A DNA stretch of 33,117 nucleotides from a virus. Both the position numbers and the translations under genes were made by a program. Position 1 is the first letter of the stretch. Every line of letters begins with the position of its first letter. Under the pieces are notes generated by a model. It made no database searches. It was not told the DNA's origin and saw only the letters and a program-made list of their open reading frames with translations. The stretch lies in the IMG/VR virus record IMGVR_UViG_3300022746_000042, positions 1-33,117 of that record, one strand, 5' to 3'. This document shows, piece by piece, positions 1 to 33,117 of the stretch.

Positions 1-260
1 AAGGCACCGAAGGCACCGAAGGCACCGAAGGCACCGAAGGCACCGAAGGCACCGAAGGCACCGAAGGCACCGAAGGCACCGAAGGCACCGAAGGCACCGA
101 AGGCACCGAAGGCACCGAAGGCACCGAAGCCACCGAAGGCACCGAAGGCACCGAAGGCACCGAAGGCACCGAAGGCACCGAAGGCACCGAAGGCACCGAA
201 GGCACCGAAGGCACCGAAGGCACCGAAGGCACCGAAGGCACCGAAGGCACCGAAGGCACT
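1..260 (+). repeat. 9-bp tandem repeat array (unit GAAGGCACC)
   Basis: About 29 head-to-tail copies of a 9-base unit run from the window edge to position 260. Only one internal substitution is visible (GGC to GCC near 129-131), and the last unit ends ACT. The array codes for Glu-Gly-Thr repeats. Near-perfect identity implies recent expansion or ongoing slippage, and copy number may be misassembled. Confidence 0.95.
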
Positions 261-290
261 GTGGCCGAGAACACATCATCTGAAAAATAA
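1..290 (+). CDS. C-terminal part of a Glu-Gly-Thr repeat protein (5' truncated)
   Basis: An open frame beginning before the window encodes about 28 uninterrupted Glu-Gly-Thr tripeptides. It then leaves the repeat with T-V-A-E-N-T-S-S-E-K and stops with TAA at 288-290. One unit is altered (Glu-Ala-Thr near 126-134). No start codon is in view, so the domain preceding the repeat is unknown. The stop lies 12 bases before the next gene, with a GGAATC-like ribosome site between them, so the two are probably cotranscribed. The repeat is highly acidic and low-complexity. I do not recognise a family and assign no function. The reading frame stays open through the whole array, and codon use is fixed because the DNA unit is a perfect multiple of three. 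Confidence 0.6.
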   Translation, partial: GTEGTEGTEGTEGTEGTEGTEGTEGTEGTEGTEGTEGTEGTEATEGTEGTEGTEGTEGTEGTEGTEGTEGTEGTEGTEGTEGTEGTVAENTSSEK

Positions 291-302
291 GGAATCCACA
301 TC

Positions 303-1241
303 ATGGCAAAAACAAACATCACTTCGCCCGTTGGCCGCATCGTTGACGGCAGCTTGTATGAACCCCAAACCACGGATGCTGAAGGCAAACCGTTGGTCAT
401 CAAGAATGGCCCTAATGCCGGTCAACCTCGTGTCAATTACTTTTTCGCTTTGGCAATCCCTAAGAACCCAGGCGAAACGCATTGGGCGCAAACAGCTTGG
501 GGTCAGCAAGTTTGGGGCGTTGGCAATCAGGCTTTTCCGAACATTGCGCAATCACCCGCGTTCGCCTGGAAGATTGAAGATGGCGATTCGCAGATTCCAA
601 ATAAGAAGGGTCGTAAGAATGCCGACCGCGAAGGCTACCCCGGCCACTGGATTTTGAAATTTTCGGGCGGTTTTGCTCCGAAGGTTTACCAACAAGAAGG
701 TGGCGGCTACGTGCAAGTGATGCAAAAAGATTTCTGCAAAGCTGGCTATTTTGCTGAAGTCGCATTCAGCGTTGAAGGCAACGGTTCCAGCAGTCAGCCC
801 GGCATTTATTTGAATCACAGCATGGTTTGTTTCCGTGCCTACGGTCAAGAAATCAGCTTCGGTCCCGATGTGGCCAGCGCCGGATTCGGTCAATCAGCAT
901 TGCCAGCCGGTGCCAGCATGACACCCCCTGCTGGTGCTATTCCCATGCCTCACGCGCCCATGATGCCACCAGTGGCACCGGCAATGCCTCACGCGCCCAT
1001 GATGCCACCAGTGGCACCGGCGATTCCTGTGACGCCTAACCCTGCATTCTTGCAAGTGCCCCCGCCAGCGGCACCAATGATGCCGCCAGCAGCACCAAAT
1101 GTGCCGGTCGTACCTGTGGCACCCCCAGCGGCTCCGGTTCGCCAAATGACGGCAGCGGCCAACGGTGTGGCATATGAAGCCTACATTGCACAAGGTTGGA
1201 CTGACGCATTGCTTGTTCAACACGGCATGATGATTGCCTAA
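303..1241 (+). CDS. Probable phage ssDNA-binding protein with Pro/Ala/Met-rich tail
   Basis: This 312-residue protein resembles the phage single-stranded DNA-binding group related to DUF2815. Residues 1-200 form a compact, aromatic-rich domain, consistent with an OB-fold, that ends in P-G-I-Y-L-N, then F-G-P-D. Residues about 205-280 are a low-complexity Pro/Ala/Met linker. The last 30 residues form a conserved-looking C-terminal segment (Q-G-W-T-D-A-L-L-V-Q-H-G). The expected role is coating ssDNA during replication, in keeping with the polymerase two genes downstream. The linker contains a duplicated 39-bp segment. ATG 303 follows the previous stop by 12 bases, and a terminator hairpin follows the stop. 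The family call rests on overall pattern rather than catalytic residues, so it is moderate. Confidence 0.6.
   Translation: MAKTNITSPVGRIVDGSLYEPQTTDAEGKPLVIKNGPNAGQPRVNYFFALAIPKNPGETHWAQTAWGQQVWGVGNQAFPNIAQSPAFAWKIEDGDSQIPNKKGRKNADREGYPGHWILKFSGGFAPKVYQQEGGGYVQVMQKDFCKAGYFAEVAFSVEGNGSSSQPGIYLNHSMVCFRAYGQEISFGPDVASAGFGQSALPAGASMTPPAGAIPMPHAPMMPPVAPAMPHAPMMPPVAPAIPVTPNPAFLQVPPPAAPMMPPAAPNVPVVPVAPPAAPVRQMTAAANGVAYEAYIAQGWTDALLVQHGMMIA
945..1022 (+). repeat. 39-bp direct duplication inside the ssDNA-binding gene
   Basis: Positions 945-983 and 984-1022 are two adjacent copies of the same 39-base segment, differing only at the edges. They encode M-P-H-A-P-M-M-P-P-V-A-P-A twice. The length is a multiple of three, so the frame is kept and only the linker is lengthened. 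Confidence 0.9.
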
Positions 1242-1248
1242 CGCAACC

Positions 1249-1275
1249 CCCGGCCCTTCGGGGCTGGGTTTACTT
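1249..1275 (+). terminator. Rho-independent terminator with TTCG loop
   Basis: Eight bases (1249-1256, CCCGGCCC) pair with 1261-1268 (GGGCTGGG) with one G-U pair around a TTCG tetraloop, followed by TTTACTTTT. It sits 8 bases after the stop of the ssDNA-binding gene. The downstream gene could be expressed by read-through or from its own weak promoter. Confidence 0.75.
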
Positions 1276-1289
1276 TTGGGGAATTAAAA

Positions 1290-1685
1290 ATGAAACTGAA
1301 CGACGACAAATTGGCCGCGCAATGCGGCGTTGAACTTGTGCGAATCTGTCATGGCGCTAGTGTGGCCGCCGGATGGTGGACCGACTTGGAAACCGGCGCA
1401 CCCATCATCGAACGCCCGCACGTTGTCGGTGAAAAACTCATGTTGGTGGTGTCGGAAATCGCTGAAGGCATGGAAGGTCACCGCAAGAATTTGAATGACG
1501 ACAAATTGCCCCACCGCCCCATGATTGAAGTCGAACTTGCCGACGCTGTTATCCGCATTGCAGATTTGGCCGGTGCGTTGAATCTTGACCTCGGTGGGGC
1601 CATCGCTGAAAAGTTGGCATTCAATGCGAATCGACCTGATCACAAACTTGAAAACCGTCGCGGTGAACACGGCAAAAAGTATTGA
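1290..1685 (+). CDS. MazG-like nucleotide pyrophosphohydrolase
   Basis: This 131-residue protein has the arrangement of phage MazG-like all-alpha NTP pyrophosphohydrolases. An E-K-L-M-L-V-V-S-E-I-A-E-G-M-E-G helix (about residues 49-64) carries the first acidic metal ligands. R-P-M-I-E-V-E-L-A-D-A-V-I-R-I (about 74-88) carries the second E-x-x-D set. The tail N-R-P-D-H-K-L-E-N-R is typical of the phage members. Such enzymes hydrolyse NTPs or dNTPs to monophosphates, and in phages they are thought to adjust nucleotide or alarmone pools during replication. ATG 1290 has a GGGGAA ribosome site 7 bases upstream. The gene lies between the ssDNA-binding gene and the polymerase, which supports a replication-support role. 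Confidence 0.75.
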   Translation: MKLNDDKLAAQCGVELVRICHGASVAAGWWTDLETGAPIIERPHVVGEKLMLVVSEIAEGMEGHRKNLNDDKLPHRPMIEVELADAVIRIADLAGALNLDLGGAIAEKLAFNANRPDHKLENRRGEHGKKY

Positions 1686-1692
1686 TAACAAA

Positions 1693-1881
1693 ATGAACAT
1701 TACGCGCATCAGAGCTTTAAGCGAATTGCCAAACACTGTGGATTTTGAATTCGTTGGCATTCGCAAAGACGGCACGCATGCCGAATGCTATGTTAAGAAG
1801 AACGCTCAAACTGGCACTTATGAAATTGCCGGTGATGCTAAATTTGAAAACTTGCTCGGCTGGATTCCTGCATGCAAATAG
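1693..1881 (+). CDS. Small hypothetical protein overlapping the polymerase start
   Basis: This is a 62-residue frame from ATG 1693 to a TAG stop at 1879-1881. It overlaps the start of the DNA polymerase gene by 10 bases, a typical translational coupling arrangement. The protein is mixed alpha/beta by composition, begins M-N-I-T-R-I-R-A-L, and has a region rich in charged and aromatic residues (D-F-E-F-V-G-I-R-K-D). I see no membrane segment or metal site and do not recognise a family. Longer in-frame starts at 1585 would lie inside the MazG-like gene and lack a ribosome site. The overlap with the polymerase is the main reason for believing it is a gene. Confidence 0.55.
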   Translation: MNITRIRALSELPNTVDFEFVGIRKDGTHAECYVKKNAQTGTYEIAGDAKFENLLGWIPACK

Positions 1882-3896
1882 CACCACCGCCCCCACCGCC
1901 CCCAGACCGCCGCCCCGTGGCTTTTTACGACACTGAATGTTTCCCAAACTACTGGTTGTTGAAATTCAGGCCACGGGGCGCACAGGTTTACAGCTTCAGA
2001 CTTCGGGCCGGTCAGTCCTTCACGCCAGTTGAATCCGCCCGCATCTGCCTGTTGTTTGACGCATTTTGCGCGGTCAGTTTCAACGGCAATTATTACGACG
2101 TGCCCATGATGGCGGCCGCACTGTCGGGCTACACGGCTGAACAATTGAAATGGTTGAACGACCGCATCATTGTGGAAAAGGCGAAGCCGTGGGAATTGGG
2201 TTTGCCCGAATGGAAGCCGTCGGACCATATCGACATTATGGAAGTCGCACCGGGGGCTGGGAGCCAAAAGCAATATGCCGGTCGCATCCATTACAAGACC
2301 ATGCGCGATTTGCCCTATGACCCCAGCCACTATGTGACCGAATCTGAAATTGTGGAAGTGGACAGTTATTGTGAAAACGACCTTGGCGTCCTTGAAGCCC
2401 TGTTTGATGCCCTAGCCCCGCAAATCCGCCAGCGGGAACACGTTGGCAAGAAATACGGGCTGGACCTTCGCAGCAAGTCCGATGCGCAAATGGCTGAAGC
2501 GGTGTTGAAGCATCGATGTGAACAGGCCACGGGGCGGCGCATCTTCAAACCTGAAATTGATTGGAATTTGAAATTTCGGTATAAGGTGCCGACGTTTATT
2601 TCCTATGCGACGCCCCAATTGCAACGGGCGCTTGAGTTGGTGCAACAGTCCGTTTTTCAACTTGGCATCAATGGCACGATCGTTATGCCGCCACAGCTTG
2701 ACGGGCTGGAAATTGTCATCGGTCAGTCGACCTACAAAATGGGCATTGGGGGATTGCACTCTCAAGAGAAAAAGTTGGTCGCGGTCAGCAACGCCACGCA
2801 TCAAATACGGATGCCGGACGTTGCCAGCTATTACCCAAATTTAATGCTGAATTCCGGCGAGTTCCCACCGGCGCTGGGGCCGGAATTTTTAAGCGAATTC
2901 GGGGAAATTAAAGACGCCCGTTTGCTTGCCAAAGCCCTCGCCAAGAAGCTGAAAAAGGAAGGCTTTGAAGGGACCGTGGAGTATGAAGACGCCACGACAG
3001 AAGACGGCGGCGGCAAGATTATGATCAACGGGACTTTCGGCAAGACCGGCAGCCATTACAGCATTTTGTTTGCGCCGACCATGTTGATTCAAACAACGGT
3101 GACGGGCCAATTGTCACTTTTGATGCTGATTGAATGGCACGAACTTTACGACATACCCGTTATCTCGGCCAACACTGACGGCATTGTGATCAACTGCCCG
3201 CGTGACAAGTTGCATATCTCTGAAGCCCTGATTGCCGAATGGGAAAAGCGCACCGGCTTGGAAATGGAAACTGACGATTACCTAGCGATCTACGCGCGGG
3301 ACGTGAACAATTATTTTGCGATCAAGACGCCCGATGATGTGAAGCGCAAAGGGGAGTACGGCAAGGGCGGATTGGTCGAAAAGAAAAACCCTGACGTCGA
3401 GATTTGCGCAGATGCCGCGGCCGAATTCTTGGCAAAGGGTGTCCCTGTGCTTTACACCATTGCCGCATGCCGTGACATTCGCAAATTCGTGACCATCCAA
3501 AAGGTCAACGGTGGCGGCGTGAAGATGTGGGGCGAAGGGCCGCGCAAAGGTGCATTGGTGCGCGACATGGTCGGCGTGCTGGCGGCGAGTGGCTGGGTTA
3601 AAGATGGACGCCAATGGCGACGTGGTGACACGCTGGCATCAGCGGCCACAGCCTATGCCGCATGTTTTGAGCAACAAACCCCCGAATATTTGGGCAAAGT
3701 GGTGCGGTGGTATTACAGCACCCAAGCACCTGGCCCCATTGTGTACGCCAGCAACGGCAATACAGTGAGCCTTTCCTATGGTGCGCGGCCATGCATGAAT
3801 CTGCCTGAACAATTCCCCGATGACATTGATTATTCATGGTACGTCAGCAAGGCCGAATCCATGCTGAAAGACGTCGGTTTTTATGTGTTGACATAG
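1872..3896 (+). CDS. Family B DNA polymerase with 3'-5' exonuclease domain
   Basis: This 674-residue protein carries both domains of a family B replicative polymerase. The N-terminal exonuclease shows Exo I at D20-T-E22, Exo II at N-G-N-Y-Y-D76, and Exo III as Y166-C-E-N-D170. The polymerase shows motif A at D316-V-A-S-Y-Y-P, motif B at K382-I-M-I-N386-G-T-F-G, and motif C at A-N434-T-D436-G. Motif C has Asn where most family members have the first Asp of D-T-D, but the second, catalytic Asp is present. At 674 residues it is short for family B. A run of seven prolines follows residue 4. It presumably copies the phage genome, with the nearby ssDNA-binding protein and the sliding-clamp-like protein as partners. 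Its last codons contain the -35 box of the next promoter. Confidence 0.88.
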   Translation: MQIAPPPPPPPDRRPVAFYDTECFPNYWLLKFRPRGAQVYSFRLRAGQSFTPVESARICLLFDAFCAVSFNGNYYDVPMMAAALSGYTAEQLKWLNDRIIVEKAKPWELGLPEWKPSDHIDIMEVAPGAGSQKQYAGRIHYKTMRDLPYDPSHYVTESEIVEVDSYCENDLGVLEALFDALAPQIRQREHVGKKYGLDLRSKSDAQMAEAVLKHRCEQATGRRIFKPEIDWNLKFRYKVPTFISYATPQLQRALELVQQSVFQLGINGTIVMPPQLDGLEIVIGQSTYKMGIGGLHSQEKKLVAVSNATHQIRMPDVASYYPNLMLNSGEFPPALGPEFLSEFGEIKDARLLAKALAKKLKKEGFEGTVEYEDATTEDGGGKIMINGTFGKTGSHYSILFAPTMLIQTTVTGQLSLLMLIEWHELYDIPVISANTDGIVINCPRDKLHISEALIAEWEKRTGLEMETDDYLAIYARDVNNYFAIKTPDDVKRKGEYGKGGLVEKKNPDVEICADAAAEFLAKGVPVLYTIAACRDIRKFVTIQKVNGGGVKMWGEGPRKGALVRDMVGVLAASGWVKDGRQWRRGDTLASAATAYAACFEQQTPEYLGKVVRWYYSTQAPGPIVYASNGNTVSLSYGARPCMNLPEQFPDDIDYSWYVSKAESMLKDVGFYVLT

Positions 3897-3917
3897 ATAA
3901 ATTATTTATCGTATACT
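3888..3917 (+). promoter_or_regulatory. Strong sigma70-type promoter with palindromic operator in the spacer
   Basis: TTGACA (3888-3893, six of six) and TATACT (3912-3917, five of six) are 18 bases apart. They overlap the end of the polymerase gene and lie upstream of the small-gene cluster. The spacer holds a perfect 15-base palindrome, GATAAAT-T-ATTTATC (3896-3910), exactly where a repressor or activator would compete with RNA polymerase. Confidence 0.65.
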
Positions 3918-3949
3918 TAGGCCATCAACAACCAAACGGAGAAAACAGC

Positions 3950-4069
3950 ATGCACACAAACAAAGAGCCAACGTTGCTCATAGTGGTGGCCTACATCGTC
4001 ACATTCGGCCTTCTATGCACAGGGCTTGTCGGCCTCGGTCTTGCCTACTTCGATTGTTTGATCAAGTAA
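3950..4069 (+). CDS. Small single-pass membrane protein
   Basis: ATG 3950 opens a 39-residue frame. A short polar N-terminus (M-H-T-N-K-E-P) is followed by one hydrophobic span of about 25 residues (L-L-I-V-V-A-Y-I-V-T-F-G-L-L and onward) and a short tail ending L-I-K. It is the first gene after the promoter, with an ACGGAGAAAACAGC ribosome-site leader that recurs almost unchanged before the next gene. No family is recognised. A membrane-acting early protein is a fair guess from the span alone. Confidence 0.6.
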   Translation: MHTNKEPTLLIVVAYIVTFGLLCTGLVGLGLAYFDCLIK

Positions 4070-4086
4070 CCCACGGAGAAAACAGC

Positions 4087-4218
4087 ATGAAATTTTTTAT
4101 TGTCAAAGTCGGTAATCTGACTTACCGCGATTTGCAACCGTCAAGCATTGATGCTGTGATTCATGCCATCGAGCGTTTCCCAAATGCACGCCGCATCAGC
4201 GCCAGGCCTTGCGTATGA
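4087..4218 (+). CDS. Small hypothetical protein
   Basis: This is a 43-residue frame starting at ATG 4087. The start is supported by the same leader (ACGGAGAAAACAGC then ATG) as the preceding gene. It is basic and mixed in composition (M-K-F-F-I-V-K-V-G-N-L-T-Y-R-D), with I-D-A-V-I-H-A-I-E-R-F-P in a likely helix. It looks like a short phage accessory protein that adapts host functions, but no family is recognised. Its TGA overlaps the ATG of the next gene in a 4-base ATGA, suggesting coupled translation. Confidence 0.55.
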   Translation: MKFFIVKVGNLTYRDLQPSSIDAVIHAIERFPNARRISARPCV

Positions 4219-4391
4219 CAAACGAAATTCGCTTTGTCAAATTGACGCCTACGGGTGAATTCCATCAGGGTATTGAGCTTATGTTGGCCTCTGACGTCAC
4301 CGAAGATATCAAAGCCCTTTTGATTGCCAACATGCTGACGCCGGAAATGTTTGGCAACACCCACATCCAAGAAAACCAAGCCGTTCAATGA
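4215..4391 (+). CDS. Small hypothetical protein
   Basis: This is a 58-residue frame from ATG 4215, coupled by ATGA to the gene before. An in-frame TTG at 4209 would add two residues, but the ATG is preferred. The sequence (M-T-N-E-I-R-F-V-K-L-T-P-T-G-E-F) suggests a beta-rich start followed by a helix (D-I-K-A-L-L-I-A-N-M-L). No motif, signal or membrane segment is seen, and no function can be assigned. Confidence 0.55.
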   Translation: MTNEIRFVKLTPTGEFHQGIELMLASDVTEDIKALLIANMLTPEMFGNTHIQENQAVQ

Positions 4392-4400
4392 AAGTCAATC

Positions 4401-4676
4401 ATGGAATATTTTGAAGACGCGTTTGCCCAGCTTACGCCGAGACAACGAGCATGCAAGTTCGTTCAAAGCGGCTGCAATGCCCCTGAAAGTGAATGTCTAG
4501 GGGTATGCATGACGCACGTCGGAAGACGCTACAAAGGTCACAAGATTGCCGAAATTTCGTATCGCGCATTTGTGGTTTTGCTTGATGAAGGTTCAACGGT
4601 TTTGTTGGCCACCATTGCCGAGCAAAAACAGTTCGCACTTGATGTGATTGAAGGGAAATACGATGCCAGCGCGTGA
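4401..4676 (+). CDS. Hypothetical Cys-containing protein
   Basis: This 91-residue protein starts at ATG 4401, nine bases after the previous stop. It contains four cysteines (A-C-K-F, S-G-C-N, E-C-L, V-C-M) between residues about 17 and 36, with nearby histidines. The spacing is irregular, so a small zinc site is possible but unproven. The C-terminal half is helical and aliphatic (F-V-V-L-L-D-E-G, T-V-L-L-A-T-I-A). It overlaps the start of the next small gene by 14 bases. No family is recognised. Confidence 0.55.
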   Translation: MEYFEDAFAQLTPRQRACKFVQSGCNAPESECLGVCMTHVGRRYKGHKIAEISYRAFVVLLDEGSTVLLATIAEQKQFALDVIEGKYDASA

Positions 4677-4818
4677 ATCAGCAGCAATGGCGAGAGCCCG
4701 AAAGCTAATCATTGAAAAGGGACTGACCGCCTATGCGGCCGCGCAAAAGGTCGGTATCTCACGTTCAGCCATCTACATGGCCCCTTGGTACAGAAAATGG
4801 AAAGGTGAGCAAAAATGA
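4663..4818 (+). CDS. Mini helix-turn-helix protein
   Basis: ATG 4663 opens a 51-residue frame. Its core (G-L-T-A-Y-A-A-A-Q-K-V-G-I-S-R-S-A-I-Y) fits a helix-turn-helix of the kind in transposase and Fis-like DNA-binding heads: A-A-x-x-V-G-I-S-R-S is the turn and recognition helix. The N-terminus is basic. It overlaps its upstream neighbour by 14 bases and ends in an ATGA overlap with the next gene. It could be a small DNA-binding regulator, possibly acting on the palindrome at 3896-3910, but that link is only inference. Confidence 0.6.
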   Translation: MPARESAAMARARKLIIEKGLTAYAAAQKVGISRSAIYMAPWYRKWKGEQK

Positions 4819-5129
4819 GAAAGTCAACGCAATGCCAATCCCGCCAATATGGCGACCAAATCATTTGTGCAGCATGCGGGCTAAATTGGGACGTTAATGA
4901 TCCTGAACCACCTGCATGTGGCAATGTTGATCAACGCACCAAACAAGCGAAGGCGGTTGCGAAATTTGAAACGCCAATTCAAAAAAAAACGCCATGGCGA
5001 ATGCCTTATGCACTGCCAGTTGATGTGGCTCAAGAAATGGCAAAAGTATTTCGCGCCAATTGTGCCGCCGATGATGTTCACGGTATGCAAGCCGCCTACC
5101 GACTTTTTCTAGACAGGATGACAACATGA
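4815..5129 (+). CDS. Zinc-ribbon-containing hypothetical phage protein
   Basis: This 104-residue protein has an N-terminal cysteine cluster: C7, C18-A-A-C21 and C35, the last following the phrase W-D-V-N-D-P-E-P-P. It is likely a small zinc ribbon. The C-terminal half (about residues 60-104) is helical with M-A-K-V-F-R-A-N. The N-terminal phrase looks like a widespread phage protein of unknown role, but I cannot name the family. The start at 4815 overlaps the previous stop (ATGA). The stop overlaps the next ATG in the same way, placing it in a tightly coupled run. Confidence 0.6.
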   Translation: MRKSTQCQSRQYGDQIICAACGLNWDVNDPEPPACGNVDQRTKQAKAVAKFETPIQKKTPWRMPYALPVDVAQEMAKVFRANCAADDVHGMQAAYRLFLDRMTT

Positions 5130-5296
5130 AAACCACCGTCACACTGATTGTTTTTTTTGTGGCCGTTTTGGCCTATTTCACACAAGTTGATTTTGAAGCG
5201 ATGCGGAGTGAAAGCGACCTTTACTGCGAAATGGTGAAAGTTGGTCGCTGGCCTGACTACGAAAAGCGTTTCAACACTGACTGTGTAAATCGATAA
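5126..5296 (+). CDS. Small secreted or membrane-anchored phage protein
   Basis: This 56-residue frame starts with a basic residue and a hydrophobic stretch (V-T-L-I-V-F-F-V-A-V-L-A-Y-F), which is a signal anchor. A polar tail follows with C34 and C53 and the phrase M-V-K-V-G-R-W-P-D-Y-E-K. The tail would face the periplasm, where the two cysteines could pair. Short anchored proteins of this layout are common in phage early regions, where some modify the host envelope. That role is inference here. The start overlaps the upstream stop by ATGA. Confidence 0.6.
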   Translation: MKTTVTLIVFFVAVLAYFTQVDFEAMRSESDLYCEMVKVGRWPDYEKRFNTDCVNR

Positions 5297-5310
5297 AAGG
5301 AGATGACCAA

Positions 5311-5682
5311 ATGAACATTTTTGGAATGATTGTGCATGTCGTTTTCGCGTTCGTCTTTTTTAAATTTTTTGATGCTGTGGCCACATCGATGTTGAATAGA
5401 TGGGTTGTCCCTTTATTTGAATATGGTGGGGCTAACGACAAGAGGTTGCGAAACGGGCCGGTGGCGTTCTATATCCGTGAAAAAGATGCGGTCACTATGG
5501 ATGCTGAATGGGCCGAGCGATATCCTGATATGTGCGAACCTCTCTATCTTTCACCGCATCGTGCGCGGCTCACTTATGACGAAATCGTAAGCATGGATTA
5601 CCGAGGGACTCTCGATGAACACATACGTTGCGTTCGGATGACAGAAGCTGCCCATTGCATCAAGAGGTGGTCCCATGGCTAG
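5311..5682 (+). CDS. Hypothetical protein with N-terminal membrane segment
   Basis: This 123-residue protein has a good AAAGGAG ribosome site upstream of ATG 5311. Residues 3-20 are strongly hydrophobic (I-F-G-M-I-V-H-V-V-F-A-F-V-F-F) and should cross or anchor in the membrane. The rest is soluble and charged, with the phrase P-V-A-F-Y-I-R-E-K-D-A-V-T-M and two cysteines near the C-terminus. I recognise no enzyme motif. It overlaps the start of the next gene by 8 bases. Confidence 0.55.
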   Translation: MNIFGMIVHVVFAFVFFKFFDAVATSMLNRWVVPLFEYGGANDKRLRNGPVAFYIREKDAVTMDAEWAERYPDMCEPLYLSPHRARLTYDEIVSMDYRGTLDEHIRCVRMTEAAHCIKRWSHG

Positions 5683-5857
5683 AGTAAATCAACGCGGGGA
5701 TGAAGTGTTTGAAGAGATGTTGGGCGAGTGGTCAACACTCACGCCGGATGAATTGCAAACGATCTTGTTTGGCATGCTTGACCATTTGAATCTCGTTGCC
5801 ATAAAAACCAATGCCACGAAGCATGGGGACACCCAAATAGAGATCAAGGCGTCCTAA
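5675..5857 (+). CDS. Small acidic hypothetical protein, last of the plus-strand cluster
   Basis: This is a 60-residue frame from ATG 5675 overlapping the previous gene by 8 bases. It is helical in composition (V-F-E-E-M-L-G-E-W, L-Q-T-I-L-F-G-M-L-D-H-L). It is the last plus-strand gene. Its final 14 bases overlap the 3' end of the oppositely transcribed Rz gene, so early and late transcripts converge here. No family is recognised. Confidence 0.5.
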   Translation: MARVNQRGDEVFEEMLGEWSTLTPDELQTILFGMLDHLNLVAIKTNATKHGDTQIEIKAS

Positions 5858-5871
5858 GTCTCAATTGATCT
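5841..5871. terminator. Possible bidirectional hairpin at the early/late convergence
   Basis: AGATCAA (5841-5847) is complementary to TTGATCT (5865-5871) with a 17-base loop, at the meeting point of the two opposing operons. It lacks a strong T-tract and GC-rich stem, so a terminator function is weakly supported. Confidence 0.3.
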
Positions 5872-6257
5872 TGACAGGCGTCTAGTTGGGCTTGGTGCTT
5901 GTCGATTGCGTCGCGTAGGGCGAAATAAGCGCGTCTAGCAGGCTCCGCAAGTTCGGCCCCTTCTCCAGTATCCACGCTGGCGCTGGGGGCTGTTGTGGGG
6001 CAGATTGTGTGGATGCGCAGCCCACAAGTGCCAGTGCGCAAGCAATCACGAAGACGATTTGTTTCATTTTGGGATTTCTCCAATTTGGCCAAGTTCTCAT
6101 CATTGGTGGCAGCAAGCCCGTCAGTCAGGCGTATGGTGGCTTTAGCGGCCCCCAATCGCTCCGCTTGGGCCTTGGCATCAAGTCGCCAGCCATTGACCAT
6201 CCAGCCACCGCCAAAGCCCAAAGCCAAGGCAATCAGACTTGCGTAGACCTTATTCAT
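5844..6257 (-). CDS. Rz: Rz-like inner-membrane spanin
   Basis: This 137-residue protein has an N-terminal membrane anchor (Y-A-S-L-I-A-L-A-L-G-F-G-G-G-W-M-V) followed by a long helical periplasmic region (about residues 27-70, A-K-L-E-K-S-Q-N-E-T-N-R-L-R-D). This is the layout of i-spanins. Spanins link inner and outer membranes and fuse them in the last step of lysis of Gram-negative hosts. The decisive evidence is that a lipoprotein gene is embedded in another frame inside it, as in lambda Rz/Rz1. The start at 6257 overlaps the stop of the DUF5675-type gene by ATGA. It is the terminal gene of the late minus-strand unit. Confidence 0.85.
   Translation of the reverse strand: MNKVYASLIALALGFGGGWMVNGWRLDAKAQAERLGAAKATIRLTDGLAATNDENLAKLEKSQNETNRLRDCLRTGTCGLRIHTICPTTAPSASVDTGEGAELAEPARRAYFALRDAIDKHQAQLDACQDQLRLRTP
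5882..6067 (-). CDS. Rz1: Rz1-like outer-membrane lipoprotein spanin, embedded in Rz
   Basis: ATG 6067 in the +1-shifted frame inside Rz encodes 61 residues: M-K-Q-I-V-F-V-I-A-C-A-L-A-L-V-G-C. This is a lipoprotein signal peptide with lipobox L-V-G-C, so Cys17 would be lipidated. The mature part is proline-rich (Q-Q-P-P-A-P-A-W) as in other o-spanins. A longer frame upstream (to 6115) would bury the signal peptide, so the internal ATG is chosen. It would pair with the Rz product across the periplasm. Confidence 0.88.
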   Translation of the reverse strand: MKQIVFVIACALALVGCASTQSAPQQPPAPAWILEKGPNLRSLLDALISPYATQSTSTKPN

Positions 6258-6670
6258 ACGATTGTCAACTCACAGCCATCGGGGGCCGCTTCAATTGCCG
6301 CCATAAGCTTTTCGAATGCCACGCGCGACCCGCCCACAAAGTCTGATGTGCCATCCCATGTGCTGCCCACAATAATGCAGCCTTCGGTGTCTTTGGATGT
6401 GTTGCCAGTGTGAATGCGAACACCTTCAAAGCCTTCAACACCAATGAGCAATGGCAATGGCTTTTTGAAACGATTGGACATGGTGATTTGCACGGGATAT
6501 GTACCCACAGGTATCGCAGTCACACCAGGTATTTTCCACGCCGCCACGGGTTCACCTGCAATTTGACGCACGGTGTCTTCGATGGTGAGCCCCAAAAATT
6601 CGCCATCAATAACCAGTTCACCCACTGTGCAAGTGGGCAAGAAGTGTTTGCGTGTGATTTCGATTTTCAT
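6254..6670 (-). CDS. DUF5675-type protein, putative endolysin
   Basis: This 138-residue protein matches the DUF5675 pattern. A beta-rich N-terminus (T-V-G-E-L-V-I-D-G-E-F-L-G-L-T-I-E-D) is followed by I-P-V-G-T-Y-P-V and the motif G-V-R-I-H87-T-G-N, then D94 and G-C98-I. The H-x-G-N plus G-C pairing resembles the His and Cys of L,D-transpeptidase (YkuD) folds, so a peptidoglycan-directed activity is likely. It has no signal peptide. It sits between the holin-like genes and the spanins, where the endolysin is expected, and no other cell-wall hydrolase is in the lysis block. ATGA overlaps join it to both neighbours. The endolysin role is inference from position and motif. Confidence 0.65.
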   Translation of the reverse strand: MKIEITRKHFLPTCTVGELVIDGEFLGLTIEDTVRQIAGEPVAAWKIPGVTAIPVGTYPVQITMSNRFKKPLPLLIGVEGFEGVRIHTGNTSKDTEGCIIVGSTWDGTSDFVGGSRVAFEKLMAAIEAAPDGCELTIV

Positions 6671-6954
6671 AGGAATGTGTGTCGTTGGTAGTAGAGCAAA
6701 CCTTTAAGGCGACGTTCGCCCATCAACAACAAGGCCATGCCAATCAGGGGCAACAGTGACGGCAAACTTGGGCAATATCCTTGCGTGATCGCCACGATCA
6801 AAGCCGCTGAACCCACGGCCAGCAACCAGAATGCAATTCGGATGATCAAGCGACAATTCGCGCTCATTTGATTAAGTATGGGTTCAACCCGCAAAAATAT
6901 CATCGCGGATGCGGTCAACCCCAATGTTTGCAAAATCAAATTGAGCGTATTCAT
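6667..6954 (-). CDS. Holin-like membrane protein (three spans)
   Basis: This 95-residue protein has hydrophobic segments at about residues 5-22, 36-57 and 63-80, followed by a basic tail (G-E-R-R-L-K-G-L-L). Size, span number, charged C-terminus and position in the lysis cassette fit a class I-type holin or an antiholin partner of the preceding gene. It is coupled by ATGA overlaps to both the upstream holin-like gene and the downstream DUF5675-type gene. Sequence alone does not show which of the two membrane proteins is the hole-former. Confidence 0.6.
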   Translation of the reverse strand: MNTLNLILQTLGLTASAMIFLRVEPILNQMSANCRLIIRIAFWLLAVGSAALIVAITQGYCPSLPSLLPLIGMALLLMGERRLKGLLYYQRHTFL

Positions 6955-7310
6955 TTGACTAGCTCCTCGATTTTTTTGGACGCAAAGCGCATGATTGCTG
7001 GCCCTAGAATTCGATGCGACGTGAGCCCCACCAAGACCGCAATTGGTAGCTGCAACACTTCAACATTGCGCATAGCGTCGAATGATGCCACACCGGCCGC
7101 AATCGCGGGCGTCAGATAGCCCGCAAGGATGGATGCGAGAGCGGTCATCAAAAGCCGACGCCAAATGGCCACGGGTGGGTGGTAGCTTTGCGCCCACACA
7201 CCGCCCGCAAAACCGGCGATGAGAATGGCGGGGTCAAGGCCAGTAGATACCCCAAAGATAGTCAAGCCTGTGGCCGCTAATCCGGCGGCTGACGCACTCG
7301 GTTCTGCCAT
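6951..7310 (-). CDS. Holin-like membrane protein
   Basis: This 119-residue protein has hydrophobic segments around residues 8-22, 27-40, 53-72 and 84-98, separated by short loops, and a lysine/glutamate-rich C-terminus (K-K-I-E-E-L-V-K). This resembles phage holins with small Gly/Ala-rich spans (A-G-L-A-A-T-G-L-T, I-L-I-A-G-F-A-G-G). ATG 7310 has an AGGGGT ribosome site. It is the first gene of the lysis cassette, 44 bases after the DUF4376-like gene that follows the reverse transcriptase. It would control timing of lysis together with the smaller membrane protein downstream. Confidence 0.65.
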   Translation of the reverse strand: MAEPSASAAGLAATGLTIFGVSTGLDPAILIAGFAGGVWAQSYHPPVAIWRRLLMTALASILAGYLTPAIAAGVASFDAMRNVEVLQLPIAVLVGLTSHRILGPAIMRFASKKIEELVK

Positions 7311-7354
7311 TTTTTACCCCTAGTTATTGATTGATTTCGACAACCGTAAGGATA

Positions 7355-7837
7355 TCAGATTGAAATGGCGAAGAAGCTTTGTCGGAATGGTAGCCACACG
7401 CTGGCGAATTGCGCAATGTTGTCTTTTGTCAATTGCAAACTGTTGCCGTTTGAAAAGTAAAAATTCGTCGGTGCAAATTTGTCACCTTGAAATTGGGATG
7501 CGATCAACACCGCCGTGACGCCATTTTGATCATCACGCGTGGCGCTACACATGACGCCATTGAAGTCAACGCCAACCACTTTGGGGTTGGCGGCGCTAGT
7601 GTCCACCCACTCGGGCAAATCAGGCTTGGTGGTCTTTGAAAAATCTCGCAGTTTGAAGCCGAATCGCTCAATTGTGGACGTGTCGGTCAGGACTTCCCAG
7701 CTTTTGAGTTCGTCGTTTTTGTGTAAGCTGTAAATGGTTCCGCCCAGCATTGCCATAAAGGCCGCATGCTCGGGTGTGTCGACAATCGCGTTAAGGTCTT
7801 CGCGGCTGTTGATGATCGTGTTAGAAAGTGAGCCCAT
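7355..7837 (-). CDS. DUF4376-like protein downstream of the reverse transcriptase
   Basis: This 160-residue protein starts at ATG 7837 with a GGATGG-type ribosome site. The start lies inside the last codons of the reverse transcriptase gene (17-base overlap), so the two are coupled. The N-terminal half (A-A-F-M-A-M-L-G-G, then D-T-S-T-I-E-R-F-G-F) is unassigned. The C-terminal half (D-F-N-G-V-M-C-S-A-T-R-D-D-Q, then L-Q-L-T-K-D-N-I-A-Q-F-A) follows the DUF4376 pattern seen at the ends of phage tail-fibre and fibre-assembly proteins. A fibre-associated or chaperone role for the diversified fibre is plausible. It is not an Avd homologue. A longer frame to 7909 exists but would overlap the reverse transcriptase further without a ribosome site. 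Confidence 0.5.
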   Translation of the reverse strand: MGSLSNTIINSREDLNAIVDTPEHAAFMAMLGGTIYSLHKNDELKSWEVLTDTSTIERFGFKLRDFSKTTKPDLPEWVDTSAANPKVVGVDFNGVMCSATRDDQNGVTAVLIASQFQGDKFAPTNFYFSNGNSLQLTKDNIAQFASVWLPFRQSFFAISI

Positions 7838-8804
7838 ATCTGTTTTCCATCCATTTGAAAAGGTTGTTCGTATCCGCCCATTTTGCATGACCTTGCCATG
7901 ATGCTGCAAACTTGGCCAGGGTGTCCATGTCGTTATGTTTGATGCAGTGCGCGACTTTGCGTTTTGCCCGTGTGACCGAATCTTTGCGCAACAATTTGTG
8001 CGTCGGCCAAATGCGATAGCCTAGAAAGTTGACGCCTTGCGAAATTGGCGAGACTTGCCATTTGCTGATGTTCAGCTTCAATTTGTCCATTGAAAAGTCA
8101 TTGATTCGCAAAAATGAATCCATCAACTGATCTTTGTCATGACCGAGAATAACAATATCATCCATGTAACGGGCCCATTGCCGATGCTTCAAATCAAAAT
8201 GAATAAAGCGATCAATGCCGTTGCCGTACACATTCGCAAACAATTGACTTGTTAGGCTACCGATTGGGATTCCACGGCCTTCAAGCGGGATTATTTCGCG
8301 CAATAGGCCTAGCGTCTTTTCACAATCAATCTTTCTGTCAATCATTGCATGCAACACGCCATGATCAATGTTTGGGAAAAACTTTGAATAGTCGGTTTTT
8401 AGAAAGTGCGTGGCTTTCATCGACCGCATTGTTGCTTGCAAATATTCAACCCCTTTGTGCGTGCCTTTACCCACACGGCAAGCGAAGGTGTTGGGCATTA
8501 AGGTGCGTTCAAATATGGGGGCGACCACATTGCATAGCGCATGTTGAACCAAACGATCTTTGAAGTCCAATGCCGATATGAGGCGCGGTTTGGGTTCATA
8601 GACCGTGAATTGTCGGTAGTCGCCAATTTTGTATGTGCCGTCGCGCAATTCTTCTTGAACGCGCAACAAATTGACTTCTGAAAATTCTTTGAATTCGAGA
8701 TAACCGAATGTCAACTTTTTACCTTTGGCAGTCTTTTCATACGCCAATCTCAAATTGTCAATGTCGGTTATTTTTTCAATTAAATGTCGATACTTCTTTA
8801 CCAT
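7821..8804 (-). CDS. DGR reverse transcriptase
   Basis: This 327-residue protein is a reverse transcriptase of the diversity-generating retroelement clade. Motif A carries D138 in K-T-D-Y-S-K-F-F-P-N-I. Motif 4 is R-G-I-P-I-G182-S-L-T-S-Q187, the G-x-x-x-S-Q form characteristic of DGR enzymes rather than the Q-G-x-x-x-S-P of group II introns and retroviruses. The active site is Y213-M-D-D216. There is no maturase or endonuclease domain, and the length matches known DGR enzymes. It would copy TR RNA into adenine-mutated cDNA with the Avd protein. ATG 8804 is chosen. The frame stays open upstream through the spacer and TR, but those bases act as RNA template and lack RT motifs. Confidence 0.95.
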   Translation of the reverse strand: MVKKYRHLIEKITDIDNLRLAYEKTAKGKKLTFGYLEFKEFSEVNLLRVQEELRDGTYKIGDYRQFTVYEPKPRLISALDFKDRLVQHALCNVVAPIFERTLMPNTFACRVGKGTHKGVEYLQATMRSMKATHFLKTDYSKFFPNIDHGVLHAMIDRKIDCEKTLGLLREIIPLEGRGIPIGSLTSQLFANVYGNGIDRFIHFDLKHRQWARYMDDIVILGHDKDQLMDSFLRINDFSMDKLKLNISKWQVSPISQGVNFLGYRIWPTHKLLRKDSVTRAKRKVAHCIKHNDMDTLAKFAASWQGHAKWADTNNLFKWMENRYGLTF

Positions 8805-8954
8805 AAAAAAGTCGGCTCCGCCTTTGGATTTCCTACTAAGCGTTATGCCGAACCCCTGCGTGTATTCCCCGAAGGGGGACAAACCCGGCTGATTACACTT
8901 TATTTGGTCTGCCCGCCAAGCCGTGGCGTTGACGGAGCGATGAAGTAATGTCGC
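8805..8954 (-). ncRNA. DGR template-RNA spacer between TR and reverse transcriptase
   Basis: About 150 bases separate the 3' end of TR from the RT start codon and hold no gene. In Bordetella phage BPP-1 the corresponding stretch of about 140 nt is part of the structured DGR RNA needed for priming. Here I see small hairpin candidates on the minus strand: CGCCA/TGGCG (8914-8928) and a CCCC-TTC-GGGG hairpin (about 8867-8877). Extent and function are inferred from position. Confidence 0.6.
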
Positions 8955-9069
8955 CACAGGCAAAGCGCGACCCGATGTTATTGTTCGAGTTCGACGCGGC
9001 GTTATTCCAATTAGAGTACCGAGAACCGGAGTTCGAACCGTTGTTCCAGTTACCCCCAAGGAGAACCGC
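8955..9069 (-). other. DGR template repeat (TR)
   Basis: This 115-bp segment aligns without gaps to 9491-9605 at 99 of 115 positions. Read on the minus strand in the fibre frame it is rich in AAC/AAT codons (W-N-N-G-S, N-W-N-N-A, S-N-S-N-N-N-I). In such codons, mutation of adenines gives wide amino acid choice without stop codons. It holds 24 minus-strand adenines, of which 12 differ in VR. It lies between avd and the RT, as in BPP-1. The last 20 bases (8955-8974) are identical in VR. Confidence 0.95.
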
Positions 9070-9073
9070 CTAT

Positions 9074-9448
9074 TTACCCAGGTTGCCCCGGCTTTTGTCT
9101 CCCTTTCACCCATGCGCCTACCATGGCCCCAACGTCCGCCAACAGTATTTGTGCTGTCAGTTGTTGATGGGGTGTAAGTACATGGATGGAAAGGAGAAAT
9201 CGCATCCAGAAACGTAGCTGCGCAAGTCCTGCGTCCGCTACGTAAATTTTTGAAATTTGGTTTGATTTCCCCGCTTGAAAAAATAAATCCGGCATCCCGA
9301 GAAGACATTTCAAGAACATTTCTCGGGCGACCCCATGTTTGCGTGGCATCGACTGTGCAATCGGATACAAATAGGCGATCACCCGTTCGTATTTCTCCAC
9401 GATTGCCATTTGGTCGTAGCATTTGCCAAGTTCCTTAACTGGTTCCAT
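9074..9448 (-). CDS. avd: Avd, DGR accessory variability determinant
   Basis: This 124-residue, all-helical, basic protein has the signature of Avd: V-E-K-Y-E-R-V-I-A-Y-L-Y-P-I-A-Q-S-M-P-R-K-H-G near the start, then F-L-K-C-L-L-G-M, a central helix (A-G-L-A-Q-L-R-F-W-M-R-F-L), and a last helix (L-L-A-D-V-G-A-M-V-G-A-W). Avd forms a pentameric four-helix-bundle barrel that binds the DGR RNA and reverse transcriptase and is needed for cDNA synthesis. It follows the target gene and its hairpin. It ends 4 bases before TR, the same order as in phage BPP-1. ATG 9448 is used. An alternative ATG at 9409 (M-A-I-V-E-K-Y) would remove 13 residues. Neither has a strong ribosome site. Confidence 0.9.
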   Translation of the reverse strand: MEPVKELGKCYDQMAIVEKYERVIAYLYPIAQSMPRKHGVAREMFLKCLLGMPDLFFQAGKSNQISKIYVADAGLAQLRFWMRFLLSIHVLTPHQQLTAQILLADVGAMVGAWVKGRQKPGQPG

Positions 9449-9454
9449 TTAGAC

Positions 9455-9470
9455 GGGCGCTTTCGCGCCC
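9455..9470 (-). promoter_or_regulatory. DGR target-recognition hairpin with GAAA loop
   Basis: On the minus strand GGGCGC-GAAA-GCGCCC forms a perfect 6-bp stem with a GAAA tetraloop. It abuts the fibre stop codon and lies 20 bases downstream of VR. In BPP-1-type DGRs a DNA hairpin or cruciform with a GRNA loop in this position is needed for retrohoming. No T-tract follows, so a terminator is less likely. Confidence 0.75.
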
Positions 9471-11135
9471 TCAATCAAGTTGCAAGTGGTCACAGGCAAA
9501 GCGCGACCCGCCGGTACTGCCCGAGGCCGACGTGGCGCTAATCCAATTAGAGGACCGAGAACCGGCGTTCGAACCGTCGCTCCAGTTACCCCCAAGGACA
9601 ACCGCATTGGGCGCGTTGTACTCTGAACCACGACTTGCTGTTGTGCCTGTTGCTGGATTCCAGCCACCCGTGTTATATGCACCGCCACGTTCACGGCCCC
9701 ATTGATTCAAAACGCCCGTGACTTGAATCACACCCCATTTGGACGTGTAAGCCGCATTCAAGATGGTATTGTTCTGATCAGTACCGACCGATGACGCTTC
9801 GGTGGTGCCATAAGCGGCGGACATAAATTCTTGTTGCGTTGGGCAACGCTTACCGAAGCTGGTCGCCAACTCCATTGCTTGCCACCAGTTGTATGACCCA
9901 TAAGTGGTCGTTCCGTTGCCACCAAACATCGTTGGCACTTTGGGTGGGCTAGAACCGTCAGCCATCAAAACGTTGTATTTGCTTGAACCGTTGGTGATGG
10001 CATCCACACCGGTTAAGTAAATATCCATCCAAAAACCACCGGCAACAAGCGTCATACCACGCGGGTCACTGGCAACAGGTCGAAACTTCAAATCCCACAG
10101 GGAATAGGCATTGATTGCCGGTGTCGTGTCACCACCAGATTGCGCGGCCGCATTGCCGCCTGGGGCGTAATGAAAGCCGCCGATTTTGCGTGAATTGGCG
10201 GTCGTGTAGCCCGACGGTGCGCTAAAGCTTGAATCAGCACGGCAAGTGCCATCAGTACACGCGTAAATGGCATAATCCGTGCCTGCTGTGAGCGTCGGCA
10301 TGGTGATGTTGGTATCTGTCGCAAAGGTCTGCAAAAGGCCAGCAACGGCCACAATCGTGCCCGCTTTGATGGTGGCAGTACCCGCGCCCGTTTTCGTGAA
10401 AACTGGGGTCGTGCTGTCAACCTTGTAAAAAGCGCCAGCGTTCGTCAAATTGGAAACGGCGGCAGCCAAATAAATGTTGGTGCCATCGCCCACAATGGTT
10501 TGCGTCAATGTGACCATCACGCCGGTACCGGCGGCAGTCTTACACGTCACGGTATAACCGCCGGTCGTGCTGTTGATGACAATCCAATCTTTCGCGATAT
10601 TCGGGAAAATCAAATTCAAATTGGCCGTCAGCGCACCAGTGATGATGATGATTGGTTTGCCATATTGCAACGCCGTGAGCGTCACGTTAGCGTTGGTCAT
10701 CGTGACGGCTGTCGCGCCGCTTGAGAAATCGGGCACCCAGCCAGCGGCCACAGCGCCAGCACCTTCAGGGTCCGTGACGTTGTTGTCGGTGGTATTGAAC
10801 CAATAACCCAAACCGTCCGAGCGCATGACGCGGGCACCTTTAGGGTAGCCGCCCACATTGGTGTCATTGGCGAATGCGGAATCATAGGGATAACCCCCGC
10901 CAGCATTGGCCCATCGAATCACCGCCGACATTTCATAAAGAATGCCGTTCATGTCCAAGCCTGATGGTGGTGTACCACCGGCGGCCAAAGGCGTGCGAGT
11001 TAATGGGGGGAAACCGTCAGTCAGTGAAGCGGCACCATTTGTAATGCCGATTTGTGATGCTGTGGGGATTGTGTTTTTAGCGCCAGCGTTGGCGAAAGGC
11101 AAAACTAGTTTTGCTGGGGCGTTAGTTGACTGCAT
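9471..11135 (-). CDS. Tail fibre / receptor-binding protein, DGR target with variable C-type-lectin tip
   Basis: This 554-residue protein is the DGR target. Residues about 1-115 look like a phage tail-fibre attachment domain (L-V-L-P-F-A-N-A-G-A-K-N-T-I-P, N-G-I-L-Y-E-M-S-A-V-I-R-W). The middle is Thr/Ala/Gly-rich beta structure. From about residue 355 comes a formylglycine-generating/C-type lectin fold, including A-T-S-F-G-K-R-C-P-T-Q-Q-E-F and G-V-L-N-Q-W-G-R-E. The end holds G-G-N-W, S-R-S-S-N-W and F-A-C-D-H-L-Q-L, hallmarks of DGR variable proteins. VR covers residues about 511-548. It presumably binds the host receptor. The ATG at 11135 is preferred over a start 36 codons upstream because AAGGTG precedes it and the overlap with the DUF2612 gene is then only 14 bases. 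Confidence 0.92.
   Translation of the reverse strand: MQSTNAPAKLVLPFANAGAKNTIPTASQIGITNGAASLTDGFPPLTRTPLAAGGTPPSGLDMNGILYEMSAVIRWANAGGGYPYDSAFANDTNVGGYPKGARVMRSDGLGYWFNTTDNNVTDPEGAGAVAAGWVPDFSSGATAVTMTNANVTLTALQYGKPIIIITGALTANLNLIFPNIAKDWIVINSTTGGYTVTCKTAAGTGVMVTLTQTIVGDGTNIYLAAAVSNLTNAGAFYKVDSTTPVFTKTGAGTATIKAGTIVAVAGLLQTFATDTNITMPTLTAGTDYAIYACTDGTCRADSSFSAPSGYTTANSRKIGGFHYAPGGNAAAQSGGDTTPAINAYSLWDLKFRPVASDPRGMTLVAGGFWMDIYLTGVDAITNGSSKYNVLMADGSSPPKVPTMFGGNGTTTYGSYNWWQAMELATSFGKRCPTQQEFMSAAYGTTEASSVGTDQNNTILNAAYTSKWGVIQVTGVLNQWGRERGGAYNTGGWNPATGTTASRGSEYNAPNAVVLGGNWSDGSNAGSRSSNWISATSASGSTGGSRFACDHLQLD
9491..9605 (-). other. DGR variable repeat (VR)
   Basis: This 115-bp copy of TR lies at the 3' end of the fibre gene. 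Sixteen positions differ from TR, and 12 of these correspond to TR adenines. Ten residues are changed through adenines: two N to S/D, Y to S, two N to I/S, N to A, three N to G/S/T, and I to G. Structural residues G-G-N-W and S-N-W are kept. The other four differences are T-to-G (two), G-to-A and C-to-G on the coding strand. Confidence 0.95.
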
Positions 11136-11790
11136 AAACGGCACCTTCTTGAATGAATGGGGCTTGACCAAAGGGAGCGGCCGACCCCGTACCAGCTTCC
11201 GAAAAGCCGAAAACCGGCGTATTGGTATTGATGAGTATAGCACCCACCCCCGCCGGACGGGGCAACGCGCCCGACTGCGTCATAATCGCAAATTCGTAAG
11301 AAGTCAGCAAGAATTCAAACGTATATCGCAAATTCATGCCGCCCAAATCGTTCACGTAGCAACGGCCACGGCCTGCGAACATGTTCTGCAAAAGCTGATT
11401 CAATGCGGGGGCGGATGTGTTTGAAATATTCGCCAAAGCCTTGACCAAGATCAATTGGCGGTATGCATCGTCACCCAGCAAATATGTTTGCGTCGCACCC
11501 ACAGTGCCGTCATAAAAGGGCTGTTCATCAAACGGATATGAGCCAGGCAAAGCGTCACTGAAGCCGAAATAATTGGGGGCGTTTGGTATTTTCAAAGCAC
11601 GCCCGATGTTGACGATTCGTCCCCAAACATCGAGGCCGAAACCCTGCGCGGTTTCCACATTCCACACGAAATTGTAAAAAGTCTCAAAATCGGCGCGTGG
11701 GTCCAAATACTCATTCATGTCCTGAATGAGTTGGCGAATTGTCGAACTGTTGCCGTATTGGCTGATGATGGTTTGTTCAACATTCAACAT
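11122..11790 (-). CDS. DUF2612-type baseplate protein
   Basis: This 222-residue protein matches the DUF2612 pattern of contractile phages. The N-terminal helix (L-N-V-E-Q-T-I-I-S-Q-Y-G-N-S-S-T-I) is followed by F-G-L-D-V-W-G-R-I-V-N-I-G-R and F-G-F. Later come D-D-A-Y-R-Q-L-I-L-V-K-A and N-Q-L-L-Q-N-M-F. These belong to the baseplate wedge tip that carries the tail fibre, functionally comparable to P2 gpI. Position between the baseplate J-like gene and the tail fibre supports this. It starts 3 bases after the J-like gene and overlaps the fibre gene by 14 bases. Confidence 0.75.
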   Translation of the reverse strand: MLNVEQTIISQYGNSSTIRQLIQDMNEYLDPRADFETFYNFVWNVETAQGFGLDVWGRIVNIGRALKIPNAPNYFGFSDALPGSYPFDEQPFYDGTVGATQTYLLGDDAYRQLILVKALANISNTSAPALNQLLQNMFAGRGRCYVNDLGGMNLRYTFEFLLTSYEFAIMTQSGALPRPAGVGAILINTNTPVFGFSEAGTGSAAPFGQAPFIQEGAVYAVN

Positions 11791-11793
11791 AAT

Positions 11794-13218
11794 TTAGACC
11801 AGTGTGACCGAAATGTCCGATGCCGACAACGTGGGCGCTCGGTCAATGCCAACACTCAAAGTTGTAAGCGTGGGGGTTGCGCTGCCGAGCAAAATGGAAA
11901 CCACCGACACGTTGGCCGATACCGCAGACACGGCTGCATAATATCGGCTGGCAAAAATTGAAGAGCCGATGCGTTCACGGTTTGTGCCGTCAGCACCATT
12001 GAAACGTGCAATGATGGCCGCTTTGGTCAATTCCACGATGTTGGCTGGCAATGTGGGATTGTTTGCGATCTGCACTGCAAATTTGACGGGCAAAGCTGTC
12101 GGGCGATTGAATTTGACCGTATAGGACGGCTGCGGATAGCTGTAACCGCTTGTGTCTTGCACAATCACCGATGTGTTGCCGTTGTAGTCGCAGCCGACGT
12201 CTTTGTGCGTCCAAATGGCTTTGGCGATATCGGCATCAGTCCCACCCACCACTGCGACATAAAGCGAATTTGGGGCCAATGGATAATTGGTGGGACCAAA
12301 GGCCACCGCCGTCGCCATCATTGCCACGCTAGATACTGACTGTGAATTGTTGACCGTGTACGTGCCAGCACCGCCGGTACCCGTGCCCAATGCGGTGATG
12401 ATGGTGTTTGCAGTCACGCCAACGCCCGTGATTACGCTACCGACAACCAAAGTCGCACCGGCGGCCATGGCGCTCACCGTCAATGTCGTGCCAGCGATTG
12501 CGCCCGTGAATGACGCAATGCCCTTGGGGTTGTCCAATGCGTACACATCAAGCACGTTCGGCAAGTCGTACACGTTGGCGTAAATCGAAGGCAGTGTGCC
12601 CAGCGAATTCAACGCCACTGAGTTTTTACGTCGGTATTCAAAATCGGCGCGACTTTCAACCACCGAGCCCATGACGCCGTCGGCGGCATTGGTGATGGTT
12701 GACCACCCTGGGATGGCTTGATACACCGAAGTCAATGTGCCAGCCGCGCAAGCAATCGGGCCAGTCAGTACGTTTTGAAAGTTGGCCAACACGGAGCCGG
12801 TTGAATCAATCGTCACATCACCTTCATTGATATAGGTGTTGCCCGATGTATCTTGCGCCAATGTGCCAGCGGGAATGACAGTACCCGTGATGCCGCTGAC
12901 CGTACACGCCACGGCTGTCGATGTGGCCGGTTTTCGTGTCAGGAAATAGATTCGCGCAATTGCATCTTGAAAACGATCAGTCGCATATTGCGGGTCAACC
13001 TGGTTGACGAAATATGCAAATTCATTGTTCTTGTCCCCGATGATGGCCGCTTGACTTGATGCAAGCTGACCCTGTGGGGTTTCCAGTGCCGAATTAAGAC
13101 CGCCGCCGAATGCGGCATTCATGTCACTTTGAACACCCGCCAAAACGTCGGTTTCGGCTGGGACTACCAATCCGGCTTGGGTGAACTGGAGTTTTGGCAC
13201 GCTAGAAGGTGACGCCAT
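11794..13218 (-). CDS. Baseplate J-like wedge protein with inserted repeat domain
   Basis: This 474-residue protein belongs to the baseplate J (gpJ / Mu gp47) family. It has a helical N-terminus ([13 protein letters not shown]), [16 protein letters not shown], and [10 protein letters not shown], followed by P-N-V-L-D-V-Y. Between about residues 235 and 305 sits an inserted Gly/Thr/Val-rich beta domain (A-G-T-T-L-T-V-S-A ... G-V-G-V-T-A-N-T ... G-A-G-T-Y-T-V). It strongly resembles the two modules in the decoration-type protein at 23942-24850. The core assembles the wedge that triggers sheath contraction. ATG 13218 (preceded by GGGGG) is preferred to an in-frame ATG at 13236 with no ribosome site. 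It overlaps the gp25-like gene by 17 bases. Confidence 0.85.
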
Positions 13219-13561
13219 TCGCGGCCCCCGTTTCATCAATAAATTGGATTTGGCCGGTAATTTCCCGGGCGTTGAATTCTGAAATTATACATTTCGCGGT
13301 CACAACACCAGGCACAGTGAGCGCCGCGTTTTCAATGTAGCCAGTGAGCAATGACGGTGGTGGCAACTGCCCCAAGACGTCTTCGAAATATGGAATACCG
13401 GCGGGCGTGTTGTACCAAAGTTCGCCCAAAAATAAACGAACTGCGCTTGCAACATCTTGCGCCAGTGCGTAAGGGGGCGTCGCCATGGCAATGTCACCGG
13501 CGCTGTCGATAACCAAATCCCAATGGGATTGGTCCAAAAGAAGGGTATTAAATCGCGTCAT
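13202..13561 (-). CDS. gp25/gpW-like baseplate wedge protein
   Basis: This 119-residue protein has the small gp25 (GPW_gp25, Mu gp46-like) fold pattern: [29 protein letters not shown], then G-I-P-Y-F. The C-terminal beta part is I-T-G-Q-I-Q-F. These proteins connect the wedge to the sheath and initiate sheath assembly. Position between spike and J-like gene is the standard order of contractile baseplates. The start at 13561 overlaps the upstream stop in ATGA style. Confidence 0.8.
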
Positions 13562-14271
13562 ACGGGTGTTCCAGTTTGTCCGCCGCCCGGTGTAACGCCA
13601 CCATGCTTGTGCGTGTGGACGCTAGTGCCATTGGCCATCACATCGCCGGTTACATTCATGGCCCCATTCACGGTGAAAGTGGGCGTGGTGAGCGTGACAG
13701 ACGTCGTGCCATTGATTTCAATTGTGCCCCCATTCAATTGAATGTCGGGGGCTTCCAAAATCACGGCGGTTGGCGAATGAATCTTAATGCCGGTCGTTCC
13801 AAATTGCACGTATTGTGTGGGGGCCGCGTTAAGTGCCCCGCCCAAATACATACCATCCGAAAAACTGTATTGGCGAAGGCTTCCGGGATTACCCTGCGCC
13901 TTTGTGGTCTTAATTTTGGAAATGTCGCGCGACGCAAAAACGGCCACACCAATGTCGCCAGCTTGGGGGTCAATGATGATGCCGTTGGTGCCGCCTTGCA
14001 TCCGCAAATAAGGCACATTGTAGATGGTGACATGGGGCGTCGGATTACCCTGACCGTCCAATTGATTGACCATGGGCGTAATATCAACAAATCCCACGGG
14101 CGACACTCCGCCAACGTTGGTGCAAGCTTCAATGCGCACCAACGTTGCCGTTTGCATTTTGGCAAGCGCCTGATTCACCATGAATGCGATGTTGTTGAAG
14201 TCACCCCAGGTGCTTTGCGGCTTCAGTTGGCCGCTAGGGATGCCGTCACTGTCTTGCGATGGCGAGGCCAT
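13558..14271 (-). CDS. Gp138/gpV-like tail spike (membrane-piercing) protein
   Basis: This 237-residue protein has an N-terminal OB-like domain (A-T-L-V-R-I-E-A-C, D-I-T-P-M-V-N-Q-L-D, P-H-V-T-I-Y-N-V-P-Y-L-R, P-Q-A-G-D-I-G-V-A-V-F-A-S-R-D). A beta-helical stem follows (I-Q-L-N-G-G-T-I-E-I-N-G), and the C-terminal apex H-T-H-K-H-G-G can bind a metal ion as in Gp138 and gpV spikes. It would form the trimeric needle at the tail tip that pierces the outer membrane. ATG 14271 is preceded by GGGGGAA at good spacing. Longer frames to 14325 start at TTG. It overlaps the hub gene by 26 bases. Confidence 0.82.
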   Translation of the reverse strand: MASPSQDSDGIPSGQLKPQSTWGDFNNIAFMVNQALAKMQTATLVRIEACTNVGGVSPVGFVDITPMVNQLDGQGNPTPHVTIYNVPYLRMQGGTNGIIIDPQAGDIGVAVFASRDISKIKTTKAQGNPGSLRQYSFSDGMYLGGALNAAPTQYVQFGTTGIKIHSPTAVILEAPDIQLNGGTIEINGTTSVTLTTPTFTVNGAMNVTGDVMANGTSVHTHKHGGVTPGGGQTGTPV

Positions 14272-15121
14272 TGGTGTTCCCCCGAATTGTTGAGAACCAA
14301 GCACCGCCCGGCTTTTCAGCTTCAAGCCGATGGCTGATTGACGTCACGACCCATTGGCCGCACGCTTGTTGAACGTCGCTTTGAATTTGCACCGAGCCAC
14401 CGAAAACGACCGCTGGATTGAATAGCGTTTGAAAGTTGACGCCCACACCATCAAACGTGGGATATCCGATAAGTCCTGACGATGACGAAAGCAATGGCAT
14501 AAAACCCTTGCGTGATTCAAATTTGTTTGTAATCGCCAAAACCTTGTCATCGATATACAGTGAAAAGTTAGCCGCCCGTGCCAGTTCTAAGGCTTGCTCC
14601 TTGAGCGTATTGGCAACATAAACATCGGTGAGCATGACACTGACATTATTGTTTTCAAATACCAAACCCATATCTTTGGCAATTCTTTCCATGACGATTG
14701 CCACATTGACGCCACCTTTGATGCTCAAAGGTTTTACCGCTTGCAATCCGTTGAAAAACGCCGATTGGGCCTGAATGTGCAAATACACATCGGGCATGCT
14801 TTGGTAATCGGCCCATGCGTTAACGATGTTGCCAGCAAACACCAATGTTTCAACTGCACCGTCGATTGCATAGACTTCAACCGTGTTTGGAATCAACGTG
14901 CCGGGCTTCCATTGCAAGGTGGTGACGCTGTTCATGTCAAGCTGACCCACACCGTAAATCTTGGCCCGTAATGTGCCCATCATCATGCCGCCCGCTTTGT
15001 CGATATCAACAACTGAGCGAAAGTCTTGAAGCGTGATCGTGTCGTTTTCAGACGAACCGAATTTGCCAGTGCCAAGTGTTATGACAAAGCGCAATTGTTT
15101 CTTGTTGTCAAATGAGGGCAT
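14246..15121 (-). CDS. Baseplate hub protein
   Basis: This 291-residue protein has the arrangement of phage hub subunits related to T4 gp27 and Mu gpP: a beta N-terminus (R-F-V-I-T-L-G-T-G, L-R-A-K-I-Y-G), a second beta domain (V-E-V-Y-A-I-D, V-Y-L-H-I-Q-A-Q), and a helical insertion (V-A-I-V-M-E-R-I-A-K-D-M-G-L). The C-terminal stretch is G-Q-W-V-V-T-S-I-S-H-R-L-E, as found in hub proteins near the spike-binding site. It adapts six-fold tube symmetry to the three-fold spike encoded next door. It overlaps the plug-like gene by 14 bases. Confidence 0.72.
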   Translation of the reverse strand: MPSFDNKKQLRFVITLGTGKFGSSENDTITLQDFRSVVDIDKAGGMMMGTLRAKIYGVGQLDMNSVTTLQWKPGTLIPNTVEVYAIDGAVETLVFAGNIVNAWADYQSMPDVYLHIQAQSAFFNGLQAVKPLSIKGGVNVAIVMERIAKDMGLVFENNNVSVMLTDVYVANTLKEQALELARAANFSLYIDDKVLAITNKFESRKGFMPLLSSSSGLIGYPTFDGVGVNFQTLFNPAVVFGGSVQIQSDVQQACGQWVVTSISHRLEAEKPGGAWFSTIRGNTNGLAIARQ

Positions 15122-15416
15122 TTTCGTCCGCCGTCAAATAAACAAGGGTGAAACGTGAGCCAAGACCGGTATAAATTGGGTCGTCGTGACCTTGGGTATC
15201 AATGAAAAGCAAGTTGCCGACAAAGCCCACATATTCACGACAAATCAGCGGGTCAGCGTCATGCGCCAGCACGCCAACGACAACATCGACGCCATCGGAA
15301 TTGATATCGACAAAAATACCTTGGGGCTTTTGAGTTATCAGGATTTGGCAGTTTTGGCCGCCCAACACAACTTTGGTCAATTGTGAAGGCACGGGGCGCA
15401 ATGGGACGTTTTGCAT
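15108..15416 (-). CDS. Baseplate plug-like protein (Pam3 gp18 type)
   Basis: This 102-residue beta-rich protein contains Q-N-C-Q-I-L-I-T-Q-K, a central I-C-R-E-Y-V-G-F-V-G-N-L-L-F-I-D-T-Q-G, and D-P-I-Y-T-G-L-G-S-R-F-T-L-V-Y-L. This pattern is seen in the small plug protein of minimal contractile baseplates such as cyanophage Pam3. It would sit inside the tail tube end above the hub. It starts directly at the stop of the Dit-like gene and overlaps the hub gene, consistent with stoichiometric assembly. The family call is by recognised pattern only. Confidence 0.65.
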   Translation of the reverse strand: MQNVPLRPVPSQLTKVVLGGQNCQILITQKPQGIFVDINSDGVDVVVGVLAHDADPLICREYVGFVGNLLFIDTQGHDDPIYTGLGSRFTLVYLTADENALI

Positions 15417-16171
15417 TATTGTGTCGCCCCTTGCAAATAATTCGACACCTTCAAACCGAGTGCTGGCAATTTGTTTGCAAGGCTCTTCAATGTGGACGTC
15501 GGTGGTGTGGTGGCTTGCACCTTGCCGCTGTCGGATTGTGGGGTTGCCCCTGGGTCTTTAGGCGCATCGATTCCACCCGGATTCGCCATGCCATACAGTG
15601 CCGACACTTGCCGAATTTCTTTCAAATTGATTTCCACAATCAATAGCGTCGCACCCTTTGAGCTTCGACGCTGATAGTTGTAACGCTCAACGCTGTAATT
15701 GATGTACGTCACTTCGGGCGTCACGACGCTGTAAAGGTCGGTCGATTTGCACGCGGCATCAATCGCTTCCAAGAAGCTTCGACGGTTGCTTTCACTGCCA
15801 GTGAGACACAACGTCACGGCGGGTGACGCTGCGGTTTCCACTTTGTTGTAGCTGGCAAAACTGCCTTGTTCAATTGGGAAATCACTGACGCGCGTTTCTT
15901 TGGAATACTCCACGGAGCCGGTCGACAATGTCGAACCGATACCGACGGCATCCAATGCGTTACTGACTAGCCCACTCAACTTTGAAGGGTCGCCCAGCGG
16001 ACGCCCTTTGCTGTCGAAAATGCCCCAGCGTGTTTGCACTTGGAGAACGCGCCAAAGCAACCCTTGAAGCACCCCCAAGCTGGCGCGTAACGCCGGTGGG
16101 AAATTTGGTGAACGTGGTATTGCCGGAACACCTGGCACGTTGGGGATGTTGGGGAACGGGATAAGTGGCAT
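15416..16171 (-). CDS. Dit-like tail/baseplate protein
   Basis: This 251-residue protein has a Pro-rich start (F-P-N-I-P-N-V-P-G-V-P-A-I-P), then R-W-G-I-F-D. A beta domain follows with Y-S-K-E-T-R-V-S-D-F-P-I-E-Q-G-S-F-A-S-Y-N-K-V. This V-x-x-x-P-I-E-x-G-x-F-x-x-Y-N-K phrase is a mark of the Dit-like N-terminal domain of contractile tails. A helix (R-R-S-F-L-E-A-I-D-A-A) and a linker-like C-terminus follow. It would form the ring at the distal end of the tube. Its position between tape measure and plug genes fits. It starts 1 base after the tape measure stop. Confidence 0.72.
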   Translation of the reverse strand: MPLIPFPNIPNVPGVPAIPRSPNFPPALRASLGVLQGLLWRVLQVQTRWGIFDSKGRPLGDPSKLSGLVSNALDAVGIGSTLSTGSVEYSKETRVSDFPIEQGSFASYNKVETAASPAVTLCLTGSESNRRSFLEAIDAACKSTDLYSVVTPEVTYINYSVERYNYQRRSSKGATLLIVEINLKEIRQVSALYGMANPGGIDAPKDPGATPQSDSGKVQATTPPTSTLKSLANKLPALGLKVSNYLQGATQ

Positions 16172-16172
16172 G

Positions 16173-18023
16173 TCACATCAATCCGTAGTTGGCTTGCGAA
16201 GTAAACAGGTAGTCTAATGACTTGCCCATGTCTTTGGCAATTCCATTCGCATCCGTGGCGGCGGAATACACCTTCACTTCACCGATGTGAGTTTCAACGC
16301 TTCGATTTCCGCCGCTCGGGGCCGCTGCCAAGTTCGCTTGGGCACGCACCCCCGCGCCAGCACCGGCGGCGGCTTGTGTGGCCCCTGGGATGCCCCCAAG
16401 CATTGCCGCTGCGAGTTGACCCCGCAAAGAAGCTTCACCAGACGTATCGCGTGGACGTTCATAGTGCGTAGATACAGCAGCACCGGCGGCGGCGGCAGTT
16501 GTTGAGCGGCGCAAAATATCACCCGCACGGCGTTCATTACCTTGCGTCAATTCATATTGCATGAAGGCCAATTGCTCTTCAAACGATGAACCCTTAATGT
16601 CTTTCCCAAACACCTTTTTGAATTCGGCTTGTCGGTCAGGATGCCATTGACCGAGCCCATAGGCTTTGCCACTGTCACCCACTCTTTCGGGATTAAACGA
16701 CGATTCGCGACTGATATTGGCGACAAGCCCGGCGGCTTGCTCTTTGGTCCACCCCTGCGCCTGAAAATACGACATGGCGGCGCTTTGTGGGATTGCCGTG
16801 CGCTGATTGACTGTGGGCGCTGAACTTGGGGATTCGGCACCGTAGGTTTTGCCGTTGCCTTCCATGACTTCGGCGGCGGCAATTTTGGCCTTACCCCAAT
16901 CACGATCAATGAACACCGCTGAAAGCACTTTTCCAACAGCACCCGCGCGATAAATGATATCCCCCAAAGCGTCTTTGAGCCAACGAATGGCAAACCCAGC
17001 CGCTTTGAATCCGGGTTCCCATTTGGCCCAATCAATGAAGCTGTCACCCCCGCGTTTCCATACTTCGTAGTCTTGCCATAGGGCGGCAATTGCGGCCGCC
17101 AATGCAGTCACGGCCACGATGGTCAGATTCAAGGGGATGGCCGCGATTGCGATTGCTGCCAAGCCCGTGGCGATGATGGCCAAGAACGCTTGCACGAATT
17201 CTTTGTTATCACGACACCATGCGCCAAAGTCGGCCATCACAGTAAACATTTTTTCAAGCGCAGGGGTTGCCGCCGATAAAAGTTCGCGCCCGAATGCTTC
17301 AAAGCTTTGACGGCTACCCGTCATGGCTTCGCGCAAACGGCTTGATTCTTCGGCTTGCTGTTTCGTCACCGCCCCATATTCTTTTTGGCGGCGAATTGAC
17401 AATTCGACTTCAGAACGACCCTTCAAAAGAAGTTGCATCGTGCCTTGGTCGATACCCATCATTCGACCCATATTGTTTGCGGTCGTTCGGTCCATTCGGC
17501 TGAAGCGGTCAGCCAGGTCAATCAATATATCGTTGACGGGACGGGCCTTACCTGTGGCATCCGCCAAACTCACCCCCAATGCCGAGAAATAGGGAATCAG
17601 GCCAGATTGGCCGGTAAGTTGCAATTCAGTTTGGGACTTACTGAGCATGTCCATGGTGCCCTGCAAACCGTCAGCAGTACCGCCCGCAAGTTCAGCCGCA
17701 TTGGACCAAGCCGACACGGTCGAAACACTGGCACCCAAATTCTTTGAAAAGCGATCAAGGGCGGCTGATGATTCAATCATCTGTTCCGCAAAGCGTTTGA
17801 CGGCCATGGTGCCACCAATGAGCGCCAAGAATTTGGCGGCGCTTTTGGCGACATTGTCGAAACCTTCAGCCCCGTCCTTGCCTGTCTTTTTGAGTTTACC
17901 GCCTGTCTTTTCGGCTTCAGCGCCGGTCCCCTGCAAGCCTTTATCGACTTTAGCTTTACCCGCGTTGAATTCCGACGAATCCAAGCCGAGCGTTACCAAC
18001 AAACTGTCGATGATGGTTGCCAT
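16173..18023 (-). CDS. Tape measure protein with C-terminal lysozyme-like domain
   Basis: This 616-residue protein begins I-I-D-S-L-L-V-T-L-G-L-D-S-S-E-F-N-A-G, typical of phage tape measure N-termini. A long helical region with a hydrophobic segment follows (about residues 280-315, I-I-A-T-G-L-A-A-I-A-I-A-A-I). From about residue 417 to 540 there is a phage tail lysozyme-like domain: Y-F-Q-A-Q-G-W-T-K-E-Q-A-A-G-L-V-A-N-I-S-R-E-S, Y-G-L-G-Q-W-H, and Y-E-L-T. The candidate catalytic Glu lies in S-R-E-S. It sets tail length and locally opens peptidoglycan during DNA entry. It follows the chaperone frameshift genes, which is the classical order. Confidence 0.88.
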   Translation of the reverse strand: MATIIDSLLVTLGLDSSEFNAGKAKVDKGLQGTGAEAEKTGGKLKKTGKDGAEGFDNVAKSAAKFLALIGGTMAVKRFAEQMIESSAALDRFSKNLGASVSTVSAWSNAAELAGGTADGLQGTMDMLSKSQTELQLTGQSGLIPYFSALGVSLADATGKARPVNDILIDLADRFSRMDRTTANNMGRMMGIDQGTMQLLLKGRSEVELSIRRQKEYGAVTKQQAEESSRLREAMTGSRQSFEAFGRELLSAATPALEKMFTVMADFGAWCRDNKEFVQAFLAIIATGLAAIAIAAIPLNLTIVAVTALAAAIAALWQDYEVWKRGGDSFIDWAKWEPGFKAAGFAIRWLKDALGDIIYRAGAVGKVLSAVFIDRDWGKAKIAAAEVMEGNGKTYGAESPSSAPTVNQRTAIPQSAAMSYFQAQGWTKEQAAGLVANISRESSFNPERVGDSGKAYGLGQWHPDRQAEFKKVFGKDIKGSSFEEQLAFMQYELTQGNERRAGDILRRSTTAAAAGAAVSTHYERPRDTSGEASLRGQLAAAMLGGIPGATQAAAGAGAGVRAQANLAAAPSGGNRSVETHIGEVKVYSAATDANGIAKDMGKSLDYLFTSQANYGLM

Positions 18024-18028
18024 GTGAG

Positions 18029-18201
18029 TTATTCCCGATTAGCCAATGCCATATTGTAGTCATCAACCGTTATGACTTCCAGCATGTCGTACACGTCCTG
18101 AACACCATAAGCGGTGTCGAGTTCATGCAGCGTTGCCATGCGTTTTGAAAGTAACGTGCCGATTGGCGCTGACACGTTTAGGTATTCTGCGAAGCCTTTT
18201 T
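18029..18201 (-). CDS. Tail assembly chaperone extension (T part) made by -1 frameshift
   Basis: This frame has no convincing start of its own. It begins as an overlap with the end of the chaperone gene and encodes G-F-A-E-Y-L-N-V-S-A-P-I, then V-Q-D-V-Y-D-M-L-E-V-I-T-V-D-D-Y-N, which resembles the gpT-type C-termini of lambda-like gpGT fusions. The frame is -1 relative to the upstream gene, the usual direction. A slip at the A-run gives a fused chaperone of about 202 residues (147 plus 55). It ends 5 bases before the tape measure start. The fusion is thought to bind the tape measure and recruit tube subunits. Confidence 0.75.
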
Positions 18202-18636
18202 GTTGGCCGCCGCCGGTAAGCCGCCTGAGATTGAGGGGGCGACGGCCTTCAAAAAACCCGTGTGGAGTTTCCACACTTCAGCACGCAATTTGACGCGGGT
18301 TGCAATCTCTTCAATGTCCTCTTCAATCAAATTGCGCACGACATGCGGTTTGCTTGAATCGGGCATGATTTGCACGCATTGCCACATTTCGGCAAGCAAA
18401 GGTTCAGCGACTTCCCATTTCAGGCCCGATAAGGCTTTAATGCCGACTTCGGCCATGCCCGCCATGCCCAGGCGATCAAATCCTGCGGGGAGTTCCACGC
18501 CACCGGCCATGAGTGCCAAGATGGCCCGCATTGCCCATGATTCCGCCTTGCTGGCTGGGAGTTCTGTCAAGACAAACACTTTGCCATTGTCGCGGCCTTG
18601 GTCTTGAACTGTGAAATTTGCTGTTGAACGTGCCAT
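18178..18636 (-). CDS. Tail assembly chaperone (G part)
   Basis: This 152-residue protein is located between the tube and tape measure genes, the position of gpG-type tail chaperones. It is mainly helical (A-E-S-W-A-M-R-A-I-L-A-L-M-A-G-G, I-E-E-D-I-E-E-I-A-T-R-V-K-L-R-A-E-V-W) and ends S-I-S-G-G-L-P-A-A-A-N-K-K. A GGAGAGG ribosome site lies 8 bases upstream of ATG 18636. Part of translation should shift frame near its end to make the long form. The unshifted protein is the abundant partner that keeps the tape measure soluble. Confidence 0.8.
   Translation of the reverse strand: MARSTANFTVQDQGRDNGKVFVLTELPASKAESWAMRAILALMAGGVELPAGFDRLGMAGMAEVGIKALSGLKWEVAEPLLAEMWQCVQIMPDSSKPHVVRNLIEEDIEEIATRVKLRAEVWKLHTGFLKAVAPSISGGLPAAANKKASQNT
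18196..18202 (-). promoter_or_regulatory. Programmed -1 frameshift site (C-AAA-AAG)
   Basis: In the chaperone frame the codons read AAC AAA AAG GCT. A run of five A followed by G allows lysine tRNAs to slip back one base into the frame encoding the T part. The heptamer is a near match to the efficient A-AAA-AAG site. The unshifted frame stops 16 bases later at 18178. Confidence 0.6.
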
Positions 18637-18683
18637 TTGTGTTACCTCTCCGTAACGTGTGTGATTCCTCTCCTAAATTTGGT

Positions 18684-18738
18684 GCCCCGGGCGTGCGCTG
18701 GGAGAGGGCAACGCGACCTTGTGGATCTTGCCCGGGGC
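18684..18738 (-). promoter_or_regulatory. 9-bp inverted repeat between tube and chaperone genes
   Basis: GCCCCGGGC (18684-18692) and GCCCGGGGC (18730-18738) are exact inverted complements separated by 37 bases, in the 114-base gap after the tube gene. No T-tract follows on either strand. A processing or attenuation structure that lowers chaperone expression relative to tube protein is possible. Confidence 0.5.
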
Positions 18739-18750
18739 GAACTGGTTGCC

Positions 18751-19188
18751 TTACAGCAAAGAGCGGTTGACGCTTTCCCAGGTGATGACGTAATCCACTG
18801 GTTGCAACACTTTCTGTGCATCAGGGATTTGTTTGGCGTTCGTGAGAATGCCGCGTGTCAACGTGAACGATTCGCCGGTTGACGGCAAAGCGATCGTGCC
18901 TGAAATGTAGAACACTTCGCGGGCGGTCTTCATTGCCTGAATCACAGCCGTGAAAATGTCTTTGCTGGGGCTGTCCGCTTGAAGCGTGATGGTTTGCTTG
19001 GTCGGGTTTGGAGTGAAACCGGCGGTCATGCGGCCATCAACGCCCATTTGGATTTCGGCCAAATCAATCGCTTCTGTTGCAAATGCCTTGTCGCTGGCAT
19101 AGCCGCGAAGCTGCACCGGTGCCGGAAACAAACCGGCGACGACAAGGGTGAAAACGCTATTCGCGCTGGTGATTGTTGTATCTGCCAT
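18751..19188 (-). CDS. Tail tube protein
   Basis: This 145-residue protein lies directly downstream of the sheath gene, the usual place of the tube. It is beta-rich, with A-N-S-V-F-T-L-V-V, Q-L-R-G-Y-A-S-D-K-A-F, E-I-Q-M-G-V-D-G-R-M-T-A-G-F, and Q-T-I-T-L-Q-A-D-S-P-S. The D-G-R-M-T-A-G core pattern is typical of tube proteins of DUF3277-type phages. ATG 19188 is preceded by GGGGAAAA, and a start four codons upstream lacks this site. It stacks as hexameric rings to form the DNA channel inside the sheath. Confidence 0.75.
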   Translation of the reverse strand: MADTTITSANSVFTLVVAGLFPAPVQLRGYASDKAFATEAIDLAEIQMGVDGRMTAGFTPNPTKQTITLQADSPSKDIFTAVIQAMKTAREVFYISGTIALPSTGESFTLTRGILTNAKQIPDAQKVLQPVDYVITWESVNRSLL

Positions 19189-19200
19189 GGTTTTCCCCAA

Positions 19201-20682
19201 TTACATGATATCGATTGAAGCGACGGTGATTTTTTGGACCGCGCCGCCGTCGGTGTACCAAAAATTGATAACTGGCGTGCCACGGTTGCCACGAACTTGC
19301 GCACCTGGGTCCAAAATTTGCAAGTAGTAACCTTGCTGTTCAATGATGGTCGCCACATCCAAACCGGCAGCCTGATTCACTTGGGCGGCTTGTGATGCCG
19401 ACAAGCTAATGCCGGTGCGAATGCTGCCAAAGTTGATGCCAGATGTGATTGGGTCAATCATTGCCGCGCGAATCAGCGAGTAACCCGATTCGTTGTAAGG
19501 CACTGACTTGATGTTGGTCAACAAGGACAACAAGGCCAATTGGAATTGCGCATTCAAATACACCTGATCAACAAACGTATCAACCCATTTCCATTTGCCG
19601 GACATTTGGCCGTTGTACATGAAATTGAATTGGTCATTTGCCGTGGCGTAAGAGCCATAGAAGCTGTAACCGTTAGCCAACAAGTTGGCGGCGGTTTGCT
19701 GGTCGGTGACTGTGGGCACAAAACCGCTTTGCGATTTGAATGCCGCAGTGATGCGACCGTTCAAACGTGAGAAGTCAATCGATGCGACTGAACCCAATGT
19801 GAACGCAGCCAATTCCTTGGTGTTGTACACAGGAACCACGCCCTCATAACCCAACGACTTAGCAACCGCACCGAAACAGGTTGTGGAACCGTTCACGATG
19901 GCTTGCGCATCAGTGTCCCAGCATACGTACATGTAACGCTGGTTTTGGGCATTCGTCCACACGGCAAAGTTTTCTTTGTCCGCAATCAATGGTTCCCACA
20001 TGGTCATAAAGTCGACCCAATTTTGTGTGGCGGCTTTGACTGCATCCATGGCCGTGGCCGGTGTGTCAGCAATGTCACCTTGGGACAAAATCGCACCGGT
20101 GGCGCTGGTAAACATCAGGCCGGTCGACAACGTGCCAGTGGCAAACGTAATGGTCGACGCAGCGCCCGTGGTGGCGCTGTTCAAGCTGAATGTGCTGTTC
20201 ACAGCATTCCATGTGCAAGTTGGCTTGCCGGTACCGGTGAAACCTGCGGTGATTTTTGTCGCGGCATCACTGAAGCTAGTGGCCGTGGCAAGGTTGATGC
20301 TTGACGATGTGAAGCTTGTGCCATCGACGGTCACAGTCAGCACGCCCGAGAGGGCTTGAAGCTGGGTCAACGTCATGCCGGACAAATTGCCCGATTGCAA
20401 CCACGCAGCACGGTCAGCCGCAACGTATGGTGCAAAGTACAGCGTGCCGGGCTTGATTGTTGAATTGTCAAAACCCAAGAAATAAACTTGAGCGATGGCA
20501 TATTCAGCGGACGAAGCACCGAAGAAAGCCTTAACCGCATCGGCGCTGGCGAATGAACGCACGGCCATTGTCGGGAGCAAAAGGCTTTGGGAAAGGATGA
20601 CGCCGTTTAGAGCCAGCGGATTACCGCCGGAACCAACGACGCCGGGATTTACGACAACAATGTCACTGGCCGGGATAGTCAT
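19201..20682 (-). CDS. Contractile tail sheath protein (DUF3383 type)
   Basis: This 493-residue protein matches the DUF3383 tail sheath group. The N-terminus is D-I-V-V-V-N-P-G-V-V, with S-F-A-S-A-D-A-V-K-A-F-F-G and A-Q-V-Y-F-L-G-F. A Thr/Ser-rich inserted domain spans about residues 110-200. The C-terminal half has the conserved W-V-D-F-M-T-M-W-E-P, S-R-L-N-G-R-I-T-A-A-F-K, and Y-N-G-Q-M-S-G-K-W-K-W-V-D-T-F-V-D-Q-V-Y-L-N stretches. It forms the contractile outer tail and defines the phage as a myovirus. A GAGGTGAAC ribosome site precedes ATG 20682. Confidence 0.88.
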   Translation of the reverse strand: MTIPASDIVVVNPGVVGSGGNPLALNGVILSQSLLLPTMAVRSFASADAVKAFFGASSAEYAIAQVYFLGFDNSTIKPGTLYFAPYVAADRAAWLQSGNLSGMTLTQLQALSGVLTVTVDGTSFTSSSINLATATSFSDAATKITAGFTGTGKPTCTWNAVNSTFSLNSATTGAASTITFATGTLSTGLMFTSATGAILSQGDIADTPATAMDAVKAATQNWVDFMTMWEPLIADKENFAVWTNAQNQRYMYVCWDTDAQAIVNGSTTCFGAVAKSLGYEGVVPVYNTKELAAFTLGSVASIDFSRLNGRITAAFKSQSGFVPTVTDQQTAANLLANGYSFYGSYATANDQFNFMYNGQMSGKWKWVDTFVDQVYLNAQFQLALLSLLTNIKSVPYNESGYSLIRAAMIDPITSGINFGSIRTGISLSASQAAQVNQAAGLDVATIIEQQGYYLQILDPGAQVRGNRGTPVINFWYTDGGAVQKITVASIDIM

Positions 20683-20718
20683 TTGTTCACCTCAATTCAA
20701 TAAGTGGTAATCCGAAAA

Positions 20719-21234
20719 TTACGGGCTCACAACATCAGCGGGGAGAACTTTAGCCAAGACCAAAGAATCCGCATAATCTTGTGGGACCGTAACGGTTGGA
20801 TTGTATTGCATGGAAGCCGTCAACGTCCATCGGCTTTCATACTGTTGTTCCCCTGTGAGCAATGGCGATTGAATGCCATCGGACGTGTAAAGCGGCTTGA
20901 TGTTTGCGGGGAAATGAGCGAAGCCCCAATGGGAACGAAAGGCGGTTTTTGCCGTCTTGCAAAATTCCCCAGCTTGGGTGCCATAAAAATCAATTTGCAC
21001 GTCGATGCGTGATGGGCCATAAATTGTGGCGGTACCGGCGAGCGGCTGGTAATCCGTGGCCGGTACACTCAAATCAACCTGCAAAAGTTCAGTCAGCACA
21101 CAGCACGGATTCGACGGCAACGCCACACGGTTGACCTGTGCGCGGACCACCTGCCCACCTGGCACGAATGGCGTCAAAAAGTCTTTGAGTGCATCAATTA
21201 CTTGATCAACTGAAATGCTTGCGGTGTACATCAT
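20719..21234 (-). CDS. Probable tail terminator / neck protein
   Basis: This 171-residue protein begins with M-M-Y-T-A-S-I-S-V-D-Q-V-I-D-A-L-K-D-F-L. Next comes a beta sheet rich region (V-V-R-A-Q-V-N-R-V-A-L-P, T-A-T-I-Y-G-P-S-R-I-D-V-Q-I-D-F-Y-G). Members of the LIC_12616-like phage group have this arrangement and lie between head-tail connector and sheath genes, where tail terminator proteins are encoded. The start is ATG 21234 or the adjacent ATG 21231. It overlaps the upstream stop. The family identification is moderate. Confidence 0.6.
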   Translation of the reverse strand: MMYTASISVDQVIDALKDFLTPFVPGGQVVRAQVNRVALPSNPCCVLTELLQVDLSVPATDYQPLAGTATIYGPSRIDVQIDFYGTQAGEFCKTAKTAFRSHWGFAHFPANIKPLYTSDGIQSPLLTGEQQYESRWTLTASMQYNPTVTVPQDYADSLVLAKVLPADVVSP

Positions 21235-21605
21235 TGCCCCTGCAAAACAATTGCAGCCTTGGTCCAATCGGGCCAGCTTTCCAGCACTTTGACGACAAGC
21301 CAAGTTTCAGAATCATTCTTGCGTTTGACAATGTCGCCGCCGGTTTGATTTGGACGCACAACCCCCGCGAGGGCTCCACGCAAATAAATCGCACGAATGG
21401 TGCCTTGAATATTCAGGCCATCCAATTGTTTAATGTCATTTGCATCCAATGCTTGCACTTGCGCGGGGCCGCTCACGGGGGCCGCAAACGATGGTACTTG
21501 TTTGGCCCCAGCGCCGATGGTAAAACCCGTCGACCGTAAAACGTTGACGGTTTCATTCGGGTTCACGGTGCTGGTCACACCATTGGCGATTCCGCGCAAG
21601 TCCAT
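21231..21605 (-). CDS. Hypothetical head-tail connector region protein
   Basis: This 124-residue protein is coupled to neighbours by small overlaps (1 base upstream, 4 bases downstream). It is beta-rich, with V-T-S-T-V-N-P-N-E-T-V-N-V-L, an I-R-A-I-Y-L-R-G core, and E-T-W-L-V-V-K-V-L-E-S-W-P-D-W near the C-terminus. Placement between an HK97 gp10-like gene and the terminator-like gene fits a head-completion or stopper protein. No specific family is recognised from sequence, so the role is by position only. Confidence 0.55.
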   Translation of the reverse strand: MDLRGIANGVTSTVNPNETVNVLRSTGFTIGAGAKQVPSFAAPVSGPAQVQALDANDIKQLDGLNIQGTIRAIYLRGALAGVVRPNQTGGDIVKRKNDSETWLVVKVLESWPDWTKAAIVLQGQ

Positions 21606-22072
21606 TACGGTGCAACCTTCACTTGTGTCCCATCATCAACCTGATAATGGATTGAATTGATCATGTGCGATGTGTCAATCAGCGGCTTCGCAAAGCCTTT
21701 GGCTTCGATTGTGCTGGGGGCCAACGGGGGCGATTCGAGATCATTGATGCTTTGCGCCAACGCTCCGCCAACATCCTCACCCATGAGCGCCAACACGCGC
21801 TTGCCGTCGTAGTTGGTGGCCTTCGCAAGCTTGGCCATTTTGTCAGCCCATGTGCCAGCTTCTTTGGCAATCATTTGGCGGAAAAAGGGGCGGGCGGGTT
21901 GGCCGACATTGCCGTATTCGTTCCAGTAGGCCACCGCCGCCACGGGCGTGCCATCGGGATATGTAGCGCCAGCCATAAAGCCCACATCAACTTTGCCAGA
22001 ACCCATGCGACGTGCGATATCCCCAAGGGCTTTGGAAAGTCCTTCTGCACCTTTTATCGAGTGGGTCGCCAT
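21605..22072 (-). CDS. HK97 gp10-like head-tail protein
   Basis: This 155-residue protein shows the pattern of HK97 gp10-like tail-completion proteins: helix G-L-S-K-A-L-G-D-I-A-R-R, strand K-V-D-V-G-F-M-A-G-A-T-Y-P-D-G-T-P-V-A-A-V-A-Y-W, N-E-Y-G, then P-A-R-P-F-F-R-Q-M-I. The C-terminal P-L-I-D-T-S-H-M-I-N-S-I is also typical. It helps join tail to head. ATG 22072 is two bases after the DUF4054 gene. A longer frame to 22168 would overlap that gene. Confidence 0.72.
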   Translation of the reverse strand: MATHSIKGAEGLSKALGDIARRMGSGKVDVGFMAGATYPDGTPVAAVAYWNEYGNVGQPARPFFRQMIAKEAGTWADKMAKLAKATNYDGKRVLALMGEDVGGALAQSINDLESPPLAPSTIEAKGFAKPLIDTSHMINSIHYQVDDGTQVKVAP

Positions 22073-22074
22073 GG

Positions 22075-22473
22075 TCAATAAACCGTTGGCTGTGCGCGGT
22101 AACGGAACCCGCGCAAACTGGATGTGGCTTGCCAAAAGGCTGCGCCATACTGTGACTGTTGGAACCATTGCGCAGAGCCAGCGGGTGGCCCTTCAAACGC
22201 GGCGGATACGCTACCCTCACCGGCTTGCGATAAGCGCCCCACGGGGCGTGGCATGCCGTCTGCGCTCAATTTACCGCCAATGAAGGCAATATGTGCGGTC
22301 AGCATGTTCAAAAGGATTGTTCGCCGCGTGATGTTCTGCACGGGCGAATTGTCTTTGTTGGACAAATAAAGGCCCGCTTCGTCAAAACACAATTGGAGCG
22401 TGGGGTTAGCCACGTTTGTGAATTCAGGATAGCGAGCCTTAAAGGCCGCCGGGTCAAACACGACGGCGGTCAT
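22075..22473 (-). CDS. DUF4054-type head-tail connector protein
   Basis: This 132-residue protein carries the DUF4054 pattern: F-D-P-A-A-F-K-A-R-Y-P-E-F at the start, L-C-F-D-E-A-G, a helix L-L-N-M-L-T-A-H-I-A-F, and the C-terminal W-F-Q-Q-S-Q-Y-G-A-A-F-W-Q-A-T. Such proteins act as head-tail adaptor subunits bound to the portal. It is separated by three bases from the gene upstream and lies in the neck gene cluster. Confidence 0.78.
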   Translation of the reverse strand: MTAVVFDPAAFKARYPEFTNVANPTLQLCFDEAGLYLSNKDNSPVQNITRRTILLNMLTAHIAFIGGKLSADGMPRPVGRLSQAGEGSVSAAFEGPPAGSAQWFQQSQYGAAFWQATSSLRGFRYRAQPTVY

Positions 22474-22476
22474 GGT

Positions 22477-22827
22477 TTATTCGTCCTTGGTTGTAGCGGA
22501 CTTCACGCCCGCTGCACGTTCGTCTTTGCCGTCAGTGCGCATTGCTTCAAAGCCGCTTTTGCGATCTTTGTTTTCTTTTGCGATGGCGGTTGCGTCGTTG
22601 ACGTTCTTTGCAACAAAAATTGCACCAGATTTCAACGCCGGAAATTCTTTGTTGACACCTTCCCATTGCGCCCAAAAGTCGCCGTCGACTTCGGTTGTCG
22701 CATAGTCAGAGCCAATGATCACAGCCTTGTTTTTACCAATCAATTCGACTTTTACGGTCGGATTCATCGGGTGTTCAAGGGTAATTCCGTGGGGCAATTT
22801 GCAACCCACAATAACGATTTTTGCCAT
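22477..22827 (-). CDS. Hypothetical virion-associated protein
   Basis: This 116-residue protein starts at ATG 22827, with GGAGAG eight bases upstream. The N-terminal half is beta-rich (A-K-I-V-I-V-G-C-K-L-P-H-G-I-T-L, V-K-V-E-L-I-G). The C-terminal third is very charged (K-E-N-K-D-R-K-S-G-F-E, D-G-K-D-E-R-A-A-G). The pattern of a short beta domain plus charged tail recurs in genes right after phage capsid genes, but no family is named. It is the first gene after the capsid terminator. Confidence 0.55.
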   Translation of the reverse strand: MAKIVIVGCKLPHGITLEHPMNPTVKVELIGKNKAVIIGSDYATTEVDGDFWAQWEGVNKEFPALKSGAIFVAKNVNDATAIAKENKDRKSGFEAMRTDGKDERAAGVKSATTKDE

Positions 22828-22857
22828 TTTCAAACTCTCCAGTTTCTAAGTTAAAAG

Positions 22858-22879
22858 CCTGGGGACCGAAGCCCCCAGG
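22858..22879 (-). terminator. Rho-independent terminator after the capsid gene
   Basis: On the minus strand CCTGGGGGC-TTCG-GTCCCCAGG forms a 9-bp stem (one G-U) with a TTCG loop, followed by CTTTTAA. It lies 18 bases after the capsid stop and would reduce transcription into neck and tail genes, giving excess capsid. Confidence 0.85.
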
Positions 22880-22897
22880 TTGTCATTTACCGGTTAC

Positions 22898-23938
22898 TTA
22901 CACACCCAGCATTTGGGCGATGAAAGCGGGACGGAAAATAATGGTACCCCAAGTGCCTTGCGACTTCTTTTGCTTGAAGCTAGAAGATTGCACGACGATT
23001 GGGTGGGCACGCAATTTCTCGGTGAAAGCCGTGTCGGCTGTGCGCTGACCTTCGGCTTCATCCAAAATCAATTGCACCAGTTCGCCCGACGCTGTCGAGT
23101 ATTCAGGCGCGGTCTTGACAGTCAAATTGGGGAAGTTCTTTTTCAGAATATCCGACACGTTGACGTTGAAGTCCGTGGTCTTGGTCAAATAGACTTCAGA
23201 CACGGGCGACATTGCCAAGGTCATTTTGCTGTCGAGTTGCACCAAACCACCCGCTTGCGTTTGCAATTGCTTGTACAGCTTTTGCACGTCAGCGTTGATT
23301 TCTTGCGCGGTCGCACCGGCCCAGCTTGTGCCGCCAAGAGCCTTTGTGGTTGGCACGATTGCGGCGCTCAAGTTGGGGTCGTTCAGCAAACCGTAGTTTT
23401 GCAGACCGGCCACACCAAAGAAGTAAGTCTTGTTTTGAAACTTGTTCAAAGTCAAGACAGACGCGATGTTGGTGCGGTTCGCCCAATCGATACGTGCCAA
23501 ACCTGCGCGTTCCAATTCACGCTCACCCCATTGCGTCATCACTTGGTAGTGATAGCTTTGGCGCTGTGGGAAATTGGAGTTCACACCGGCCACGCCGTTT
23601 TCGGAGTAGTCACCATAAGATGATGTTTCACCGGTCGATTCAACCATGGGGAACATGGCCGTTTCGGTGGTCCAATCACCTTTTTTGACTTCACCGCCAA
23701 CAACTTCAGCCGCCTTCATTGGTGACACCAAAACTTCAATCAGTTTCGGGTCAACGAAGGTGGACAAGAACGCGGGGATGCCGCTGTTGCTGGCCGTAAC
23801 GAGCGAGGGTTGGGCATCGCATGCGAAGCCGTCGTGCGCCATACGCAAAGACACGTTGGGCGCTTGGAAATCTACGCCAGATTGGCCCATGAAATGGACC
23901 CCAGCGCGTTCCATAAGTGCTTGAAGAATTGGATTCAT
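22898..23938 (-). CDS. Major capsid protein (DUF2184 type)
   Basis: This 346-residue protein matches DUF2184 major capsid proteins with an HK97-like fold. Characteristic stretches are F-L-S-T-F-V-D-P-K-L-I-E-V-L, W-T-T-E-T-A-M-F-P-M-V-E-S-T-G, and N-F-P-Q-R-Q-S-Y-H-Y-Q-V-M-T-Q-W-G-E-R-E. Later come F-F-G-V-A-G-L-Q-N-Y-G-L-L-N-D-P and the C-terminal S-Q-G-T-W-G-T-I-I-F-R-P-A. The N-terminus is short, suggesting no large delta domain, and a separate scaffold may be supplied upstream. It lies after the decoration gene and before a terminator. Confidence 0.88.
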   Translation of the reverse strand: MNPILQALMERAGVHFMGQSGVDFQAPNVSLRMAHDGFACDAQPSLVTASNSGIPAFLSTFVDPKLIEVLVSPMKAAEVVGGEVKKGDWTTETAMFPMVESTGETSSYGDYSENGVAGVNSNFPQRQSYHYQVMTQWGERELERAGLARIDWANRTNIASVLTLNKFQNKTYFFGVAGLQNYGLLNDPNLSAAIVPTTKALGGTSWAGATAQEINADVQKLYKQLQTQAGGLVQLDSKMTLAMSPVSEVYLTKTTDFNVNVSDILKKNFPNLTVKTAPEYSTASGELVQLILDEAEGQRTADTAFTEKLRAHPIVVQSSSFKQKKSQGTWGTIIFRPAFIAQMLGV

Positions 23939-23941
23939 GGT

Positions 23942-24850
23942 TTAACCCCAAGTAGAAATTTTAACAAGTTCGCCAACGGCTGCGGCTGATTGGGCTTTCC
24001 AGCCTGTCGCAGTCACACCGCCAACACTGGTCACGGTCGTAGAGGCCGCATATGCCGTGGCTGGAAGGCTCAAGGTATACACACCAACACCGCCGATTGC
24101 GCCGGAAACTTGCGAAGCCAACACAGCGCCAGCAGGGATGCCGGTACCGGTCACAGATTCGCCAATATCCAAAGAACCGGATGCAACTGCGGTCACGTTC
24201 AACACATTACCGAAGCTGGTCGCAGTGGCTGCGGAGATTGTGGTCGCCACGCTTGTCACATAAACGCCTGCGCCGCCAGTGGTGCCGCTGGTTTGCGACA
24301 CGACGGTGGTGCCAGCGGGAATGCCGGTACCGCTCAAAGTCTCACCGATGCTGATCAAGCCGGTCACGGACGACACGGTCAGGTTTGTGCCCGAACCAGA
24401 AGCCGTGAAGGTTGCACCCATGGAAGCCGTGGCTGACGCATTGGCGGCAGCAGCTTGCGCCACATCACCGTTCGCGTAGTTGGCATACACAGCGTCACCG
24501 ACAGCAAAAGCACCAGGGCCAGCGTTGATTGCAAAGAAGTCGCCTTCATTATGCAAAGTCACGGGGAAGCCGACCGGAATGTTCATGCCAGATTCAGCCA
24601 AGTAGGTTTGAATCAAAGCTTGTTGTTCACGATGAACGAAACCGGCTGGGGCAGTGGCTTTGGTGCCACGGCTGCGGGCTGTTACGCCATCAGCGTCGAC
24701 CCAAGCGAACTTACCGACAGTAACACCGCCAGCGCCAGCAACAAGACCACCGGGGCCAGCCAAGACGGTGGCGCGGGGATTGGAAGAAGCAAAGTCACCG
24801 GCTACCGCTGGCGCGGGAGTCAGATTGACCTGTTTTTGAAAGCCAGTCAT
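23942..24850 (-). CDS. Head decoration / cement-like protein with two repeat modules
   Basis: This 302-residue protein has a perfect AAGGAGGT ribosome site before ATG 24850, fitting high expression, and lies directly before the capsid gene. Residues about 1-135 resemble phage structural cement proteins (G-F-P-V-T-L-H-N-E-G-D-F-F, G-D-A-V-Y-A-N-Y-A-N-G). Two copies of a Gly/Thr/Val-rich module follow, about residues 148-210 and 213-275: G-T-N-L-T-V-S-S-V-T-G-L ... S-G-T-G-I-P-A-G-T-T-V ... G-A-G-V-Y, then V-L-N-V-T-A-V-A-S-G ... T-G-T-G-I-P-A-G-A-V-L ... G-V-G-V-Y. These look like surface-exposed beta domains. The C-terminus returns to the cement part (W-K-A-Q-S-A-A-A-V-G-E-L-V-K-I-S-T-W). Confidence 0.75.
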   Translation of the reverse strand: MTGFQKQVNLTPAPAVAGDFASSNPRATVLAGPGGLVAGAGGVTVGKFAWVDADGVTARSRGTKATAPAGFVHREQQALIQTYLAESGMNIPVGFPVTLHNEGDFFAINAGPGAFAVGDAVYANYANGDVAQAAAANASATASMGATFTASGSGTNLTVSSVTGLISIGETLSGTGIPAGTTVVSQTSGTTGGAGVYVTSVATTISAATATSFGNVLNVTAVASGSLDIGESVTGTGIPAGAVLASQVSGAIGGVGVYTLSLPATAYAASTTVTSVGGVTATGWKAQSAAAVGELVKISTWG

Positions 24851-24864
24851 GGTAATGACCTCCT

Positions 24865-25554
24865 TTAAGCGTTACGGAAGCGGCTTGCGCCAGGGAACTT
24901 CTCGCTCAAACCGGCTGCGTCTTGAGCGACACGGGCGGGTTGTGCAGAAGACTTAGATGCGACCTTGAACAAAGCGCGAAGGGCGGGTGCGCCTTCCACA
25001 TCCTTGTGGTCAACCTTCAAATGGTCCAGCGCAAAGCCATAAACTTCGGCGGCGGAATCCATACCGATGACGTCGCCAACAACGTCACGGACTTCACGGC
25101 GTGCCTCTTCAGCTTCGCGCATATCTTTGCGCAAACCGTCCATGGCGGCGGTGACGTCTTCTTTTTTCATGCCTTCATCCTTCTTGGGGTCAGCATCAAC
25201 GGCGGCGGCAGGGGCTGCAAGCAAGCCGCAAGCCTCTTCAATGACCGATTCGTCCACTTTGCCAGCCAGCAACTTGCGAAGCTTGTCAGCAGGGGATTCA
25301 TCAGCCGCCGCCATTGGGGTTTCCACGGCTTTGGGTTCTTGCTCAACGTCCAACAATGCGTCAATCACATTGTCAAGTTGTTGCGGGTCAAGTTCGGCAT
25401 CGAGGGCCAGCAATTTGGCTTTGACGTCGTCCTTTTTGAAATTTTTGCGGGTCGCAGGGCCTACCAATGCGGGCAAAGCGGAATCCGCTGCCAGTACCGG
25501 AGAGGCCGCGCAGAGTGCCGCAAAAAGGGCCTTGCCCAGTTTGGTCATCTTCAT
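24865..25554 (-). CDS. Possible nested in-frame scaffold protein
   Basis: Inside the protease gene, ATG 25554 is preceded by AAGGAA with a 6-base spacing, a better site than that of the full-length gene. It would give 229 residues beginning M-K-M-T-K-L-G-K and containing the whole acidic helical region but not the protease. Nested scaffolds that share the C-terminus of the protease are known (lambda C/Nu3). The inference is from the ribosome site and domain boundary. Confidence 0.55.
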   Translation of the reverse strand: MKMTKLGKALFAALCAASPVLAADSALPALVGPATRKNFKKDDVKAKLLALDAELDPQQLDNVIDALLDVEQEPKAVETPMAAADESPADKLRKLLAGKVDESVIEEACGLLAAPAAAVDADPKKDEGMKKEDVTAAMDGLRKDMREAEEARREVRDVVGDVIGMDSAAEVYGFALDHLKVDHKDVEGAPALRALFKVASKSSAQPARVAQDAAGLSEKFPGASRFRNA

Positions 25555-26121
25555 GGCGGATTCCTTGAATGTGAAAGGGTTACGGTCGGCCACAACTACA
25601 TCAGCCCCAGCGCGGCCGACCTCAACTAACGCCAGGTGATTTCCTTGAATTTTCGTCATGCGGCCATCGTAGGGTTGCCCCTCAAACTCACCGGCTTCCA
25701 TCACGGGAACATATCGATACGCGCAAGACAATTCGCGCACCTTATCCGTTTCAATGCCAGCGATGGCCGCCGCATCCCAAACGCAAAGGTCAGCGTCAAG
25801 ATAAGGGGCGGAAAATGCAACTTCAGAGCCAATCGCACCGACGACCAAATCAGGACGTGGGGCGTCGACGGTTACGGGGACATGCTCCGACAAAATGGGC
25901 AAGCGGGCAAACGTCGGTGCGCCACGCTCCAATTCCACAGGGTCACGGAACAGTCGATAAATTTTGTCGGGCTCTAAGCCTAATTCTTCGTAACCCGGAA
26001 TTTCACGGCCGTAATAGGGATTAACCGTAGCCTTGGAAATGTGAGAGCGGTCGACGTGCAAACGTCCGTCGGCGTCAATCCGTCGGGCGGTTCGGTCAAA
26101 AGCAAGTCGAGTTACTGGCAT
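24865..26121 (-). CDS. Capsid maturation protease (DUF2213 type) fused to scaffold
   Basis: This 418-residue protein begins with the DUF2213 protease-like domain, about residues 1-185. It shows Y-Y-G-R-E-I-P-G-Y-E, F-A-R-L-P-I-L-S-E-H with a candidate catalytic His, E-L-S-C-A-Y-R-Y with a candidate Ser, and G-N-H-L-A-L-V near 172. From about 190 to 418 it is acidic, helical and Ala/Lys/Glu-rich, as expected of an internal scaffold removed on maturation. An in-frame internal start at 25554 could produce the scaffold alone. It lies upstream of decoration and capsid genes. The start at 26121 has only a weak ribosome site. Confidence 0.75.
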   Translation of the reverse strand: MPVTRLAFDRTARRIDADGRLHVDRSHISKATVNPYYGREIPGYEELGLEPDKIYRLFRDPVELERGAPTFARLPILSEHVPVTVDAPRPDLVVGAIGSEVAFSAPYLDADLCVWDAAAIAGIETDKVRELSCAYRYVPVMEAGEFEGQPYDGRMTKIQGNHLALVEVGRAGADVVVADRNPFTFKESAMKMTKLGKALFAALCAASPVLAADSALPALVGPATRKNFKKDDVKAKLLALDAELDPQQLDNVIDALLDVEQEPKAVETPMAAADESPADKLRKLLAGKVDESVIEEACGLLAAPAAAVDADPKKDEGMKKEDVTAAMDGLRKDMREAEEARREVRDVVGDVIGMDSAAEVYGFALDHLKVDHKDVEGAPALRALFKVASKSSAQPARVAQDAAGLSEKFPGASRFRNA

Positions 26122-26142
26122 AGCGCAATTGTGGCATGAAAA

Positions 26143-26676
26143 TTAAACGGTTGGCAATTCTTCCCACCACATTTTGAAAATGGCAGTCGCATCAGAATTG
26201 CCGGGATTGCTGATTTTGTAATAGCCCGTTCCAGCCGGTGCGCCGTATTGATCTTCAATTTTCCCACCAATCGATGCGACTTGACCCGTGGCGTTGCTGG
26301 TCTTAACGCGCAATACGTCAATCAACGTACCACCAGAAATCGTGCCGCCGGTTGTCATCACGGCTTGCGTTTTATAAACCGGCGTGGGCAAACTTGAAGA
26401 AAGGTTCTTTGGGAAAATTGTGACGGCTTCGGAAAATGAACCGCCGGTTGTCGCACCGCTAAAAATTTCAGCTTTAAGTTCACCGGCGCTTACGTCCAGA
26501 TCAAAGCCGCGAATGATGATGTCACAAGTGCGGTCGAGTTTCAAAACCATCGAAGCCCCAGCGCCCAAGGTGATTTCACGAAATACACGAAATTGGGTGC
26601 CAGCGAAGAATGATGCCAATTCTGGCGAAACGTCCACACGGCTTTGGCGATTCTGTTTGATGCTGGACGGATACAT
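26143..26676 (-). CDS. Hypothetical virion protein
   Basis: This 177-residue beta-rich protein has an AAGGGGCC ribosome site before ATG 26676. A short basic start (Y-P-S-S-I-K-Q-N-R-Q-S-R) is followed by V-F-R-E-I-T-L-G-A-G-A-S-M-V-L-K-L and C-D-I-I-I-R-G-F-D-L-D-V-S-A-G. The remainder is Gly/Thr-rich, ending F-K-M-W-W-E-E-L-P-T-V. The location between minor head and protease genes suggests a structural protein. No family is recognised. Confidence 0.6.
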   Translation of the reverse strand: MYPSSIKQNRQSRVDVSPELASFFAGTQFRVFREITLGAGASMVLKLDRTCDIIIRGFDLDVSAGELKAEIFSGATTGGSFSEAVTIFPKNLSSSLPTPVYKTQAVMTTGGTISGGTLIDVLRVKTSNATGQVASIGGKIEDQYGAPAGTGYYKISNPGNSDATAIFKMWWEELPTV

Positions 26677-26685
26677 GATGGCCCC

Positions 26686-27480
26686 TTAAATTGGCAAAAT
26701 TGGTCGGCTGGTGCAACGGCAATTGATTTCTTCGCCTGGTTGCACAAACTCACCGGAAATTTTACAACCTTCGGCAATCTTATATCGTTTCCCATCAGCG
26801 GCCACATGGTCAGGGCGCGGATTCTTCCCCGCGTGGCTGTGCATCCAAATGGCTTCGGTGATGCCAAGTTCCATTTGTCGCGCACGGTTGACCACGGCAT
26901 TCGCCTTGTTCGATTGGTCACGCGCAATCAATTCGGCACGGTGGCTGGCCTTGGGATAAAGCTGTTTCAAATCCTTGACCATCGATTCGAGATCTCGGCC
27001 AACAGCATACGACCGCATCACGACGCCTTCGACCTGTTGCAAATATTGCTCGGGAATGGAGCGAATCAAGCCGACGTTTTCTTCAAGCGACGCATTGAAG
27101 GCGTCACGCACAGCAGGCGTCATTTTGAAATCAACCGCCCAGCCCGAATCTTTGAGCGCCTGACGAAACGCACTGTCGCTGGTTTTGAACATACCTTGCA
27201 AATACGCTTCGGCGATCTTCGGTGCCCATTCGTCAAAACGCGCAATCCAGCGTTTGGCCAGGTCGTCCAAAATCTTTTTAATGTCGCGCGACGGGCTGGC
27301 ATCCTGCGCTTGCTCAACTAGCGCCAGCATGCGGGGTGGGTCTTTGCGATAAGCGGCGGTGAGCCAATATTCAACCGACCCGTGCATTTCGGCAATCATG
27401 CGTTGCATGGCCTTGCGATATTTGGCTTCAATGCCACGGTTGGCGTGAACCGCGCGGGTGGTCTTAGGCTTTAGCGCCAT
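26686..27480 (-). CDS. Mu gpF / SPP1 gp7-like minor head morphogenesis protein
   Basis: This 264-residue protein has a helical N-terminal two-thirds and a conserved C-terminal domain: R-A-E-L-I-A-R-D-Q-S-N-K-A-N-A-V-V-N-R-A-R, W-M-H-S-H-A-G-K-N-P-R-P-D-H-V-A-A-D-G-K, and E-E-I-N-C-R-C-T. The R-P-x-H and N-C-R-C phrases are signatures of the phage Mu F-like head morphogenesis family. These proteins bind the portal and are packaged in small numbers. Overlap with the portal gene by 17 bases matches this partnership. Confidence 0.85.
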   Translation of the reverse strand: MALKPKTTRAVHANRGIEAKYRKAMQRMIAEMHGSVEYWLTAAYRKDPPRMLALVEQAQDASPSRDIKKILDDLAKRWIARFDEWAPKIAEAYLQGMFKTSDSAFRQALKDSGWAVDFKMTPAVRDAFNASLEENVGLIRSIPEQYLQQVEGVVMRSYAVGRDLESMVKDLKQLYPKASHRAELIARDQSNKANAVVNRARQMELGITEAIWMHSHAGKNPRPDHVAADGKRYKIAEGCKISGEFVQPGEEINCRCTSRPILPI

Positions 27481-29032
27481 TGTCTTTGCTCAAAAATTCT
27501 TCGCCAACTTTCTTGGGAATGCCAAGATTTGAATGCCCACTTGCAGCCGCCGCCATTGCTTTGTGCTGTGCTTCGCTCACGCTTTTGTCAGCAGCTTCTA
27601 GGTTGTCATATGGATTGGGCAACACCGGCATGACCGAAGTGTCCAAACCCATATAGCCGCTGTTCGGGTCTTTCGCCAGTTTGTCACGCACTTCGCTTGG
27701 GTCCAAGACGCCGGCGTCAATATAAGCCACATCGGTCGCACCGTCAGCCGTGCGAATGTCCGATTCCTCTTTGGGTGTCATTTGGTACAGCGGCACGAAT
27801 TTGAAATCAATGTCAGGGTCGATTTCTCCGAATAATGAAAGTTGGACGGCTTTCAAAATCGTTTCAAGCGGGGCACGCCAAAAGGCTTCTTGTTGCGCCG
27901 CAATCCAATCGTAGAAGATACGAATCTCACCATCACTTGACGCATTCAAACCGCTGGGGCTGATGCCGGTCAGGACGATGGCTGGTGTACGTGACACGCT
28001 GCACATGTGTTCTTGGGATTGGGCTTGAAGTTCGTGAAGTCCCGACAAAGGTGTGTTGACTTGCACCAATTCTTCACGCTCTTTATCGAGCAACATCAAA
28101 CCGCGATTACTGCGCGTGGCCGTGAACAAGTCGGCACGCGCGAAGACGTCAGACCCATCGTCATCACCTTGCAAGACTTGGTCCATGGATGTGGCAAGCG
28201 CGGTGATTGAAAAGTTGTTGATCAGGTCGGCCACACTTTGACGGGTGCGCAACCAATTGTCGACATAAGGCTCTGCAAGCTGGCTCAACGACATGCCTGC
28301 GAAGTTGAATGCTGGCTTGAGCATGTCAGGCAGCGCACGGGTAACGACGGTCATCAGGCGTGACGCGTGGACCTGTTGGCCCAGCATGAACCATCCGTTC
28401 GGTTTGTAAAAATCGGGGGCCGCTGGATCCAATGCGTTGTAACCGCTGGGAGTTGTCCAAATGGCTTCCACGGGCATGACGCCATTGAGTGAACCGACCT
28501 TCACCGTGCGAGGGTCGAGAATCAACGGCTTGTCGCGGTCGGCATCTTTGATATCGATGAAGATTTGGGCACGCCCAAAGTAGCAATCGTGCTCAACAGC
28601 CTTTTGGAAAACTTCACGAATATTCAGGCGCTTGAATTCATCTTCAATCGCTTTGATTTTGTCGCTGTTGTCCGTGTCGTCGTCTTGCTTGCTGGTAAAT
28701 TCAATCCATTCGCGTGTCACTTCAGTTGACAGTGTCGAAGCAAACGCGCGGTATTCAGGGCGGGTCGCCAATTGCGAAAGGTACGCAAAGCCAGGGAAGC
28801 CGCCGCCGGGGAATGTTTGGGCCGCGAAGGTGTACGGATTCAAATCCATGGCCATCACCGGTGGCGTCACGCCACGGGGGGCGATATTGGGCATAAGCTC
28901 GGGCGGCTTGATTGGGTACGTATACGGCTTGTTCATCGAACTATCAGCCGCCAAGGTTTTGGCTTTGGCCGCAGCACGTCGCAAACCATCACGTTTTTGA
29001 GTTTGCGGGGCTTTGGGTTTTGCTGCGGACAT
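27464..29032 (-). CDS. Portal protein (DUF1073 type)
   Basis: This 522-residue protein belongs to the DUF1073 type of portal proteins. It shows F-P-G-F-A-Y-L-S-Q-L-A-T-R-P-E-Y-R, S-T-E-V-T-R-E-W-I-E-F, H-D-C-Y-F-G-R-A-Q-I-F-I-D-I, S-R-T-P-A-I-V-L-T-G-I-S-P-S-G-L-N-A-S-S-D-G-E-I-R, and F-K-F-V-P-L-Y-Q-M-T-P-K-E-E. It forms the dodecameric ring for DNA passage at the head vertex. ATG 29032 has GGAGTG upstream. An in-frame ATG at 29062 would add ten residues and has a weaker site. It follows the terminase large subunit gene directly. Confidence 0.85.
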   Translation of the reverse strand: MSAAKPKAPQTQKRDGLRRAAAKAKTLAADSSMNKPYTYPIKPPELMPNIAPRGVTPPVMAMDLNPYTFAAQTFPGGGFPGFAYLSQLATRPEYRAFASTLSTEVTREWIEFTSKQDDDTDNSDKIKAIEDEFKRLNIREVFQKAVEHDCYFGRAQIFIDIKDADRDKPLILDPRTVKVGSLNGVMPVEAIWTTPSGYNALDPAAPDFYKPNGWFMLGQQVHASRLMTVVTRALPDMLKPAFNFAGMSLSQLAEPYVDNWLRTRQSVADLINNFSITALATSMDQVLQGDDDGSDVFARADLFTATRSNRGLMLLDKEREELVQVNTPLSGLHELQAQSQEHMCSVSRTPAIVLTGISPSGLNASSDGEIRIFYDWIAAQQEAFWRAPLETILKAVQLSLFGEIDPDIDFKFVPLYQMTPKEESDIRTADGATDVAYIDAGVLDPSEVRDKLAKDPNSGYMGLDTSVMPVLPNPYDNLEAADKSVSEAQHKAMAAAASGHSNLGIPKKVGEEFLSKDNGAKA

Positions 29033-29063
29033 GTTGGTCACTCCGAATAAATTGTTGGGCATT

Positions 29064-30506
29064 TTAGCGCCCCATTGCTTTGTTTATCGCTTCTTGGCTG
29101 ATTTTCAGTTTATTGAACAATGGGTACAACCGGCGCAAAGCTTGTGTCAAGGCGTCAACTTGGTCATCGTTGGCCGACGCTGGGAACGATGTGAGTTCGC
29201 CCACCAAGTCTTTGACCCATGGCGAAAGGTCAGGATGTGGCAGCCACACATTGCCAGCTTCCCAGTAACTTGTGACCGCATGTGCCCGCGCAAGCTTGGA
29301 GCCATCAGGCTCAATTGGGATGATGCCTGGCACGCTGGCTTTCAGGGTATCGATGACCGCTGGGCCGTTGGCCTTGTCTTCAATCAAAATCTCACGGCTC
29401 TTAGGCCATGCTTCGCGCAAGTCGACCACCGCCTTGACGGTCTTGGTGAAACTCATACGCGCACGCACCTGCGCCAGCAAATAGGAATTTGCGCCAGCCT
29501 TGCCCCAAACCTGACCAACGACAAAGTCGGTGCCATCGGTGTCTTTGAACGTGCAGTCCCATGATGCCAACACCTTGTCAAATTTGCTCGGCAAGTCCTT
29601 GGGCAAATAGTAGCGCACGCCCTCTTCTTTGAAGACGTTGCCGCCAAGTGGCCTTGGGCACTGTTGGTACATGGCCGCCCACCAGTATTCCGAAAACAGG
29701 CTTTTGACTTCTTGCAAAAACGTGAGACTTTTCAACTCGGGGACCAAAGGCCCCTTGGGCAAATTGGGGTTGTAACCGACTTCGCCTGGTTCATTGATGG
29801 CCGGAAAGCGCAAGACCGTCAACCGAGGGTCACCCTTGAAATGGGCGCAAATGCGGGCAGGCAAGTCATCTTCGGCCCAGCTTGTCGCCATGATGATCTG
29901 GCCTGAGTTCTCCGAAAGACGGGTTGTGAAAACCGTTTGGTACCAATTCCAATGGCCGTTTTTGGTGGTGGGGCTCAAAGCCTCTTTTTCGTTTTTGACG
30001 GGGTCATCAATGATGCCGATATCAACGGGACGGCCAGTCAGGCCAGCACCAACACCGACCCCGAGATACCCACCACTGCCACCAGGTGCGGTGAATTCGC
30101 CGGTACGGTTAATGTCGTAACGCCGACGTTCAACCGGCGCGGGGAACAGGCATTTGTGTTCGTCGCTGGCAATATTTCGCCGCACGTCTTGCGCCATGGC
30201 TCCGGCCAACTCATCCGAATAGCTGGCAGCACCCACGCGCCAATCGGGGAAACGACCGAGGATGAACGCTGGCAATTTGCGACTGACGATTTCGGATTTA
30301 CCGTGCTGGGGTGGCGCTTGCAAAACGAGAATCGGGCGACGACCCGCCACCATGTCATCAATGAACAAATCGAGGGCTGCGCATACCGATGCGGAGAAAC
30401 CCGAGGTTTTATATTTTCGACTTGTGAACTGGATGTACGCGACCAGGTTGCGGCGTGCTTCACGGCGTCGCAACAATTCCGCCGCCGCCTCTCTTCGGCC
30501 AATCAC
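29064..30506 (-). CDS. terL: Terminase large subunit
   Basis: This 480-residue packaging motor has an N-terminal ATPase with a Walker A-like loop Q-A-P-P-Q-H-G-K70-S and Walker B I-G-I-I-D-D168. The C-terminal nuclease has acidic residues at D317 (S-W-D-C-T-F), D377 (I-L-I-E-D-K) and D447/D448/D451 (N-D-D-Q-V-D). It cuts the concatemer and pumps DNA into the head. The start is GTG 30506, overlapping the small subunit stop by four bases (GTGA), a coupled start. The A-P-P-Q-H-G-K-S loop is a recognised variant in phage terminases. Confidence 0.93.
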   Translation of the reverse strand: MIGRREAAAELLRRREARRNLVAYIQFTSRKYKTSGFSASVCAALDLFIDDMVAGRRPILVLQAPPQHGKSEIVSRKLPAFILGRFPDWRVGAASYSDELAGAMAQDVRRNIASDEHKCLFPAPVERRRYDINRTGEFTAPGGSGGYLGVGVGAGLTGRPVDIGIIDDPVKNEKEALSPTTKNGHWNWYQTVFTTRLSENSGQIIMATSWAEDDLPARICAHFKGDPRLTVLRFPAINEPGEVGYNPNLPKGPLVPELKSLTFLQEVKSLFSEYWWAAMYQQCPRPLGGNVFKEEGVRYYLPKDLPSKFDKVLASWDCTFKDTDGTDFVVGQVWGKAGANSYLLAQVRARMSFTKTVKAVVDLREAWPKSREILIEDKANGPAVIDTLKASVPGIIPIEPDGSKLARAHAVTSYWEAGNVWLPHPDLSPWVKDLVGELTSFPASANDDQVDALTQALRRLYPLFNKLKISQEAINKAMGR

Positions 30507-31228
30507 TCGGGTTCCTTTTCGTCAGCCTTGAGAATCGCGGCCAACTGGTCGTCGGTCAGGTCTTCGGCTGTGATGTGTGCCATGGGCACGGGGCCACCGT
30601 TGGGGCCGCTGATTTCTTTGCGGTCCACCAACATGCCGAGGTATCGGGAGATATTCGCTAGGGCGGCGTCCTGGTCGCGCATGATGACCTTCAAGCCGTC
30701 TTTGGTTCGCTGCACGCCCGCATAAAGTCGCTTTGCGCTTCCCTTCAATCGGCGGGTGTCGGCCACATGCAAGAACTCTTGGCCATTGCCACCGCATTCA
30801 GGGCATTCGGGGTGGGGGTCAGCATTCAGGTCAAATCCGAATCCACCCATGCCGTCGGGGGCCACCTTGCCAGCGTCCACGGCCTTGTTGACCGCCTGCA
30901 TGTACTCACCTTCGGTCCACTGGTATTGATGGCCGTACCCATGGCAATGACGGCAGCACACGCGGCGCATTTGAACCAGTTCATTGGCATCAGCCGTTGC
31001 AATTTGCTTCCATTGCTTCAAGACCCAAGCGGCATCGATTTCGGCAATCGAGGCCAATTCTTCTTTGCGTTCTTCGATTCGCTCCGCAATTTCAACGTTT
31101 TTCAATAGCTCATGGCCCAATTGCCCCGCCGTTTTTTCAGAATAGCCCGCACGAATAGCCGCCTGCGTGGCGTTGAAATCCTTGCAATACTCTTGCGCGA
31201 AGCGGGTTTGGCGGTCATTTAGGCTCAT
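30503..31228 (-). CDS. terS: Terminase small subunit with zinc-finger insertion
   Basis: This 241-residue protein has a terminase small subunit N-terminus: L-N-D-R-Q-T-R-F-A-Q-E-Y, then F-N-A-T-Q-A-A-I-R-A-G-Y-S, a helix-turn-helix. An inserted segment (about residues 89-155) carries C-C-R-H-C-H-G-Y-G and C-P-E-C-G-G-N-G, paired CxxC motifs like the DnaJ zinc finger. The C-terminus is D-G-L-K-V-I-M-R-D-Q-D-A-A-L. It recognises the packaging site. It is the first gene of the long late unit. Confidence 0.85.
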   Translation of the reverse strand: MSLNDRQTRFAQEYCKDFNATQAAIRAGYSEKTAGQLGHELLKNVEIAERIEERKEELASIAEIDAAWVLKQWKQIATADANELVQMRRVCCRHCHGYGHQYQWTEGEYMQAVNKAVDAGKVAPDGMGGFGFDLNADPHPECPECGGNGQEFLHVADTRRLKGSAKRLYAGVQRTKDGLKVIMRDQDAALANISRYLGMLVDRKEISGPNGGPVPMAHITAEDLTDDQLAAILKADEKEPE

Positions 31229-31237
31229 AGTGTTCCG

Positions 31238-31267
31238 ATTCTAACCACAAGATTCCACAATTGCCAA
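31238..31267 (-). promoter_or_regulatory. Candidate late promoter upstream of the terminase genes
   Basis: On the minus strand TTGGCA (31262-31267) and TAGAAT (31238-31243) each match sigma70 boxes at five of six and are 18 bases apart. The start codon at 31228 lies only 9 bases below the -10, so the leader would be very short. This makes it a tentative call. Confidence 0.35.
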
Positions 31268-31291
31268 CCACAGCAAAAGTGCCTGCGCCTC

Positions 31292-31389
31292 TTACCCCGT
31301 TACCCCACACAACAAAATTACGGGGTGGGTAAAATAAGTCATTGATTTATATACCCTTTTCCCTCTTTTACCCCGTTACCCCGTAATTT
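31292..31389. repeat. TTACCCC iterons and 12-bp inverted repeat
   Basis: TTACCCC occurs at 31292-31298, 31300-31306, 31368-31374 and 31376-31382, as two pairs each spaced 8 bases. AAATTACGGGGT (31315-31326) is the exact inverted complement of ACCCCGTAATTT (31378-31389). The layout looks like binding sites for a replication initiator or regulator. Confidence 0.7.
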
Positions 31390-31426
31390 ATTAAAATTGG
31401 TGTACAGGTAAAACGCCTTCTTATCC

Positions 31427-31453
31427 TAATTATGCTATGTCATAACATAATTA
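31427..31453. promoter_or_regulatory. Nested palindrome, candidate operator
   Basis: TAATTATG (31427-31434) and CATAATTA (31446-31453) are inverted complements with an 11-base centre. TTATG (31430-31434) and CATAA (31441-31445) form a second overlapping palindrome. It lies upstream of the plus-strand gene in AT-rich DNA. Confidence 0.55.
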
Positions 31454-31569
31454 AGACTATATATAAAAACGGTGGGGCGTATCTGATGCATGTCAAAAGC
31501 CAATCGCGGGGTAGACTTTTCTTATAAAACTATGATAAAATGTCTCTTAACATCATAAAAGGGGTTCAA

Positions 31570-32118
31570 ATGGAAGTCAAAACACGCAAACAAGCCTTGT
31601 TGGCTGGCGAAAATAAATATTTTACGGGCAACGCATGTAAGAACGGTCACATCAGTTACCGTTATGTTCAGTCTGGCGCTTGTTATGATTGTATAAGAAG
31701 CATCAAAATTGGCGTCGAATCTGAGACGGTTAAGACGCGTAAAAAACGACTTCTCGAAGCTTCGGCGGCGGTTCAGGCTAAGAACTTGATCAAAGAGAAT
31801 TTGGTTTTGGTTAAGGTTCGCATGTTTCCATCTGAGCGGGAAAATATTGCATTAGCCGCATATTGTTTGGCCGCAATGCGTTTTCCATCAATTACGCCTG
31901 AAGACGTCGACCCACGCATTGCACCTGTTGGCCGTGAAGCATCGGGGACCGCACTGTATTCTTTCTATTGCCATGATCAAGATATCGGGGTTTTGCGCAA
32001 AACCGCCGATGCCACATTTGCCAGTTATCCGCTTGATGGGAATGCGCGTGAACGTGCGATTGCAAATGCTCAAAGGTTCGCTGAACCTGATACAACGCCC
32101 CCAATGTCCTTCAAATGA
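31570..32118 (+). CDS. Zinc-motif hypothetical protein
   Basis: This 182-residue protein starts at ATG 31570 with AAGGGG nearby. The N-terminal 50 residues (A-L-L-A-G-E-N-K-Y-F-T-G-N-A-C-K-N-G-H, then Y-V-Q-S-G-A-C-Y-D-C) make a C-x3-H / C-x2-C zinc ribbon. This type occurs in many phage proteins, some joined to homing endonucleases. A charged linker and an unassigned C-terminal domain (M-F-P-S-E-R-E-N-I, F-P-S-I-T-P-E-D-V-D-P) follow, with no HNH or GIY-YIG motif seen. It is the only plus-strand gene near the right end and lies next to the iteron region, so a DNA-binding role is plausible. Confidence 0.55.
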   Translation: MEVKTRKQALLAGENKYFTGNACKNGHISYRYVQSGACYDCIRSIKIGVESETVKTRKKRLLEASAAVQAKNLIKENLVLVKVRMFPSERENIALAAYCLAAMRFPSITPEDVDPRIAPVGREASGTALYSFYCHDQDIGVLRKTADATFASYPLDGNARERAIANAQRFAEPDTTPPMSFK

Positions 32119-32127
32119 CACGGGGGC
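32097..32127. terminator. Possible bidirectional terminator at convergent genes
   Basis: GCCCCC (32097-32102) pairs with GGGGGC (32122-32127) and an inner GTC/GAC pair helps the stem. Plus-strand TTAAAGTTACTTTTAG follows. It sits across the stop of the plus-strand gene, facing the end of the clamp-like gene. Confidence 0.45.
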
Positions 32128-32139
32128 TTAAAGTTACTT

Positions 32140-32706
32140 TTAGTTGAATGTGGGCACCACAAAAGGCATGCGCCACACGGGGTTGGCCCGCAAACTCATC
32201 ACAATCCCAATGGCGTCAGTATCTTTGGCGGTGAACACTGCCATGCCGTGGTGGCCCTTCACACCAAACATCTGCGTTTCGCCAGCCTTCAGATACATGA
32301 ACGCCTTTTTCATCTTGGCCAGCAACAAAGGGTTGTAGTTCAAACCTGCGGATTCATTTTCCTGTTTGGGAATGATTCGTCGCCAATCAGGGTAACTGCC
32401 TTCGGCCTGTTCAAACTGGACGTTACCCAGGTGCGTTGGTGTCAAACACAATTCACCCTTTACATTGAGAATCGCACGCTCAACCGCTTCGCGCGGTATC
32501 TTGATGCACTGCGGGGTTTCAAAAGCATCCCCTGTAAACAAGGGGGGCAGCTTAGTCACCAACAGCATCACACCGTCCGTGCTGACCAAGAGAGCGTCAC
32601 CATTGGCGCATATCTCAAAGCACAGACTGTTCAGATAGTGACGCAAGTCGGATTTGGGTGCGATCTGCAAATGCGCTTTGAATTGGGCGATATCAATATG
32701 AATCAT
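32140..32706 (-). CDS. Sliding-clamp-like (DnaN-type) protein
   Basis: This 188-residue protein has the pattern of short phage beta-clamp-like proteins. It shows [29 protein letters not shown], then [15 protein letters not shown]. Next come [17 protein letters not shown], and G-I-V-M-S-L-R at the end. The E-G-x-Y-P-D-W-R-R phrase is a typical clamp strand. At half the length of bacterial clamps, it would need more subunits to form a ring. It presumably raises polymerase processivity. It overlaps the pentapeptide gene by four bases. Confidence 0.65.
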
Positions 32707-33117
32707 TTAGCACCCCACAAAGCAAAGTGGGCTTCAACCAAAAACAAGGCGGCTTTGTATTCTTTGCCGTGCTGGTTGTCACCATGTTCAGCTTCCAGCT
32801 TTTCCCCAAATTCTTCAAGTGACCCAAAGAAGCAACCGGCACGCAGATAAACACCCTTTTCTGTTTGGAACGCAAGCAAGTTGTCAGACCGCGAACCAAT
32901 TGGGCCAACTTGGAAAAACGGACGATCGCCGGTCAACTTTCCACAATCGCCAAGGTTCGCGCTGCGAAGGTCCGCGCCGTAAAGGTTCGCGCTGCGAAGG
33001 TTCGCGCTGCGAAGGTCCGCGCCGCCAAGGTTCGCGCTGCCAAGGTTCGCGCCGTAAAGGTTCGCGCCGTAAAGGTTCGCGCTGCGAAGGTCCGCGCCGC
33101 CAAGGTTCGCGCTGCGA
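32703..33117 (-). CDS. Pentapeptide-repeat protein (5' truncated)
   Basis: The frame enters from the right edge and gives about eleven A-(N/D)-L-x-x pentapeptides ([15 protein letters not shown]) before [10 protein letters not shown] conserved-looking C-terminal domain follows, with [12 protein letters not shown] and [14 protein letters not shown]. Repeats with this period build a right-handed quadrilateral beta-helix, known from DNA mimics such as MfpA/Qnr and many proteins of unknown role. No start codon is in the window. A TTG at 32936 is in frame but lies after the repeats and is not the true start. Function is unknown. Confidence 0.8.
32952..33117 (-). repeat. 15-bp tandem repeat array coding pentapeptides
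   Basis: About eleven 15-base units run to the window edge, of the plus-strand form AAGGTTCGCGCTGCG with variants GTCCGCGCC, GCCAAGG and GTAAAGG. Units are mixed in blocks, some identical, which suggests recent duplication. Confidence 0.9.

Follow-up and report, generated by a model that had tools for sequence, protein, structure and literature searches.

The window spans an entire IMG/VR virus record (33,117 bases), in which no end repeats were found, and carries a complete diversity-generating retroelement (DGR) at 7821–11135 on the minus strand, made up of a target gene with VR, a GAAA hairpin, avd, TR, a spacer RNA and a reverse transcriptase (RT) gene (Table 1). The initial annotation had named these parts and placed them on one strand, and its coordinates were right to the base. 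Pfam and PHROGs assign RT, bAvd and Mtd domain 2 in the window. The RT has both the YxDD and the GxxxSQ motifs of the DGR kind, and avd is placed between target and TR, as in BPP-1-type DGRs. At the protein level, the RT is 63.5% identical to BPP-1 Brt and aligns with the RT subunit in the structure of the RT–Avd complex, 8ub7 (E = 1e-143), and the avd product matches Pfam bAvd (E = 1e-26) and PDB 4dwl, Bbp7 (E = 3e-54). Order and strand are the same as in the BPP-1 cassette (mtd-avd-TR-brt), and by blastn about 61% of the window cassette aligns with BPP-1, BMP-1 and BIP-1 at about 65% DNA identity.

Table 1. Parts of the DGR cassette in the window
Feature	Position	Strand	Remarks
DGR target, chimeric tail fibre	9471..11135	-	554 aa from ATG
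VR	9491..9605	-	diversified target codons 517-542
IMH-like 3' end of VR, TGACCAC.TG...CTTGA up to stop	9471..9492	-	read from sequence
Hairpin, 6-bp stem + GAAA loop	9455..9470	-	read from sequence
avd, 124 aa	9074..9448	-	Pfam bAvd; PDB 4dwl Bbp7
TR	8955..9069	-	115 nt
Spacer RNA, TR-RT, 150 nt, conserved with BPP-1	8805..8954	-	holds inferred priming motif
Inferred priming motif, AATCAGCC in window	8887..8894	-	GGTCAGC in 53/56 loci; read from sequence
DGR RT, 327 aa, YMDD + GSLTSQ	7821..8804	-	Pfam, PHROGs

Two open frames were noted around the RT gene. An ORF of 160 aa at 7355–7837 (minus strand) overlaps the RT end, and its product has no match in Pfam or PHROG profiles. The RT reading frame itself is open over 7821–9422 (minus strand), extending through TR for some 210 codons before the RT start; the same is seen in the relatives L003–L007 and in BPP-1, and is absent in most relatives. 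Since most relatives close the frame at once, we rejected the long ORF reaching to 9422 as a product of chance.

TR and VR align over 115 nt and are 86% identical. Substitutions from TR to VR affect 12 of 24 adenine sites and 4 of 91 non-adenine sites (Fisher p = 5e-7), and when the TR/VR pairs of 54 relatives are pooled, 748/1353 adenines are changed versus 62/4736 other bases. The four non-adenine mismatches in the window, on which the initial annotation was silent, exceed the family mean of about 1%. Near-identical TRs, sought by exact DNA pattern in viral_contigs, were not found.

We then considered the elements that flank these repeats. The IMH motif TGACCAC is invariant in 13/13 aligned loci, BPP-1 included, and a hairpin, GGGCGC-GAAA-GCGCCC, follows directly after the target stop. 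A GRNA hairpin of such length appeared in 1 of 5000 shuffles of the 75-nt stretch, and the stem pairs covary across 18 loci with the GRNA loop kept. In the BPP-1 hairpin it is the structure of the stem, not its sequence, that counts (PMC3240598); the 6-bp stem seen here is shorter than the 7–10 bp of that study, yet it is common to close relatives. The fold of the spacer RNA is supported by covariation, and cDNA is primed by an adenine inside the spacer (PMC12875486). The window shares with BPP-1 its IMH, its type of hairpin and, apart from the motif taken up below, its spacer RNA.

A separate observation concerns base complementarity between spacer and target. In nearly all Mtd-type loci, as judged from the spacers and VR ends of L003–L019, L021 and L035, the spacer motif GTGGTCA and the VR IMH motif TGACCAC are exact reverse complements, and the TR version of the motif differs. 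A search for pairing between spacer and VR end gave matches of chance-level length at each locus; in distant DGRs, in which the complementary motif was not seen, it gave nothing consistent.

The initial annotation had predicted that variation in VR would fall at TR adenines while TR stays constant, and comparison among relatives gave this result. The TRs of L017 and L018 are identical, as are the 1679 nt from avd to RT, and all 15 differences between their VRs are at TR adenines. The same holds for 16/16 VR differences between L013 and L015 and for 19/22 between L009 and L010, two further pairs with identical TRs. In L005, all seven ambiguous VR bases (N) are at TR adenines (P = 1.6e-5). L005 has another small group of ambiguous bases at 14125–14154, approximately 3 kb after RT and outside any TR/VR repeat. 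Contig ends also cluster near VR in several relatives; we do not use this as evidence, since the TR/VR repeat alone could produce the clustering.

The window itself was compared with its sister phage, L003. At the four informative non-adenine sites (positions 5, 17, 32 and 86), the window VR agrees with its own TR in every case. VR thus tracks its own TR where it differs from L003, and we infer that it was rewritten after the lineages split. By this sequence comparison, the window DGR has evidently worked since its split from L003. Against the same sister, dN/dS of RT is 0.045; for avd, dN is 0.010 and dS 0.380. These values indicate strong purifying selection on both genes. That TR and VR could be an ordinary diverged duplication, with the RT unrelated to the repeats, might be suggested by their closeness, as a tandem duplication could give. 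This explanation is refuted, to a degree that leaves it a negligible probability, by the adenine bias, by TR-identical loci whose VRs differ at TR adenines, by the tracking of VR with its own TR, and by the conservation of IMH, hairpin and spacer.

The target itself has two parts of different affinity. Residues 1 to about 225 resemble the tail fibres of Bcep1, BcepNY3, Bcep781, Xanthomonas phages and Pseudomonas phage Amjad_SA (41–52%), and residues from about 236 to 554 correspond to Mtd domain 2 and the C-type-lectin head, with VR at the 3′ end of the gene, in the part bearing that head. The match to Mtd runs from target residue 213 on (E = 7e-106), the C-terminus is 56% identical to Mtd, and the mtd_2nd profile is matched with E = 3e-30. 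An AF2 model of residues 237–554 (pLDDT 93.6) superimposes on the Mtd crystals (1yu4) with a TM score of 0.96 and an rmsd of 1.3 Å; only this C-terminal model was used, the full-length model being poor (pLDDT 51). The N-terminal β-prism of BPP-1 Mtd is absent, as the match starts at Mtd residue 34 and the N-terminus is a fibre domain, so what the target holds is an Mtd module in a chimera and not a full Mtd. In BPP-1, Mtd stands alone as a protein of 381 aa with an N-terminal β-prism; in the window, the head is fused to a fibre part of about 225 aa of the kind found on Naesvirus-like contractile tails. The fibre–Mtd junction is repeated in L003, L049 and L101. An engineered T7 gp17–Mtd chimeric fibre (LR745708) is built in the same manner, from a fibre N-terminus and Mtd; that chimera was made in the laboratory, whereas the fusion in the window is natural.

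TR puts adenines in 13 target codons (517, 519, 520, 523, 528, 530, 532, 533, 537 and 539–542), from which about 1.4e14 proteins are possible and a stop codon can never arise. These codons align with Mtd 344, 346, 347, 350, 355, 357, 359, 360, 364 and 366–369, and all except 528 and 540, that is 11/13, are also adenine-bearing codons in the BPP-1 TR.

The genes near the target encode a sheath (phrog_205), Baseplate_J, gpV apex, hub and tape measure, and with such neighbours we assign the phage a contractile tail; the initial annotation, which had called the target a contractile-tail fibre, is borne out by the sheath, Baseplate_J, gpV apex and hub. The sheath is nearest to that of Amjad_SA (about 50% identical) and is detected by phrog_205 and not by Pfam Phage_sheath_1. 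Neither sheath nor Baseplate_J was detected in BPP-1, whereas the window has both. The RT tree groups the window with L003 in a single clade (support 100/99), placed among relatives in which neither sheath nor Baseplate_J was detected. Since phrog_205 misses the known sheath of VHML, a missing match elsewhere says little about tail type. Neither the window fragment nor L003 yielded an integrase. As in the window, the Naesviruses Bcep1 and Bcep781 and phage Amjad_SA have the order baseplate J, structural protein, fibre, holin. In Bcep1, the baseplate wedge, structural protein and fibre genes are followed by a small gene and the holin with the cassette absent; the layout of Amjad_SA is similar, and beside the fibre of these Naesviruses and Amjad_SA a DGR is neither annotated nor given space. 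Their fibres match the window target in its N-terminal part only, and the cassette fills what in the Bcep1 and Amjad_SA layouts would be the 3′ half of the fibre and the space before the holin.

DGRs on contractile phages are already known, from VHML and from small myoviruses (PMC10743442). Vibrio phage VHML resembles the window in carrying a DGR with its target in the tail region, but that target is annotated as a SUMF1-type protein and the VHML RT is far more distant from the window RT. The small myoviruses FP_Lagaffe, nd4 and nd12 (PMC10743442, PMC11792537) are likewise contractile with the DGR target in the tail region, and Mtd-like targets on such phages are on record in the same two reports; the Lagaffe targets resemble Mtd, while the Lagaffe RT is just 34% identical to that of the window.

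Homology also supports the initial annotation in seeing here a BPP-1-type DGR directed at a tail-fibre tip. A role of the target in particle adhesion, or another function distinct from receptor binding, might be entertained. We regard it as very unlikely, as the target occupies the position of the fibre gene in the baseplate operon and bears the head of Mtd, the receptor-binding protein of BPP-1.

The spacer motif sets the window apart from its relatives. Of the 56 loci with a mapped RT start, 53 have GGTCAGC where cDNA priming is inferred to take place; AATCAGCC stands there in the window alone, and two distant loci have no match. We take the priming adenine (A56 of BPP-1) to lie in GGTCAGCC of the spacer. 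The change is from GG, as in the BPP-1 motif, to AA before TCAGCC, beside this adenine, and the rest of the spacer is conserved. It breaks pairs 77–94 and 78–93, which the other 16 aligned loci keep, and the isolated core helix folds with −2.9 kcal/mol in the window versus −10.7 in L003. The DGR is complete, as initially annotated; its unusual spacer motif went unmentioned there. Because AATCAGCC replaces the conserved GGTCAGC, the present activity of the window DGR is doubtful; the AA change beside the priming site may have reduced it, and AATCAGCC might also be an assembly error. The variant at the priming site seems to be new.

A rival interpretation is that the cassette was recently inactivated, with the GG to AA change stopping or slowing cDNA priming and VR frozen while all else is intact. 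This has some plausibility, although we are inclined to doubt it. The variant is confined to one of 56 loci, it removes two otherwise conserved pairs, and VR carries four non-adenine mismatches that repeated homing would erase. On the other hand, purifying selection acts strongly on RT and avd, although a recent loss would escape this measure, and two of the mismatches are at sites where T to G occurs in relatives having intact spacers.

The latter sites belong to a wider pattern. In 93 distinct TR/VR pairs, 72 of 7424 non-adenine sites are changed, 33 of them from T to G. A hotspot lies towards the 5′ end of VR, where a single column has 14 changes, 13 of which are T to G (corrected p = 3e-12; 13 in 75 pairs). 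The columns AAC[T]CC and ACA[T]CGG have five and three changes, respectively, all T to G; the window carries both, and neither is significant alone. The T to G observations come from the window VR (9511–9599) and from L009, L013, L015, L039, L045, L052, L057, L115 and L136. Residues 513, 524 and 542 might be under selection for Arg/Gly, Ala and Gly, which could account for these changes; a bias of the RT could do so too. In Mtd-type DGRs, non-adenine changes that are mostly T to G and have one strong hotspot seem to be new. That the RT of these DGRs has a second, site-limited T to G activity besides adenine mutagenesis is, in our estimate, a long shot.

Relatives of the Mtd module are encoded by 78 viral contigs and 75 bacterial-genome loci, many of the latter distant. 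Where the module accompanies one of the closest RTs, the stretch N-terminal to it measures anywhere between about 60 aa, in BPP-1, and about 860 aa, in L005. The phages concerned differ in their tails: the loci of L016, L017 and L019 adjoin a J-type central fibre and are siphovirus-like, that of L021 adjoins an internal virion protein and is podovirus-like, and the contractile layout of the window is common to L003, L049 and L101, with more distant baseplate-gene homologues in L057. The description of the window as having a podovirus-type DGR order is imprecise, since the order target-avd-TR-RT is also found in siphovirus-like and contractile phages; the stronger statement that holds is that homology with BPP-1 extends over the entire cassette, including the Mtd head. 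Mtd-like targets with adenine-biased TR/VR pairs were also observed in Lachnospiraceae, Treponema and Halanaerobium genomes (L140–L185), with RTs about 33–41% identical. The fusion of C-lectin heads with varied N-termini is a general proposal already made (PMC8144416), and both the DGR class and the modular idea are known.

With its anatomy, homology, adenine bias, VR rewriting after the sister split and chimeric target all read from sequence, we are highly confident that the cassette is a BPP-1-type DGR that rewrites the fibre head of a Naesvirus-like contractile phage and has been functional since that split. By homology to BPP-1, the RT–Avd complex would copy TR RNA with errors at adenines, cDNA would be primed from the spacer adenine, and the cDNA would replace VR beside IMH and the hairpin. 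As many as 13 codons for the receptor-binding head would be rewritten in this way, by a cassette that in this lineage, together with its Mtd head, is seated on the fibre of such a phage. By analogy with BPP-1, the window phage may switch hosts. One receptor-binding mutator module is borne by phages with different tails, and Bcep1, cassette-free and with the same gene order, is available for comparison. Two features of the window are testable, the natural variation of its spacer at the inferred site of priming and the recurring T to G change; should the latter be introduced by the RT, as opposed to being favoured by selection on the protein, it would be an unrecorded second activity.
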